Source: an uncultured Roseateles sp. (GTDB lineage: Bacteria; Pseudomonadota; Gammaproteobacteria; Burkholderiales; Burkholderiaceae_C). Taken from it: a stretch of DNA of 64,000 nt. Both the position numbers and the translations under genes were made by a program. Under the pieces are notes generated by a model. It saw only the letters and a program-made list of their open reading frames with translations, made no database searches and had not been told where the DNA came from. Of this stretch, positions 1 to 64,000 are shown one piece after another (within the stretch, counting starts at the first letter, position 1; each line of letters starts with the position of its first letter). The stretch lies in assembly GCF_913777145.1 (NCBI RefSeq), contig NZ_CAJYPS010000014.1, positions 310,001 through 374,000 on the forward strand. Reading direction: 5' to 3'.

Positions 1-1168
1 GTATCAGGCCGGCCGCCTCGCGGAAGCGCTCCTCGGTGAGGCGGCGCTCCATCAGCTCCGCGAAGCCACGGATGCTGGTCAGCGGCGTGCGCAGCTCGTG
101 CGAGATCGCGGCCAGGAATTCGGTCTTGGCCTGGTTGGCCGCCTGGGCCTGGGCCTCGCTGATGCGCAGCGCCGCGTGGCTGCGCTCCAGCCGGCGCAGG
201 CCGGTCACGAAGATCATGGCCGCGCCCGCCACCGCCACGGTCAGCAGCATGCACAGGCCCAGCAGCGTGTTGCGGTCCTCCACCCAGCCCTCCAGCGCCT
301 CGGCCTCGCCGGTGGTGACCGCGATGAACAACGGGTAGTCCGCCACGCGGCGGAACGCGAAGATGCGCTGCAGCCCGTCCACACTGCTGACGCCGCGGTA
401 CTGCCCCTCGGTCTTGCTGAGCTGCTGGTTGATGAGTGCGTTCGGTGGCAGCTGCTTGCCCATGCCGGCGGGCTGGCCGCCGACGATGCGGGTGCGGATG
501 TTGAGATCGTTGCCCACCAGCGTGACGCTGCCGCTCTTGCCCAGGTCCACGCTGGCGAACACCTGCTCGAAATAGCTGGGGTCCAGCGACGCGACCACCA
601 CGCCGTTGATGCGGCCCTGGCCGTCGCGCAGCGCGCGCGACAGCTGTATGGTCCAGCGCTGCGATACCTTGCCCAGCACTGGCTTGCCGATGAAGAGCTG
701 GTCCTGCGAGGCCGGGCGCTCACGGTGGGCCAGGTGCGCCTTCACATGCTCGCGCTCCGACAGATCCACGCGGCCGCTCTTCTCGCCGCTGGGATCCAGG
801 TTGCTGCCCACCAGCCGGCCGCTGGCGTCGATCAGCGCCAGTTGCACCAGGATGCGCGGTGCCAGGCCGGTTTCATTCGCGAAGCGCACCAGGTCCAGAG
901 GTGCCAGGTCTTGCACCGCGTTGGCGTTGTTGACCCGCTGCAGTGCCTGATCGGTGGACGCCAGCACGCGCAGCGTCTGCTCGGACAGCGTGCGGGCCAG
1001 GTTGCTGTTCTGCTTGGCTTCAGAGTCCAGCGCGTCCTGGCGCTTGGAGGCCAGCACACTGATCACCGCCACCCAGGCCGCGACGATCAGCAGCACCGCA
1101 AACAGCAGCACCATGGCGCTGAGCTGCAGGCGGTGAGCGGCGGGAGGCGTGGGCTTGGGATCGGACAT
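1..1168 (-). CDS. Sensor histidine kinase, N-terminal part (cut by window start)
   Basis: The reading frame opens at an ATG at 1168 on the minus strand and runs without a stop to base 1, giving about 389 residues. A first membrane segment lies near residues 16-38. A periplasmic stretch follows that looks like a PDC/dCache ligand-sensing domain (about 45-290), then a second membrane segment near 295-315. A short coiled linker leads to a HisKA domain with the phospho-acceptor motif ISHELRTPLTSIRGF. The ATPase domain lies outside the window. It follows the oligopeptidase gene by 53 bases on the same strand, so it is probably the last visible gene of the folD-prlC unit. The ligand is unknown. Family assignment is secure; specificity is not. 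Confidence 0.85.
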   Translation of the reverse strand, partial: MSDPKPTPPAAHRLQLSAMVLLFAVLLIVAAWVAVISVLASKRQDALDSEAKQNSNLARTLSEQTLRVLASTDQALQRVNNANAVQDLAPLDLVRFANETGLAPRILVQLALIDASGRLVGSNLDPSGEKSGRVDLSEREHVKAHLAHRERPASQDQLFIGKPVLGKVSQRWTIQLSRALRDGQGRINGVVVASLDPSYFEQVFASVDLGKSGSVTLVGNDLNIRTRIVGGQPAGMGKQLPPNALINQQLSKTEGQYRGVSSVDGLQRIFAFRRVADYPLFIAVTTGEAEALEGWVEDRNTLLGLCMLLTVAVAGAAMIFVTGLRRLERSHAALRISEAQAQAANQAKTEFLAAISHELRTPLTSIRGFAELMERRLTEERFREAAGLI

Positions 1169-1221
1169 GCAAACCCGACTCTATGCCATGGACTTCGGCC
1201 CGCGCCGGGCCGAATTCACGC

Positions 1222-3231
1222 TCAGCTCATGCCCTGGTGCCGCAGCAGCGCGTCGATGCGCGGCTCGCGGCCGCGGAAGGCCTTGAAGTTGTCCATCGCG
1301 TCGCGTGCGCCGCCTTGCTCCAGCACCTCGTGCAGGAAGCGCGCGCCCGTGGCGGCGTTGAACACGCCTTCCTCCTCGAAGGCGCTCCAGGCGTCGGCGC
1401 TCAGCAGCTCCGCCCACTTGTAGCTGTAGTAGCCCGCCGCATAGCCGCCCGCGAAGATGTGCGAGAAGCTGTGCTGGAAGCGGTTGAAGGCCGGCGGGAT
1501 CAGCACCGCGACCTCGGCGCGCACCTCGTCCAGCAGCTGCTGCACATCCGCTTCACGGCCGGGTTCGGCATGCAGGCGCATGTCGAACAGCGAGAACTCG
1601 ATCTGGCGCAGCGTCTGCAGGCCGCTCTGGTAGTTCTTGGCCGCCGTCATCTTGTCGAACAGCGCGCGCGGCAGCGGCTCGCCGCTGTCCACATGGCCGC
1701 TCAACTGCTGCAGCACTTCCCACTCCCAGCAGAAGTTCTCCATGAACTGGCTGGGCAGCTCCACCGCGTCCCATTCGACGCCGGAGATGCCGGACACGCC
1801 CAGGTCGTTCACCTGGGTCAGCATGTGGTGCAGGCCGTGGCCGAACTCGTGGAACAGCGTGATGACGTCGTCATGCGTCAGCAGCGCGGGCTTCTCCCCG
1901 ACCGGCGACGCGAAGTTGCACACCAGCTGGGCGACCGGCAGCTGCTGTTCGCCGGTGGGCTTGAGCCAGCGGCTGCGCACCTCGTCCATCCAGGCGCCGG
2001 GGCGCTTGCCCGGGCGGGCGTAGAGGTCCAGGTAGAACTGCGCGACCGCACGACCGCCGCGCTGCAGCTCGTAGAACTTCACCGTGTCGTGCCACACCGG
2101 GGCACTGGCCTCGCGGATGGACACGTCGAACAGGCGCTCGATGATGGAGAACAGACCGGCCACCACCTTGGGCGCGGTGAAGTACTGCTTCACCGCCTGG
2201 TCGCTGAAGGCGTAGCGGGCCTCCTTGAGCTTCTCGCTTGCATAGGCCACATCCCAGGCCTGCAGCTCGGGCAGGCCCAGCTCGGCGGCGGCAAAGGCGC
2301 GCAGCTCGGCCAGGTCCTTGTCGGCGAAAGGCCGGGCGCGGGCGGCGAGGTCACGCAGGAACTGCATCACCTCGGCCGGGCTGGCCGCCATCTTGGGTGC
2401 CAGTGACACCTCAGCGAAATTGGCATAGCCCAGCAGCTGCGCCTCCTCCTGGCGCAGCGCAACGATCTCGCGCATCGCGGCGGAGTTGTCCCACTCGGGC
2501 TTGCCGCCCAGCTCGCTGGCGCGGGTCACGTAGGCGCGGTAGACCGTCTCACGCAGCGCGCGGTTCTCGGCGTATTGCATCACCGGCAGGTAGACCGGGA
2601 AGTGCAGGCTGAGCTTGTGGCCGCCATCGTCCAGCTTGGTGGCATCCAGCACGTCCTGCGGCACGCCGGCCAGCTCCTCGGTGCTGACGATGTGGCTCCA
2701 GCCGTCGGTCGCGTCCATCACATGCTCGCTGAACTGCTGCTGCAGCTCGGCCGCGCGCTCCTGGATGGCCGCATAGCGCTCGCGGGCCGCGCCTTGCAGC
2801 TCGGCGCCGGACAGCACGAAGTTGCGGATTGCGTGGCGCAGCACCTGCTGGCGCGGCGCGCTCAAGGCCTGACCCTGCGCAGCCATCACCGCCTTGTACT
2901 TGGCAAACAGCGCCTCGTTGGCGCCCAGCGCGGTGCTGAACTCGGTCACGGCCGGCAGCATCGCGTTGTAGGCCTCGCGCAGCGCCGGCGTGTCGGCCAC
3001 CGCGTTCAGGTGGCCGATCGCCCCCCAGGCGGCGCCCAGGCGCTCGGTGGCGCTGTCCAGCACGCGCGACAGCGCGTCATAGTCGGCCGGCGTCTCGGGT
3101 TGGAGCGCCTGCTCCAGCGCCACCTGCGCCTCGGCCAGCAGCTGCGTCATCGCGGGCTGCACATGCTCGGGCTTGATGGCTGCGAAGTCGGGCAGGGCGG
3201 CGGTGGAGAGCAGGGGGTTCGACATGGTCAT
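1222..3231 (-). CDS. prlC: Oligopeptidase A, M3 family zinc metallopeptidase
   Basis: About 669 residues, matching the usual length of PrlC/OpdA. The zinc motif HEFGHGLHHML sits near residue 460, with the downstream glutamate region typical of the M3 family. There is no signal peptide, so it should be cytosolic, degrading short peptides and cleaved signal peptides. The ATG at 3231 overlaps the folD stop by one base (TGATG), which suggests translational coupling. A second in-frame ATG at 3225 is equally possible, and neither has a strong ribosome site. folD-prlC adjacency is common in betaproteobacteria. A second, secreted M3 peptidase lies at 34802-36658. Confidence 0.93.
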   Translation of the reverse strand: MTMSNPLLSTAALPDFAAIKPEHVQPAMTQLLAEAQVALEQALQPETPADYDALSRVLDSATERLGAAWGAIGHLNAVADTPALREAYNAMLPAVTEFSTALGANEALFAKYKAVMAAQGQALSAPRQQVLRHAIRNFVLSGAELQGAARERYAAIQERAAELQQQFSEHVMDATDGWSHIVSTEELAGVPQDVLDATKLDDGGHKLSLHFPVYLPVMQYAENRALRETVYRAYVTRASELGGKPEWDNSAAMREIVALRQEEAQLLGYANFAEVSLAPKMAASPAEVMQFLRDLAARARPFADKDLAELRAFAAAELGLPELQAWDVAYASEKLKEARYAFSDQAVKQYFTAPKVVAGLFSIIERLFDVSIREASAPVWHDTVKFYELQRGGRAVAQFYLDLYARPGKRPGAWMDEVRSRWLKPTGEQQLPVAQLVCNFASPVGEKPALLTHDDVITLFHEFGHGLHHMLTQVNDLGVSGISGVEWDAVELPSQFMENFCWEWEVLQQLSGHVDSGEPLPRALFDKMTAAKNYQSGLQTLRQIEFSLFDMRLHAEPGREADVQQLLDEVRAEVAVLIPPAFNRFQHSFSHIFAGGYAAGYYSYKWAELLSADAWSAFEEEGVFNAATGARFLHEVLEQGGARDAMDNFKAFRGREPRIDALLRHQGMS

Positions 3232-4091
3232 CAGGCGGACTTGAGGCTTCGCTCTGCGGATTCAAGCGTGTTGACCAGCAACATGGCAATGGTCATGGGG
3301 CCGACCCCGCCGGGCACCGGGGTAATCCAGCCGGCGACTTGCCGAACGCCGTCGAAGTCCACGTCGCCGCAGAGCTTGCCCTCGTCATTGCGGTTCATGC
3401 CCACGTCGAGGACCACCGCGCCGGGCTTCACCATGTCGGCGGTCAGCACATTGCGCTTGCCCACGGCGGCGACCACGATGTCGGCCTGGCGGGTCATCGC
3501 GGCCAGGTCGGCCGTGCCGCTGTGGCAGATGGTGACCGTGGCGTTGGCGGCCAGCAGCATCATGGCCATGGGCTTGCCCACGATGTTGCTGCGGCCGATG
3601 ACGACCGCGTGCTTGCCCTTGAGGTTCTTCATGCCGATGCTTTCCAGCATCTTCATGCAGCCGTAGGGCGTGCAGGCCTTGAAGCCCTGTTCGCCCACCA
3701 TCAGCGCGCCGGCGCTCTCCACCGCGAAGCCGTCCACGTCCTTGGCGGGCGAGATCGCCTCGATGACCTTGTGGTCGTCGATGTGGCCGGGCAGCGGCAG
3801 CTGCACCAGGATGCCGTGGATGGTCGGGTCATTGTTCAGCGCTTCCACGCGGGCCAGCAGCTGGCCTTCGGTCATGCTGGCGTCGTACTTCTCCAGCACC
3901 GAATGGATGCCGGCCTCCTCGCAGGCCTTGACCTTGTTGCGCACATAGACCTGGCTGGCCGGGTTGTCGCCCACCAGGATGACCGCGAGGCCGGGCTGGC
4001 GGCCCTGGGCGGTCAGCGCGGCGGCGCGGGCGGCCACCTCGGCGCGGGTCTGCTTGGCGAGGGCCAGGCCATCGATCAGTTGGGCGGTCAT
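3231..4091 (-). CDS. folD: Bifunctional methylenetetrahydrofolate dehydrogenase / methenyltetrahydrofolate cyclohydrolase
   Basis: A 286-residue protein, full length for FolD. It shows [14 protein letters not shown] with the catalytic lysine, the QLPLPGHI and PAKDVDGF folate-site motifs, the nucleotide-binding [12 protein letters not shown], and the C-terminal [10 protein letters not shown]. It interconverts 5,10-methylene- and 10-formyl-tetrahydrofolate in the cytosol. I start it at the ATG at 4091 because CAGGAG lies just upstream; the frame continues further 5' but without a comparable ribosome site and through a hairpin. It follows the response regulator on the same strand, with a terminator-like stem between them, and overlaps prlC by one base. 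Confidence 0.96.
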
Positions 4092-4111
4092 GCGTAACTC
4101 CTGAGAAATGC

Positions 4112-4138
4112 AAAAGGCCGCTGGGGTGCAGCGGCCTT
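4112..4138 (-). terminator. Hairpin between the response-regulator gene and folD
   Basis: A perfect 10-bp stem, AAGGCCGCTG/CAGCGGCCTT, with a 5-base loop is followed on the minus strand by TTTTG. It lies 18 bases past the regulator stop and about 20 bases before the folD start. It could terminate the kinase-regulator transcript or attenuate read-through into folD. The T run is short. Confidence 0.65.
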
Positions 4139-4155
4139 GGAGGGGAGGGTGGCGG

Positions 4156-4779
4156 TCAGGCCTTGGCGGTGGCGCCCAGTGCAATCTTGAGCAGGTCGGC
4201 CACCGTGTTGGCGTTGAGCTTTTCCATGATGTTGGCGCGGTGCGCCTCCACCGTCTTGATGCTGATGCCCAGGTCGTCGGCGATCTGCTTGTTCAGGCGG
4301 CCGGCGACGATGCGCTCCAGCACCTGGGCCTCGCGGGTGGTCAGGCGGGCCAGCAGCGCGTCGCGGCTGGCGGCTTCCTGGTGGCTGGAGAAGGCCTCGC
4401 GGGCCTGGTCCAGCATGCGCTCCACCAGCGCCAGCAGCTCGTCTTCCTTGAAGGGCTTCTCGATGAAGTCCATCGCCCCCTTCTTCATCGTGTTCACCGC
4501 CATGGGCACGTCGCCGTGGCCGGTGATGAAGACGATGGGCAGCGGGCTCTTGCGCTCGATCAGGCGGTCCTGCAGTTCCAGGCCGGTCATGCCTTCCATG
4601 CGGATGTCGGCAATCAGGCAGGCCACTTCGCGGGGGTCGTAGCGGGCGAGAAAGGATTCGGCGGAATCAAAGCACTTGACTCGGTAGTCCTTGCCCTCCA
4701 GCAGCCACTGCAGGGAGTCGCGGACCGCTTCGTCATCGTCAACGACGTAGACGTTGCCCTTCTTGGGGATCAAGCTCAT
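4156..4779 (-). CDS. FixJ-family response regulator (REC + LuxR-type HTH)
   Basis: 207 residues. The receiver domain (about 8-125) has [14 protein letters not shown], the phospho-acceptor aspartate in [13 protein letters not shown], and the switch lysine in [13 protein letters not shown]. The C-terminal LuxR-type helix-turn-helix (about 140-200) shows [15 protein letters not shown] and the recognition helix near [16 protein letters not shown]. It should bind DNA when phosphorylated by the kinase encoded just upstream, whose stop overlaps this ATG (ATGA). The FixJ/TodT/NarL architecture is clear, but the regulon is unknown. The nearest divergent promoter is that of aceE. Confidence 0.93.
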
Positions 4780-7361
4780 GGTGTGGCGGATTCGGTTCTC
4801 TGTGCGGCCGGGTCTTGGCGCAGGTGATCGGGTGTGATCGTGACCGGTATCGTGAATGCGAAACGACAGCCAACGACGTTCGATCCATTGTAGAGGTTCT
4901 CCGCCTTGATCCGGCCCTGGTGGGACTCGACGATGGACCGGCATAACCCTAGGCCTATGCCCAGGCCATCGGCCTTGGTGGAGAAGAAGGCCTCATACAT
5001 GCGGGACAGCACCTCGTCGGGGAGACCTGGCCCCATGTCGGTGACCGAGAACTCGATGTGGCCGCCCATCTCGGGGGTGTGCTTGGGCACCACCCGCAGC
5101 TCGATGTGGCGGCGCGAGGCCGGCAGCGATGCGTTGTCTATCGCCTCGGCCGCGTTCTTCAGCAGGTTCATCAGCACCTGCTCGATCAGGATGGGGTCGA
5201 CCTGCATCTGCGGCAGGCGCTGCGCGACGTAGGTGTGGATGGCCACGTTGCGGCGGCGCAGCTCGATGCCGGCCAGCTCCACCGCGTCTTCCACGATCTC
5301 GTGGGCATGCGAGGGCTGGCGCTGCGGCTCGCTGCGTTTCACGAAGGCGCGGATGCGGTGGATGATCTGCCCGGCCCGCTCGGCCTGCTTGGCGGTCTTC
5401 TCCAGCGCCGCCATCAGCGCGTCCTTGTCTATGCTGTCGTTGCGCACCCGGCTGACCATGCCGTTGCAGTAGTTGGTGATCGCGGTCAGCGGCTGGTTGA
5501 GTTCGTGCGCGACGCTGGACGCCATCTCGCCCATGGTCATCAGGCGGCTGGTGACCTGGGCCTTCTCGGCCTGCAGCGCGGCCTGCGCCTCGGCGTGGCG
5601 GCGCATCGTGATGTCGGTGGCGATCAGCATCTGCGCCAGCCGCCCGTCGGTCCACTGCAGGTAGCGGGCGCGCACGTCGAACCACATGGCCAGCGACTCC
5701 ACATACACCTCGCGCGGGTCGGCGCCGGCATCGGCCAGCGCCTCGGCGGGCAGGCCGGAGTAGTCGTCCACCTCGTCCAGCACCTCGTCTGCCGTGCTGA
5801 CCTCATCCAGCGCACCCAGGCGGCTGGTCGTGCCGCTGAGCTGGCCGCCGGCCAGCAGCGCATGGCCGGCCGGGTCGGCACCGAACCACAGCCGGTAGCT
5901 GCGGTTGGCGAACAGCAGCTCGGGCGGGTTCACCGACAACACCGACACCGCCGCGTCCAGCCCCTCCAGCACCGTGGTGAAGCGTTCGTGCGAGGCGGTC
6001 AGTTGGTCGCGCACCCGCTTGGCCTCGGTGATGTTGGTCATCGAGGTCATCCAGCCGGTCTGCTTGCCCTTGGCGTCAACCAGCGGCGACACATAGACGC
6101 GGGCGTCGAAGATGGAGCCGTCCTTGCGCTGTATCTTGACCTCCACGCCGCCGGCCGGGCTGCGGCCCTGCAGCTCCTGCTGCAGCTGGCGGGCGTTCTC
6201 CTCGCGGCGGTCGCTGGGCCAGAAGGGGTAGGGCGGCGTGCGGCCCACCAGCTCGGTCTCGGCAAAGCCGGTCATCGCGCAGAAGGCCGGATTCACGTAG
6301 GTGATGCGGGTGTCCAGGTCCATGGCCCGCATGCCGGTCAGCATGGAGTTCTCCATCGCGCGGCGGAAGTTGGTTTCCAGCGTCAGCGCGTTCTGGATCT
6401 GGGTGCGGCGGCGCATGTGGCGCCAGGAGCCCAGCAGCATCCAGACAGTCAGGCCGGCCAGCGCCAGCACCATCCAGAACAGGGTGTTGCTGATCAGGCC
6501 GATGGAGGTGCGCCAGCCCTGGCCGCGCAGCACCAGGCCGTTGAGCGCGGGCGCCAGCGGCACGTCGTGCACCAGGGCCGCGCGCCGGTGGGTCTGGCCC
6601 GGCATGGGCGTGACGGTGCTGGCCACCACCTGCTCGCGCGCGTCCAGCACGGCCATGGAGTGCCGGGTTGCGACCTCGCTGGGCACGTAGTAGCGCAGCA
6701 GGGCCTCCACCGCGTATTCGGCGATCAGCACGCCGGCGAAGCCGCCGCGCTCGATCAGCGGAATGTGCAGCTGGAACACGGTCGTGCCGTTGGCGTCCGT
6801 GAAGGGCGGCGAGTACACCGGCTGGCGGCGCTCCTTGGCGGCCTCGAACGCGATCTCGGCCGCGTTGGACTGGTTGGGCATGGGCATGGACGGGTCGTCG
6901 CCGTCCATGGTCATCAGCGTGTCGGCCTGGAAGCCCGCCGCGCCCACGCTGGAGCGGCGCTCGCGCCGCGCGCTCAGCCAGGTCACATGAGTGAGCTCGG
7001 GGCGCTCGCGCGCGAAGGCCTGAGCCTGGGCGGAGAACTCGTGGGCATCGATCTGCCGCGTCACCACCTCCCGGGCGATGCGCACCAGCTGTTCCTGGTT
7101 TTCAATCAGGCGCAGGCGGATCTGCTGCTGGGCGATCTCGGTGTCGCGCTTGACCGACTCGGTCTCGCGTTCGATCTCCTCGTTGCGCAGGTACCAGAAC
7201 GCCGAAATGATGGCCGCCAGGAACAGCAGCACCGAAATCAGCGGCCCCAGCGTGGCCAGGCGGTCCTGGCGCGACGGTGATTGCCGGAACCACCAGGTGG
7301 AGACCAGGCGGCGCAGCGGCGCCGCCAGCTTTTGTCCGCGGGAGATCGGGGCAGAGGGCAT
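4776..7361 (-). CDS. Membrane PAS-domain sensor histidine kinase (FixL/DctB-like HPK4)
   Basis: About 861 residues from the ATG at 7361; a TTG at 7367 would add two. Membrane helices lie near residues 40-60 and 293-315 and flank a large periplasmic sensor region. Two cytoplasmic PAS domains follow (about 330-455 and 460-590). The HisKA motif MGEMASSVAHELNQPLTAITN is of the HPK4 type. The ATPase domain has the N box (LLKNAAEAI) and G boxes (DMGPGLP, GLGIGLGL). It pairs with the FixJ-type regulator through an ATGA overlap. I see no sign of the FixL haem pocket, so an oxygen-sensing role should not be assumed. It is divergent from aceE. Confidence 0.92.
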   Translation of the reverse strand: MPSAPISRGQKLAAPLRRLVSTWWFRQSPSRQDRLATLGPLISVLLFLAAIISAFWYLRNEEIERETESVKRDTEIAQQQIRLRLIENQEQLVRIAREVVTRQIDAHEFSAQAQAFARERPELTHVTWLSARRERRSSVGAAGFQADTLMTMDGDDPSMPMPNQSNAAEIAFEAAKERRQPVYSPPFTDANGTTVFQLHIPLIERGGFAGVLIAEYAVEALLRYYVPSEVATRHSMAVLDAREQVVASTVTPMPGQTHRRAALVHDVPLAPALNGLVLRGQGWRTSIGLISNTLFWMVLALAGLTVWMLLGSWRHMRRRTQIQNALTLETNFRRAMENSMLTGMRAMDLDTRITYVNPAFCAMTGFAETELVGRTPPYPFWPSDRREENARQLQQELQGRSPAGGVEVKIQRKDGSIFDARVYVSPLVDAKGKQTGWMTSMTNITEAKRVRDQLTASHERFTTVLEGLDAAVSVLSVNPPELLFANRSYRLWFGADPAGHALLAGGQLSGTTSRLGALDEVSTADEVLDEVDDYSGLPAEALADAGADPREVYVESLAMWFDVRARYLQWTDGRLAQMLIATDITMRRHAEAQAALQAEKAQVTSRLMTMGEMASSVAHELNQPLTAITNYCNGMVSRVRNDSIDKDALMAALEKTAKQAERAGQIIHRIRAFVKRSEPQRQPSHAHEIVEDAVELAGIELRRRNVAIHTYVAQRLPQMQVDPILIEQVLMNLLKNAAEAIDNASLPASRRHIELRVVPKHTPEMGGHIEFSVTDMGPGLPDEVLSRMYEAFFSTKADGLGIGLGLCRSIVESHQGRIKAENLYNGSNVVGCRFAFTIPVTITPDHLRQDPAAQRTESATP

Positions 7362-7544
7362 GACCAATTATCTAGGGGGCTCTTCAACTCGATAATTTCG
7401 CATTGCAAAATCATGTCGCGCCATTTGGAAGGTCTCACGGGCTGTGAGACACTGCGCCGACCGGGGCTGGCGGCGTAAGCCTGCCCGTCACATACAGACC
7501 TGCGCCGTCGATCAGGCAGGCGCGCTACTCACAGGAGACCGTTC
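7362..7544. promoter_or_regulatory. Divergent promoter region, sensor kinase / aceE
   Basis: A 183-bp gap between divergent genes, markedly AT-richer than its flanks around 7370-7425. Both start sites must be served from here. aceE has a clear ribosome site (ACAGGAGA) ahead of its ATG. The gap contains a perfect 7-bp-arm palindrome at 7432-7450, listed separately. I cannot assign -35/-10 boxes with confidence. Confidence 0.6.
7432..7450. promoter_or_regulatory. Operator-like palindrome upstream of aceE
   Basis: GTCTCAC-GGGCT-GTGAGAC: perfect 7-bp arms around a 5-base spacer, about 95-113 bases before the aceE ATG. It does not match the E. coli PdhR box (ATTGGT-N3-ACCAAT). The spacing suits a dimeric regulator. 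Function is inferred from symmetry and position only. Confidence 0.45.
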
Positions 7545-10253
7545 ATGTCCGCCCAGCCGCAAGACTTTCTTGGCGCAGCCGCGAGCGACGTCGACCCCCA
7601 GGAAACCAAGGAATGGCTGGACGCGCTGTCGGCCGTCATTGGTGAAGAGGGCGGCGAGCGCGCGCATTTCCTGCTGAACCAGCTGATCGACCAGGCCCGC
7701 CAGGCCGGCATCGACGTGCCGTTCTCGGCCACCACGGCCTATGTGAACACCATTCCGGCCGATCAGGAAGCCAAGTGCCCCGGCAACATCGAGATCGAGA
7801 AGCGCCTGCGCGCCTACATGCGCTGGAACGCGATGGCCATGGTGGTGCGCGCCAACCGCCTGAACCCGGCCGACGGCGGTGACCTGGGCGGCCACATCGG
7901 CTCCTTCGCGTCGCTGGCCTCCATGCTGGGCGCCGGCTTCAACCACTTCTGGCATGCCGAGAGCGAAGGCCACGGCGGCGACCTGCTCTACATCCAGGGT
8001 CACAGCTCGCCCGGCATCTACGCCCGCGCCTTCCTGGAAGGCCGTCTGAGCGAGGAGCAGCTGGACAGCTTCCGCCAGGAAGTGGATGGCAAGGGCCTGT
8101 CTAGCTATCCCCACCCCAAGCTGATGCCGGACTTCTGGCAGTTCCCCACCGTCAGCATGGGCCTGGGCCCCTTGATGGCCATCTACCAGGCGCGCTTCCT
8201 GAAGTATCTGCATGCCCGCGGCATCGCCGACACGGCCAACCGCAAGGTCTGGGCCTTCATGGGCGACGGCGAGATGGACGAGCCCGAATCGCTGGGCGCC
8301 ATCGGCCTGGCCGCACGCGAGGGCCTGGACAACCTGGTCTTCGTCATCAACTGCAATCTGCAGCGCCTGGACGGCCCGGTGCGCGGCAACGGCAAGATCA
8401 TCCAGGAGCTGGAGGGCGAGTTCCGCGGCAGCGGCTGGGACGTCATCAAGCTGATCTGGGGCAAGGGCTGGGACGAGCTGCTGGCGCGCGACAAGAGCGG
8501 CAAGCTCAAGCAGCTGATGATGGAAACCGTGGACGGCGACTACCAGGCCATGAAGGCCAATGACGGCGCCTATGTCCGCAAGCACTTCTTCGGCAAGTAC
8601 CCCGAGACCGCCAAGCTCGTGGAGCACATGAGCGACGACGAGATCTTCGAGCTGCGCCGCGGTGGCCACCAGCCCGAGAAGGTCTTCGCCGCCTTCCACA
8701 AGGCCCATCACAACAGTACGGGTCGTCCGACGCTGCTGCTGGTCAAGACCGTCAAGGGCTATGGCATGGGCAAGGCCGGTGAGGGCAAGAACACGGTCCA
8801 CCAGACCAAGAAGCTCACCGACGACGACATCAAGTACATCCGCGACCGCTTCGGCATCCCCATCCCCGACAGCGAGCTGCCCAAGATCCCGTACTACAAG
8901 CCGGCTGACGACACGCCGGAGATGCGCTATCTGCACGAGCGCCGCCAGGCGCTGGGCGGCTACCTGCCCAAGCGCCGCGTGAAGGCCGACGAGAGCTTCA
9001 CCGTGCCTGCGCTGGAAACCTTCAAGGCTGTGCTGGAGCCCACCGCGGAAGGCCGCGAGATCTCCACCACCCAGGCCTATGTGCGCTTCCTGACCCAGCT
9101 GCTGCGCGACCAGGCCCTGGGCCCGCGCGTCGTGCCCATCCTGGTGGATGAGGCGCGCACCTTCGGCATGGAAGGCCTGTTCCGCCAGATCGGCATCTAC
9201 AACCCCAAGGGTCAGCTCTACACCCCGGTCGACAAGGACCAGGTGATGTACTACCGCGAGGACAAGGCCGGCCAGATCCTGCAGGAAGGCATCAACGAAG
9301 CGGGCGGCATGGCCAGCTGGATCGCCGCGGCGACCTCGTACTCGACGAACAACCGGGTGATGATCCCGTTCTACGTCTACTACTCGATGTTCGGCTTCCA
9401 GCGCATCGGTGACCTGGCCTGGGCCGCCGGCGACATGCAGGCGCGTGGCTTCCTGCTGGGCGGCACGTCCGGCCGCACCACGCTGAACGGCGAAGGCCTG
9501 CAGCACGAGGACGGCCACAGCCACATCCTGGCCGGCACCATCCCCAACTGCATCAGCTACGACCCGACCTTCGCGCACGAAGTCGCGGTCATCATGCACA
9601 GCGGCCTCAAGCGCATGGTGGAGAACCAGGAGAACGTGTTCTTCTACCTGACGCTGCTGAACGAGAACTACGCGATGCCGGGCCTGAAGGCCGGCACCGA
9701 GGAACAGATCCTCAAGGGCATGTACCTGCTCGAGGAGGCTGCCGACAAGCCGCTGACGGTCAACCTGCTGGGCTCGGGCACCATCCTGCGCGAGAGCCAG
9801 GCCGCCAAGCAACTGCTGGAAGCCGACTGGGGCGTGGGCGCCCATGTGTGGAGCTGCCCCAGCTTCAACGAGCTGGCCCGCGACGGCCAGAACGCCGAGC
9901 GCTGGAATCTGCTGCACCCCACCGAGCTGGCCTGCGTGCCCTTTGTGACGCAGCAGCTGAGCCGCACCGCCGGCCCGGTGATCGCGTCCACCGACTACAT
10001 GAAGAACTACGCGGAGCAGATCCGCGCCTTCATCCCGGCCGGCCGCAGCTACAAGGTGCTGGGCACCGACGGCTTCGGTCGCTCCGACTTCCGCTACAAG
10101 CTGCGCGAGCATTTCGAGATCAACCGCCACTACATCGTCGTGGCGGCGCTGAAGTCGCTGGCCGATCAGGGCGCCATTCCGGCCCAGGTCGTCGCCGATG
10201 CCATTGCGAAGTACGGCATCAAGGCGGACAAGATCAACCCGCTGCATGCATAA
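7545..10253 (+). CDS. aceE: Pyruvate dehydrogenase E1 component (homodimeric type)
   Basis: 902 residues, the normal size for the single-chain E1 of proteobacteria. The thiamine diphosphate motif starts with GDGEMDEPESLGAIGLA near residue 242 and ends in NCNLQRLDGPV. C-terminal E1 motifs such as LRDQALGPRVVPI and GRTTLNGEGLQHEDGHS are intact. It decarboxylates pyruvate and acetylates the lipoyl groups of E2 in the cytosol. The ATG at 7545 is preceded by ACAGGAGA. It is the first gene of the aceE-aceF-lpdA operon. The long open frame on the opposite strand is a composition artefact. Confidence 0.98.
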   Translation: MSAQPQDFLGAAASDVDPQETKEWLDALSAVIGEEGGERAHFLLNQLIDQARQAGIDVPFSATTAYVNTIPADQEAKCPGNIEIEKRLRAYMRWNAMAMVVRANRLNPADGGDLGGHIGSFASLASMLGAGFNHFWHAESEGHGGDLLYIQGHSSPGIYARAFLEGRLSEEQLDSFRQEVDGKGLSSYPHPKLMPDFWQFPTVSMGLGPLMAIYQARFLKYLHARGIADTANRKVWAFMGDGEMDEPESLGAIGLAAREGLDNLVFVINCNLQRLDGPVRGNGKIIQELEGEFRGSGWDVIKLIWGKGWDELLARDKSGKLKQLMMETVDGDYQAMKANDGAYVRKHFFGKYPETAKLVEHMSDDEIFELRRGGHQPEKVFAAFHKAHHNSTGRPTLLLVKTVKGYGMGKAGEGKNTVHQTKKLTDDDIKYIRDRFGIPIPDSELPKIPYYKPADDTPEMRYLHERRQALGGYLPKRRVKADESFTVPALETFKAVLEPTAEGREISTTQAYVRFLTQLLRDQALGPRVVPILVDEARTFGMEGLFRQIGIYNPKGQLYTPVDKDQVMYYREDKAGQILQEGINEAGGMASWIAAATSYSTNNRVMIPFYVYYSMFGFQRIGDLAWAAGDMQARGFLLGGTSGRTTLNGEGLQHEDGHSHILAGTIPNCISYDPTFAHEVAVIMHSGLKRMVENQENVFFYLTLLNENYAMPGLKAGTEEQILKGMYLLEEAADKPLTVNLLGSGTILRESQAAKQLLEADWGVGAHVWSCPSFNELARDGQNAERWNLLHPTELACVPFVTQQLSRTAGPVIASTDYMKNYAEQIRAFIPAGRSYKVLGTDGFGRSDFRYKLREHFEINRHYIVVAALKSLADQGAIPAQVVADAIAKYGIKADKINPLHA

Positions 10254-10261
10254 CCCAACCC

Positions 10262-10305
10262 CGCGGCGCTGACGCGCCACCCCCTCAAGGGGGCGCACCC
10301 GACAG
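10262..10305. repeat. C5/G5 palindromic intergenic repeat between aceE and aceF
   Basis: The 128-bp aceE-aceF gap carries CCCCCTCAAGGGGG, flanked by GCGCC and CGC, forming a compact hairpin. Related C-run/G-run palindromes occur at 23650-23720 and 24650-24700. Such elements are frequent between genes in Burkholderiales genomes. This copy may modulate the E1:E2 transcript ratio, which is inference. Confidence 0.55.
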
Positions 10306-10381
10306 CCCGGCCAAGCCGGATCTGCGGGTGCCGCCGGGAACACAGGTTGTGTGAGAGAACAAGCAAAACGGAGATATCCGA

Positions 10382-12037
10382 ATGGCAATGGTTGAAGTCA
10401 AGGTTCCGGACATTGGCGACTTCGATGAGGTCGCGGTCATCGAGCTGCTGGTGAAGGTGGGCGACACGGTCAAGGTCGAGCAGAGCCTCGTGACCGTGGA
10501 GAGCGACAAGGCGTCGATGGAGATTCCGTCGTCGCAGGCCGGCGTGGTCAAGGAAATCAAGGTCGCCGTGGGCGACAAGGTCAAGGAAGGCAGCCTGCTG
10601 GTCATCGTTGAGAGCGACGCCGCGGCCGCGGCGCCTGCAACCGCTGTTGCAGCGCCTGCGCCGGCTGCACCGGTGGCCGCGCCCGTGGCCGCACCGGCGC
10701 CGGTGGCGGCCGCTGCGCCCGCGGCCAGCGAGACCATCACCGTCGTGGTGCCGGACATCGGCGACTTCGACGAGGTCGCGGTCATCGAGCTGTTCGTGAA
10801 GGCCGGCGACACCGTGAAGCTGGAGCAGAGCCTGATCACCGTCGAGAGCGACAAAGCCTCGATGGAGATCCCCTCGTCGCATGCCGGCGTCGTGGAAGAG
10901 CTGCTGCTCAAGGTGGGCGACAAGGTCGCCAAGGGCTCGCCGCTGGCACGCCTGAAGGTCGCGGGCGCTGCTGTTGCTCCGGCCGTGGCCGCTGCGCCTG
11001 CGCCGGTGGCGGCACCGGCCCTGGTGGCGGCGGTGGCCGCCGTCGCTGCGCCGGCTGCGGCCGCGCTGCCTGCGCATCAGCCGGGCACGCCCACGGCCCA
11101 GCTGCCGCATGCGTCGCCCAGCATCCGCAAGCTCGCCCGCGAGCTGGGCGTGCCGCTGGCCGAGGTCAAGGGCTCCGGTCCCAAGGGCCGCATCGTCGAG
11201 TCCGACGTGCAGGGCTTTGTGAAGGCCGTGATGAGCGGCGCGGTGCAGACCGCGGCGCAGAAGGCCGCGGCCCCCGCGGCTTCGGCTGCCGGTGGCGGCG
11301 CCTTCCCGGGTCTGCTGCCCTGGCCCAAGGTGGACTTCGAGAAATTCGGCCCGGTCGAGCGCAAGGAGATGGGCCGGATCAAGAAGATCTCCGGCGCCAA
11401 CCTGCACCGCAACTGGGTCACGATTCCCCACGTCACCAACCATGACGAGGCGGACATCACCGAGCTGGAAGCCTTCCGCGTGCAGCTGAACAAGGAAAAC
11501 GAGAAGAGCGGCATCAAGGTCACGATGCTGGCCTTCATGATCAAGGCCACGGTGGCCGCGCTCAAGAAGTTCCCCGAGTTCAACGCGTCGCTGGATGGCG
11601 ACACGCTGGTGCTGAAGAACTACTTCCACATCGGCTTTGCAGCCGACACGCCCAATGGCCTGGTGGTGCCGGTGATCCGCGATGCCGACAAGAAGGGCAT
11701 CCTGCAGATCAGCCAGGAGATGTCGGACCTGGCCAAGAAGGCCCGGGACGGCAAGCTGGGCCCGGCCGACATGACCGGCGGCTGCTTCTCCATCAGCAGC
11801 CTGGGCGGCATAGGCGGTACCTACTTCACGCCCATCATCAACGCGCCCGAGGTGGCCATCATGGGCGTCTGCAAGAGCTATATGAAGCCCGTGTGGGACG
11901 GCAAGCAGTTCGCGCCGCGCCTGACGCTGCCGCTGTCCCTGAGCTGGGATCACCGCGTGATCGACGGCGCCGCCGCCGCTCGCTTCAATGTCTACTTCGC
12001 CAGCCTGCTCGCCGACTTCCGTCGGATCGCGCTGTAA
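10382..12037 (+). CDS. aceF: Dihydrolipoyllysine acetyltransferase, pyruvate dehydrogenase E2
   Basis: 551 residues. Two N-terminal lipoyl domains (about 3-76 and 119-192) each carry the lipoylation lysine in [12 protein letters not shown]. They are separated by Ala/Pro-rich flexible linkers. A peripheral-subunit binding domain follows (about 240-275, [13 protein letters not shown]), then the catalytic acetyltransferase domain (about 320-551), ending with the active-site motif DHRVIDGA. It transfers the acetyl group to CoA and forms the complex core. A GGAGATATCCG sequence precedes the ATG. It lies 128 bp after aceE and 15 bp before lpdA. Confidence 0.97.
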
Positions 12038-12052
12038 AAGGGAGTTGGATCA

Positions 12053-13861
12053 ATGGCACTCATTGAAGTTCAAGTTCCCGACATCGGCGACTTCGACGAA
12101 GTCGGCGTCATCGAGGTGCTGGTCAAGGCCGGCGACACGGTCAAGGTCGAGCAAAGCCTGATCACGGTCGAGAGCGACAAGGCCTCGATGGAGATCCCGT
12201 CGTCGGCTGCCGGCGTGGTCAAGGAGCTCAAGGTCAAGCTGGGCGACAAGGTCGCCAAGGGCTCGGTGATCCTGACGCTGGAAGCCGCCGGTGCGGCCGC
12301 GCCCGCACCGTCCGCCCCTGCCCCGGCACCCGCTGCCGCGGCGCCTGCCCCGATGACGGCTGCGCCCGCCCCGGCCGCTGCCACCTACACCGGCAGCGCG
12401 GATCAGGCCTTCGACGTGGTGGTGCTGGGTGGTGGCCCGGGCGGCTACTCGGCAGCCTTCCGCGCGGCCGACCTGGGCCTCAAGGTCGCGCTGGTCGAGC
12501 GTTACGCGACGCTGGGCGGCGTGTGCCTGAACGTGGGCTGCATCCCGTCCAAGGCGCTGCTGCACGTGGCCGCGGTGATGGACGAGGTCAGCCACATGGC
12601 CGACCTGGGCGTGGCCTTTGGCGAGCCCACCGTGGACATCGCCAAGCTGCGCGCCCACAAGAACAAGGTGACCGGCAAGCTGACCGGTGGCCTGAGCGCC
12701 ATGGCCAAGATGCGCAAGGTCACCGTGCTGCGCGGCGTCGGCACGCTGCTGGATGCCCAGCACCTCAAGGTGGAAGCCACCGAGGGCGAGGGCCAGGCCA
12801 GGACCGGCGCGGTGCAGACCGTGGCCTTCAAGCGCGTCATCGTGGCGGCCGGCTCGCAGGCCGTGCGCCTGCCCTTCCTGCCCAATGACCCGCGCATCGT
12901 CGATTCGACCGGCGCGCTGGAGATGCAGGTCAAGCCGCAGAAGATGCTCATCGTCGGCGGCGGCATCATCGGCCTGGAAATGGGCACGGTGTATTCCACG
13001 CTGGGCGCGCGCCTGGACGTGGTCGAGATGCTGCCCACGCTGATGACCGGCGCGGACCGCGATCTCGTCAAGGTCTGGCAGAAGTTCAACCAGCACCGTT
13101 TCGACAACATCATGTTGAACACCAAGACGGTGGCGGCCGAGGCCAAGCCCGACGGCATCTGGGTGACGTTCGAAGGCGAGGGCGCGCCTTCGGCCCCGCA
13201 GCGCTATGACCTGGTGCTGCAGGCGGTGGGCCGCACGCCCAACGGCAAGAAGATTGGCGCCGAGAACGCCGGCGTCATCGTGGGTGACCGCGGCTTCATC
13301 CCGGTGGACGTGCAGATGCGCACCAATGTGCCCAGCGTGTTCGCGATCGGCGACATCGTCGGCCAGCCCATGCTGGCCCACAAGGCGGTGCACGAGGGCC
13401 ATGTGGCGGCCGAGGTCTGCGCCGGCGAGATCCTGGGGGACGACAAGCTCAAGAAGAGCCAGTTCGACGCCCGCGTGATTCCGAGCGTTGCCTACACCGA
13501 CCCCGAGGTCGCCTGGGTGGGCCTGACCGAGGACGAGGCCAAGGCCAAGGGCATCGCGATCGAGAAGGGCCTGTTCCCCTGGACGGCTTCCGGTCGCGCG
13601 ATCGCCAACGGCCGCGACGAGGGCTTCACCAAGCTGATCTTCGACGCCGAGACCCATCGCATCCTGGGCGGCGGCATCGTCGGCACCCATGCCGGCGACA
13701 TGATCGGCGAGATCGCGCTGGCCATAGAGATGGGCGCGGACATGGTGGACATCGGCAAGACCATCCACCCGCACCCGACGCTGGGCGAGTCGCTGGGCAT
13801 GGCGGCCGAGGTCGCGCACGGCACCTGCACCGACGTGCCGCCGCCGCGCAAGGCGCGCTGA
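12053..13861 (+). CDS. lpdA: Dihydrolipoyl dehydrogenase with N-terminal lipoyl domain
   Basis: 602 residues, about 125 more than a plain E3, because a full lipoyl domain (about 2-76, again [12 protein letters not shown]) and an Ala/Pro linker precede the flavoprotein. The FAD motif [15 protein letters not shown] starts near 124, the redox cysteines are in [13 protein letters not shown], the NAD motif is [11 protein letters not shown], and the C-terminal HPHPTLGES contributes the catalytic His. It reoxidises lipoyl groups of the PDH complex. The lipoyl-E3 fusion is known from Neisseria and other betaproteobacteria. It is the last gene of the operon, followed by a strong terminator. Confidence 0.97.
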
Positions 13862-13881
13862 GCTCGGCTTGGCAAGACCTG

Positions 13882-13912
13882 GCCCCTGTCGGCGACGGCA
13901 GGGGCTTTTTCT
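13882..13912 (+). terminator. Rho-independent terminator of the PDH operon
   Basis: The stem GCCCCTGTCG/CGGCAGGGGC (one G-T pair) with a 4-base loop is followed by TTTTTCTTT, 21 bases past the lpdA stop. It is one of the clearest intrinsic terminators in the window. Confidence 0.9.
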
Positions 13913-13925
13913 TTGGCGTGCGGCT

Positions 13926-14474
13926 TCAGTACAGGTCGGCGCAGTGCGCGACGCCCCAGCGGTCCACCGGCAGGCGCAGCGCGCTGCCCTCGGCGAGGCT
14001 GCCCCAGCGCTGGGCCGGCACCCGGCAGTTGCGCAGCAGACCGGCGCGGTTGCGCAGCACCAGCTCGTAATGGATGGCACGCCGGCCCAGGCGCTCGGCA
14101 CCGGGCTGGTCGGGCGGCAGGCCGGACAGCGCCGGGCTGGGCCATTGCGGTGTCTGGCCCGCGCCGCCCTCGCGGTGGGCCAGCCACAGCTGGCGCCAGG
14201 CCAGCTGGGTGTACTGGCAGCGTTCGGACTCGCCGGCGCGCTGGCCCGACGGGTCCTTCATCAGGCGGCGGCTCTGCACGCTGGCGCCGGGCGGCAGTTC
14301 GTCGCACCAGTCGGAGCCGGATTCCAGCCGCAGCCGCTCCACATCCACCTCGGTGCGCCACTGGCGCGCCACCAGCGTGACCGCCTCGCCGCGCGGGCCC
14401 AGCAGCCACCAGGCCAGCGGTGGCAGCGTGCCCACCGCCAGCAGGCCCGCGACCAGCACGCGCAGGCGCGGCAT
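13926..14474 (-). CDS. Hypothetical membrane-anchored protein
   Basis: 182 residues that I do not recognise. Residues about 5-25 form one hydrophobic segment (LVAGLLAVGTLPPLAWWLL), probably an uncleaved anchor. The remainder is soluble and probably periplasmic, with four cysteines (SDWCDELPP, SERCQYTQL, LRNCRVPAQ, AHCADLY) that could form two disulfides. It starts 12 bases after the HDOD gene on the same strand, so the two are probably co-transcribed. Codon use matches the neighbours. It is convergent with lpdA across the terminator. Confidence 0.65.
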   Translation of the reverse strand: MPRLRVLVAGLLAVGTLPPLAWWLLGPRGEAVTLVARQWRTEVDVERLRLESGSDWCDELPPGASVQSRRLMKDPSGQRAGESERCQYTQLAWRQLWLAHREGGAGQTPQWPSPALSGLPPDQPGAERLGRRAIHYELVLRNRAGLLRNCRVPAQRWGSLAEGSALRLPVDRWGVAHCADLY

Positions 14475-14486
14475 GTCGGCTGCCCC

Positions 14487-15392
14487 TCAGGCCTCGTCGA
14501 ACTGCTGGCGTGCCGCCTCTTCCCAGTGCGCGATATCGTCCCAGCTGACATGCAGCCAGTCCATCGCGGACTCGTGGTGGGCCGCCCAGTCGGCATCCTC
14601 GGGCAGGGCCTCGTGGCGGCGCATCAGGTATTCGGCGATCAGGCCGGCGGCCACCAGCGTGTGCACCTCGGGATCGATGTCCGCATGGCCCAGCGCCGCG
14701 AAATCATGGTGCAGGCGGATGGCGCCCATCAACACGGGCGGCAGGTTCCAGGCGCGCGCCACCAGCGCACCCACCACCGCGTGGTCGGTCTTGTGGTTGG
14801 CGTTCTCGGTCGCGATGTAGGGGCGGTCGATGCGAGCGCCGGCCTCCACCATGGTGGCGCCGTAGCCGCGCACGCTCTGCAGCAGCACCGGCATGCCCAC
14901 GTGCAGGAACAGGCCGAAGGTGTGGGCCAGGTCTGGCGACATGCCCGGCAGCTGCTGGGCGATGGTGGCCATCGCGATCGCGCGCATGCTGCTGCGCTGC
15001 CAGAAGCGCGCCAGCAGCGGTGAGTTCACGGGTATTGCGTGCTGCACCATGAAGCTGGTCATCACCGACACGCTCTCGCGCAGGCCGATGCGGTTCATCG
15101 CCTGGCCCACGGTGCTGCAGGGTAGGCCCACCGGTTTGAACAGCGGGCCATTGGCGATGCGCAGCAGCGTGGCGGACATGGCCACGTCGCTGGATGCGAT
15201 GCGGGCGACCAGGCCCAGGTCGGGTTCAGGTGCGTTGATCGCCTGTTGCAGTTGCACCAGCAATTCGGGGCAGGGCGGGATCTTGATCTGCTGCAGCGGG
15301 CCGCGACGCCGAGATTGGTCCAGATCCTCGCGAATTTGTTGCATCCTGGCGCTGACCGCGCTGGCACTTTGGGGGGCAGTCATCTGCATCAT
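14487..15392 (-). CDS. HDOD-domain protein
   Basis: 301 residues with one HDOD domain (about 35-240). The pattern includes IKIPPCPELLVQLQQAI, IASSDVAMSATLLRIANGP, SVMTSFMVQHA and a late ADWAAHHES segment. HDOD proteins resemble HD-GYP phosphodiesterases but lack the catalytic residues, and usually act as regulators in c-di-GMP, motility or stress circuits. It is divergent from lapG-lapD, a c-di-GMP adhesion module, which makes a link to surface attachment plausible but unproven. Several start codons are crowded at the 5' end (ATG at 15392, 15389 and 15383); I used the first. Confidence 0.85.
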   Translation of the reverse strand: MMQMTAPQSASAVSARMQQIREDLDQSRRRGPLQQIKIPPCPELLVQLQQAINAPEPDLGLVARIASSDVAMSATLLRIANGPLFKPVGLPCSTVGQAMNRIGLRESVSVMTSFMVQHAIPVNSPLLARFWQRSSMRAIAMATIAQQLPGMSPDLAHTFGLFLHVGMPVLLQSVRGYGATMVEAGARIDRPYIATENANHKTDHAVVGALVARAWNLPPVLMGAIRLHHDFAALGHADIDPEVHTLVAAGLIAEYLMRRHEALPEDADWAAHHESAMDWLHVSWDDIAHWEEAARQQFDEA

Positions 15393-15455
15393 TCGGAAAA
15401 TGATAGGGCTGGCAACGCCGGCTACAGTGAAAACACTCCCCGCCTAGCGTCAATC

Positions 15456-16130
15456 TTGCCGACTTCTCCAATTTGCACCGCCACCCGGCCCCGCTGGCGC
15501 CGCCACCTGCTGGTGTTGCTGTGTGCGCTGCCCATGCTGGCGCTGGGGGCCTACCAGGCGTCGCGGGTGCAGGAGGCGGCAGCCCAGCGCGGGCCGCGTG
15601 TGGCGGCCCAGGCCCAGGCGCTGGTGCAGATGATCGAGCAGGCTGGCACCCAGCCCGAGCTGCAGCGGCTCAAGCTGGTCAATGACTTCTTCAATCAGCG
15701 CCTGGCCTGGCGCGACGATCTCGAGGTCTGGGGCGTGGTGGACTATTGGGCCAGCCCGCTGGAGGCGCTGGAAAAGGGCGCCGGCGATTGCGAGGACTAC
15801 GCGATCGCCAAGTATTTCTCGCTGGCCGCCAGCGGCGTGCCGGTGGCCAAGCTGCGCATGGTGTACGTGCGCGCGCGCCAGGGGGGCCAGACGCTGGCCC
15901 ACATGGTGCTGGCCTATTACGCGGAACCGGGTGCCGAGCCGCTGATCCTGGACAACCTGCGCCCGATACTGCTGCCCGCCTCCCAGCGTGGCGACCTGAC
16001 CCCGGTGTTCAGCTTCAACACCGAGGGCCTGTGGCAGGGCGTGGGCCAGACCACCGCGGGCAACCCGCTGGTGCGCATCTCCATGTGGCGCGACCTGGTG
16101 GCCAAGGTCCAGGCGGAGGGCATGTTTTGA
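15456..16130 (+). CDS. lapG: LapG-type periplasmic cysteine protease
   Basis: About 224 residues from a TTG at 15456; no good ATG is available and the start is uncertain. One N-terminal hydrophobic segment (HLLVLLCALPMLALGAY) serves as signal or anchor. The transglutaminase-like BTLCP fold has the triad cysteine in GAGDCEDYAIAKY, the histidine in LAHMVLAYY and the aspartate in PLILDNLRP. In Pseudomonas, LapG cleaves the N-terminus of a giant surface adhesin and is held inactive by LapD. The lapD homologue follows after 25 bases. No adhesin gene lies in this window. Confidence 0.86.
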   Translation: MPTSPICTATRPRWRRHLLVLLCALPMLALGAYQASRVQEAAAQRGPRVAAQAQALVQMIEQAGTQPELQRLKLVNDFFNQRLAWRDDLEVWGVVDYWASPLEALEKGAGDCEDYAIAKYFSLAASGVPVAKLRMVYVRARQGGQTLAHMVLAYYAEPGAEPLILDNLRPILLPASQRGDLTPVFSFNTEGLWQGVGQTTAGNPLVRISMWRDLVAKVQAEGMF

Positions 16131-16155
16131 ATCAAGCAACGAAGAAGGTGGGTCC

Positions 16156-18090
16156 ATGTCGATGATGCGGCAGATAGCCTGGCTGGTGCTGGGCGTGGTG
16201 CTGGCGGCACTGGTGGGGGCGGTCGGGCTGTCCACGCTGTCCGCCCACCAGCTGATGCGGACCCAGCTGGCCGCCAAGAACTCCGACAACGCCCAGGCGC
16301 TGGCGCTGGCGCTGTCGCAGCAGCAGGGCGACGCCGCGCTGATCCAGCTGCTGGTGTCGGCGCAGTTCGACACCGGCGCCTACGAGTTCGTGCGCTGGCG
16401 CGGGCCCAACGGCGAGCTGCAGTTCCAGCGCAGCGGCGCGCCGCGCGAGTCGCGCGCGCCGGCCTGGTTCCGCGCGCTGGTGCCGCTGGACGCACCGGCC
16501 GGCGTGGCCCAGGTGTCCAACGGCTGGAATGCGGTCGGCACCGTGGAGCTCAGAAGCCATGACGCCTATGCCTATGACGAGCTGTGGCAGGCCACCTGCC
16601 GGCTGCTGGCCTGGCTGTTGGGCGTGGGCGTGGTGGCGCTGCTGCTGGCCTGGGCTGCGCTGCGCCGCATCCGCCGGCCGCTGGACGCGGCCGTGCTGCA
16701 GGCCGAGGGCGTGCTGGCGGGGCGCTACGGCCAGGTGGTGGAGTCGCGCGTGCCCGAGCTGCAGCGGCTCACGCGGGCGATGAATGCGATGGTGGCGCGG
16801 GTCAAGGAGCTGTTCGAGGCCCAGGCCGGCCAGCTGCGTGTGCTGCGCGATCAGGTCCATCACGACAGCCTGACCGGTGTGGCCACGCGCAAGCATTTCC
16901 TGGCCGAGTTCGAGTCGGCGCTGCAGCGTGACGACGGGCCGGTGCTGGCCGGCCTGGTGCTGCTGCGGCTGCGTGATGTGGGCGATCTCAATCTGCGCCT
17001 GGGCCGCCCGGTGGTGGACGAGCTGCTGCGCACGCTGGTGACGGTGCTGCAGGCCTATCCCGAGTCGGTGCCGGGCTGCCGCGTGGGTCGGCTCAACGGC
17101 GGCGACTTCGCGCTGTGGCTGCCGGCCGAAGGCGTGGCGGCTGAGACCGCGCAGGCGCTAGCCGATGCGCTGCGCGTGAGCCTGCCGGCCTTTGGCAGCG
17201 GCGTGCAGGTGGCGCTGGGCGCAGTGGAGCTGCCGCGCGAGCAGCCGGCCAGCGTGTGGCTGGGCGAGGCCGACGCGGCGCTGGCCCGCGCCGAGCAGGC
17301 CTGCGAGACCCGCGGCGGCGTGGTGGTGGACATGGCCGCCGAGCCCGGCGTGGGCCAGCCCCAGGGCGAGGCGCTGTGGCGCAGCCAGCTGCAGCAGGCC
17401 ATGAGCAATGGCCAGGCGCGGCTGGTGGAGTTCCCGGTGCGCGGGCGCGCCGGCCAGCTGCTGCACCTGGAATGCCCGCTGCAGCTGACGCTGGAGCCCG
17501 ACCGCGGCCTGCGCCCCGCGGCCCACTGGCTGCCGCGCGCCACGCGTTGCCGGCTGACCACGCCCATAGACCTGCTGGCCGTGTCGCTGGCGCTGCGCGC
17601 GATCACCGAGGACGGCCAGGCGCGCTGCATCAATATCGCGCCGGCCACGCTGACCGATGCGGGCTTCCTGCCCCAGTTGCGCGAGCAGCTGCAGGCCGCG
17701 CCGGCCGCCGCCCGGGCGCTGCTGCTGGACCTGCCCGAGGCCGCCGCGGGCGAGCACATCGAGCGTCTGCTGGAACTGGGTCGCCAGCTGCGGCCGCTGG
17801 GCGTGCGCCTGGGCGTGGAGCATGCGGGCGCCGGCCTGGCCGAGGCCGAGCGCCTCTACCAGGCGGGCCTGGACTACGTGAAGCTGGACGCCGGCGTGCT
17901 GCTGGGCGTGGCGGGCGACGGGGCGCGCGCAGCCTTCGTGCGTGGCATGGTCATCATGCTGCGCAGCCTGGCGCTCAAGGTCTATGGCGAGGGCGTGGTG
18001 GACGCGATGGACGCCCAGGCGCTGTGGGACTGCGAGCTGGACGGCCTCACCGGCCCCTGGGTCACCACCCACGGCGGGCCGGGCGCCTGA
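16156..18090 (+). CDS. lapD: LapD-like c-di-GMP receptor with degenerate GGDEF and EAL domains
   Basis: 644 residues. Membrane segments lie near 5-27 and 150-172 and flank a periplasmic domain containing VSNGWNAVGTV, which matches the LapG-binding loop region with its key Trp. HAMP, GGDEF and EAL domains follow. GGDEF is reduced to LNGGDFALWL and the EAL motif is replaced around LLHLECPLQL, so neither cyclase nor phosphodiesterase activity is expected. The protein should sense c-di-GMP in the cytosol and sequester LapG in the periplasm. It is paired with lapG on the same transcript. Confidence 0.9.
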   Translation: MSMMRQIAWLVLGVVLAALVGAVGLSTLSAHQLMRTQLAAKNSDNAQALALALSQQQGDAALIQLLVSAQFDTGAYEFVRWRGPNGELQFQRSGAPRESRAPAWFRALVPLDAPAGVAQVSNGWNAVGTVELRSHDAYAYDELWQATCRLLAWLLGVGVVALLLAWAALRRIRRPLDAAVLQAEGVLAGRYGQVVESRVPELQRLTRAMNAMVARVKELFEAQAGQLRVLRDQVHHDSLTGVATRKHFLAEFESALQRDDGPVLAGLVLLRLRDVGDLNLRLGRPVVDELLRTLVTVLQAYPESVPGCRVGRLNGGDFALWLPAEGVAAETAQALADALRVSLPAFGSGVQVALGAVELPREQPASVWLGEADAALARAEQACETRGGVVVDMAAEPGVGQPQGEALWRSQLQQAMSNGQARLVEFPVRGRAGQLLHLECPLQLTLEPDRGLRPAAHWLPRATRCRLTTPIDLLAVSLALRAITEDGQARCINIAPATLTDAGFLPQLREQLQAAPAAARALLLDLPEAAAGEHIERLLELGRQLRPLGVRLGVEHAGAGLAEAERLYQAGLDYVKLDAGVLLGVAGDGARAAFVRGMVIMLRSLALKVYGEGVVDAMDAQALWDCELDGLTGPWVTTHGGPGA

Positions 18091-18110
18091 GCGGCGGCGC
18101 GCGCCGCCGC
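18091..18110. terminator. Perfect 20-bp GC palindrome between convergent genes
   Basis: GCGGCGGCGC joined directly to GCGCCGCCGC, starting at the base after the lapD stop and 14 bases from the receptor stop on the other strand. It could form a hairpin in either transcript but lacks a T run, so termination is a guess from position. Confidence 0.4.
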
Positions 18111-18123
18111 TCCGGGGTGGGCC

Positions 18124-20394
18124 TCAGATGCGCATCTCCCAGCGCAGCTGCCACTGCGTGTAGCTGGGGCCGCCGCTGCGGCTGCTGACGATCTGGTCGG
18201 CGGTTTTGCTGAGGCTGCCGGTGAAGTAGTCTGCCGCGCCCAGGTTGCTGGCCGACAGGCGCAGCGACTGCTCGGGGTTGATCGCCCACAGCGCGAACGC
18301 GTCGGTCACCAGCTTGCGGCTGCTGGTGGCTTCGGTCAGCACCGTCTGCTGGATGGTGGTGGAGGGCGTCCAGTTCAGCGACAGGCCCAGCGACAGCGGC
18401 AGGCTGCGCAGCCGGTAGTCCGCGCCCAGGTTGGCCGTGGCCTTGGGCTGGTTGTCCAGCCGGTTGTTGGGGCCGGGGATGCCGTCCACCTTGGACGTGA
18501 AGAAGCTCAGGTTGCTGCGGATGTTGATGGGCAGCGCCTCGGGAATGAACTCGTCGGCCCGGAAGCGCGCTTCCAGCTCGATGCCGGCGGTCGAGGCCTT
18601 GCCGATGTTCTGCGGCCGGGCCACCCAGCGCGGCGTGGCGCTCCAGGGCACGGTCTCCAGCGAGGTGACGGTGCGCATCAGGTCGGTGATGCGGCGGGCG
18701 AACAGGTTGGCGCTCAGCAGGCCGCCCTTGCTGAGGTAGTTCTCGAAGCCGATTTCCAGGCCGGTGGCCAGCTCGGGCTTGAGATTGGGGTTGCCCGCGC
18801 GGTCCGGCGTGTTGATCTGCTGCGGCACCTGGTTGTTGATGCTGGGGCGGGCGATCAGGTCCTGCAGCTGCGGGCTGCGGTAGCTGCGCGTGAGGCTCAT
18901 GCGCAGCAGCTGGCGGCCGCGCTCGTCCAGCTTGTAGCGCGCATGGGCCAGCGGCGTGAACACGCTGGAGCGGTTGCTGGCCGCATAGGTGGCCGCGCTG
19001 CTCTTGGTGCTGATGCCCTCCCAGCGCGCACCGGCGTAGAAGTCCCACTGCTTGCCCACGGCCCACTCGTCCTGCGCATAGGCGGCGATGCGGGTGGAGG
19101 AGGCGTCGAGGTCGTCGCCGAAGTCGTCCAGCCCTGGCTGGGGCAGGCCGTTCACCAGCGTCACACGGGTCTGGTGCTGGGTGTTGCCCTCGCCCTCCAG
19201 GCCGGCCACCAGGCTGTGCTCGTTGCCCAGGCTGTGCGAGAGCTTGGCCAGCGCGTTCCAGCTGCGGTTGTTGCTGCGGGTGCTGTCATCCTGCAAGCGC
19301 GTGGCCGCGCCCTCCAGGCGCTCCTGGCGCAGGCTGTGGCTTTCGCCATTGGCCCGGCCCAGGCCGGCGCGCAGGTCCAGCCGGGTGTCGCTGTCCAGCC
19401 GGGTCTGCCACTGCGAGTGCAGCCGCGCCATCGTGAAGCGCGAGTCGCCCACGGTGTCCACCTGGTCGAAGAAGTTGGCCGGTCGCGGGTCGGGCGTGGG
19501 CGTGGTGGTCTGGCGCAGGTGGCTGCTGCTGTCCGAGCGGTTGCTCACCAGAAAAGGCTGGATCACCAGCGACTCGCCATCACCCAGCTTGAACTGCACG
19601 CGGCCGTTCAGGTTGATGGACTTGCGCTGGTCCTCGCTCTGGCCGCGCGAGCTCAGCAGGCTGTCGGTGTTGGTGGCGAGGGTGTGGGTGAGCGTGTCGT
19701 TGATGATGTTGTCGACCCGCTCGCCGCGCAGCGCATTCACCGTGAAGGTGTAGGCATGGCCGTCGCCGAAGTTGTCGTTGCGGGTCCAGCTCGCGCCCGG
19801 GCTGAGGCGGCCGCGCTCGGTTGCGAAGCCGGCGCGCATCTCGTTGAGCTTCTTTTTCAGCGCCTCGCGCAGCACGATGTTGATGGTGCCGGCCACCGCA
19901 CGTGTGCCGTACTCGGCCGTGGGCGCGCGCAGCACCTCGATGCGCTCCACCTGCTCGGGCGGCAGCTGGTCCAGCGAGAAGCCGGGCGGCATGCGCTCGC
20001 CGTTCACCAGGATCTGCGTGTAGCCGCCGCCCATGCCGCGCATGCGGATGTCGCCGCCGCGGCCCGGGCGGCCGCCGGTGGTCACGCCGGGCAGGCGCTT
20101 GAGCACCTCGCCCAGCGTGGAGTCGCCGAAGCGGTCGATTTCCTCGCGCGAGATCACGATCTTGCTGGCCGTGGACTGGCGGCGCACGCTGTCGTCGCTG
20201 GCCGCGCCCGACACCTCCACGCGCTCCAGCCGGTTGGCCGCGTCCTGCGGGGTCGGCTGGGCCGGCGTCGGTCGCGTGCGGGGCGCGCTGGCGGCCTGGG
20301 CGGGCGCTGGCGCGGCTTCGGGCGGGCTGGTCTGGGCGAGGGCGGCCCCGCAGGTGGCGGGCAGGGTGATCGCGATCGTGCGAATGATTCTCAT
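18124..20394 (-). CDS. TonB-dependent outer-membrane receptor
   Basis: 756 residues with a signal peptide (about 1-21, cut near AALAQ), a Pro/Ala-rich linker, a plug domain (about 65-180; ISREEIDRFGDSTLGEVLKR, VERIEVLRAPTAEYGTRAVAG) and a large beta-barrel to the C-terminus. No N-terminal STN signalling domain is visible. The barrel ends WQLRWEMRI rather than in the usual Phe/Trp. The substrate is probably an iron chelate or other large ligand. A Fur-like sequence overlaps the start codon. It follows a DUF3034 gene on the same strand after 110 bases. Confidence 0.92.
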   Translation of the reverse strand: MRIIRTIAITLPATCGAALAQTSPPEAAPAPAQAASAPRTRPTPAQPTPQDAANRLERVEVSGAASDDSVRRQSTASKIVISREEIDRFGDSTLGEVLKRLPGVTTGGRPGRGGDIRMRGMGGGYTQILVNGERMPPGFSLDQLPPEQVERIEVLRAPTAEYGTRAVAGTINIVLREALKKKLNEMRAGFATERGRLSPGASWTRNDNFGDGHAYTFTVNALRGERVDNIINDTLTHTLATNTDSLLSSRGQSEDQRKSINLNGRVQFKLGDGESLVIQPFLVSNRSDSSSHLRQTTTPTPDPRPANFFDQVDTVGDSRFTMARLHSQWQTRLDSDTRLDLRAGLGRANGESHSLRQERLEGAATRLQDDSTRSNNRSWNALAKLSHSLGNEHSLVAGLEGEGNTQHQTRVTLVNGLPQPGLDDFGDDLDASSTRIAAYAQDEWAVGKQWDFYAGARWEGISTKSSAATYAASNRSSVFTPLAHARYKLDERGRQLLRMSLTRSYRSPQLQDLIARPSINNQVPQQINTPDRAGNPNLKPELATGLEIGFENYLSKGGLLSANLFARRITDLMRTVTSLETVPWSATPRWVARPQNIGKASTAGIELEARFRADEFIPEALPINIRSNLSFFTSKVDGIPGPNNRLDNQPKATANLGADYRLRSLPLSLGLSLNWTPSTTIQQTVLTEATSSRKLVTDAFALWAINPEQSLRLSASNLGAADYFTGSLSKTADQIVSSRSGGPSYTQWQLRWEMRI

Positions 20395-20398
20395 TTGT
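20380..20398 (-). promoter_or_regulatory. Possible Fur box over the TonB-receptor start codon
   Basis: The minus-strand 19-mer ACAAATGAGAATCATTCGC matches 13 of 19 positions of the Fur consensus GATAATGATAATCATTATC, with the central TGA-AATCATT intact. It contains the ATG of the receptor, so repressor binding would block initiation. Prediction only. Confidence 0.5.
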
Positions 20399-20504
20399 TC
20401 AGTCTGCCATGGGCCTGTGTCGGCCCTTTCTCTGCGGCCGGCGTGAAAAGATTCTTTACGGCCGCGGGCGCTATCTGATGCGCGCAGCCCACAGCCGGGC
20501 GGCC

Positions 20505-21395
20505 TCAGTGGGCGAGCTGCAGCGACAGGTAGGCGCCGCTCTGGCGGCGCGGCTGCACCGCCGGTGCGATGCGGCCCAGATCCACCCAGGCCAGCGTCAC
20601 GGATGCGTGCTTGCTGGGCGCCCAGGCCAGGAAGATGTCCTTCCAGTCGTCTTCCTTCAGCGCGCCGTCACCCAGCACCGAGCGGTGCAGCGCGTCGGGC
20701 TTGGCGCGGTATTCCAGCCCCAGCGCCAGGTCGCGGCGCAGCAGCTTGGCGATGGACAGCTCGGGCTTGAGCCGGTAGCCGCTGGATTGCGCGCCGCCAA
20801 AGCCCAGCAGGCCGTTCTGGTTGGCCTTGGTGACGCGCAGCGTCAGGTTGGCGAGCAGGCCCTGGGCCAGGAACAGCTTGGTGGCGCTGACATAGGCGTC
20901 CGTGCCCGAGGCCTTGGCGCCCAGCGGCCCGAACAGTGTGGGGCCCAGCGCGCCGGCGTCGGTGTGCTTGAACTCCAGGCCGGCGCTGATCTGCGGCATC
21001 AGGCGGTCACTGTCCAGCACCGCCTCGCCGGCCAGGCGCGCCTTCAGGCCCACGATGTTCTGCTTGAGGTGCAGGCCGGCCAGGCCCAGCGCGGCCAGGC
21101 TGCTGCCGGTGTCCAGATCCTGGCGGGCCCAGCTCAGCTCGAAGCGGTCTTGCACACCCAGCGCCGCGCCGTAGGTCAGCAGGCGGTAGTCGCCGGTGGC
21201 CAGGCGCGTGACATGGGCGGTGCCGCCGATCTGGCCGTCGCTGGCATAGCTGCCCACCAGCGCCCAGGGCGTGAGGCCGCCCCCTGCGGCCCCATCGATG
21301 CTGGACACGCCGCCGGTCAGCAGCAGCTTGCCGTCGGACCGGGCCAGCGCGGGCAGGGTCAGCAGGGCGAGGCAGAGCGCAGGGAGCACGCGCAT
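20505..21395 (-). CDS. DUF3034 outer-membrane-like protein
   Basis: 296 residues with a signal peptide (about 1-18, ending TLPALARS). A glycine-rich N-terminal stretch (KLLLTGGVSSIDGAAGGGLTPW) is followed by alternating amphipathic strands, consistent with a small beta-barrel. The whole pattern matches the DUF3034 family, whose function is unknown to me. The C-terminus YLSLQLAH is short of a classical terminal aromatic. It lies upstream of the TonB receptor on the same strand and is divergent from apbC, so it may share iron-related control with the receptor, which is inference. Confidence 0.8.
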   Translation of the reverse strand: MRVLPALCLALLTLPALARSDGKLLLTGGVSSIDGAAGGGLTPWALVGSYASDGQIGGTAHVTRLATGDYRLLTYGAALGVQDRFELSWARQDLDTGSSLAALGLAGLHLKQNIVGLKARLAGEAVLDSDRLMPQISAGLEFKHTDAGALGPTLFGPLGAKASGTDAYVSATKLFLAQGLLANLTLRVTKANQNGLLGFGGAQSSGYRLKPELSIAKLLRRDLALGLEYRAKPDALHRSVLGDGALKEDDWKDIFLAWAPSKHASVTLAWVDLGRIAPAVQPRRQSGAYLSLQLAH

Positions 21396-21515
21396 GGAAT
21401 CTCCGCGAGGGGTGGTGGGGCCAGGCCCGAACTCTACGCAAAGCCCTGCCGCATCCGGGGCTTCGTGGCATCAAGGCTAGACTTCGCGCCCCAAGAATTT
21501 CTAAAACTGGCCGTC

Positions 21516-22610
21516 ATGACCGCGATCTCCGAAACCGCCCTGCAGCAAGCGCTGAATGCCGTCGTCGACCCGACCAGCGGCCGCGACCTGGGCTCGGCCA
21601 GGGCGCTCAAATCGGTGCGCGTGGACGGCGCCGACGTCAGCGTGGAAGTGGAGCTGGGCTACCCCTGCGCCAGCCAGCATGCGGCGCTGCGCAGTGCGCT
21701 GATCGCCGCGGCGCGCCAGCAGGCGGGCGTGGGCAATGTCAGCGTGGCCATCACGACCAAGGTCATCGCGCACGCGGTGCAGCGCGGCGTGCAGCTGCTG
21801 CCCGGCGTGAAGAACATCATTGCGGTCGCGTCCGGCAAGGGCGGCGTGGGCAAGAGCACCACCTCGGCCAACCTGGCGCTGGCGCTGGCCGCCGAGGGCG
21901 CCCGCGTGGGTCTGCTGGATGCCGACATCTACGGCCCCAGCATGCCCACCATGATGGCGCTGTCGGGCCAGCTGGAGTCGCTGGACGGCAAGCTGATGGA
22001 GCCCAAGGAGGCCTACGGCGTGCAGGTGAACTCTATCGGCCTGTTGGTGGGTGACGACCAGGCCATGATCTGGCGTGGCCCCATGGCGGCCCAGGCGCTG
22101 GAGCAGCTGCTGAACCAGACCCGCTGGCAGGACCTGGACTATCTGATCGTCGACATGCCCCCGGGCACGGGCGACGTGCAGCTGACGTTGTCGCAGCGCG
22201 TGCCGGTGACCGGGGCGGTCATCGTGACCACGCCGCAGGACATCGCGCTGGTCGATGCCAAGAAGGGCCTGCAGATGTTCGAGAAGGTGGGCGTGCCCAT
22301 CCTGGGCATCATCGAGAACATGGCGGTGCACATCTGCTCCAACTGCGGCCATGTGGAGCACATCTTCGGCGCCGACGGCGGCAAGCGCATGGCCGAGCAA
22401 TACGGCACCGAGCTGCTGGGCTCGCTGCCGCTGAAGCTGTCCATCCGCGAGCAGGCCGATGCCGGCCGGCCCTCGGTGGTGGCGGAGCCCGATGGCGAGG
22501 TGGCCGGCATCTACAAGGCGCTGGCGCGTCGCATCACGGCCAAGATCGCCGCCCAGGCCAAGGACTATTCGTCCAAGTTCCCCAGCATCAGCATTTCCAA
22601 GAGCAGCTGA
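21516..22610 (+). CDS. apbC: Iron-sulfur cluster carrier, Mrp/ApbC family P-loop ATPase
   Basis: 364 residues from the ATG at 21516. An N-terminal MIP18/DUF59-like domain (about 1-85) precedes the deviant Walker A motif ASGKGGVGKSTTSANLA near residue 106. DADIYGPSMPT and the Walker B region DYLIVDMPPGTGD follow, then the CxxC pair in HICSNCGHVEHIF that binds the bridging cluster in the dimer. It carries and transfers 4Fe-4S clusters in the cytosol. The frame stays open far upstream, but that part has no protein-like character. It is followed after 25 bases by a nitroreductase gene. Confidence 0.95.
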   Translation: MTAISETALQQALNAVVDPTSGRDLGSARALKSVRVDGADVSVEVELGYPCASQHAALRSALIAAARQQAGVGNVSVAITTKVIAHAVQRGVQLLPGVKNIIAVASGKGGVGKSTTSANLALALAAEGARVGLLDADIYGPSMPTMMALSGQLESLDGKLMEPKEAYGVQVNSIGLLVGDDQAMIWRGPMAAQALEQLLNQTRWQDLDYLIVDMPPGTGDVQLTLSQRVPVTGAVIVTTPQDIALVDAKKGLQMFEKVGVPILGIIENMAVHICSNCGHVEHIFGADGGKRMAEQYGTELLGSLPLKLSIREQADAGRPSVVAEPDGEVAGIYKALARRITAKIAAQAKDYSSKFPSISISKSS

Positions 22611-22635
22611 GCGCTACCCGGGCGCTCTGCAGATC

Positions 22636-23229
22636 ATGACGCCGCCCGATCACGGTTCCCGGCATCTGCAGGCCCTGCTGGGCCGCTACTCGGTCGGCCC
22701 CAAGCACCTGGTCGAGCCCGGCCCCAGCGATGAGCAGCTGGCGCTGATGACCCAGGCCGCGCTGCGCGCGCCGGATCACGCCGAATTGGTGCCTTACCGC
22801 TTCAAGCTGGTGCGCGGCGAGGCCCGGACCGCGATGGCTGCGTTGTTTGCGGACGCGGCCCGCCGCGCCGGCAAGGGCGAGGAGGGCGCGGCACTGGACA
22901 CCGAGCGCGCGCAGCGCCCACCCATGACCATTGCCGTGGTGGCCCGCATCGACCTGGGCCACCCGCTGGTGCCTGCGCACGAGCAGTGGGCGGCGGTGGG
23001 CGCGGCGCTGTCCAACTTCCTGATGGCGGCCCATCTGCTGGGCTTTGCCGGCAAGATGCTCAGCGGCGCCAAGGTTCGCGATGCGCAGATCGCGGCTGCC
23101 TTCTGCGCGCCCGGCGAGACGCTGGTGGGCTGGATCGCGCTGGGCACGCCCGCCAAGCGCCCCGGCGGCGCCGCGCGCAAGCCGCCCGCGGCCGAGGTGT
23201 TGCTCGACTGGCATCCCCCTTGCAAGTGA
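22636..23229 (+). CDS. Nitroreductase family protein (YdjA-like)
   Basis: 197 residues, close to the length of the small YdjA-type FMN nitroreductases. An N-terminal ALRAPDHAELVPYRFKLV corresponds to the FMN-contacting region. PPMTIAVVARID, a helix rich in small residues (AAVGAALSNFLMAAHLLG) and a final GWIALGTP follow as in the family. It probably reduces an unknown nitro- or quinone-type substrate with NAD(P)H. It lies between apbC and ureA on the same strand, probably read with apbC. No link to urease is implied. Confidence 0.85.
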   Translation: MTPPDHGSRHLQALLGRYSVGPKHLVEPGPSDEQLALMTQAALRAPDHAELVPYRFKLVRGEARTAMAALFADAARRAGKGEEGAALDTERAQRPPMTIAVVARIDLGHPLVPAHEQWAAVGAALSNFLMAAHLLGFAGKMLSGAKVRDAQIAAAFCAPGETLVGWIALGTPAKRPGGAARKPPAAEVLLDWHPPCK

Positions 23230-23345
23230 GCGGGGGCCAGGCCTCGGGGGCAGTCCCCCTGGGCAGGGCGCCGATAGCGCGTTAGCCTGGGCCTCGAGGG
23301 CCGGCCGCCAGCGTCGGCCGATGACCAGACACCAGGCCAAGCGAG

Positions 23346-23648
23346 ATGGAACTCACTCCCCGCGAGAAAGACAAGCTGCTGCTCTTCACCGCCGCCCTGC
23401 TGGCCGAGCGGCGCCGGGCCCGCGGCCTCAAGCTCAACTACCCCGAGGCCGTGGCCTTCATCAGCGCGGCCATCCTCGAAGGCGCACGCGACGGCAAGAC
23501 CGTGGCCCAGCTGATGGGCGAAGGCCGCGAGGTGCTGCGCCGCGACGACGTGATGGAGGGCGTGGCCGAGATGATTCCCGAGATCCAGGTGGAGGCCACC
23601 TTCCCGGACGGGACCAAGCTGGTCACGGTCCATCAGCCGATCACTTAG
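23346..23648 (+). CDS. ureA: Urease gamma subunit
   Basis: 100 residues, the standard size. It starts [20 protein letters not shown] and contains [21 protein letters not shown] and [21 protein letters not shown], all diagnostic of UreA. With UreB and UreC it forms the trimer-of-trimers urease that hydrolyses urea to ammonia and carbamate. It is first in the block ureA-hupE-ureB-ureC. Unusually, no ureD precedes it; ureD is at 61369-62226 with the other accessory genes. Confidence 0.98.
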
Positions 23649-23649
23649 A

Positions 23650-23720
23650 CCACCCCTACCGGCTTCGCCGCCCCCCCCGTGGGGGCGCAGCCGGTGGCCC
23701 GGCAGAGCCGGCTCCACGGC
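23650..23720. repeat. Palindromic C/G-run repeat between ureA and hupE
   Basis: ACCGGCTTCGCCGCCCCC and GGGGGCGCAGCCGGT form long imperfect arms in the 109-bp gap between ureA and hupE. The element resembles those at 10262-10305 and 24650-24700 in its C5/G5 core. It could act as an mRNA stabiliser or partial terminator that sets subunit ratios. Confidence 0.55.
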
Positions 23721-23757
23721 TGCTGCTGGATCAGACACTCTTTGGCGACGACACACC

Positions 23758-24333
23758 ATGCGAAACAAGAGTTCCCTGCTGCTGCTCACCCTGCTGGCCG
23801 CCGCGCCGGCGATGGCGCATACCGATGGCTCTGCGCACAGCCACCTGGCCAGTTTCTGGGCTGGCGCCGTCCACCCCTGGACCGGGCCTGACCATCTGGC
23901 CGCGATGCTGGCGGTGGGCGTGTGGAGCGCGCTGGCGCTGAAGGCGCCGTGGCGCGCGCCGCTGGCATTCGCGGCCTCGCTGCTGGCGGGCGCGGTGCTG
24001 GCGATGAGCACCGGCTGGGCGCTGCCGGCGGTGGAGGCGGGCATCACCGTGTCGCTCGCGGTGCTGGGCCTGCTGGTGGCGCTGCGCACCGCGATGCCGC
24101 CGGCCGCGGGCGCGGCCACCGCCGCCATCCTGGCCTTCAGCCACGGCGCGGCCCACGGGCTGGAGCTGGCCGGCGCGGCCGCGCTGGCCGGCATGGTGGC
24201 CAGCACCCTGGTGCTGCACGGCCTGGGTCTGGCGATGGGCTGGCGGCTGCGCGCCGCGCCCCAGGTGCTGCGCGTGCTGCTGGGCGGCAGCGTGGCGCTG
24301 CTGGCGCTGATCCGCATCACCGGGGCGGCCTGA
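23758..24333 (+). CDS. ureJ: HupE/UreJ-family nickel permease
   Basis: 191 residues with a signal-like first segment ending [11 protein letters not shown], then about five further hydrophobic helices. The metal-site motif [12 protein letters not shown] near residue 39 and the later [13 protein letters not shown] are typical of HupE/UreJ. It should import nickel for the urease active site. Its stop overlaps the ureB ATG by one base, so it is translated with ureB. Insertion of hupE/ureJ between ureA and ureB is seen in several betaproteobacterial urease operons. Confidence 0.93.
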
Positions 24334-24638
24334 TGATCCCCGGCGAGCTGATCACCCCGGACGGCGAGCTGGAACTCAACCCCGGCCGCCGCACGCTCAC
24401 CCTCAAGGTGGCCAACACCGGCGACCGGCCCATACAGGTGGGCTCGCACTACCACTTTGCCGAGACCAACGCCGCGCTCGCCTTCGACCGTGAGGCCGCG
24501 CGCGGCATGCGGCTCAACATCTGCAGCGGCACGGCCGTGCGCTTCGAGCCCGGGCAGACGCGCACCGTGGAACTGGTCGAGCTGGGCGGCGACCGCCAGG
24601 TCTGGGGCTTCCGCGGTCTGGTGCAAGGAAATTTATGA
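24333..24638 (+). CDS. ureB: Urease beta subunit
   Basis: 101 residues, starting [19 protein letters not shown] and containing the UreB signature [18 protein letters not shown] and [19 protein letters not shown]. It is a structural, non-catalytic part of the urease trimer. The ATG overlaps the ureJ stop by one base. A 76-bp gap with a palindromic repeat separates it from ureC. UreA and UreB are separate here, as expected for proteobacteria other than Helicobacter. Confidence 0.98.
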
Positions 24639-24649
24639 CAACCCCCACG

Positions 24650-24700
24650 CTCACTTCGTTCGCAGCCCCCCGAGGGGGCGCTCGCCTCCTTCGGGCGGCC
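24650..24700. repeat. C/G-run repeat between ureB and ureC
   Basis: The sequence ACTTCGTTCGCAG, CCCCCCGAGGGGGCG and CTCGCCTCCTTCGGGCGG forms two adjacent hairpins in the ureB-ureC gap. It is the third C5/G5-type palindrome found inside an operon in this window, and the second within the urease block. Confidence 0.55.
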
Positions 24701-24714
24701 GTGCGGAGGCTCGC

Positions 24715-26433
<1,719 letters not shown>

Positions 26434-26456
26434 GCGTCGACCGTGAGGCTTGACAT

Positions 26457-26541
26457 GCGGTAGGTTGGGGTGAGTATTTCGCCCCCCCAACGTCCTTGCC
26501 ACTTGGGTTTGTTGGGGTTCTCTGCGTTCACCCCAACCTGC
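26457..26541. repeat. Inverted pair of REP elements (REPIN/BIME-like)
   Basis: AGGTTGGGGTGA at 26462-26473 and its exact reverse complement at 26528-26539 delimit two diverged inverted copies of a short REP-like unit. The right copy alone folds into a hairpin (GTTGGGGT/ACCCCAAC). The GTAGGTTGGGGTGA type of motif is a widespread bacterial REP family, usually spread by RAYT transposases; none is visible here. It begins about 25 bases after the ureC stop. Confidence 0.7.
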
Positions 26542-26599
26542 GTGCTGGGTGGCTTCAAGGTGTCGTCCATTGCTAACCTACCTCGGCTACGGGAGCAAT

Positions 26600-26875
26600 A
26601 TGGTTTCAGAAGCTCGGACATCGACGCTTGCATATGCGCTTTGGGAGGGGTGGGAATGCAAGGTTTGGTACACGGCCCTTGTGTCATTGATTGCTGGCGT
26701 GAGATGGGTTCCTAACTGGGTCGTCGGGCAAGGCTGGCTTACGGACTGGGCAACCGTCGGAGCTCTCCAGGTGCTTTATGTCCTTGCTGTGCTTGTGCTG
26801 GGGCTTTTGGCGCTAACCGCAGTGCTCATTTGGAAGATCGGCCGGCTACGCCAGCGAAGATCCCTCTTCGGCTGA
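26600..26875 (+). CDS. Orphan Trp-rich small membrane protein
   Basis: 91 residues from the ATG at 26600, which has GGGAG six bases upstream. A hydrophobic helix near residues 55-77 (VLYVLAVLVLGLLALTAVLIW) ends in a basic tail KIGRLRQRRS, giving a predicted cytoplasmic C-terminus. Eight tryptophans in 91 residues is exceptional. Codon use (many CTT, CTA, GCA, AGA) is unlike every neighbour, pointing to recent acquisition. I recognise no family. The frame opens 51 bases further 5' but without a ribosome site. It could be a small inner-membrane effector or a decayed fragment. Confidence 0.45.
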   Translation: MVSEARTSTLAYALWEGWECKVWYTALVSLIAGVRWVPNWVVGQGWLTDWATVGALQVLYVLAVLVLGLLALTAVLIWKIGRLRQRRSLFG

Positions 26876-26945
26876 GCACTAGGCTTTGATCAAGATGTGT
26901 ATGTTCTGAGTACCCGCCCGGATTTGGGGAGGTCTCACGTCTTTT

Positions 26946-27558
26946 GCCGGCTGTTTTTGCTGAGAACCTTTCGACTCGCAGCACCGCCGCGGGAGTCCGC
27001 CCCGCGAGGGCGGGTAACTTTTCTCTGTCGCGCCAGAGAAAAGTCACCAAAAGAGAGGCGCCAATTCAACAGCTAGAGCGGGTTTGCTTGATCGGGAGCA
27101 GAGGCCTTCAGGCCAGAGGCGAGCCGCTGCGCTCTCGCGGTGGACTTGTGAAGAGCGCCAGCCATAGTCCCTTCACGCCGGCTAAGGCGCGGCTGCACAT
27201 CGACGCCTGAGGGCGTCAAAGCAAATACGCGCTACGCGCCAAGCCGCGCCGCCCGAGCGGCGCTGCATTTGCATTCGCTCGTGAGCACGGCGTGCAGCCG
27301 CGCGTCGAACGGCCCGGCGGTTCGAGGTCACCGGGTGGTGACAAGTCCACCGCGAGAGCGCAGCGGCTCGCTTGGGTGCAAACGGCCACAGCCAGTCCTT
27401 GTGGTGGACCGCGTCGCAGGGGCTGAGCGCGGTGCGGTTCGGCGCCTCTCTTTTGGTGACTTTTCTCTGGCGCGACAGAGAAAAGTTACCCGCCTGCCGG
27501 GGCGGAATCCCGGCGCGGTGTTGCGAGTTGCAAAGGCTCACTGCAAGAGCAGCCCGGA
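26946..27558. repeat. Nested long inverted-repeat element, non-coding
   Basis: Two arms meet near 27245-27252. A perfect 54-bp segment at 27009-27062 pairs with 27441-27494. A perfect 31-bp segment at 27119-27149 pairs with 27341-27371. A 12-bp segment at 27187-27198 pairs with 27292-27303. Outside the 54-bp arms the match continues imperfectly to about 26946 and 27558. Intervening stretches have diverged. No convincing ORF or ribosome site lies within. The TTTTCTCTG...CAGAGAAAAGT core is a recurrent intergenic motif in beta- and gammaproteobacteria. It may be a MITE-like relic or specify a long structured RNA. Confidence 0.75.
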
Positions 27559-27646
27559 GCAAGCGCTGGAGAACTCAGACCTCACGCCGTTTGACCCCCC
27601 AAGCCCTTTGCGCTTCACTGCACCCACCCCGCCCCGTGAGCCACGC

Positions 27647-27988
27647 ATGAAGCACTACCTGATCTCCTTCCCCAGCCCCGCCATGGACGTGCCCCCCGAG
27701 GAACTCGCCGCGGTGGGTGAGGCTGCTCGCCAGGTCATTCGCGAGGCCAAGGCCGCTGGGGTCTATGTGTTCGCCGGTGGCATCAACGAAGCGGTCCCGC
27801 CCGTCAAGGTCGCTGCCGCTGGCACGACAAGCCACGACACCTATCCGCAGACCAGAGACTTCAACGGCGGCTTCTGCGTGCTGCGCCTGCCCACGCGCGA
27901 GGCGGCGGTCGCCTGGGCCGCGCGCATCGCCCGTGCCTGCCGCTGTGCGCAGGAGTTGCGCGAGTTCGGCGACGACCCCGAGAGCTGA
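27647..27988 (+). CDS. YCII-related (DGPF-type) domain protein
   Basis: 113 residues starting MKHYLISFPSPAMDVPPEEL. The length, the ferredoxin-like alpha/beta pattern and the middle AGVYVFAGGINEAVPP with a closing GGFCVLRLPTREAAVAWAARIA fit the YCII/DGPF superfamily, often encoded near sigma factors and of uncertain biochemical role. I choose the ATG at 27647; the frame continues upstream into the inverted-repeat element without protein character. Codon use is normal for the genome, so chromosomal coding resumes here. It stands alone on the plus strand. Confidence 0.72.
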   Translation: MKHYLISFPSPAMDVPPEELAAVGEAARQVIREAKAAGVYVFAGGINEAVPPVKVAAAGTTSHDTYPQTRDFNGGFCVLRLPTREAAVAWAARIARACRCAQELREFGDDPES

Positions 27989-28164
27989 TCGGCCGGCGGC
28001 GCGTCGATGCCGCGCGCCTCACCAGATCGTCGCCTGGGGTTCGCCGGCTCACCACAAGCGACGTGCACGCAACTCACCCCCCCCAGGCTGAGTCGGTCTT
28101 GTCCGACAAAGGCTTTGGCGCGCGCCCGATGGCAACTGTCACAAGCCGCCTGCATGATGGCCGC

Positions 28165-28518
28165 ATGGCTAAGCACTTCACTCCCGACGCGCCGGTGCCG
28201 CAAGCGCTGCCGGTGGCCGATGACGACATCGTGGCGGCAGACCTCGATCTGTGCCTCAGCACGCCTTCCACCGTGGTGGTGAGTGCACGGCTGGACGTGG
28301 CGGTGCCGGAGGTGGGCGAGGCCCGCAGCCTGGACCTCGCCCTCGTCATTCCGCGTTCGCAATGCCGCGGCGAGCGGCCCACGCTGGCCGCGCTGCTGCA
28401 GGCCGCGCAGGCGGCCGTGGCTCGCGCCACGCGCGCCGGCACCACGCCGCTTCTGTACCTGCCACGCCGCATCGTCGCGTTCGTGGCCGGTCAGCCGCAT
28501 CTGATCCCGGTCTTCTGA
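28165..28518 (+). CDS. Hypothetical protein
   Basis: 117 residues from the ATG at 28165; in-frame starts at 28129 and 28063 are possible and none has a strong ribosome site. The product begins MAKHFTPDAPVPQALPVADD and has a central mixed strand/helix region (STVVVSARLDVAVPEVGEA, LDLALVIPRSQCRG) ending in PHLIPVF. No membrane segment and no family that I recognise. Third-position G/C preference supports coding on this strand rather than the overlapping minus frame. It converges on the D,D-carboxypeptidase gene. Confidence 0.5.
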   Translation: MAKHFTPDAPVPQALPVADDDIVAADLDLCLSTPSTVVVSARLDVAVPEVGEARSLDLALVIPRSQCRGERPTLAALLQAAQAAVARATRAGTTPLLYLPRRIVAFVAGQPHLIPVF

Positions 28519-28557
28519 AGCCGCCGGCGGCGGTATGGCGCCGCCGCTCAGCCTCAT

Positions 28558-29814
28558 TTACTTAGAGAACCAGCCGACCACGCGTTGGCGCAGTCGCTCG
28601 AAGAAGCCGGCGCGTTCCACGTCCGCGAGCGCGATCAGCGGGGCCTCGCCCACCGGCTTGCCATTGGCGGTGGCGATGATCTTGCCGACCACGGCGCCCT
28701 TGGCGATGGGCGCCTCGAGCGCGGGATTCAGCGAGACGGCAGTCTGCACGGCGGCGGCCTGGCCCTTGGGCACCAGCAGCGCCCAGTCCTGGGCCAGGCC
28801 GGCATTGACCGCAGGCGCCACGCCGTAGGTGACCTTGGCGCTGGCCAGCGCCGCGCCCACCTGCGCAGGCCGGGCCTGCTCGAAGTTGGCGTAGCCCCAG
28901 TTGAACAGCACGCGGGTCTGGTCGGCCCGGGCCTGCTTGCTGTCGGCGTTCATGATGACCGAGATCAGGCGCATGCCGTTGCGCTTGGCCGAGGCGGTCA
29001 GGCAGTAGCCGGCTTCGTCCGTGTGGCCGGTCTTGAGGCCGTCGACCGTGGGGTCGGTGTAGAGCAGCGCGTTGCGGTTGCCCTGCTTGATGCCGTTGTA
29101 GGTGAACTCGCGCTCGGCGTAGATCGGGTAGTACTCGGCGCTGTTGCGGATGATGGCGGCCGCCAGCACGGCCAGGTCGCGGGCCGAGGCCTTGTTGTTG
29201 GGATCGGGCAGCCCGGCCGCGTTCGCGAACTGGGTATGGCCCATGCCCAGCTTCTTGGCTTCGGCGTTCATCATCGTCACGAAGCCGGACTCCGAGCCGC
29301 CGAGGTGCTCGGCCAGGGCCTTGGAGGCGTCGTTGCCGCTGGCGATGACCACGCCGCGCAGCATCTCCATCACCGAGGCCTGCGTGTTCAGCGGCACGAA
29401 CATGCAGCTGTCGCCCCCCTTGCCGCCGCGGCACCAGGCGCTCTCGCTCATGGTGACCATGTCGGTGGGCTTGAGCTTGCCGCTCTTGAGCGCCTGCTCC
29501 ACCAGGTAGCTGGTCATCATCTTGGTGAGCGACGCCGGCGGCAGCGGCTCGTCCGGGTTGGAGGCGGCCAGCACCTGGCCGGTGTCGTAGTCCATCAGCA
29601 CCCAGGCCTTGTTGGCGAGCACCGGCACGGAGCGGCCGTTGGCGTCGGTGGTCATCGCGGGCTCGGCCGCCGCGGCCGCCTTGGCCTTTTGTTTCTGGGC
29701 CGCGGCATGGGGCTTGGCATGCGTCGCGCTGACGGCGGCGGTGGGCAGGGCGGCGGCGAGCGCGCCAGCCATCAGGACGGGAAGCAGGGAGGCAGAGGGA
29801 AGTCGGGAAATCAT
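28558..29814 (-). CDS. dacC: D-alanyl-D-alanine carboxypeptidase (PBP5/6 family)
   Basis: 418 residues with a signal peptide (about 1-30). The three penicillin-binding motifs are present: SLTK in PPASLTKMMTSYL near residue 94, SGN in VIASGNDASKAL, and KTG in VDGLKTGHTDEAGYC. The C-terminal PBP5-type domain ends in an amphipathic anchor (GFFERLRQRVVGWFSK). It trims the terminal D-Ala of peptidoglycan pentapeptides in the periplasm. I start at the ATG at 29814, directly before the signal peptide; the frame is open further upstream. dacC versus dacA naming is by similarity only. Confidence 0.93.
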   Translation of the reverse strand: MISRLPSASLLPVLMAGALAAALPTAAVSATHAKPHAAAQKQKAKAAAAAEPAMTTDANGRSVPVLANKAWVLMDYDTGQVLAASNPDEPLPPASLTKMMTSYLVEQALKSGKLKPTDMVTMSESAWCRGGKGGDSCMFVPLNTQASVMEMLRGVVIASGNDASKALAEHLGGSESGFVTMMNAEAKKLGMGHTQFANAAGLPDPNNKASARDLAVLAAAIIRNSAEYYPIYAEREFTYNGIKQGNRNALLYTDPTVDGLKTGHTDEAGYCLTASAKRNGMRLISVIMNADSKQARADQTRVLFNWGYANFEQARPAQVGAALASAKVTYGVAPAVNAGLAQDWALLVPKGQAAAVQTAVSLNPALEAPIAKGAVVGKIIATANGKPVGEAPLIALADVERAGFFERLRQRVVGWFSK

Positions 29815-29957
29815 GGGCAAGGGCAAATGCAAGCAGACGACTGCAGGGCGCATGTTAGAGGGCCCTCCGTGCGGACTTGTGTAACAGCGTCCGGCCCGGG
29901 CTCGCTGCGGCGCCTTTCGGCTGCACGACCCGTGGCCCGCGTTGGTGCTCGACCATG

Positions 29958-29987
29958 AAAAAAGGGCCTGCATTGCCGCAGGCCCTT
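29958..29987 (-). terminator. Rho-independent terminator of the M13 peptidase gene
   Basis: A perfect 10-bp stem AAGGGCCTGC/GCAGGCCCTT with a 6-base loop is followed on the minus strand by TTTTTTC, 33 bases past the peptidase stop at 30020. Confidence 0.9.
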
Positions 29988-30019
29988 GCTCGTTCAGCGC
30001 CACGGCGCCGTCGCGTTCA

Positions 30020-32056
30020 TCACCAGATGACGACGCGCTTGTCCTCCGGCCGCACCATCGCATCGCCCGCCTTGCAGCTGTAGGCCTTGGCAAAGGCCGG
30101 CATGTTGGACGGGGCCGCGTTGGTGCGGAAGCCGGCTGGCGCGTGGGGGTCGGTGTTCAGGCGCACCAGCTGCGCCTCGGGGCGGATGGCGCCGGCCCAG
30201 ACCTTGGCCCAGTTCATGAAGAAGCGCTGGTCGCGGCTCAGGCCGTCGAGCATGGGGTCGGGCTGGCCGGCCGTGGCCTTGACCATGGCGTCATAGGCCA
30301 TGTTCAGGCCGCCCAGGTCGCCGATGTTCTCGCCCAGCGTCAGGCGGCCGTTGGCGTGCTTGTCGGGGTACTGGGGCAGGGGCGCGTACTCGTCGGCCTG
30401 GGCCACCAGCTTGTTGGCGCGTTCCTCGAAGCGCTTGCGGTCTTCGGCGGTCCACCAGTTGGCGTTGTTGCCCTCGCCGTCGAACTGGCTGCCCTGGTCG
30501 TCGAAGCCGTGGCCGGCCTCGTGGCCGATGACCGCGCCTATGCCGCCGTAGTTGATCGCGTCGTCACCCTTGGCGTAGAAGAAGGGCGGCTGCAGGATGG
30601 CGGCGGGGAAGTTGATGGTGTTGGTGGAGGGGCTGTAGTAGGCGTTCACCGTCTGCGGCGTCATGCTCCACTCGTAGCGGTCGGTGGCCTTGCCGATCTT
30701 GGCCAGGTTGTAGCGCTGGTTGAAGCTGCGAGCCGCGCGCAGGTTGGCATAGTGGCTGTCGGCGGTGACGGTGAGGCCCTGCCAGTCGCGCCAAGTGTCG
30801 GGGTAGCCGATCTTGGGCAGGAAGGTCTGCCACTTGGCAATCGCCTTGGCCTTGGTCTCGGGGCTCATCCAGTCGAGGTGCTCGATGCGGGCCTTGAGCG
30901 CGTTGCGCACGTTGTCCACCAGCTGCTGGGCGCGCACCTTGGCGTCCGGCGTGAAGTACTCCTTCACATAGAGCTGGCCCAGTGCCTGGCCCATGCTGGC
31001 GTTGACGGCGCCCAGCGCCCGCTTCCAGCGCTGTTCCTGCTCGGGCGTGCCGTTGATGGTCTTGCCGTAGAACGCGAAGTTCTCGTCCTGGAAGGCCTTG
31101 GACAGCGCGGGCGAGGCGCCGTCTATCGTCTGGAACGCGAAGTAGGCCTGCCACTGCGCGATGGGCGCCTCGGCCAGCAGCTGGTCGAGCGCGACGAAGA
31201 ACTTGGGCTGCGACAGCGAGAAGCCGCCCGCGGCCTGGATGCCGGCGTCCACCTGCATGACCTTGAAGTACTGGCCCCAGTCCCAGTGCGGCGTGAGCTT
31301 GTTGGCCTGCTCGACGGTGACGAAGTTGTACTGGTTCTCGGGCTTGCGCAGCTCCACCCGCAGGAAGGACGCGGCGGCCAGCTGCGTCTCCAGCGCCATT
31401 ACCTGCGCGGCGCGCGACTGCGCTTCCTCGGCCGGCGTGCCGGTCAGCTCGAACAGCTTGGCGATGTGGGCCACGTAGGCGGTGCGCAGCTTGGCGTATT
31501 CGTCCTTGCTGTAGTACTCGGGGCCGGGCAGGCCCAGGCCGCCCTGGCCGGCAAACGCGATCTGGCGCTTGGCGTTCTTGTAGTCGGCGCTGACGCCGAA
31601 GCCGAAGGCGCGGCCCTCGGCGCGGGCATGGGCCTGCTGCAGCCAGGTGACGAGGTCGGCGCGGGTCTTCAGCGCGTCTATCGCCGCCAGCGCGGGCTTG
31701 ATGGGCGTGTAGCCGGCGCGCTCTATGGCGGCCTCGTCCATGGCCGCGCGGTAGATGAAGCCGATCTTTTGCTCGATGGAGCCGGGCTTGGCGCTGTCGG
31801 CGTTCTTGGCCGCGTTCTCGACGATGCTGCGCTGCGCGTTCAGGCTCTTCTCGGCCAGCGCGTCGAAGCTGCCCCAGCGGCTCTTGTCGGCCGGGATGGG
31901 GTTGGCCTTCACCCAGTGGTTGTTGGCCCAGGCATTGAAGTCGGTGCAGGCCGACTGGCCGGGGTCCACATCGGGCACGAAATCAGGAACGGCCGCAGCG
32001 TGGGCCAGACCGGCGCAGCACAGGGCGGCAGCCAGGGAGATAGCGCGAAGGATCAC
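30020..32056 (-). CDS. pepO: M13-family (neprilysin/PepO-type) zinc metallopeptidase
   Basis: About 678 residues from a GTG at 32056, chosen because CGGAG lies eight bases upstream and a clean signal peptide follows (ILRAISLAAALCCAGLAHAAA). The zinc site is complete: VIGHEAGHGFDDQG near residue 515 and the third ligand in GENIGDLGGLNMAYD. The C-terminal CKAGDAMVRPEDKRVVIW is typical of M13 endings. It should cleave peptides in the periplasm. An ATG at 32098 would add 14 residues with no ribosome site. It is a monocistronic gene with its own terminator. Confidence 0.93.
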   Translation of the reverse strand: MILRAISLAAALCCAGLAHAAAVPDFVPDVDPGQSACTDFNAWANNHWVKANPIPADKSRWGSFDALAEKSLNAQRSIVENAAKNADSAKPGSIEQKIGFIYRAAMDEAAIERAGYTPIKPALAAIDALKTRADLVTWLQQAHARAEGRAFGFGVSADYKNAKRQIAFAGQGGLGLPGPEYYSKDEYAKLRTAYVAHIAKLFELTGTPAEEAQSRAAQVMALETQLAAASFLRVELRKPENQYNFVTVEQANKLTPHWDWGQYFKVMQVDAGIQAAGGFSLSQPKFFVALDQLLAEAPIAQWQAYFAFQTIDGASPALSKAFQDENFAFYGKTINGTPEQEQRWKRALGAVNASMGQALGQLYVKEYFTPDAKVRAQQLVDNVRNALKARIEHLDWMSPETKAKAIAKWQTFLPKIGYPDTWRDWQGLTVTADSHYANLRAARSFNQRYNLAKIGKATDRYEWSMTPQTVNAYYSPSTNTINFPAAILQPPFFYAKGDDAINYGGIGAVIGHEAGHGFDDQGSQFDGEGNNANWWTAEDRKRFEERANKLVAQADEYAPLPQYPDKHANGRLTLGENIGDLGGLNMAYDAMVKATAGQPDPMLDGLSRDQRFFMNWAKVWAGAIRPEAQLVRLNTDPHAPAGFRTNAAPSNMPAFAKAYSCKAGDAMVRPEDKRVVIW

Positions 32057-32166
32057 GAGAGAACTCCGTACGGGGCACGAATGCAAAGCGTGCACCATAG
32101 CCGCGCCCGCAGCGGGCGCGCCATACCGGAAGTCACCGGGGCCCGAAAAATGCGCGGCGGCCGGAA

Positions 32167-32192
32167 AGCAAACTGCCCGCCGAGGCGGGCAG
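32167..32192 (-). terminator. Terminator of the PEP-CTERM gene
   Basis: CTGCCCGCC/GGCGGGCAG, a perfect 9-bp inverted repeat with a 2-base centre, is followed on the minus strand by TTTGCTTT, 20 bases past the stop at 32213. Confidence 0.75.
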
Positions 32193-32212
32193 GGCTCAGG
32201 CGCAGGCCGGGC

Positions 32213-32869
32213 TCAGCCGCGGCGGCGGCCTCGCCACAGGCCCAGGCCGGCCAGGCCGGCCAGCGCCAGCACCGCGCTCGCGGGCTCGGGCACGGCCGAG
32301 ATTGCGCCGACGGCGATGCCGGCGCCGGTGTTGTCGAAGGCGTAGCCGATGATGGAGCGCGCCGGGTTGTTGAGCGTCGCGCCCAGGGACAGGCGCATCC
32401 AGCCGTAGTTGGTGGCGCCGGTGGCCTCGTTGAGGAAGGAGAAGCCGATGTAGTTGTCGGTGCTGTTCAGCAGGAAGGCGGTGGCACCGGTTTCCCCCTG
32501 CAAGGCGCCGGGGGTGGACGAGCTGCCCAGGCTGGCGTTGACGACCGTGCCGAGCGCGAGGTTGTCGACCGCAGTGCTGGAGCCGCCCAGGCCGGTCACC
32601 ACGCCGCCGCCGGTGTTGGCCCAGGCGAACAGGCTGCTGCTGCCCCACAGGTTCAGGTCCCAGCCCGGCGTGGCGCTGGACGAGGTGCCGGTGGCGCCGT
32701 TGAGCACATTGAGATAGACGCCCGCGGTGCTGACCGGGATGGCGATGCTGGTGCTGCCGCTGTAGATCACGTCGGCCGAGGCCTGCAGGGGCGCCAGTGA
32801 TCCGAGCGCCAGCGCGGCCGCGGCGGCCGCCCCCTTGAGTGTTGACGACGGGATGAACGGATGGGTCAT
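32213..32869 (-). CDS. PEP-CTERM sorting-signal protein
   Basis: 218 residues. An N-terminal signal peptide (ending LAPLQASADV) leads to a Gly/Ser/Thr-rich secreted body of predicted beta character. The C-terminus is a textbook PEP-CTERM tripartite signal: the motif VPEPAS, a hydrophobic helix (AVLALAGLAGLGLW) and a basic tail RGRRRG. Such proteins are processed by an EpsH-type exosortase and are associated with exopolysaccharide and biofilm. No exosortase is present in this window. The start ATG is at 32869. Function of the body is unknown. Confidence 0.88.
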   Translation of the reverse strand: MTHPFIPSSTLKGAAAAAALALGSLAPLQASADVIYSGSTSIAIPVSTAGVYLNVLNGATGTSSSATPGWDLNLWGSSSLFAWANTGGGVVTGLGGSSTAVDNLALGTVVNASLGSSSTPGALQGETGATAFLLNSTDNYIGFSFLNEATGATNYGWMRLSLGATLNNPARSIIGYAFDNTGAGIAVGAISAVPEPASAVLALAGLAGLGLWRGRRRG

Positions 32870-33119
32870 GGGACGGTGTCCTCCTCTCGAATGGGTGTGC
32901 CGAGTGTGTGAGAGGGCGCGCCGGCCGCGGGCCCCCCGCCTCGATGGCAGGCCCACAAAGACTTGATGAAGGGTTTTCACTGCCTCCGCCGGCGCTCCGC
33001 GGCTGAGACGAGCACGTAGGCTGGGGTCAGGGCTTGCGCCGCTCCCTGGGCCGCATCCGCCAGCGCTGCACTCGGCCAGGCTCAGGCCCGACGACCTTGC
33101 TCGAATCATCTTGCCCACC

Positions 33120-33602
33120 ATGACCCGACTCTCTGTGGCGCTGGCCTGCGCCGCCATGCTCTGTGCCCGCGCCGCATCCGCCCAGGCCGTCCACCCCAGC
33201 ATCCCGGACGCCGAGCTGCCCGCGCTCCTCGCCCAGCTGGACCAGCGCCACTTCGACGCGTTCAACCACTGCGACATCGACGCGCTGCAGGCGCTGTACG
33301 CGCCGGATGTGGAGTTCTTCCACGACCTCAACGGCCGCGTGATGAACCGCGAGCAATTCCTGCAGGCGGTGCGCAAGAACATCTGCGGCAAGCTGCAGCG
33401 GCGCCTGCTGCCCGACACGCTGGAGGTCTACCCGCTGGCCAAGGTCGGCGCGCTGCAGATGGGCCGGCACTGCTTCGTGCTGACCGGCCAGGCGGACTGC
33501 ATCCAGCAGGGGCGCTTCACCATCCTGTGGCGCTTTGACGGCACGAGCTGGCAGATCGCCAAGGTGTTCAGCTACGACCATCGACCGATGGCGCCGCGCT
33601 GA
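33120..33602 (+). CDS. Secreted SnoaL/DUF4440-type (NTF2-fold) protein
   Basis: 160 residues with a signal peptide (about 1-22, MTRLSVALACAAMLCARAASAQA). The mature part has the NTF2-like cone fold pattern: LAQLDQRHFDAFNHCDIDAL, YAPDVEFFHDLNG and a final FTILWRFDGTSWQIAKVFSYDH. Members are often of unknown function, acting as small-molecule binding or isomerase scaffolds. I prefer the ATG at 33120 over a TTG at 33111. Two cysteine pairs may form disulfides. It is divergent from the PEP-CTERM gene. Confidence 0.8.
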   Translation: MTRLSVALACAAMLCARAASAQAVHPSIPDAELPALLAQLDQRHFDAFNHCDIDALQALYAPDVEFFHDLNGRVMNREQFLQAVRKNICGKLQRRLLPDTLEVYPLAKVGALQMGRHCFVLTGQADCIQQGRFTILWRFDGTSWQIAKVFSYDHRPMAPR

Positions 33603-33619
33603 GCGCCGGGCCGCTGGCC

Positions 33620-33832
33620 TCAGGCACTCAGCAGGTGCAGGCCGAACAGCACGGCCGCGATCAGCAGCAGGAACAGCGGCAGCACCAGCGCCGCAAAGAT
33701 CAGGAACTGCAGCAGCAGCCGCAGGCCGCGGGTGTCGGGGAGCCGGCAGACCTGGGCCACGCGCATGGCCAGCGTGGCTGCGAGGTCCTGCAGGCCGGCG
33801 GCTAGCGTGGAGAAGAGCAGGTGGTCAAGCAT
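33620..33832 (-). CDS. Small hypothetical membrane protein
   Basis: 70 residues. The N-terminal half is amphipathic helix (LLFSTLAAGLQDLAATLAMR) and the C-terminal half is one strong membrane helix (LLLQFLIFAALVLPLFLLLI). It converges on the NTF2-fold gene with a 17-base gap. No family recognised. Codon use matches the genome, which supports translation, but the product is short and the ribosome site is weak. Confidence 0.55.
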   Translation of the reverse strand: MLDHLLFSTLAAGLQDLAATLAMRVAQVCRLPDTRGLRLLLQFLIFAALVLPLFLLLIAAVLFGLHLLSA

Positions 33833-34056
33833 GGTCGGCCTGGGCTTGTGTCCGGCCGGGCGCCGGGGGCTGCCCTAGGTTGTACCCCAGGCGTAGCGGT
33901 CGGCATGCACAGTTACCCAGCTCGTCACAAGGCAGCGCACAAGGGTAAGGCTTTGTTCCCCCCGGTTAACGACGCGCGGATTGCTCACAGCTCGACACGT
34001 TTGCCGCGGGTGCGCTGCCTAGAGTGGACGCTCTTTCAACATCCACGAGCCCATCG

Positions 34057-34668
34057 ATGAAGAGACTCTCGCCCCTGATCGTTGCCAGCAGTGCGCTGCT
34101 GCTGAGCGCTTGTGCCACCCACGATTACGTGAAGGAAGCCGTTGCGCCGGTGCAGACCAGCGTGGACAGCCTGGGCGCCCGCGTGCAGGCGCAGGACGAG
34201 GGGCTCAAGGCCCTGGATGGCCGCGTGCAGGGCAGCGAATCGCGCCTGCAGGTGCTGGAGCAGGAGGCCGCGGCGCGCGCGCAGGCGGCCAACAACCTGC
34301 CCAAGCCGCCCGGTCTGTTGATGAGCACCGTGCTGAGCGACGACAAGGTCAAGTTCAGCTCGGGCCGGGCCCAGCTCACCGAGCAGGCCGGCCGCGAACT
34401 GGACGATCTGGTCGCCAAGCTCAAGGCCGACAACCAGCCGGTGTACATCGAGATCCAGGGCCATACCGACTCGACCGGCAGCGACGCGGGCAACCAGCAG
34501 CTGGGCCTGCAGCGTGCCGAGGCGGTGCGCCAATACCTGGCCCGCGCCGGCCTGCCGCTGGTGCGCATGGCCACCATCAGCTATGGCAAGACCGCGCCGC
34601 TGGCCGACAACAGCACCCGCGAGGGCCGCAGCGCCAACCGGCGCGTGCAGCTGATCGTGATGCGTTGA
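34057..34668 (+). CDS. OmpA-family lipoprotein
   Basis: 203 residues. A lipoprotein signal with lipobox LLSAC (Cys about 19) is followed by a coiled-coil stretch with heptad-like SLGARVQAQDEGLKALDGRV (about 35-85), then an OmpA/Pal peptidoglycan-binding domain (about 100-203). The latter carries VKFSSGRAQLTEQAGRELD, IEIQGHTDSTGSDAGNQQLG and REGRSANRRVQLIV. It should anchor the outer membrane to peptidoglycan. The coiled coil may mediate oligomerisation. I start at the ATG at 34057; the upstream part of the frame lacks a ribosome site. Confidence 0.9.
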   Translation: MKRLSPLIVASSALLLSACATHDYVKEAVAPVQTSVDSLGARVQAQDEGLKALDGRVQGSESRLQVLEQEAAARAQAANNLPKPPGLLMSTVLSDDKVKFSSGRAQLTEQAGRELDDLVAKLKADNQPVYIEIQGHTDSTGSDAGNQQLGLQRAEAVRQYLARAGLPLVRMATISYGKTAPLADNSTREGRSANRRVQLIVMR

Positions 34669-34801
34669 GCCTGAGGCGGGGAGGGCGTGCCGCCGGCCGC
34701 TCGCGTGGCTGGCGGCGTTGAGGGTTTTCCCGCCATCACTTCGGTCAGCCCCCCGGCGGCTTGGGGACACTGGCGGCCTGCTTTCCTCAAGCCCTGCCGT
34801 G

Positions 34802-36658
34802 ATGAACCCTCGCTTCCTTCCCCGCGCCCTCGCGCTGAGCCTGGCGCTGGCCCTGGGCGGCCCCGCCGCCGTCCACGCCGACCCGCTGCCCGCCGTCTGG
34901 AACCTGAGCCCGCTGTACGCGAGCGATGCCGACTGGGAGGCCGCGCGCCAGGCGCTGCTGGCCGACCTGCCCAGGCTGGCGGCGCTGAAGGGGACGCTGG
35001 GCAAGAACGCCAAGAGCCTGCTGGCCGGCCTGGACGCGCTCAGCGCGGCCAACCTGCGCTTTGACCGGCTGCGCGTCTACGCCAGCATGAAGCAGAGCAC
35101 CGACAACCGCGACACCGCCAACCAGCAGCGCAGCGGCCTGGCCGCGCAGCTGGGCGGCGCCTACGGCAGCGCCATCGCGTGGGTGGAGCCCGAGATCCAG
35201 GCCTTGGGCGAAGCCCAGGTGGCGGCCTTTCTGAAGGCCGAGCCGGGCCTGCAAAAGCATGCCGAGCATCTGCGCAACAGCCTGCGTCTGGCCAAGCACA
35301 CGCTGAGCGCCGAGACCGAGGCCGCGATTGCCGCGCTGGCCCCGGTGCGCAGCGCCACCGGCGACGCGCGCACGCTGCTGTTCAATGCCGATACCCGCTG
35401 GCCCGAGCTGACGATAGACGGCAAGACCCAGCGCGTGGACGACACCCGCTACGGCCTGCTGCGCCAGAACCCCGACCGCGCGGTGCGCAAGCAGGTGTTC
35501 GACGCCTTCTTCGGCGCTATCGCGCAGTACGAGAACACCTACGGCGTGACGCTGGGTAATGTGGTGCAGGACGACACGGTGATGGCCCAGCTGCGCCACT
35601 ACCCCAGCGCGGTCGCCATGAGCCTGGGCGCGGAGGACATCCCCGAGGCCGTCTACCGCACGCTGGTGGCCGAGGTGCACAAGGGCCTGCCTACGCTGCA
35701 CCGCTACTTCAAGCTGCGCCAGAAGATGCTGGGCCTGCCGGACCTGCACTACTACGACATCTACCCGGCGCTGGTCACGCAGAACAAGCACTACAGCCTG
35801 GACGACGCCGCCGCACTCACGCTGGCGGCCACCCAGCCGCTGGGCGCGGACTACCAGCAGCTGCTCAAGACCACGCTGCAGGCCAACACCATGCATGCGA
35901 TGCCCGCGCCGGGCAAGAGCGGCGGCGCCTACCAGGACGGCGTCTACGGCGCGCCGCCTTTCGTGTTCCTGAACCATCAGGGCGAGTTCGACTCGGTCAG
36001 CACCTTTGCGCACGAGTGGGGCCATGCGATGCACACCGCGCTGGCCAACCGCGCCCAGCCCTATGAGACGGCCGGCTACTCGCTGTTCATCGCCGAGATC
36101 GCGTCCACCGCCAACGAGGTGCTGCTGAGCGACTACATGCAGCGCCAGGCCAAGAACCGTGAGGAAAAGCTGTTCCAGCTGGGCTATGAGTTGGAGCGGC
36201 TGCGCGGCACCTTCTTCCGCCAGGCCATGTTCGGCGAGTTCGAGCTGAACACGCACGACGCCGCGGCCAAGGGCGAGGCACTGAACGGCAAGCGCCTGAC
36301 CGAGATGTACTGCCAGCTGCTGAAGAGCTATCACGGCGACGCGGCCGGCGTGATGAAGATCGACCCGCTGTACTGCCAGGAGTGGGCCTTCATCCCGCAC
36401 TTCTACCGTTCGTTCTACGTGTACCAGTACGCCACGTCCATCACCGCGGCGTTGCACTTCGCGGAAGGCCTCCTGGCCGCCAAGCCCGGCGCGCGCGACA
36501 CCTACCTGAAGCTGCTGGCCAGCGGCGGCTCCATGCCGCCCTACCAGGCGCTGAAGAACGCCGGCCTGGACATGGCCAGCCCCGCGCCCTATCAGGCCCT
36601 CATCCGGCGCATGGACAAGATCATGGACCAGATGGAGGCGCTGCTGGCGGCCAAGTGA
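34802..36658 (+). CDS. Secreted oligoendopeptidase F-type M3 metallopeptidase
   Basis: 618 residues. An N-terminal signal peptide (about 1-26, ALSLALALGGPAAVHADP) distinguishes it from cytosolic PepF. The M3 zinc motif FAHEWGHAMHTAL lies near residue 402, with EIASTANEVLLSDYM downstream providing the third ligand. It is likely to degrade peptides in the periplasm. A weak, purine-poor leader precedes the ATG at 34802. Its stop overlaps the GTG of the next gene (GTGA), suggesting a two-gene operon with the esterase. It is the second M3 enzyme in the window besides prlC. Confidence 0.92.
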   Translation: MNPRFLPRALALSLALALGGPAAVHADPLPAVWNLSPLYASDADWEAARQALLADLPRLAALKGTLGKNAKSLLAGLDALSAANLRFDRLRVYASMKQSTDNRDTANQQRSGLAAQLGGAYGSAIAWVEPEIQALGEAQVAAFLKAEPGLQKHAEHLRNSLRLAKHTLSAETEAAIAALAPVRSATGDARTLLFNADTRWPELTIDGKTQRVDDTRYGLLRQNPDRAVRKQVFDAFFGAIAQYENTYGVTLGNVVQDDTVMAQLRHYPSAVAMSLGAEDIPEAVYRTLVAEVHKGLPTLHRYFKLRQKMLGLPDLHYYDIYPALVTQNKHYSLDDAAALTLAATQPLGADYQQLLKTTLQANTMHAMPAPGKSGGAYQDGVYGAPPFVFLNHQGEFDSVSTFAHEWGHAMHTALANRAQPYETAGYSLFIAEIASTANEVLLSDYMQRQAKNREEKLFQLGYELERLRGTFFRQAMFGEFELNTHDAAAKGEALNGKRLTEMYCQLLKSYHGDAAGVMKIDPLYCQEWAFIPHFYRSFYVYQYATSITAALHFAEGLLAAKPGARDTYLKLLASGGSMPPYQALKNAGLDMASPAPYQALIRRMDKIMDQMEALLAAK

Positions 36659-37473
36659 GGCACGGCCTCACGCGGGCTGCCAGCCTGCTGCTGGCCCTGG
36701 CTGGCCTGGCAGTCGACGGCCGCGCCGACAGCGAGGCGGCCGGTGCGCCGGCCGCTGCGGCGCCGGCCGCCTATGTCTACGCCGGCACCGTGGAGCGCGG
36801 CCACACGATCACGTCACGCAGCACCGGCGCCACCTACCCGTACCACGTCTACCTGCCGGTGGGCTATGCGGGCTCGGGCCGGCGCTACCCGGTGCTCTAT
36901 GCGACCGACGGGCAATGGAACTTCGGCTCCTTCTCGCGCCTGCTGGACCAGCGCCGCAAACCGGTGATCCTGGTCCATGTGGAGCAGGGCGGCCCCGAGC
37001 CGGATCGACGCGCCATTGACTACACCGCCGATGGTGCGCCGGCCTATGGCCGCTTCCTGAAGCAAGAGCTGACCCCGCTGATCGAGGCGAGCTATCGCAC
37101 GACGGCCGAGCGCGGCTTTGTGGGCACGTCTTACGGCGGTCTGCTCGGCGCCGTGCTGCTGAGCCAGGAAGACCCGGTGACGCCGTTCTTCCGCCACTAC
37201 CTGCTGTTCGACGGTGCCTTCTGGGGGCTCACCGAGCAGAACCTGCAGGGCGAGGCCGCGCGCTTTGCGGTCAGCCCGCGCCTGCCGGTGCAGTTGATCC
37301 TCAGCAGCGCCAGCGCGCCGGGCAATGTGGAAGACGTGGACGCCCTGGAGGCGCGCTACCGGGGCCGGGGCTGGCAGGGGCTGGTGATCCGCCGCCGCGA
37401 CTTCGACGTCGCCCACGAGCGTGTGGCCAAGCCCTCGTTCGACTGGGCCATTGAGCTGCTGGACCCTCCCTAG
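36655..37473 (+). CDS. Secreted alpha/beta-hydrolase esterase
   Basis: About 272 residues from a GTG at 36655 overlapping the peptidase stop. A signal peptide (about 1-24, SLLLALAGLAVDGRAD) is followed by an esterase-D-like fold. The strand TYPYHVYLPVGYAGSGRRYP precedes YATDGQWNF, the nucleophile serine is in GFVGTSYGGLLGA, and a late histidine lies in FDVAHERV. It resembles putative esterases of the IroE/Fes group, but substrate cannot be told. The stop codon shares the sequence CTAG with the convergent Nudix stop. Confidence 0.82.
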   Translation: MRHGLTRAASLLLALAGLAVDGRADSEAAGAPAAAAPAAYVYAGTVERGHTITSRSTGATYPYHVYLPVGYAGSGRRYPVLYATDGQWNFGSFSRLLDQRRKPVILVHVEQGGPEPDRRAIDYTADGAPAYGRFLKQELTPLIEASYRTTAERGFVGTSYGGLLGAVLLSQEDPVTPFFRHYLLFDGAFWGLTEQNLQGEAARFAVSPRLPVQLILSSASAPGNVEDVDALEARYRGRGWQGLVIRRRDFDVAHERVAKPSFDWAIELLDPP

Positions 37474-38057
37474 CGCAAACCTTGCAGCTTGCCCGCCAGC
37501 CGCGCAAAGCGCGCTTCGGGCAGCGCGGCGAACTCGGCGCGCGGCAGCCAGCGTGCGCCCTTGACCTCGGTCCATTGCGGCGCCAGCGGCGCGTCGGCCG
37601 AGGCGCTGAACAGGTAGATGAAGTCGTGGTGCACATGGGCGCTCTCGCCCTTGGCAGGCCGCGCCGGGATGGCGTGGGTGTCTATGTCCAGCGGCAGCTC
37701 CGCCGCGCCCGCCCAGGCCCAGGGCGTCAGCGCGCCGACGCCGGTCTCCTCGGTCGCCTCGCGGGCGGCCGAGGCCAGCAGCCCGTCCGTGCCCTCGTGG
37801 TGGCCGCCCGGCTGCAGCCAGCGGTCCAGCGCCTGGTGGTGGATGACCAGCAGCGCATCGGCCGAGGCGTCCCAGACCAGCGCGCTGGTGGTGATGTGGC
37901 CCCCCATGTTGCGGCGTGAGAACAGGTCGCCCGCATCGGTGGCGAGCTGCTGGCGCAGCGTGCTCAGCCCGGCGACTTCGGCCGGAAAGCGGCGCAGGTA
38001 GCGCTGCAGCTGGTCTTGGGCCTGGGCGCGCAGCGCGGCGGTGGGCAAGGGGCTCAT
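37470..38057 (-). CDS. Nudix hydrolase
   Basis: 195 residues. The Nudix box is GHHEGTDGLLASAAREATEETGV (near residue 89), with the catalytic REATEE core intact but Asp replacing the first consensus Glu. The N-terminal part (about 1-45) is helical and typical of larger Nudix proteins in this clade. Substrate is unknown. It is the last gene of a five-gene minus-strand set, 30 bases after the SDR gene, and overlaps the esterase stop by four bases. Confidence 0.9.
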   Translation of the reverse strand: MSPLPTAALRAQAQDQLQRYLRRFPAEVAGLSTLRQQLATDAGDLFSRRNMGGHITTSALVWDASADALLVIHHQALDRWLQPGGHHEGTDGLLASAAREATEETGVGALTPWAWAGAAELPLDIDTHAIPARPAKGESAHVHHDFIYLFSASADAPLAPQWTEVKGARWLPRAEFAALPEARFARLAGKLQGLR

Positions 38058-38087
38058 GCGGGCATTGTCGGCGCCCGCAGGGCGGGC

Positions 38088-38828
38088 CTACAGCGAGTAG
38101 CCGCCGTCCAGCGTCAGGCTGGCACCGGTCAGATAGCGGGCCTCGTGGCTGGCGAGGTAGGCAATCAGGCCGGCCACCTCGGCCGGCGTACCCACGCGCT
38201 TGAGCGGGCTGCGCTCCACCAGCATGGACAGCATGCCGTGCGTCATGTCGGTATCGACCGGGCCGGGCTGCACGTTGTTCACGCGGATGCCGCGCGGCGC
38301 CAGGTCCAGCGCCAGCCCCTTGACCAGGCCGGCCACGGCGGTCTTGGTCATCTGGTAGACGCTGCCGCCTGGGTGGCCGCTGCGCACCGCGACATTGCTG
38401 CCTATGGTGATGACGCTGGCCTGCTCCACCAGGTGGGGCACGCAGGCCTGGATGGACAGGAAGACGCCGCGCACGTTGACGGCCAGCATCTGGTCCAGGT
38501 CCTGCACCGACACCTGGTCTATCGTGCCCAGGCGCAGCAGACCGGCGTTGACCACCACCACGCTGAGCGGCCCTAGCTGCGCCACCGTGCGGGTCACGGC
38601 CTGTGCCAGGGCCTGGGCATCGGCGCTGTCGGCCTGCAGCGCCAGCGCCTGGCCGCCCTGGTCCTCGATGCTGCGCACCAGCGCCTGGGCGCTGTCTTCG
38701 CGCGACACATAGGTGAAGGCGACCGCATAGCCTTCGGCGGCCAGACGGGTCACGGCGGCGGCGCCTATGCCGCGCGAGCCGCCGAAGACCAGGGCCGCGG
38801 GGCGGCGCTTGGGGGCTTGCTGGGACAT
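38088..38828 (-). CDS. SDR-family oxidoreductase
   Basis: 246 residues, the classical SDR length. The nucleotide-binding motif is FGGSRGIGAAA near residue 15, NAG is in VVVNAGLLRLG, the catalytic Ser is in ITIGSN and Tyr/Lys in VYQMTKTAV. The C-terminal LTGASLTLDGGYSL is typical of 3-oxoacyl-ACP reductase-like members. It reduces or oxidises an unknown carbonyl/alcohol with NAD(P). The gene lies between the Nudix and thioredoxin-like genes of the LysR-divergent operon. Confidence 0.92.
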   Translation of the reverse strand: MSQQAPKRRPAALVFGGSRGIGAAAVTRLAAEGYAVAFTYVSREDSAQALVRSIEDQGGQALALQADSADAQALAQAVTRTVAQLGPLSVVVVNAGLLRLGTIDQVSVQDLDQMLAVNVRGVFLSIQACVPHLVEQASVITIGSNVAVRSGHPGGSVYQMTKTAVAGLVKGLALDLAPRGIRVNNVQPGPVDTDMTHGMLSMLVERSPLKRVGTPAEVAGLIAYLASHEARYLTGASLTLDGGYSL

Positions 38829-38883
38829 GAATCACTCCTGCTGAAAAGAGCGGCGCGGGCGCCGCGAGGGATGGGTTGTTTCT

Positions 38884-39960
38884 TCAACCGAAGGTGAAGG
38901 CGTAGGCCAGCGCGCCGGGGCTGAGGAACTCGATCTCGAACAGGCGCTCGGCGCTGCCGCCGCGCTGGCGCACCAGCTGGTAGAGCCGGTGGCCGTCGAT
39001 CTGGCCCAGGCCCTGGGCGTCGATGTCGCTGCCGTGGTCGGCGCCCGGCGCCTGGCCGTCTATGCGCACGCGGAAACGCACGACCTGACCCTCCACCGCC
39101 GGGCCCAGCACCAGGTGCAGGTCGCGAGCGCGGAAGCGGTAGCTGATGCGGCTGCCGGCCTGTGTGGCGGCCAGCGCCTGAGCGCCGGGCTGCCAGCCAC
39201 CACTCAGCGTCCATTGGCCGTTGACCAGGCGGGGCGCAGGCGCGAAGGCCTGGGCCTGGCCGCCGAGCAGCCGGCCCTGGGCCGACACAAAGCCCTCGGC
39301 CTGGTCCGTGCCCAGGTAGGTCTCCCGGGAGGCGGGCGGTTGTGGCCCGGCCGCGGCCTGGGTGCCGCTGCCCTGGGGCTGCACCAGGTCGCGCGGCACC
39401 TGGGTCTGGCCGGCCTCGCGCAGCAGTTGCTGCAGCGTGCGCTCGGCCTGCTCGTAGCGGCCCTCGCCGACCTGCTGGTCGCGCACCCGGCCCTGGGCGT
39501 CCAGGAAGTAGAACGCAGGCCAGGCCTGGTTGTCGAAGGCCCGCCACAGCGCCTGGCGGCCATCGATGGCCACGGGGTAGGTGATGCCCAGGTCCTTGAC
39601 CGCGCGGCGCACATTGCGGCCGGAGCGCTCGAACTCGAACTCCGGTGCATGCACGCCCAGCACCACCAGGCCGTGGTCTGCGTACTTCTGCGCCCAGGCC
39701 CGCAGATAGGGCAGGGTGCGCAGGCAGTTGATGCAGGAGTAGGTCCAGAAGTCCACCAGCACCACCTTGCCGCGCAGCGCGCTGGCGTCCAGCGGGGCAC
39801 TGTTGATCCAGTCGGTGGCGCCGCCGAGCGCGGCCAGCGGCTGGGGCGCGCTGACGCGGCCGGGCCAGCCGCCGGCCTGGGCCGCGGGCGGCAGGCCGGC
39901 CAGCGTGGCCGCCAGCACCAGGGTGGCGGCGCGGGCCGCCTGCACGAGCGGGGAGGCCAT
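38884..39960 (-). CDS. Thioredoxin-like protein with C-terminal beta domain (DipZ-type)
   Basis: 358 residues. A signal peptide (about 1-29, LAATLAGLPPAAQAGG) is followed by a TlpA/AhpC-like thioredoxin domain (about 45-180) with the redox motif WTYSCINCLRTLPYL. The C-terminal half (about 215-358) is a beta-rich domain like that fused to DipZ/CcdA-type proteins, lacking the membrane part. It should reduce or oxidise disulfides in the periplasm. It lies five bases after the OsmC gene, so tightly coupled to peroxide defence. Confidence 0.87.
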   Translation of the reverse strand: MASPLVQAARAATLVLAATLAGLPPAAQAGGWPGRVSAPQPLAALGGATDWINSAPLDASALRGKVVLVDFWTYSCINCLRTLPYLRAWAQKYADHGLVVLGVHAPEFEFERSGRNVRRAVKDLGITYPVAIDGRQALWRAFDNQAWPAFYFLDAQGRVRDQQVGEGRYEQAERTLQQLLREAGQTQVPRDLVQPQGSGTQAAAGPQPPASRETYLGTDQAEGFVSAQGRLLGGQAQAFAPAPRLVNGQWTLSGGWQPGAQALAATQAGSRISYRFRARDLHLVLGPAVEGQVVRFRVRIDGQAPGADHGSDIDAQGLGQIDGHRLYQLVRQRGGSAERLFEIEFLSPGALAYAFTFG

Positions 39961-39965
39961 GGCGC

Positions 39966-40382
39966 TCAGGCGACCGTGAGGGTCACGTCGATGTTGCCGC
40001 GCGTGGCCTTGGAGTAGGGGCAGGTGGCGTGTGCGGCCTCCACCAGCGTCTGCGCCACCGCCCGCTCCAGCCCCGGCAGGCTGATGGTGAGCCGCGCCTG
40101 CAGCGCATAGCCGTCCGGGCCGGTGCCGAGGTCCACCTCGGCCGCCACCGACACGTCGGCCGGCAGCGTGTGGCCCAGGCGCTGCGCGGCCTTGCCCATG
40201 GCGCCTATGAAGCAGGCGCTCCAGCCGGCCGCGAACAGCTGCTCGGGGTTGCTGCCGGCGCCGGCAGCGCCGGGCGGGGTCAGCGCCAGGTCCAGGCGAC
40301 CGTCGTCGCTGCGGGTGCTGCCGTTGCGACCGCCGCGGGTCAGCGTGCGGCCGGTGTAGAGGACGTTGTCAATGCGGGCCAT
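39966..40382 (-). CDS. OsmC/Ohr-family organic hydroperoxide resistance protein
   Basis: 138 residues. Both catalytic cysteines of the Ohr class are present, in GWSACFIGAM (about residue 60) and HATCPYSKATRG (about 124). The N-terminal NVLYTGRTLTRGGRNG corresponds to the dimer strand. It reduces organic hydroperoxides using a lipoyl or thiol cofactor. A strong CCAGGAG precedes the ATG at 40382. It is second in the operon after the alpha/beta hydrolase. No OhrR repressor is nearby; the divergent LysR gene may control it. Confidence 0.93.
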   Translation of the reverse strand: MARIDNVLYTGRTLTRGGRNGSTRSDDGRLDLALTPPGAAGAGSNPEQLFAAGWSACFIGAMGKAAQRLGHTLPADVSVAAEVDLGTGPDGYALQARLTISLPGLERAVAQTLVEAAHATCPYSKATRGNIDVTLTVA

Positions 40383-40447
40383 GGTGATCTCCTGGAGATG
40401 AGGTGAAGAGAGGGATGAAGAGAGGGGGAAGCGAGGGCCGTCGGGGC

Positions 40448-41521
40448 TCAGCCGCGGGCGACGTCCAGCACCGCCTGTGCGAACTCGGCCGGGGCTTCCT
40501 GCGGCAGGTTGTGGCCTATGCCGCCGCGGAGCAGGCGGTAGGCGTAGCGGCCGCTGAACTTCTGGCGGAAGGGCGCGTCGCCGATCACGTGTGGGGCGCC
40601 GTTGGCATCGCCTTCCAGCACGATGCTGGGCACGCCGATCACCGGGCCTGCGGCCAGGCGTCGCTCCAGCTCGTCGTAGCGGGCCTCGCCGTCGGCCAGG
40701 CCCAGGCGCCAGCGGTAGTTGTGGATCACGATGGGCACATGGTCGGGGTTGTCCAGCGACGCGGCGCTGCGCTCGAAGGTGGCGTCGTCGAAGGCCCAGC
40801 GCGGCGACGCGGTGCGCCAGATCAGCCGCGCGAAGTCCTTGGTGTGCTGCGCATAGCCGTCGCGGCCGCGCTCGGTGGCGAAGTAGTACTGGTACCACCA
40901 GGCGTATTCGGCGCTGGGCGGCAGCGGCGCGCGATTGGCCGCGCGGCTGCCGATCAGGTAGCCGCTGACCGACACCAGCGCCTCGCAGCGCTCGGGCCAC
41001 AGTGCCGCGATGATGTCGGCGGTGCGAGCGCCCCAGTCGAAGCCGGCGAATACCGCGCGCGGGATGGCGAGCGCGTCCAGCAGCGCCAGGATGTCCAGCG
41101 CGACCGCGGTCTGCTGGCCGTTGCGCAGCGTGTCGGCCGACAGGAAGCGCGTGCTGCCGTGGCCGCGCAGGTGGGGCACGATGACCCGGTAGCCGGCGTC
41201 GGCCAGGCGCGGCGCCACGTCGACGAAGCTGTGGATGTCGTAGGGCCAGCCGTGCAGCAGCACGACGACCCGCCCGTTGGCGCGGCCGCTCGTTGGCGTC
41301 AGCTCGGCGTAGCCCACGTTCAGCAGGCCGGCGTCGATCTGGCGCAGCGGGCCAAAGCCGGCGGCCGGGGCGGACGCTGCGGTCCCGCTGCTGGCATCGG
41401 TGCCGGCACCGGCGCGGGCCGGCGGGGCCAGGCCGGCCAGTGCGCTCAGGCCCAGCGCGGTGTGGCCCAGGAAGTGGCGGCGGGTGGTGTCGGTGGGGGC
41501 GGTCGGTGCGGCTGAGGGCAT
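40448..41521 (-). CDS. Tat-exported alpha/beta hydrolase (epoxide hydrolase/dehalogenase-like)
   Basis: 357 residues. A twin-arginine signal ([19 protein letters not shown]) precedes the fold. The oxyanion motif is [12 protein letters not shown], the nucleophile is Asp in [11 protein letters not shown] rather than Ser, and the base His is in [11 protein letters not shown]. An Asp nucleophile points to the epoxide hydrolase or haloalkane dehalogenase clan. I start at the ATG at 41521 because AGGAG lies six bases before it; the ATG at 41527 would abut the ribosome site. First gene of the operon, divergent from a LysR gene. Confidence 0.9.
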
Positions 41522-41614
41522 GGTCATCTCCTGTCGGTGGCGGCGCCGGCTAGGGCGTGGCCGCGATGGTCGACGCGAGCAGGTATATGAACAAGAGCAA
41601 CTAAAATCACACTT

Positions 41615-41633
41615 CGTTGCCTATGGGGCAACG
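41615..41633. promoter_or_regulatory. LysR-type operator candidate
   Basis: CGTTGCC-TATGG-GGCAACG, perfect 7-bp arms, lies in the AT-richer 142-bp gap between the hydrolase operon and the LysR gene. The inner T and A are spaced T-N11-A, the LysR-family signature. It sits 31 bases before the regulator ATG, fitting autorepression and divergent activation. Confidence 0.65.
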
Positions 41634-41663
41634 CTTCAGCACTCACCACTCCCGAGGCCCGCC

Positions 41664-42584
41664 ATGCGAGAGATCAACCCGCAGCGCCTGCGCTACTTCC
41701 GCGAGGTGCTGGCCCACGGCTCCATCCGGGGCGCGGCCGACAGCCTCAACACCGCGCCCTCGGTGGTGACCCGCCAGATCCGCCTGCTGGAGGAGGAGCT
41801 GGACGTGCTGCTGTTCGAGCGCGAGGCGCGTGGCGTGCGGCCCACCGATGCTGCGGCCCACCTGCTGGAGTTCTGGAACGGCTACCGCGCGCACCAGGAG
41901 CAGCTGGAGGACAGCTTCCAGGCGCTCAAGGGCCTGCAGCGGGGGCAGATCCGGCTGGTGATCAGCGAGGGCTATGTGGACCTGCTGACCGAGCAGGTGC
42001 TGGCCGCCTTCTGTGCGCGCTATCCGCGGCTGGAGCTGAGCATGGACATGCTGTCCGCCGAGGACCTGGTGGACGAGGTCGCGCAGGCGCGTGCCCACAT
42101 CGGCCTGGCCTACAACCCGCCGCCGCACGAGCAGGTGTCGTGGGTGGCGAGCTCGCGCCAGCCGGTGGTGATGCTTGTCCACCCCCAGCACCCGCTGGCG
42201 CTGCGCGGCGGGCCGGCCGAGGTGCAGGACCTGCAGCGCTACCCGCTGGCCACCATGCCACCCAGCTTCGGCGTGGGTCAGGTGTTGCAGATGCTGGCGC
42301 TGGTGGAGAACCTGGAGGTGCGGCCCGCGTTGACCACGCCGTCGCTGCTGGCGCTGAAGCGGGCCGCGGCCACGCGCCAGTTCGTGACGCTGACCGGCGA
42401 GTTTGCCGCGCAGCGCGAGATCGATGCGGGTGAGCTGGTGGCCGTGCCGCTGGCGCATCCGCTGTTCCGCGCGCCGCATGCGCGCGTGCTGGTGAAGACT
42501 GGCCGGCCGCTGTCCAGCGCCGCGGCCGAGCTGCTGCGCTGGGTACAGCGCATGCCCCTGTTCGCCGGCACGGCCCAGGCCTGA
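41664..42584 (+). CDS. LysR-family transcriptional regulator
   Basis: 306 residues. The N-terminal winged HTH (about 5-64) reads [43 protein letters not shown]. The effector-binding domain (about 92-300) contains [21 protein letters not shown]. It probably controls the divergent five-gene operon of hydrolase, OsmC, thioredoxin-like, SDR and Nudix genes, because a T-N11-A palindrome lies between them. The effector is unknown. I use the ATG at 41664; the frame is open upstream but in intergenic sequence. Confidence 0.93.
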
Positions 42585-42597
42585 TGCGCGGCGCGCT

Positions 42598-43341
42598 TTA
42601 GCGCGCGAAGGCCCAGTTCAGGCCCAGCGTCCACCAGGCGTCGGCGGGGGCGCCACGGGCCCGGGCGCGGCTCAGGTCCAGCGATAGCGTGTCGCTCAGC
42701 AGATAGCGCAGCCCCAGGCGCTGGCGCACCCGGAAGCCGTCGCGCCAGTGTTCGGCCACCCCCTGCCACTGTGGACTGGGCTGCCACTCCAGCGCGGCGC
42801 CGTAGCGCCAGTGGTCGGGCATGCCGGGGTGGAAGTCGCGACCCAGGTTGAGGTGCAGGGTCAGGTCCTCACGTGCGGCCCAGGTCAGCGGGGCCAGCAG
42901 TGACGGGCCCAGGTAGCGCGGCGTCGCGCTCTGCCAGTTGGCGGCGCCCACCAGGCCCCAGCTCAGGCCGGGCTGCAGCTCGCGCGCCCACTTGAGCTGC
43001 AGGCCGCCCAGCTGCTGGGCGCCGCTGCCGGCCAGGTTGTAGCGGTCCAGGTTGAGGCCCAGTTCCACCGCGCCCACGCGGCAGGCCGGCCCCAGGTGCT
43101 GCAGGTGATGTTCCCGCCCGTCTTCCAGCCAGGTCTCGAACTGGCATTGGCCGGGTTCCATGATGGACGCGTCGTCCACCGCATGGTGGCCGCCGGCGGC
43201 CTGGCTGGACGAGGGCAGCAGCAGCGCGATCAGCGCCAGCAGCAGGGCGAGCAGGCCCGGGGAGCGCCGGTTGGTGGAGCGTCGGGGCGAGATGGGCAGG
43301 GGGTGGCCGGCAGCGGGCCAGGCCAGCAGGGCGAAGTGCAT
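42598..43341 (-). CDS. Outer-membrane beta-barrel-like hypothetical protein
   Basis: 247 residues from the ATG at 43341, with CCGGAGAACCCC just upstream. A long basic n-region precedes a hydrophobic signal (GLLALLLALIALLLPSSSQAAGG, about 28-50). The mature part begins HHAVDDASIMEPGQCQFETW and then alternates amphipathic strands (WGLVGAANWQSA, LHLNLGRDF, WWTLGLNWAF), ending in a terminal aromatic-Ala-Arg like an outer-membrane protein. No family I can name. Two cysteines may pair. It is preceded on the same strand by two tiny ORFs and is convergent with the LysR gene. Confidence 0.72.
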   Translation of the reverse strand: MHFALLAWPAAGHPLPISPRRSTNRRSPGLLALLLALIALLLPSSSQAAGGHHAVDDASIMEPGQCQFETWLEDGREHHLQHLGPACRVGAVELGLNLDRYNLAGSGAQQLGGLQLKWARELQPGLSWGLVGAANWQSATPRYLGPSLLAPLTWAAREDLTLHLNLGRDFHPGMPDHWRYGAALEWQPSPQWQGVAEHWRDGFRVRQRLGLRYLLSDTLSLDLSRARARGAPADAWWTLGLNWAFAR

Positions 43342-43381
43342 GGGGTTCTCCGGCGCACGGGCGCGGCACCCCGGCTTCAGC

Positions 43382-43480
43382 TCAGGGGGCGCGCGCGCCT
43401 TGCGGTGCGCATGATGGTGCAAGCAGATGACGGTGAGCAGCAGGCGGCGCGGTCTCGCGCCCTCTGGGGTCGGGATCCAT
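43382..43480 (-). CDS. Possible 32-residue small protein
   Basis: MDPDPRGRETAPPAAHRHLL is the start of a 32-residue frame opening at an ATG at 43480 preceded by GAGGAGGACTTC, one of the best ribosome sites in the window. The product has no hydrophobic segment and no known family. It could be a leader peptide whose translation governs the outer-membrane gene 40 bases downstream, or the site may serve another role. A longer overlapping frame reads through this region with less support. Confidence 0.3.
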   Translation of the reverse strand: MDPDPRGRETAPPAAHRHLLAPSCAPQGARAP

Positions 43481-43495
43481 GAAGTCCTCCTCGGT

Positions 43496-43672
43496 TCAGG
43501 GGCGTGACGGCTGGCGCAGCGCGGGGCTGAGCACGGCGGTGCGCAGGCGGCGCGTGGTCCACAGCGACTGCTGCTCCAGACGAAGCAGCTGCTGCAGCGC
43601 GTCCGCCGGCGTGGGGCGCGGGTCGACCGGCGGCGCGGCGCGGCCGGGGAGAGCGGATGAAACGATGCGCAT
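43496..43672 (-). CDS. Possible 58-residue small protein
   Basis: A 58-residue frame starting at an ATG at 43672, with AGGA seven bases upstream. Codons strongly prefer G/C at position three. The sequence begins MRIVSSALPGRAAPPVDPR and continues with a predicted helix ADALQQLLRLEQQSLWTTRR. No membrane segment, no family recognised. It ends 15 bases before the next tiny ORF, so three genes (58, 32 and 247 residues) may form an operon. Confidence 0.4.
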   Translation of the reverse strand: MRIVSSALPGRAAPPVDPRPTPADALQQLLRLEQQSLWTTRRLRTAVLSPALRQPSRP

Positions 43673-44003
43673 GAACGTGTCCTGGTGAGAGGGCCGTTCG
43701 TGCGGGCAGAGGCCCGGTGGCCCGCCAGCGGCCTGGCCGCGCGGGACACGATGAAGCGATGAGGGCAGGGAGGGCCTAGCGAGGCCTGCGGCGCTGACGC
43801 GCCGCCGAGTCGGCGTCAGCGCGTCAGAGAAGCGGCGGCCGTCCCGGCTCGCATCGCATAACTACTGGCACTGTCCACGCACGGACTCCGTTGTTGAGAA
43901 GCGCGCATTGTTGCACCGCAGCAGCGCGTGGGTCAACGCGCAGGCCGCACCCTTGGCTGCGATGCAAGTCGGATGCAAGCTTGCCCTGCCCGCGAGGGCT
44001 TGG
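43673..44003. other. Intergenic stretch with one strong hairpin
   Basis: 331 bases without a convincing gene. GCGCTGACGC (43791-43800) and GCGTCAGCGC (43813-43822) form a perfect 10-bp stem with a 12-base loop. It lies about 180 bases past the chemoreceptor stop and 120 bases before the small-ORF start, so may be a terminator or leader structure. A short direct repeat GATGCAAG occurs twice near 43960-43978. Nothing else is evident. Confidence 0.5.
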
Positions 44004-45566
44004 TCACAACGAGAACACCGCCACGGTGGCCACGAGGTCGCTGGCCTGGCGTCGCAGACTTTCGGCGGCTGCGGCGCTCTCCTCGACCAGGGCCGCGTTC
44101 TGCTGGGTGACCGTATCGATCTGCGCGACGGCCTGCCCCACCTGGCTCACCCCCGTGCTCTGCTCGCGGCTGGCAACGCTGATCTCGGCCACGATGCCGC
44201 TGACGCGCTGTACGGCCGTCACCACCTCCTGCATGGTCGCGCCGGCATGGTCCACCAGGCGCGAGCCGTTCTCCACCTGGGCGACGCTGGCCGAGATCAG
44301 GCCCTTGATCTCCTTGGCCGCGTCGGCACTGCGCTTGGCCAGTGTGCGCACCTCGCTGGCCACCACCGCGAAGCCGCGCCCCTGCTCGCCGGCGCGCGCG
44401 GCCTCGACCGCGGCATTCAGCGCCAGGATGTTGGTCTGGAAGGCGATGCCGTCTATGGTGCCGATGATGTCGCCAATCTTCTTGGAGCTGGCATCGATCT
44501 CGCGCATGGTGGTGATCATGTCGCCCACCACCTGGCCGCCGCGGGTCGCGGTTTCCTGCGCGGTGCTGGCGAGTTCGTTGGCCTGGGCGGCGTTGTCGGC
44601 GTTGTGGCGCACGGTCGTGCCCAGCTCGTCCATCGTGGCCGCGGTCTGCTGCAGCGCGCTGGCCTGTTCCTCGGTGCGCTGGCTGAGGTCGGCATTGCCG
44701 GTGGCGATCTGCGTGGACCCCGTGGAGATGCACTCCGACGCATCGCGTACCCGCTGCACGATGCTCACCAGACTGCCCTGCATGCGCTCCAGCGAGGCCA
44801 TCACGCTGCCGGCCGGCACGCGCGCGTCACCCAGCGTGCCGCTGAGGTCGCCCGAGGCCACCCGCTCGGCGGCGGCGCTCAGCGCATCGGGCTCGGCGCC
44901 CAGGGCGCGAGACAGGCTGCGGGTGATCAGGAAGCCGGCCACCAGGGCCGTCAGCAGCGAGACCGCGCTCACCGCGATGAAGCGGGCCTGCTCCCAGGCT
45001 ACCTTCTGGCTGGATTCTTCGACGATCTGCTCGGCCCGGCGGGCGGTGTGGTCGGAGTAGTCGTCGGTCGCCTTCACCAGCCGGGCCAGCAGCGGCCGGC
45101 ATTCCTCGTTCATGCGTTTGATGGCTTCGTCTCGGCGGCCGCTCAGGGCTGCATCGACGATGGCCAGTGCCACGGGGGCATAGGCGCTTTCCACTCGGGC
45201 GATCTCGGTGATCAGCTCGCGCGCCTTGACCGAAACGTCTGGCGACTGCGCCATGCGGGCCAGCGTGGCCAGATCGTCGGTGGCGACCTTGTGGGCGGCC
45301 GTGACGATCTGGCGCTCGACCTCGACGTCGGCGGGCGTGTTCACCAGCACCAGGTTGCGCGCCGCGATCGCGCGGGCGTCCACCGCCTGGCGCACCTTGG
45401 CGGCCAGCACCGCGCGGGCGTTGATGCCGCGGATGTATTGGTCGAAGCTGGCGGACTCGTGCTCCAGCGCCAGCCAGGCGAGGGAGACGACGATGGCCAG
45501 CAACGCGGATGTCAGACCGAAGGCGATGGAGAGTCGGGCGCGAACGGTCAGCGATGAAGGTTTCAT
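44004..45566 (-). CDS. Methyl-accepting chemotaxis protein
   Basis: 520 residues. Membrane segments near 10-32 and 193-215 flank a four-helix-bundle periplasmic sensor (4HB_MCP type). HAMP follows, then the methyl-accepting and signalling domain with the conserved hairpin AFQTNILALNAAVEAARAGE, QGRGFAVVASEVRTLAKRSA. There is no C-terminal CheR/CheB docking pentapeptide; it ends VATVAVFSL. It should signal to CheA/CheW at the inner membrane. Ligand unknown. An AT-rich upstream stretch (45610-45690) contains the promoter. No other che genes are in the window. Confidence 0.95.
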   Translation of the reverse strand: MKPSSLTVRARLSIAFGLTSALLAIVVSLAWLALEHESASFDQYIRGINARAVLAAKVRQAVDARAIAARNLVLVNTPADVEVERQIVTAAHKVATDDLATLARMAQSPDVSVKARELITEIARVESAYAPVALAIVDAALSGRRDEAIKRMNEECRPLLARLVKATDDYSDHTARRAEQIVEESSQKVAWEQARFIAVSAVSLLTALVAGFLITRSLSRALGAEPDALSAAAERVASGDLSGTLGDARVPAGSVMASLERMQGSLVSIVQRVRDASECISTGSTQIATGNADLSQRTEEQASALQQTAATMDELGTTVRHNADNAAQANELASTAQETATRGGQVVGDMITTMREIDASSKKIGDIIGTIDGIAFQTNILALNAAVEAARAGEQGRGFAVVASEVRTLAKRSADAAKEIKGLISASVAQVENGSRLVDHAGATMQEVVTAVQRVSGIVAEISVASREQSTGVSQVGQAVAQIDTVTQQNAALVEESAAAAESLRRQASDLVATVAVFSL

Positions 45567-45608
45567 GGTGGGCTCCTTGGCCGCGGGTGGAGTGATGCAG
45601 TCGGGCTG

Positions 45609-45690
45609 ATCACCATGGCTTCAGCATAGTTCAGAAATGTTTAATTTGATTCAAATGAACATATTGATATCAAATGACTGCGCACGAATG
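45609..45690 (-). promoter_or_regulatory. AT-rich upstream region of the chemoreceptor gene
   Basis: The stretch around 45625-45680 is strikingly AT-rich for this genome and contains the palindrome TTGATATCAA and several TTTGA/TCAAA inversions. It lies 40-120 bases before the chemoreceptor ATG. I cannot fix a sigma-28 or sigma-70 promoter in it with confidence. Confidence 0.4.
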
Positions 45691-45808
45691 CGCGTTTAGA
45701 ACGCGTGCGAGCCCGTCGGTTCAGGGCTGCCCGGCGATCTTGGCCGTTCGGGCCTGGGCGCTGTCGGCCGACCGGGTGCCGCCACGGCGCCACGGGCGGC
45801 GGCCTCAC

Positions 45809-46621
45809 TCAATCCCTGAACTGCGGCGCCGCGCCCTTGCCGGCCATCACGGCCTTGCTGAGGTCTTCGCTCATCAGCATGGCGGCGTTCCAGGTGGCGA
45901 TGTGGTTGAGGCCGTCGGCCACCGAGTGGTCACGGGCGTAGTTCAGCTGCTCCTTGGTGCCGCGAATGCTGAGCGGCGACTTGGACGCGATCGTTGCGGC
46001 GATCTCGCGCACCCCCGCCTGCAGCGCCTCGCGGCTGTTGAACACGCGGTTCACCAGGCCGATCTCGCGCGCCTCGGCGGCCTCCACGCGGCGGCCGGTG
46101 TAGGCCAGCTCGCGCACCAGGCCCTGGCTGCCTAGGAGCTTGGGCAGGCGCTGCAGCGTGCCCACGTCGGCCACCATGCCGATGTCGATTTCCTTGATGG
46201 AGAAGTAGGCGTCGGCGCTGCAGTAGCGCATGTCGGCGGCGCAGATCAGGTCGATGCCGCCGCCCACGCAGGCGCCGTGCACGGCGGCCAGCACCGGCTT
46301 GCGGCAGCGCTCAAGACTCGTCAGCGTGTCCTGCATGTCCAGGATCACGCGGCGCAGCGCCTCGCGGGTGCGGCCGTCGCAGGGGTCCTGGATCTGCGGC
46401 GCCAGGCCCATCATCATCGCCAGGTCGATGCCGGCGGTGAAATGCTTGCCTTCGCCCTCCAGCACCGCCACGCGGGCCTCGGGCTGCGCGTCTATCCAGT
46501 CGAAGGCGCGGCGGAAGTCCTGCCACATGGTGGCGTTCATCGCGTTGGCCTTGTCGGGCCGGTTCAGCCGCACGGTGGCGATGTGATCCTGGATGGATAC
46601 CAGCAGGGTGTCGAGTTGCAT
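45809..46621 (-). CDS. Enoyl-CoA hydratase/isomerase family protein (dienoyl-CoA isomerase-like)
   Basis: 270 residues. Crotonase motifs are clear: VRLNRPDKANAMNATMW, the oxyanion-hole segments GKHFTAGIDL and AAVHGACVGGGIDLICAADM, and IDIGMVADVGTLQRLPKLLG. The acidic Asp in ADVGTLQRLP resembles the ECH1-type delta3,5-delta2,4-dienoyl-CoA isomerases rather than plain hydratases. It acts on a CoA thioester in fatty-acid oxidation. Transcribed alone, divergent from the amidase gene. The exact substrate is inferred from this motif. Confidence 0.85.
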   Translation of the reverse strand: MQLDTLLVSIQDHIATVRLNRPDKANAMNATMWQDFRRAFDWIDAQPEARVAVLEGEGKHFTAGIDLAMMMGLAPQIQDPCDGRTREALRRVILDMQDTLTSLERCRKPVLAAVHGACVGGGIDLICAADMRYCSADAYFSIKEIDIGMVADVGTLQRLPKLLGSQGLVRELAYTGRRVEAAEAREIGLVNRVFNSREALQAGVREIAATIASKSPLSIRGTKEQLNYARDHSVADGLNHIATWNAAMLMSEDLSKAVMAGKGAAPQFRD

Positions 46622-46714
46622 GGGTCAGTCTCCTCTGTGCAGCCATGATGCCGCGGGCGCGCACTCAGGGCTGTCACCGTTGGGGCAGGCGTCCGGACGG
46701 CGTAGGCTGCCCGC

Positions 46715-48319
46715 ATGAACCGCCGCCATCTGCTCTTCGCCGCGCCGGCCCTGTCGGCCGCCACCGCCTCCTTTGCGATGAACCAGGCCACCACCGAGCC
46801 CGTGCCGCCCGAGTTCCAGCTTGCCGAATTGACGGCTGCCGACGCTCAAGCGCGCATGGCGGCCGGGCAGCTGACGGCGCTGGCGCTGACCCAGGCCTAC
46901 CTGGCCCGCATTGAATCGGTGGACCGTGCCGGGCCGCGGCTGCACAGCATCATCGAGCTCAACCCCGACGCCGAGGCCATCGCCGCCGAACGCGATGCCG
47001 AGCGCACCGCCGGCCGGCTGCGTGGGCCGCTGCACGGCCTGCCGGTGCTGATCAAGGACAACATCGCCACGCACGACCGCATGGCCACCACCGCCGGCTC
47101 CGTCGCGCTGGCCGGCGTGGCCGTGGCGGCGGACGCGCCGCTGGTGACACAGCTGCGCGAGGCCGGCGCGGTCATCCTGGGCAAGACCAATCTGTCGGAA
47201 TGGGCCAACTTCCGCGGCAAGGCCTCGGTCAGCGGCTGGAGCAGCCGCGGCGGCCAGACGCTCAACCCCTATGCGCTGGACCGCTCGCCCAGCGGCTCGT
47301 CCTCGGGTACCGGCGCGGCCATCGCGGCCAACCTGGCGCTGCTGGGCGTGGGCACCGAGACCGACGGCTCCATCACCTCGCCCGCGTCGGTGCAGGCGCT
47401 GGTGGGCGTCAAGCCCACGCTGGGCCTGGTGTCGCGGCGCGGCGTGATCCCGATCGCGTTCTCGCAGGACACGGCCGGCCCCATGTGCCGCACGGTGGCC
47501 GACGCCGCGCTGCTGCTGTGGGCGCTGGCCGGCGTGGACGCGGGCGACCCGGTCACGCGCGCCCAGCAGGGCCGCTTCGACCGCGACGCGCTGCTGCAGC
47601 TGCAGCCCGGCGCGCTCAAGGGCCGGCGCCTGGGGGTGGCGGTCAACCTGGTGGAAGGCCACGGCCGCGCCACGGTGGCGCTGTTCGACGCGGCACTGAA
47701 GCAGCTGGAGGTCGCCGGCGCCACGCTGGTGCGCGAGCCGCTGCCCAGCTGGCCGGCCATGGGCGCGGGCGAGCTGGACGTGCTGGTCTACGAGATGGCG
47801 CCGGCCATGGCGGCCTGGCTGCGCGAGTTCGCACCCACGGCGCCGTTCAAGACGCTGGCCGATCTGGTGGCCTTCAACCAGGCCCACCCCGAGACGCTGG
47901 CGCTGTTCGGCCAGGAGTGGTTCGAGGCCTCGGCCGCCAGCGTGAGTGCCGGCGGGCTGAAGGCGCCCAAGTACCTGAAGTCGCTGGCCGCGGGGCTGGC
48001 GGCGTCGCGTGCCCAGGGCATAGACGCGATGCTCAAGAAACACCGGCTGGACGCCCTCGTCGCGCCCACGTCCGGCCCGGCCTGGCTGATCGATCCGGTC
48101 AAGGGCGACCAGGACACCACGCCCTCGGCCACCTCGCCGGCCGCGATCGCCGGCTACCCGCATGTGACCGTGCCCATGGGCCAGGTGAGCGGCCTGCCGG
48201 TGGGCCTGAGCTTCTTCGGCACGGCCTGGAGCGACGCCCGTCTGCTGGCTTTCGCGGCCGACTACGAGCAGCGCAGCAAGCTGCGCCGCGAGCCGCTGCT
48301 GAAGCCGACCGCGGGCTGA
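46715..48319 (+). CDS. Amidase signature family enzyme, exported
   Basis: 534 residues. An RR-containing signal (NRRHLLFAAPALSAATASFA) suggests export. The Ser-cisSer-Lys triad is present: Lys in PVLIKDNIATHD, cis-Ser in RSPSGSSSGTGAAIA, and the nucleophile Ser in GTETDGSITSPAS. The family hydrolyses amide bonds of varied substrates. The ATG at 46715 lies 93 bases from the divergent crotonase start. It converges on the small gene and porin of the next locus. Substrate cannot be deduced. Confidence 0.93.
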   Translation: MNRRHLLFAAPALSAATASFAMNQATTEPVPPEFQLAELTAADAQARMAAGQLTALALTQAYLARIESVDRAGPRLHSIIELNPDAEAIAAERDAERTAGRLRGPLHGLPVLIKDNIATHDRMATTAGSVALAGVAVAADAPLVTQLREAGAVILGKTNLSEWANFRGKASVSGWSSRGGQTLNPYALDRSPSGSSSGTGAAIAANLALLGVGTETDGSITSPASVQALVGVKPTLGLVSRRGVIPIAFSQDTAGPMCRTVADAALLLWALAGVDAGDPVTRAQQGRFDRDALLQLQPGALKGRRLGVAVNLVEGHGRATVALFDAALKQLEVAGATLVREPLPSWPAMGAGELDVLVYEMAPAMAAWLREFAPTAPFKTLADLVAFNQAHPETLALFGQEWFEASAASVSAGGLKAPKYLKSLAAGLAASRAQGIDAMLKKHRLDALVAPTSGPAWLIDPVKGDQDTTPSATSPAAIAGYPHVTVPMGQVSGLPVGLSFFGTAWSDARLLAFAADYEQRSKLRREPLLKPTAG

Positions 48320-48344
48320 GCAAGCACGCGGCCGGCCGGCCGCC

Positions 48345-48539
48345 TCAGGCCGCCAGCGCGGCGCGCCATTGCGGCTGCTGCGCCAGGCGCTTGGCGGTGG
48401 CGGCATCGGTCGTCACGGTGTAGCGGCCGGGGTCCAGCTCGGTGAAGTGGGCCTGCGGGAAGCGTTGCAGCAGCTCGGCCAGCGCGGCACGCGCGAGCGC
48501 ATCGGGGCCGTCGAAATTCAGGGTCAGGTGTTGCGTCAT
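48345..48539 (-). CDS. Small hypothetical protein
   Basis: 64 residues (MTQHLTLNFDGPDALARAAL at the start), with a beta-alpha-beta pattern and no membrane segment. The ATG at 48539 lies 9 bases past the porin stop on the same strand, so it may be the last gene of the aldolase-MFS-porin set. Codon use fits the genome. No family recognised. Confidence 0.5.
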   Translation of the reverse strand: MTQHLTLNFDGPDALARAALAELLQRFPQAHFTELDPGRYTVTTDAATAKRLAQQPQWRAALAA

Positions 48540-48548
48540 GGGGTGTTC

Positions 48549-49658
48549 TCAGAAATCGTGCCGCAGCCCCAGCTCGGACGCGGTGGAGCGCTGGCCGCCG
48601 AAGTAGTTGGGGGCGCTGCTCAGCGTGCTGACCGCCGGGCCGCCGGCAATCGCGAAGGCGGCCGCCCCCTGGTTGCTGAGGCGCGCGACATGCAGGTAGA
48701 GCGCGGTGCGCTTGGACAGGTTGTAGATGTAGCCCACGCCCAGCAGCGTCGCGTCGTTGGCGTTCAGGGCGGCGGTCGCACCGCTCTGGTTGGCGTGCAG
48801 ATAGGTCAGCTTGAGGTCGTGCAGGCCCACCGGGATGATGGCGCCCAGCTGGGTGTTGACCGTCCGGTCGGGGCCGAAGATCCAGCGGCGCTGCGCGAGG
48901 TCCAGCCGGGCCCAGCCGGCGTTGTAGGCCAGGCCCAGCACCTGGTCCTGGAAGCGCCGGTTGGCGCTGGCGTTGCGGGTGGTGAACTGCGCGGCGGCCA
49001 CGGTCCAGCCCGCGCCGCTCCAGCCCAGCCGGAAGCCCTCGCCCCTGGTGAAGCCGTTGGCCGTGGCGCCGCCTTCGCCCGCGGTCAGTGTCACCGAGCC
49101 GAAGACGCCGCCCAGGTCGGCCGGCAGGAAGTACTCCAGCGCATTGCTGACGCGCATCAGCGGGTTGGCCGCCTGGGACTCGGGCGCGGTGCCGAAGGCC
49201 TGGCCCAGCGCCCGCGAGCCGGTCAGCGAGCGAAAGCTGTTGGCGCCGGCGATGCCCAGCGTGACGAAGGGGTCGAAGCCGCTCCACACCAGGTGGGTGG
49301 GCACCCAGTCCCGCCCCAGGCGGAGTTCGCCCAACCGCGCGTCAGACAGGCTCACGGTGGAGCGGCGGTCCCAGAACTGGCCGGCCGGCGCGCTGGTGCC
49401 GGCCGAGCCGACGTCGGCGAGCATGGAGCCGTCCAGGTAGAAGCCGGCCTTGAGGCCGCCGCCCAGGTCTTCGCTGCCGCGTATCACCAGCTTGCTGGTG
49501 GAGTTGGCGCCGCTGGCTTCCGAACGCAGGCTGCCCAGGCGGCCGTTGTGGACCTGGCGCAGCGACAGGTCCAGCGTGCCGCCCAGGCTGACACCGGTCT
49601 GCGCCGTGGCCGCGGCGCAGGCACCGGCCAGCAGGGTGGTGAGGAAAGGGGTCTTCAT
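48549..49658 (-). CDS. Gram-negative trimeric porin (Burkholderiales type)
   Basis: 369 residues. A signal peptide (about 1-19, LLAGACAAATAQ) leads into SVSL-like VSLGGTLDLSLRQVHNG, then GSEDLGGGLKAGFYLDG, typical of the OmpC/porin_4 family. The protein ends ASELGLRHDF with the terminal Phe expected for BAM insertion. It forms a diffusion channel for small anionic solutes. It follows the MFS gene on the same strand after 138 bases, in a probable uptake operon. Confidence 0.93.
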   Translation of the reverse strand: MKTPFLTTLLAGACAAATAQTGVSLGGTLDLSLRQVHNGRLGSLRSEASGANSTSKLVIRGSEDLGGGLKAGFYLDGSMLADVGSAGTSAPAGQFWDRRSTVSLSDARLGELRLGRDWVPTHLVWSGFDPFVTLGIAGANSFRSLTGSRALGQAFGTAPESQAANPLMRVSNALEYFLPADLGGVFGSVTLTAGEGGATANGFTRGEGFRLGWSGAGWTVAAAQFTTRNASANRRFQDQVLGLAYNAGWARLDLAQRRWIFGPDRTVNTQLGAIIPVGLHDLKLTYLHANQSGATAALNANDATLLGVGYIYNLSKRTALYLHVARLSNQGAAAFAIAGGPAVSTLSSAPNYFGGQRSTASELGLRHDF

Positions 49659-49796
49659 GGAGCAGTCTCCGGATCGCGTGGCGGACGGGCGCGCGCGGCC
49701 GTGACGGCGATGCGTTCGCCGCCGGCAGGGCGCCCGGGTGCTTGAGGGCGTTCGGGCCGGCGCGCTCTCAGGCCCCGGCTCGTGGCTGACGGCGGC

Positions 49797-51212
49797 TCAG
49801 GGCGACAGCTCTTCGAGCACGCGGCCGCGGGTCTCAATCGCCAGCAGCAGGGTCACCAGGCCACCGACCAGGGCCACCGCGGCGAAGGCGGCGAACACGT
49901 AGCGGATGCCGAAGTCCCCCACGATGAAGGCCACCAGCAGCGGGCCTATCGAGGAGCCGGCCCGCAGCCAGGCGCTGCCGAAGCCGGTGCCGACCGCGCG
50001 CAGCCGGGTGGGGTAGAGCTCGGAGGAGTACAGGTACAGCGAGAAGGTGACCGTCTGCAGGATGGCGTAGGTCAGCGTCGCCAGCACCAGCACCTCGGTG
50101 GCGCTGGTCGCTCCCAGCGCGCACAGCCCCAGCAGCGGCAGCGTGGCGAGCAGGAAGGCGCTCGCATACCAGCGGCGGCGGCCGACCTTGTCGATCAGCA
50201 GTGCGCAGGCGATGGCTGCCAGCACGCCGACGCCGGAGGTGATCCAGCCATAGGCCAGGCTGGTCTGCAGCGGCAGCTTGAAGAACTGCTTGTAGAGCGT
50301 GGGCAGCCAGGTGATGAGGCCGTTGTTGACCATGTAGGCGGTGAGCCACAGCGCCCAGATGGTCAGCGTGCGCTTCAGGTAGATGCCGCGGAACAGCTCG
50401 CGCCAGTCGGACTTGGCCACGGTGCGCGGGTCGACCGGGCGCACCTGCGGCTCGGCCAGCACCAGGCCGCGGCGCGTGGCGCTGCGCTCCAGCATGGACA
50501 CCACCGCGTCGGCCTCGGCCGTGCGGCCCTGGGTGGCCAGCCAGCGCGGCGACTCGGGCATCAGCCAGCGCAGCGGGATGGTGAGCACCGAGGGGATCAG
50601 ACCCACGATGAACATCGCCTTCCAGCCGTACACCGGCACCAGGAAGTAGCTGGCCATGCCCGCGAACATCAGGCCTATGGGGAAGATCACCTCGTACAGC
50701 AGGAAGAAGCGGCCGCGCTTCTCGGCGCCGACGAACTCGTTGATGTAGGCGCTGGCCACCGGCACCTCGCCGCCCGTGCCCACGCCCTGCAGGAAGCGGA
50801 ACAGCATCATGGACGCACCGCTCCAGGCGAACAGGCACATCACGTCCATGCTGACGAACAGCAGGATGGTGAAGAACAGCGTCTTGAGCCGGCCGAAGCG
50901 CTCCGCCAGCGAGCCGAAGATCACCGCGCCGAAGATCTGGCCGATGTAGCCGGCCGAGATGATGAGCCCGACCTCGGTCGGCGTCAGCTGCCACTCGGAC
51001 ACCAGCTGCGGCATCGCGAACGCGATCGCCAGCACGGTGTAGGCGTCGAAGAAGGTGGCGATGCCGACGACGACGCGTATCAGCATCAGGCGGGGCGTCA
51101 CGGGCAGGCGTTCCAGGCGGGCGACCAGGGTCGCGTTGCTCTGAACGTCGGCAGGGCGGTCGGCAGCCCGGGCGGTGTGCTCGGGCACGCCGGCGGCGGC
51201 AAGGGTGGCCAT
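49797..51212 (-). CDS. MFS transporter (sugar-porter/organic-acid type)
   Basis: 471 residues from the ATG at 51212, which has TGGAG five bases upstream. Twelve hydrophobic helices are visible. The cytoplasmic loop motif between helices 2 and 3 reads GSLAERFGRLKTL, and between 8 and 9 LLIDKVGRRRWYA. RFLQGVGTGGEVPVASAYINE and PESPRWLATQGR are sugar-porter-family signatures also seen in aromatic-acid and niacin carriers. It presumably imports the substrate of the adjacent aldolase by proton symport. Substrate unknown. Confidence 0.92.
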   Translation of the reverse strand: MATLAAAGVPEHTARAADRPADVQSNATLVARLERLPVTPRLMLIRVVVGIATFFDAYTVLAIAFAMPQLVSEWQLTPTEVGLIISAGYIGQIFGAVIFGSLAERFGRLKTLFFTILLFVSMDVMCLFAWSGASMMLFRFLQGVGTGGEVPVASAYINEFVGAEKRGRFFLLYEVIFPIGLMFAGMASYFLVPVYGWKAMFIVGLIPSVLTIPLRWLMPESPRWLATQGRTAEADAVVSMLERSATRRGLVLAEPQVRPVDPRTVAKSDWRELFRGIYLKRTLTIWALWLTAYMVNNGLITWLPTLYKQFFKLPLQTSLAYGWITSGVGVLAAIACALLIDKVGRRRWYASAFLLATLPLLGLCALGATSATEVLVLATLTYAILQTVTFSLYLYSSELYPTRLRAVGTGFGSAWLRAGSSIGPLLVAFIVGDFGIRYVFAAFAAVALVGGLVTLLLAIETRGRVLEELSP

Positions 51213-51244
51213 GTTGTCTCCAGTGGCGATGTTGTGTGGCCAGC

Positions 51245-51272
51245 GGCCCGCCATGCCAGGCATGGGCGGGCC
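51245..51272 (-). terminator. Hairpin between aldolase and MFS genes
   Basis: GGCCCGCCATGCC and GGCATGGGCGGGCC form a stem with one bulged base and a 1-base loop in the 113-bp gap. There is no T run. It may act as an attenuator or processing site within the operon rather than as a full terminator. Confidence 0.4.
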
Positions 51273-51325
51273 CCTGAATAGCCGGGGCGCTGTCTCGCGC
51301 CCTCGGTTCAGACGGCTGTCCGGGC

Positions 51326-52261
51326 TCAGGCGACGCGGGCGAGCCCGGCCGCCTGCACGGCCGCGGCGATCTCCCGGTCCGCCCCGTCCGCCAGCGGCAG
51401 CAGGGGCGAGCGCACCGTCGCATGCTCCAGGATGCCACGGGCGACCAGCGCCCACTTCAGCGCTACCGTGCCTTCCATGTGCGAGCCGCGGTGGTAGACG
51501 TTGGCGGTCACGGGCAGCAGGCGGTCGTGCAGCTCGCGGGCCTTCCGGTAGTCCTTGGCCTTGCCGGCCGCGATCATCTCGACCAGCAGCTCGGGCGCGA
51601 TGCAGCCATAGCCCACCAGCGCGCCGTCCACGTCGAACATGGTGTGCAGCAGGTATTCGTCGTGGCAGGTCAGGATCTGCAGGTCGGGGCGTTCCTTGCG
51701 GATCACCGGGATCTCGCGGTCCCAGCGCTTCATGTTGCGCACGCCGTTCTTCATCGCGAACACGCCGGGCTGGGCCGCGATGTCCAGCTGCGTCTCCAGG
51801 TCGTAGGTGCACTTGGTCGCGTCGGGGTACTGGAACAGGATCAGCGGCAGGCCGCTGGCCTCGTAGATGGCCTTGTACTTGTCCTGCGGCGCGCCCTTCT
51901 GGTAGCCGAAGCGCAGCCAGCCGTGCGAGGGATAGACCAGGCCGGCCTGGGCACCGGCCTTGACCGCGCGCTTGGCCTCCTCGGCCGCCACCTGCGTGCC
52001 CTCCAGCGTGATGCCGGCAATGATGGGGATGCGGTCGCCCACCGACTCGCGGAAGGCCTCGATCACCTTGAACTGCTCGTCGCGCTCCAGGAAGGTGCCC
52101 TCGCCGGCGTGACCCAGCACGGTCAGGCTCTTGACCCCGGGCACGCTGGACAGCCAGCGGCCCAGGCGCTGGATGGCGGGGTAGTCCACCGCACCGTCGC
52201 GGGTGAAGGGGGTGACCGGCGCGGGATTGAGTCCGCGCATGTCGAAACCGGGCTTGCTCAT
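51326..52261 (-). CDS. Dihydrodipicolinate synthase-family (DapA/NanA-like) aldolase
   Basis: 311 residues from the ATG at 52261, with AAGGAGACATC just upstream; an ATG 15 bases earlier overlaps this ribosome site. The TIM-barrel motifs PVTPFTRDGAVDYPAI, LGHAGEGTFLERDEQ (in place of the DapA G-T-T-G-E), the catalytic Tyr in ILFQYPD and the Schiff-base Lys in GVFAMKNGVRNM are present. It cleaves or forms a keto acid. It is not the biosynthetic DapA; context with MFS, porin and LysR genes points to sugar-acid or related catabolism. Confidence 0.88.
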   Translation of the reverse strand: MSKPGFDMRGLNPAPVTPFTRDGAVDYPAIQRLGRWLSSVPGVKSLTVLGHAGEGTFLERDEQFKVIEAFRESVGDRIPIIAGITLEGTQVAAEEAKRAVKAGAQAGLVYPSHGWLRFGYQKGAPQDKYKAIYEASGLPLILFQYPDATKCTYDLETQLDIAAQPGVFAMKNGVRNMKRWDREIPVIRKERPDLQILTCHDEYLLHTMFDVDGALVGYGCIAPELLVEMIAAGKAKDYRKARELHDRLLPVTANVYHRGSHMEGTVALKWALVARGILEHATVRSPLLPLADGADREIAAAVQAAGLARVA

Positions 52262-52352
52262 GATGTCTCCTTGCATGGTGTTGAGCGGGGAAGTGAGTTC
52301 ACTGTAGGCAGGGGGGTGTTCTGCTGCTAGATAGACTTCCGATGAATCAGAC

Positions 52353-52368
52353 TTGCCTGAAAAGGCAA
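52353..52368. promoter_or_regulatory. Possible operator upstream of second LysR gene
   Basis: TTGCC-TGAAAA-GGCAA lies 18 bases before the GTG start of the LysR gene, in the gap shared with the divergent aldolase operon. The arms are only 5 bp and the spacing is T-N12-A rather than T-N11-A, so support is weak. Confidence 0.3.
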
Positions 52369-52386
52369 CTCGCCTAGGAGAAACCC

Positions 52387-53301
52387 GTGCACCTGCCGAC
52401 CGTGAAGCTGTTCCTGGAGGTGGCCGACGCCGGCAGCCTGAGCAAGGTGGCCGCGCGCCGCCAGACCGTGCAATCGCATGTCAGCCGGCAGATCACCGAG
52501 TTCGAGAACCAGTGCGGCGGCCGCCTGTTCCGGCGCACCGGCCGGGGCGTGGAGCTCACCGAGCTGGGCGCGCGCGCCGCGACCCGGCTGCGCGCCTGGC
52601 TGCAGGCCACCGAGCAGCTGGAGCAGGAGCTGCGCTCCGAGTCCGGCCAGGTGATGGGCGAGGTGCGCCTGGGCATCATCCCGTCGGCAGCCCATCCGCT
52701 GGTCACCCATTTGTTCGCCGCGCTGCAGCAGCATCACCCGGCGGTGCGGCTCAACGTGGCCGAGGCCCAGGGCGCGGAGCTCGACGCGATGCTGGATAGC
52801 GGCGCGGTGGATCTCGCGGTGCTGTTCCGCTTCAGCAAGCCCACCGGCTCGGACGAGCGCCAGCTGGGCGTGGCCGGCACCTACCTGGTGTCGGCGTCGG
52901 GCGATGCGCTGACGCGCGCGCCGACGCTGAACTTCGCGCGCCTGCAGGGGCTGCGCCTGGTGCTGCCGCGCCGGCCCAGCCAGTGGCGCCATGCGCTGGA
53001 CGACACCGCACGCAGCCTGGGGTTTCGGCTGGAGACCGTGGCCGAGGCGGATTCCCTGACCGTACAGCGTGAGCTGGTGGCGCGCACGCCGGGCCTGTAC
53101 TCGGTGCTGGGCCCCTATTCGATCGCGGCCGAACTGAAGGCCGGCCGCGTGCAGGCGACCCGCCTGGTGCGCCCCGAGCTCACGCGCCACGTGACGCTGT
53201 CCTTCCCGCGCCAGGGCAAGCTCTCACCCGCCTGCCGCGTGGTGGCGCAGACCATAGAGCAGCTGGTCGGCGACTGGGGGCACCAGCTGACCGAGCCATA
53301 G
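52387..53301 (+). CDS. LysR-family transcriptional regulator
   Basis: 304 residues. A GTG start at 52387 is supported by TAGGAGAAACCC. The winged HTH (about 1-60) reads KLFLEVADAGSLSKVAARRQ and VQSHVSRQITEFENQCGGRLF. The co-inducer domain contains VMGEVRLGIIPSAAHPLV. It is divergent from the aldolase-MFS-porin genes, which it presumably regulates. The inducer is unknown. It ends right at the start of a palindromic intergenic repeat. Confidence 0.92.
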   Translation: MHLPTVKLFLEVADAGSLSKVAARRQTVQSHVSRQITEFENQCGGRLFRRTGRGVELTELGARAATRLRAWLQATEQLEQELRSESGQVMGEVRLGIIPSAAHPLVTHLFAALQQHHPAVRLNVAEAQGAELDAMLDSGAVDLAVLFRFSKPTGSDERQLGVAGTYLVSASGDALTRAPTLNFARLQGLRLVLPRRPSQWRHALDDTARSLGFRLETVAEADSLTVQRELVARTPGLYSVLGPYSIAAELKAGRVQATRLVRPELTRHVTLSFPRQGKLSPACRVVAQTIEQLVGDWGHQLTEP

Positions 53302-53302
53302 G

Positions 53303-53545
53303 GCCTGTTAACACGACGGCAGCAGGGCGCGTTGCGGCCAGAAAGCCCGCGAGCAAGGCGCGAAACGAAGCTTGGGTAGGCCCCAAGCGAGGCTTCGCAA
53401 CGCCGCGCGCGGGCTTCTGGCCGCAACCCGAAGGGAAGGCTGGCCGCCCGGGCCACTCGGCGTTGGCCTGTCAATGCAGGTTGCGCACTGCGCCTCGATT
53501 GGCCGCGGGCGGCCTTCGCGACCTACTGCCGTCGTGTTGACAGGC
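53303..53545. repeat. Palindromic intergenic element between convergent genes
   Basis: The ends GCCTGTTAACACGACGGCAGCAG (53303-53325) and 53523-53545 are inverted copies with two mismatches. Inside, TTGCGGCCAGAAAGCCCGCG (53332-53351) pairs with 53408-53426 with one base indel. The centre holds CTTGGG-TAGG-CCCCAAG nested within GAAGC/GCTTC. There is no ORF. It fills the whole gap between the LysR stop and the hybrid-kinase stop and could act as a bidirectional terminator or be a mobile relic. Confidence 0.75.
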
Positions 53546-53546
53546 T

Positions 53547-58012
<4,466 letters not shown>

Positions 58013-58016
<4 letters not shown>

Positions 58017-59035
58017 GCCGGCTCGTCCAGGTCGGCGGGGCGGGTGCGGCCGTGGTGGCGGGCGGCGCGCACCCGCTGCGGCGAGTCCACATCCAGCATG
58101 TCCAGGCAGCAGGCGCGCGCGCGGCCGGCCTGCTTGGCCGCATAGAGCGCGATGTCGGCCGCGCGCAGCAGTGCCTCCGGAGACTCGTCCGGCGTGATCG
58201 GGCCGGCGCCGACCGGGCGGCGGTCCGCATGGATCTGGTCCAGGTAGCTGATGCCGATGGACACGGTCACATGCGGCGCGGTGCGGGAGTTCGCATGCGG
58301 CAGTGCCAGCGCGTCGATCAGCTCCAGGATGCGGCGCGCGACATAGTCGGCGCCGTCGCGGTCGGTGTCGGGCAGCAGCAGCGCGAACTCCTCGCCGCCG
58401 TAGCGTGCGGCCAGGTCCGCCGGGCGCCGGCGCGCCTCGGCCAGCGCCTGGGCCACGCTGCGCAGGCAGGCGTCGCCACCCTGGTGGCCGTAGTGGTCGT
58501 TGTAGGCCTTGAAATGGTCCACATCCACCAGCAGCAGGCTCAGCGGCTGGCCACTGCGCTGCTGGCGGCGCCATTCACGTGCCAGCGCCTCGTCGAAACT
58601 GCGGCGGTTGGCCACGCCGGTGAGGCCGTCGGTGGACGCCATTGCGCGCAGCTCGTCGGTCAGCGCCTTCACGCGCAGCTGGGTGCGGGCGCGGGCCACC
58701 AGCAGCGGCTCGCTGATGGGCTTGGCGATGAAGTCCGATGCGCCGGTCTCCAGTCCACGCAGTTCGTCCTCCGCGCTGTTCTGGCCCGTCACGAAGATCA
58801 CCGGCACACCGGCCAGCTGCGGGTCGCCCTTCATGCGCCGGCACACTTCCAGGCCATTCAGGCCGGGCATGTCCCCGTCCAGCAGCACCAGGTCGGGCGT
58901 GGCGTCGGCCATCTGGCGCAGCGCCTGCTCGCCACCGGTGGCAAAGCGCAGCCGGCCCAGGCCGGACAGCGCGCGGGCCATCACCTGGATCATGCCGGGG
59001 TCGTCGTCGACCAGCAGCAGGTCGGGGGTCTTCAT
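58013..59035 (-). CDS. Response regulator with GGDEF domain (diguanylate cyclase)
   Basis: 340 residues from the ATG at 59035; an ATG at 59083 would add 16 residues with no ribosome site. The receiver domain (about 1-125) has LLLVDDDPGM, phospho-acceptor Asp in LVLLDGDMPGLNG, and Lys in DFIAKPISEP. The GGDEF domain (about 150-315) has an intact active site YGGEEFALLLP and an upstream RPAD inhibitory I-site. It should make c-di-GMP when phosphorylated by the hybrid kinase that follows it. The cyclase looks active, unlike the degenerate GGDEF of LapD at 16156-18090. Confidence 0.94.
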
Positions 59036-59262
59036 GGCCTGTCCTTTCGCGGCGGCGTGGGCTGTTGAGGCGGATCCCGACAAACCCGTGGAGGCTGTCG
59101 GTGCAATTTGTTGATTATCATTTTTACTAAATAAATCGAAATAACAAGAAGTGATCCGATGTGAAATGACAAAAATTGCATGCGATGGCGGAGTTCGCGC
59201 CTCGGGCTTGGGCCGTGTCTGCTGGGCCCCGGGGCGCCGCAGAGGGGGCGCACAATGCCGCC
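59036..59262. promoter_or_regulatory. Divergent regulatory region, cyclase operon / ureE
   Basis: A 227-bp gap whose middle (about 59103-59175) is among the most AT-rich in the window. TTTGTTGATTATCATTTTT at 59107-59125 matches 12 of 19 Fur-box positions with a near-perfect TGATTATCATT core. GCAATTT at 59103 and AAATTGC near 59173 are inverted. Promoters for both the cyclase-kinase genes and the ureEFGD block must lie here. Confidence 0.5.
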
Positions 59263-59937
59263 ATGCTGACCGTCGACAAGATCGTTTCCCAAGGGCGGGG
59301 CCTGGCCCCGGTGTTGCTCAAGCGCGCGTTTCGCGTGGACCTGGACTGGGACGTGCGCCAGAAAAGCCGTTTCGAGGCCACCGACTCCGCCGGCCGGCGC
59401 CTGGGCGTGTTCCTGCCGCGCGGCACCGTGGTGCGCGGCGGTGATGTGCTGGTGGTGTCCGACGGCACGCTGGTGGTGGTGACGGCCGCGCCCCAGCCGG
59501 TGCTGCAGGTGCGGCATTGCCCGGATCACGGCACGCCCTTCGACCTGCTGCGCGCCGCCTACCACCTGGGCAACCGCCATGTGCCGCTGGAGCTTCAGCC
59601 CGAGCTGCTGCAGTTCGAGCCCGATGCCGTGCTGGCCGACATGCTGCGCCGCCAGCACTTGATCGTCACCGAAGCCCAGGCCGCCTTCGAACCCGAGGGT
59701 GGGGCCTACGGCGAGGGCGGCGGCCACGGCCATCACCACCACCACGACCACGACCACGCGCATGGCCATGCCCACGACGACCATGCCCCGGCGGCCACCC
59801 CTGCGCGCAAGCCGCTGTCCATCCCGGTGCGGGCGCATGACGCCGGCCACCAGCACGGCCCGGGCTGCGGCCATGATCACCACGATCACGCGCCGGGCGG
59901 CCATGTGCACGGCCCCGGCTGCGATCACGACCACTGA
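59263..59937 (+). CDS. ureE: Urease accessory nickel chaperone UreE
   Basis: 224 residues from the ATG at 59263. The N-terminal peptide-binding domain (about 1-75) and the metal-binding domain (LQVRHCPDHGTPF; AYHLGNRHVPLEL with the interface His) are standard UreE. The C-terminal 75 residues are extremely His/Asp-rich in two tracts (GHGHHHHHDHDHAHGHAHDD; HQHGPGCGHDHHDHAPGGH), longer than most. It delivers nickel to UreG for urease activation. It opens the accessory block ureE-ureF-ureG-ureD, 33 kb from the structural genes. Confidence 0.95.
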   Translation: MLTVDKIVSQGRGLAPVLLKRAFRVDLDWDVRQKSRFEATDSAGRRLGVFLPRGTVVRGGDVLVVSDGTLVVVTAAPQPVLQVRHCPDHGTPFDLLRAAYHLGNRHVPLELQPELLQFEPDAVLADMLRRQHLIVTEAQAAFEPEGGAYGEGGGHGHHHHHDHDHAHGHAHDDHAPAATPARKPLSIPVRAHDAGHQHGPGCGHDHHDHAPGGHVHGPGCDHDH

Positions 59938-60048
59938 GTCCTGCCCGAGCGCCCCGGATTTGCCCCAGGCCGGGCGATTTCTGGCGTCTGCGGGCACCCG
60001 GCCGGTTTAGGCTTGCGGGCCTTGCCGCCTCACCTGGGTCCGCCCGCA

Positions 60049-60732
60049 ATGTCTGCCGAATCCCCCGCCTCCCTGCTGCACCTGCTGTGGCTTGCGTCCC
60101 CCGCGCTGCCGGTGGGCGGCTTCAGCTATTCCGAGGGCCTGGAGGCGGCGGTGGACGCGGGCGTGGTGCATGACGAGACCAGCGCCGGCGACTGGCTGCT
60201 CAACCAGCTCGCGCTGGTGCAGGCGCGCGCCGAGCTGCCGCTGGCGGCGGCCGCCCATGCGGCGGCGCTGGCGCTGGACGGCACCCGCCTGGCCGAGCTC
60301 AATGCCTGGGCGCTGCAGACCCGCGAGAGCGCCGAGAGCCTGCAGCAGGCCCAGCAGATGGGCCGCAGCCTGCTGGCCTGGCTGCAGGGCCAGCTGCCGG
60401 ACCACCCGGCGCTGCCGCTGCTGCAAGCCCTGACCCCCGCGCCGGCCTGGGGCGTGGTGATGGGCGCCACCACCGCGATGCGCAGCGCAGCGCTGGAGCC
60501 GGCGCTGCAGGCCATGGCCTTCGGCTGGGCCGAGAACCTGATGCAGGCCGCGGTGCGGGCCGTGCCGCTGGGCCAGAGTGCCGGCCAGCGCTTGCTGGCA
60601 CGGCTCGTGCAAGCCATTCCGCAGGCGGTGGACGCTGCGCTCGCGGCGCCCGAGCCGCTGGCCTTCGCGCCGCTGCTGGGCGTCTATGGCGCCCGCCACG
60701 AAACCCAATACTCGAGACTGTTCCGCTCATGA
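60049..60732 (+). CDS. ureF: Urease accessory protein UreF
   Basis: 227 residues. The family signature [20 protein letters not shown] near residue 14 and the later C-terminal [17 protein letters not shown] are diagnostic. UreF bridges UreD and UreG on apo-urease and controls the fidelity of nickel insertion. The ATG at 60049 is 111 bases after ureE. Its stop overlaps the ureG start (ATGA). Confidence 0.95.
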
Positions 60733-61379
60733 ACGCTTCACTGCACGCCATCCCGAATCGCACCAAGAAGCTGCCGCCGCTGCGCGTGGGCGTGGGCGGG
60801 CCGGTGGGCTCCGGCAAGACCACCCTGGTCGAGATGCTGTGCAAGACCATGCGCGAGCGCTGGGACCTGGTGGTGGTCACCAACGACATCTATACCAAGG
60901 AAGACCAGCGCCTGCTGACCGTGGCCGGCGCGCTCGAACCCGAACGCATCATGGGCGTGGAAACCGGCGGCTGCCCGCATACCGCGATCCGCGAGGACTG
61001 CTCCATCAACCTGGAAGCGGTGGACCGCATGTTGGAGAAGTTCCCCGACGCGGACATCGTGTTCGTGGAAAGCGGCGGCGACAACCTGGCCGCCACCTTC
61101 AGCCCCGAACTCAGCGACCTGACGATCTACGTGATCGACGTGGCCGCGGGCGAGAAGATCCCGCGCAAGGGCGGGCCCGGCATCACCAAGAGCGACCTCT
61201 TCGTGATCAACAAGACCGACCTGGCCCCGCATGTGGGCGCCAACCTGGACGTGATGCGCAGCGACACCGCGCGCATGCGGCCCGTGAAGCCCTGGGTGAT
61301 GACCAATCTCAAGACCCGTGAGGGCCTGGACGAGGTGGTGCGCTTCATCGAGACCAAGGGGCTGCTGGTTGACGCCTGA
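60729..61379 (+). CDS. ureG: Urease accessory GTPase UreG
   Basis: 216 residues. P-loop [15 protein letters not shown] near residue 22, [12 protein letters not shown], the metal-binding Cys-Pro-His motif in [25 protein letters not shown] and the guanine-specificity motif NKTDLA are all present. GTP hydrolysis drives nickel transfer into urease. The ATG overlaps the ureF stop by four bases. The last codons overlap the ureD start. Confidence 0.98.
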
Positions 61380-62226
61380 AGCCGCGGGCGCGGTGCGCTG
61401 GCCGGCCCGGCTGGCGCTGCAGGCGCTGCGCGAGGGCGAGCGCACGCGGGTGCGCAGCGAGCACGAGGGGCCGCTGCGGCTGCTGAAGACGCTCTACCCC
61501 GAAGGGCCGGGTCTTGCGCAGGCGGTGCTGGTCCATCCGCCCGGCGGCCTGGTGGGCGGTGACCGGCTGGACATCTCGCTGGACGTGCAGCCCGGCGCCC
61601 ACCTGCTGGTGACCACGCCGGCCGCGACCCGCTTCTACCGCTCCAACGCCGGCGCGGCGGTGCAGGCGGTGCAGGCTCGCGTGGCAGGCGGCGCGCGACT
61701 GGAGTGGCTGCCGCAGGAGACGCTGGCCTACAGCGGCTGCGACGGCCGCAACGAGCTGCGCCTGACGCTGGACCCCGGCGCCAGCCTGATTGCCAGCGAG
61801 GTGCTGGGCCTGGGCCTGCCGGCCGCGGGCCAGGCCTTCGAGCGTGGCCGCCTGCTGCAGCACCTGGAACTGCCGGGCCTGTGGCTGGACCGCGGCTGGC
61901 TGGACGCGGCCGACACCGCGCTGCTGGACGGCCCCTGCGGCCTGGCCGGCCACCGCGTGCTGGCCACGCTGGTCTATGCGCAGACCGCACCGCTGCCGGC
62001 GATCGCGGACCCCGACACGCTGCTGGATGACAGCCGGGCGCTGCTGGACGGCCTGGCGCTGGCCGGCATCACGCGGCTGCAGCGCCCCGGCGCGGAGCTG
62101 CTGCTGGCCCGCCTGGTGGGCGACGACCTGGAGGCGCTGACGCTGGGCCTGCGGCGTGTGCGGGGCCTGTGGCGCGAGCGCCTGTGGGCGTTGCCGGGCG
62201 GCGACCCGCGCATCTGGGCCACCTGA
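61369..62226 (+). CDS. ureD: Urease accessory protein UreD (UreH)
   Basis: About 285 residues from a TTG at 61369 that overlaps the ureG end by 11 bases; AAGGGG lies just upstream. A GTG at 61393 is an alternative. Motifs [17 protein letters not shown] and [11 protein letters not shown], plus [13 protein letters not shown], are typical of UreD. It is the scaffold that recruits UreF and UreG onto the apo-urease trimer. In most betaproteobacterial operons ureD comes first, before ureA; here it is last, after ureG. Confidence 0.93.
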
Positions 62227-62361
62227 GCCGCAGCCCCGCCTACAGCCGCTGCCGGCCGCCGCCTACAGGGCCGGCGGCCGCCGGGGCCTCCAATGCCCCC
62301 ATTCGGCCCGGTGAGTGCGGCGCAACTTGCCGCCCCGAGGCCGAAGCCACAGGAGGACATC

Positions 62362-62580
62362 ATGGGCTTGATTCGTTGGACCGCATTGGCACTCATCGTC
62401 GCGGGCGCGCTGAGCCTGGTCTATGGCGGGGTTTCCTACACCCGCGAACACACGGCGGCCAAGCTGGGGCCGGTGGAGATCAAGGTCGAGGAGACCCAGG
62501 ACATCAACATCCCGGTGTGGATGGGTGTGGGTGCGGTGGTCGTGGGGGGGCTGGTGCTGCTGGGCACCGGCCGGCGCTGA
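62362..62580 (+). CDS. DUF3185-like small membrane protein
   Basis: 72 residues with an excellent ribosome site AGGAGGACATC before the ATG at 62362. Two hydrophobic helices (LIRWTALALIVAGALSLVYG and WMGVGAVVVGGLVLLGTG) flank a short polar loop containing KVEETQDINIP. The two-helix, 70-residue form with a YGG-type turn matches DUF3185-like inner-membrane proteins, whose function is unknown. It follows ureD after 135 bases and has its own hairpin. Confidence 0.75.
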   Translation: MGLIRWTALALIVAGALSLVYGGVSYTREHTAAKLGPVEIKVEETQDINIPVWMGVGAVVVGGLVLLGTGRR

Positions 62581-62593
62581 GCTGCGGCTCATC

Positions 62594-62629
62594 AAGACCT
62601 GACCCTGCCGACCCGCAGGGGCAGGTCTT
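62594..62629 (+). terminator. Hairpin after the small membrane protein gene
   Basis: AAGACCTGACCCTGC and GCAGGGGCAGGTCTT pair over 15 bases with one mismatch and a 6-base loop, 13 bases past the stop at 62580. The T run after it is poor, so efficiency is uncertain. Confidence 0.6.
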
Positions 62630-62705
62630 GCGTTGCGGCGGCGCGTGACACAGCGGTGTCATGCCGGCTGTAAAAAATCCCGGGCTTTCGTCACCTGGGA
62701 TTCAG

Positions 62706-64000
62706 ATGTACCCGCACCGCCCCACCTCCTCCCTGCGTCTCCATGCTCTCGCGCTTGCCGTGGCTTCCGCCGCGGCCCTGATGGCCTGCGGTGGCGGCAA
62801 CGACGGCCCCGAACCTCTGGTGGTGCCGGCCGAGCCGGCCGGCCTGGGCACGACCGACAGCGCGCCGGTGCCCAGCGCCGTCGCCTATGTGGACAACGGC
62901 GCGACCAACCGCCGCGACAACCCCTGCAACGTGACCGTCGACACCAATGCCGGCGTGCGCGTGCTGCAGGGCTATCTGGACATCTGGACGCCCAGCACGC
63001 TCAAGGTCGATGCCGGCGTGAGCCTGGCCGCGGCCAATGGCTGCGCCGCGGTGACCGCTTCCACCTGGAGCGGCCTGCCGGGCGATGCCACCGACGGCGT
63101 GGTGAAGAACGCGACCGTGCATGCGGCCAACATCAACTATGTGAAGACCGCCACCCAGGGCCGCAGCGCCGCGCAGGCGTTGGCGGCCTATCTGGACGAC
63201 CGCCGCGGTAAGGGCTACAGCGTCAGCGACGGCTTCGGCCCGCTGACCAGCATCTGGCGCACCGGTGCGCAGCAGACCACCACCATCACCAGCGTGGACG
63301 CGAGCCAGCCGGTGGTGCCGGTGGTCAACGACGGCGGCAACAACCTGGGCGTGGGCTCGACCACCAACACCAACCTCGGTCTGGCGGTGGACTTCATCAA
63401 CAACATCGCCGACGGCTCGACCGAGCCGGCCAAGCGCTTCTACAAGTACGCCCGGCCCTGGCGCTGGAGCACGGACGTGAAGGTGGTGCCGGCGCTGGAG
63501 TCGGCCAAGAGCAGCACGCCCACCACCGACGGTGGCTTCCCCAGCGGCCACACGGCCGAGGCCTGGCGCGACACGCTGGCCATGGCCTATCTGGTGCCGC
63601 AGCGCTTCCAGGAACTGGTCAGCCGTGCGATGGAGATGGGCGAGAACCGCATCCTGGCCGGCATGCACTCGCCGCTGGACGTGATGGGCGGCCGCGTGCA
63701 GGCCACCGCGGTCGTGGCCTACAGCCTGTCGGCGGCCAGCTACTACACGCCGACCGTGAAGGCCGCGGCCTATGCCCAGGCGCAGAACTACCTGCTGAGC
63801 CAGACCAAGAGCGCCGATGCGCTGGCACTGAACGTCGCCGCGCACACCGCCAAGACCCAGGACAGCAGCAACGCCGACTTCGATCGCTTTGCCGACTACA
63901 GCGCCAACAAGAAGGCCTATCTGCAGCGCCTGACCTACGGCTTCCCGCAGATCAATGCCAGCGGTGCGGCCGCGGTCGTGCCCAAGGGCGCCGAGGTGCT
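62706..64000 (+). CDS. PAP2-family acid phosphatase lipoprotein, C-terminus beyond window
   Basis: 431 residues visible, running off the end. A lipoprotein signal ends in LMACGGG (Cys about 28). A secreted body of beta-rich character follows (about 30-230). The vanadium-haloperoxidase/PAP2 motifs then appear in order: KRFYKYARPWRW (K-x6-RP-like), GGFPSGHTAEAW (PSGH) and RILAGMHSPLDVMGG (R-x5-H-x3-D). It should dephosphorylate an extracytoplasmic substrate. The ATG at 62706 lacks a strong ribosome site. The large N-terminal extension is unusual against classical class A acid phosphatases. Confidence 0.87.
   Translation, partial: MYPHRPTSSLRLHALALAVASAAALMACGGGNDGPEPLVVPAEPAGLGTTDSAPVPSAVAYVDNGATNRRDNPCNVTVDTNAGVRVLQGYLDIWTPSTLKVDAGVSLAAANGCAAVTASTWSGLPGDATDGVVKNATVHAANINYVKTATQGRSAAQALAAYLDDRRGKGYSVSDGFGPLTSIWRTGAQQTTTITSVDASQPVVPVVNDGGNNLGVGSTTNTNLGLAVDFINNIADGSTEPAKRFYKYARPWRWSTDVKVVPALESAKSSTPTTDGGFPSGHTAEAWRDTLAMAYLVPQRFQELVSRAMEMGENRILAGMHSPLDVMGGRVQATAVVAYSLSAASYYTPTVKAAAYAQAQNYLLSQTKSADALALNVAAHTAKTQDSSNADFDRFADYSANKKAYLQRLTYGFPQINASGAAAVVPKGAEV

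Follow-up and report, generated by a model that had tools for sequence, protein, structure and literature searches.

What is being conserved in the roughly 600-bp palindrome that separates ureC from a small YciI-like gene in this Roseateles genome? The original prediction, made within a window of 64,000 nucleotides (the whole stretch of DNA that was analyzed), described three perfect paired blocks in mirrored order, extended by imperfect outer arms and free of any gene. It proposed selection on pairing, and named a MITE or a dead insertion remnant as the alternative.

The inverted repeat and its end motifs

The element spans about 26957–27555, an extent common to the five other full-length copies in the genome, and lies between the end of ureC (26433) and the start of the YciI-like gene (27647); these names, as well as livG and livF below, were assigned by eye from translations. 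The predicted blocks are exact, with a centre near 27245: 54 bp (27009–27062 / 27441–27494), 31 bp (27119–27149 / 27341–27371), and 12 bp (27187–27198 / 27292–27303). Past the blocks the arms do continue imperfectly, to about 26957 and 27555, and the gene caller leaves the stretch from 26433 to 27647 without a gene. When the interval was shuffled 100 times with dinucleotides preserved, perfect inverted repeats reached 13 bp at most (mean of the longest, 9.4). Blocks of 54 and 31 bp therefore lie far outside chance; a 12-bp block by itself does not.

Each 54-bp arm holds a hairpin of its own, and the two arms of the outer block are copies of a single motif that faces outward. This motif, about 50 nt long at each end, is the conserved unit. 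It is composed of a pyrimidine stretch (L1), a 14–15-bp hairpin (S2), and, ahead of L1, a segment (P1a) that can pair with the hairpin loop, in the order 5′-P1a–L1–S2a–loop with P1b–S2b-3′. In the right motif, read on the plus strand, P1a (27442–27446, GCGCC) would pair with P1b in the loop (27469–27473, GGCGC), a pairing supported by permutation tests elsewhere in the family. L1 (27447–27454, TCTCTTTT) is the putative third strand, parallel to the purine arm AGAGAAAA (27477–27484), with canonical triads at 8 of 8 positions. The S2 hairpin (27455–27490) consists of a lower stem, GGTGAC/GTTACC, and an upper stem, TTTTCTCTG/CAGAGAAAA; it is supported by covariation and lies within a covariance-model match at 27440–27514. 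A short GC-rich hairpin (P3, 27490–27505) follows; GC-rich hairpins 3′ of S2 are frequent among the listed relatives, as judged by eye and uncounted. On the minus strand, the left motif repeats the same sequence in P1a (27057–27061), L1 (27049–27056), and S2 (27013–27048; covariance-model match 26989–27063, minus strand). The sequence of its P3 (26997–27013, minus strand) differs from that of the right P3, and its plus-strand reading appears in the scan for terminator-like sites with a T-containing tail. The interior between the motifs (27063–27440) is variable and partly palindromic, containing the perfect 31- and 12-bp blocks.

A genome search, as the original prediction had proposed, shows the locus to belong to a multicopy family. 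The host genome (4.39 Mb, 35 contigs) carries six full-length copies including that of the window; the five others match over 598–601 bp at 82–85% identity. Partial copies also occur, and two contigs (C6 and C7) match in outer-arm sequence only. Matches extend to 18 of the 20 genus genomes, the host's own included. Several of these return 20–43 rows (both strands counted), and some copies within a genome are up to 98.5% identical over 471 bp.

The alignment of the six copies bears directly on which pairing is maintained. In four of the six, TTTTCTCTG/CAGAGAAAA on the left stands against TTTCTTCTG/CAGAAGAAA on the right: the arms are mismatched to each other, and each alone forms a good hairpin. 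Because the arms of these copies differ while each keeps its own hairpin, pairing between arms is not maintained at the core, and the 610-bp long-range pairing was rejected as a selected structure. The predicted selection on pairing thus stands inside each arm, where it concerns the hairpin, the pairing with the loop, and the mirroring third strand, and falls for pairing from arm to arm across about 600 bp.

Covariation within the motif

Ahead of GGTNAC stands a pyrimidine stretch that mirrors the hairpin's pyrimidine arm; its orientation is parallel to that of the purine arm, T being set over A and C over G. We collected 165 distinct contexts, 141 of which have at least four further Watson–Crick pairs; the other 24 enter neither the position table nor the types. 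At the first free position, the 141 contexts show T/T in 63 and C/C in 76, with two exceptions. The next three free positions agree in 133, 134, and 130 of 141, and the fifth drops to 87/141. Reduced to 33 distinct types, L1 agrees at 124/165 positions (permutation mean 72.3, maximum 95 in 20,000). One sequence per labelled lineage gives much the same picture over 31 lineages: 120/155 (permutation mean 71.9, maximum 93 in 20,000). For this set, one match each was taken from loci chosen by label among L085–L164; several labels are bins, and the lineages are not fully independent because some Burkholderiales bins resemble Pelomonas. Mirroring is poor in Pseudomonas (1/5), Motiliproteus (2/5), Paenibacillus (2/5), and Aliiglaciecola (1/5); the Paenibacillus and Aliiglaciecola sequences, which were kept in the test, are probably chance matches. 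In two loci (L109 and L131), a pair that is inverted into the pyrimidine arm has a G over it, and G over T-A is the triplet suited to such an inverted pair.

Mirror matching of this kind is not predicted by Watson–Crick pairing, dyad protein sites, or shared ancestry. It is as would be expected of a major-groove triple helix of U·A-U and C·G-C triads within an H-type pseudoknot; the C·G-C triads require protonated C. The reference alignment (A1, 90 of 93 references) was preselected for at least four further pairs, short loops, and few loci of the own genus. S2 covariation in it therefore arises partly by selection, and most Pseudomonas forms are absent from it because of the limits on pairs and loops. 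This preselection did not touch L1 past its TTT, P1a, the wobble position, or the lower stem where it was left free.

The proposed pairing of P1a with the loop also holds up through changes of sequence: GCGCC/GGCGC in the window is replaced elsewhere by TGCCC/GGGCA, TCGCC/GGCGA, and CTGCT/AGCAG. Over 107 distinct cases, the longest Watson–Crick run between P1a and the loop averages 4.33, compared with 3.14 when loops are permuted among cases (maximum 3.37 of 300) and 3.18 when loops are shuffled (maximum 3.38). An upstream segment that pairs with the loop, combined with a third strand, implies an H-type pseudoknot with loop 1 seated in the deep groove of stem 2. By its sequence, the motif would belong among the H-type pseudoknots with a major-groove triple helix: P1a would pair with the loop, and L1 would lie as third strand in the deep groove of S2, forming U·A-U and C·G-C triads.

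A pattern unconstrained at the six bases of the linker and at the six 3′ of the hairpin matched 31/399 genomes of the order and 20/159 genera, with no control match in the table. Among the matches listed (first places per genome), 63 distinct strings gave 42 distinct linker pairs, in which 220/252 free lower-stem cells are paired (permutation mean 162.3, maximum 181 in 5,000). The linker is therefore a stem of 5–6 bp; among these listed matches it takes many sequences besides GGTNAC, with the outermost position paired in 21/42. Compensatory changes, whose absence had been named as one mark of a simple MITE or dead remnant, are abundant.

The lower stem also indicates which strand is read. At the wobble position, free on both sides (n = 165), U·G occurs 52 times, G·U 51, U-A 49, G-C 7, C-G 5, G·G once, and A·C never; by lineage, G·U accounts for 19 and A·C for 0 of 31, and the free lower stem has 23 G·U and 4 A·C among the matches listed. 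Since the wobbles are G·U (103, against 0 A·C of 165), and the complementary strand would show A·C mismatches, it is the folded single strand that matters. The fold is selected as an outward-read single strand, of RNA or possibly of single-stranded DNA (ssDNA); tolerance of G·U does not discriminate between the two. We infer that a triple helix does form and that the motif works as RNA and not as ssDNA.

Distribution, mobility, and genomic placement

The original prediction described the core as a recurrent motif of beta- and gammaproteobacteria, and pattern and covariance-model scans confirm that it is real and widespread. The gapped pattern TTTGGTNACTTT..AAAGTNACC matches 11/369 genomes of the class; the control, the same pattern reversed, gives one match each in two genomes. 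In a named collection, at least 119 stretches match, among them stretches from Pseudomonas, Dyella, Lysobacter, Luteimonas, Xanthomonas, Caballeronia, Pelomonas, and Acidovorax. A covariance model built on S2 and the sequence around it (R1, from 90 sequences) matches 70/200 genomes of the order and 43/109 genera at E ≤ 1e-3, and 89/369 genomes of the class and 72/272 genera at E ≤ 1e-4; both counts rest on the S2 model and not on the L1 of each match. Rfam returns no family at gathering score, either in the window at 26800–27700 or in 17 other loci (136 kb). Sub-threshold matches to MIR918 (one on each strand, 33.5 and 30.3 bits; gathering score 268) and Bp1_684 (16.7 bits; gathering score 44) were set aside as a palindrome effect or chance. 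A literature search for six exact motif strings found one of the six, in a single unrelated paper.

High-scoring copies also occur in Oscillospiraceae-labelled bins (L087, L089, L104, L112, L116, L121, L144, and L154, with the pseudoknot form TCGCC...GGCGA) and in a Desulfuromonadales-labelled bin (L102); these reflect either real spread or misbinned contigs. Phages gave no match and plasmids only 47-bp matches in three Pasteurella multocida records, and a phage or plasmid origin was rejected on these grounds. The three records (NZ_CP020346.1, CP084164.1, and NZ_CP113523.1) are filed as plasmids and come from rabbits, two being labelled mixed culture; their 47-bp motif matches are possibly foreign DNA in the assemblies.

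The element has the characters of a MITE: it is short and non-coding, has inverted ends, and occurs as dispersed copies. Presence and absence can be followed at the livG/livF junction in 17 genus genomes (G007 was excluded, the junction being cut by a contig end). Eight are filled, by a pair or by one motif, and nine are unfilled. At seven of the nine unfilled sites the genes either share 1 nt or are separated by 1–3 nt; the other two (L279 and L291) hold a remnant of about 120 nt consisting of the outer ends only. At one filled site (G004, L281) the lower stem reads CCTAC/GTAGG, a different sequence that still pairs. At another (L275), GCGCACTGACATGGCC stands on the right flank as it does at unfilled sites, which suggests a target duplication; the other seven of the eight filled sites are ambiguous. 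Several genus members share elements at the same position, and these keep the motif between flanking genes that are 81–88% identical. Around the window locus itself, no motif occurs within up to 1.5 kb past ureC in any of 15 relatives; the gene 3′ of the window element is near ureC in its own genome only and not in the 15 relatives. By its sequence characters, then, the interval belongs to a palindromic repeat family that is dispersed and of mobile (MITE- or REP-like) type. The MITE alternative in the original prediction is borne out as to dispersal, lack of coding, and presence or absence at an orthologous site; a target-site duplication is suggested at one of the eight filled sites, and a dead remnant is at odds with the compensatory changes.

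The outer ends themselves are made by a smaller palindromic repeat, GCTTTTGC...GAGCCTTTGCAAC, which by eye also occurs without the motif or doubled (left flanks of L275 and L282; L279 and L291), suggesting nested elements.

To describe the layout, 120 loci were scanned for full-length model matches at E ≤ 0.01; 118 had such matches, for a total of 189 motifs. Neighbouring motifs within 1.7 kb form 58 pairs, of which 54 face outward at a spacing of 219–1533 nt, three face inward, and one has both motifs in the same direction. Forty-one motifs are solitary with room beside them, and 32 lie too close to an end to judge. The inward pairs, from Xanthomonas, Luteimonas, and Lysobacter, are only 41–98 nt apart (L090 2310–2517, L105 7717–7909, and L134 6205–6455). 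Several outward pairs have an interior of more than 1.3 kb with no called gene within (L239 8755–10098 and L240 1720–3252, both in G587; and L224, in G571), and in L224 tandem repeats of 99 and 72 bp adjoin the motif. One 18-kb locus (L241 1–17850, in G577) is unusually dense, holding four outward pairs, all complete, together with a fifth motif.

The elements prefer convergent junctions. Among 85 elements with both neighbours called, 37 lie between convergent genes, 4 between divergent genes, and 44 between genes in tandem; element-free junctions of the same loci number 38, 68, and 348, respectively. These counts come from a home-made gene caller checked against the window only, with 46 of 131 elements dropped for want of a called neighbour; an earlier, poorer version of the caller gave 32 convergent and 4 divergent. 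Within the 131 elements there is a single low-scoring gene call (L138). A consensus scan of the locus found no outward promoters, although such a scan says little in a GC-rich genome.

Candidate roles and known counterparts

Taken as a whole, the best explanation is a mobile palindromic family whose ends are pseudoknot–triplex motifs acting at transcript ends, and we give it a probability of about 0.6. Its structural part alone is very probably right, as far as sequence patterns can tell; its functional step is tentative. A transcript reading through the element from the gene on either side would end with the pseudoknot–triplex that the exit arm carries in sense orientation. The fold of that arm could then act as a stability module of the 3′ untranslated region or as a transcript-end module, and the insertion, being thereby harmless or useful at gene ends, would persist. 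A role in 3′-end stability or at transcript ends is favoured by the convergent placement together with the outward sense orientation.

It is also possible, if rather unlikely, that the signal acts at the DNA level: an ssDNA fold recognized by a transposase or a replication protein, as REP hairpins are recognized by RAYT proteins, with the covariation recording mobility and not an RNA role. The dispersed copies, some of them nearly identical within a genome, the palindromic ends, and the presence or absence of the element at an orthologous site would all suit such a signal, and G·T wobbles are tolerated in ssDNA as well. However, the two motifs lie on opposite strands, so that one strand of ssDNA has only one of them in sense, and where several genus members share a copy at an orthologous position the fold is kept, a sign of something beyond transposition. 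Further, a linker of 0–1 nt across 5–6 bp fits A-form RNA better.

A bidirectional intrinsic terminator, in which a GC-rich hairpin followed by a T-rich stretch halts transcripts arriving from either side, is quite unlikely. It could account for the preference for convergent junctions and for the six terminator-like sites in 26430–27700 (shuffle mean 1.6, sd 1.3), but the T stretches there are displaced, beginning some bases past the stem, or interrupted. Termination needs neither the mirroring of L1, nor the loop pseudoknot, nor wobbles confined to the outward strand. In addition, 44 of the 85 elements lie between tandem genes, including the copy between livG and livF, which are read in the same direction; the fit to a strong terminator is therefore poor. 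A plain MITE or dead insertion remnant, its structure due to shared ancestry and gene conversion between copies, would explain why one variant tends to be common to the copies within a genome and why remnants persist with outer ends only, but it is very improbable, since third-strand and lower-stem covariation persists on distinct types (the third strand also on one sequence per lineage) and neither ancestry nor conversion predicts mirror matching or G·U without A·C.

The preferred reading, a pseudoknot–triplex carried by a mobile palindrome, has parallels among known systems. Telomerase RNA and the SAM-II riboswitch contain H-type pseudoknots with a major-groove triple helix, in which pyrimidines of loop 1 lie in the deep groove of stem 2. 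The present motif resembles them by description in this placement of loop 1. Unlike those single RNAs or riboswitches, it is a multicopy repeat, arranged in outward pairs within a palindromic element.

Going by the available portion of Holder et al. (2015, PMC4666352), the closest kind in print is the intrastrand triplex repeat, of which TMECO is the best studied: a dispersed, intergenic repeat of three consecutive same-strand blocks able to form a triplex, with five cases in E. coli of two copies close together in inverted orientation. TMECO is described there as GC-rich, with loops of 3–6 and 3 nt, as forming a purine-motif DNA triplex, and as lacking strand bias and lying more often upstream of ORFs. 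The present element is likewise dispersed, intergenic, and three-block, with copies in inverted pairs; unlike TMECO as so described, it has a linker stem of 5–6 bp, a loop pseudoknot, a covarying third strand, and a preference for convergent junctions. The TMECO block pattern, CCCTCNCCC / GGGNGAGGG, has 0 forward and 0 reverse matches in the element's own genome and matches 79/369 genomes of the class. The ITxF definition, as given in that portion, calls for three same-strand blocks of 6–15 nt with canonical triads, one mismatch being permitted from 7 nt, and loops of 1–6 nt (PMC4666352). By eye, the right motif falls within it if the blocks are 9 nt long and contain the one mismatch allowed, both loops then measuring 6 nt; taking the 8 perfect triads instead gives a hairpin loop of 8 nt, beyond the limit. 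The words pseudoknot, Xanthomonas, and Burkholderia are absent from the main text of Holder et al. (2015, PMC4666352), and the case made in its available portion is built on sequence patterns and the biophysics of one motif, not on covariation.

MITE- and REP-type repeats offer a further likeness. The R0 and R2 repeats of Pseudomonas fluorescens are described, in the available portion of Silby et al. (2009, PMC2718517), as hairpins from inverted repeats with ends identical to insertion-sequence ends. The present element shares with such repeats its intergenic position, its inverted repeats around a variable core, and its many copies; the pseudoknot and triplex set it apart from R0 and R2 as described there (PMC2718517).

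Possible triplex repeats of bacteria are therefore already in print, as the available portion of Holder et al. (PMC4666352) attests, and the covariation of the third strand is the addition made here. A stronger version of the functional reading, unlikely as it stands, would be a widespread bacterial RNA in which outward pairs of a pseudoknotted triple helix, housed in a mobile palindrome, cap and protect the 3′ ends of transcripts from both convergent flanking genes. Triple helices protect some eukaryotic and viral RNAs; if that version were true, this 3′-end-capping fold would be their bacterial counterpart. If RNA is the working form, the family would represent a structured RNA matched in 89 of the 369 sampled genomes of the class, and one for which Rfam gave no hit at gathering score in the 18 stretches compared. 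The third strand changes along with both strands of the hairpin across many lineages, and the motif may thus offer a natural triple helix that can be tested in ordinary laboratory bacteria.
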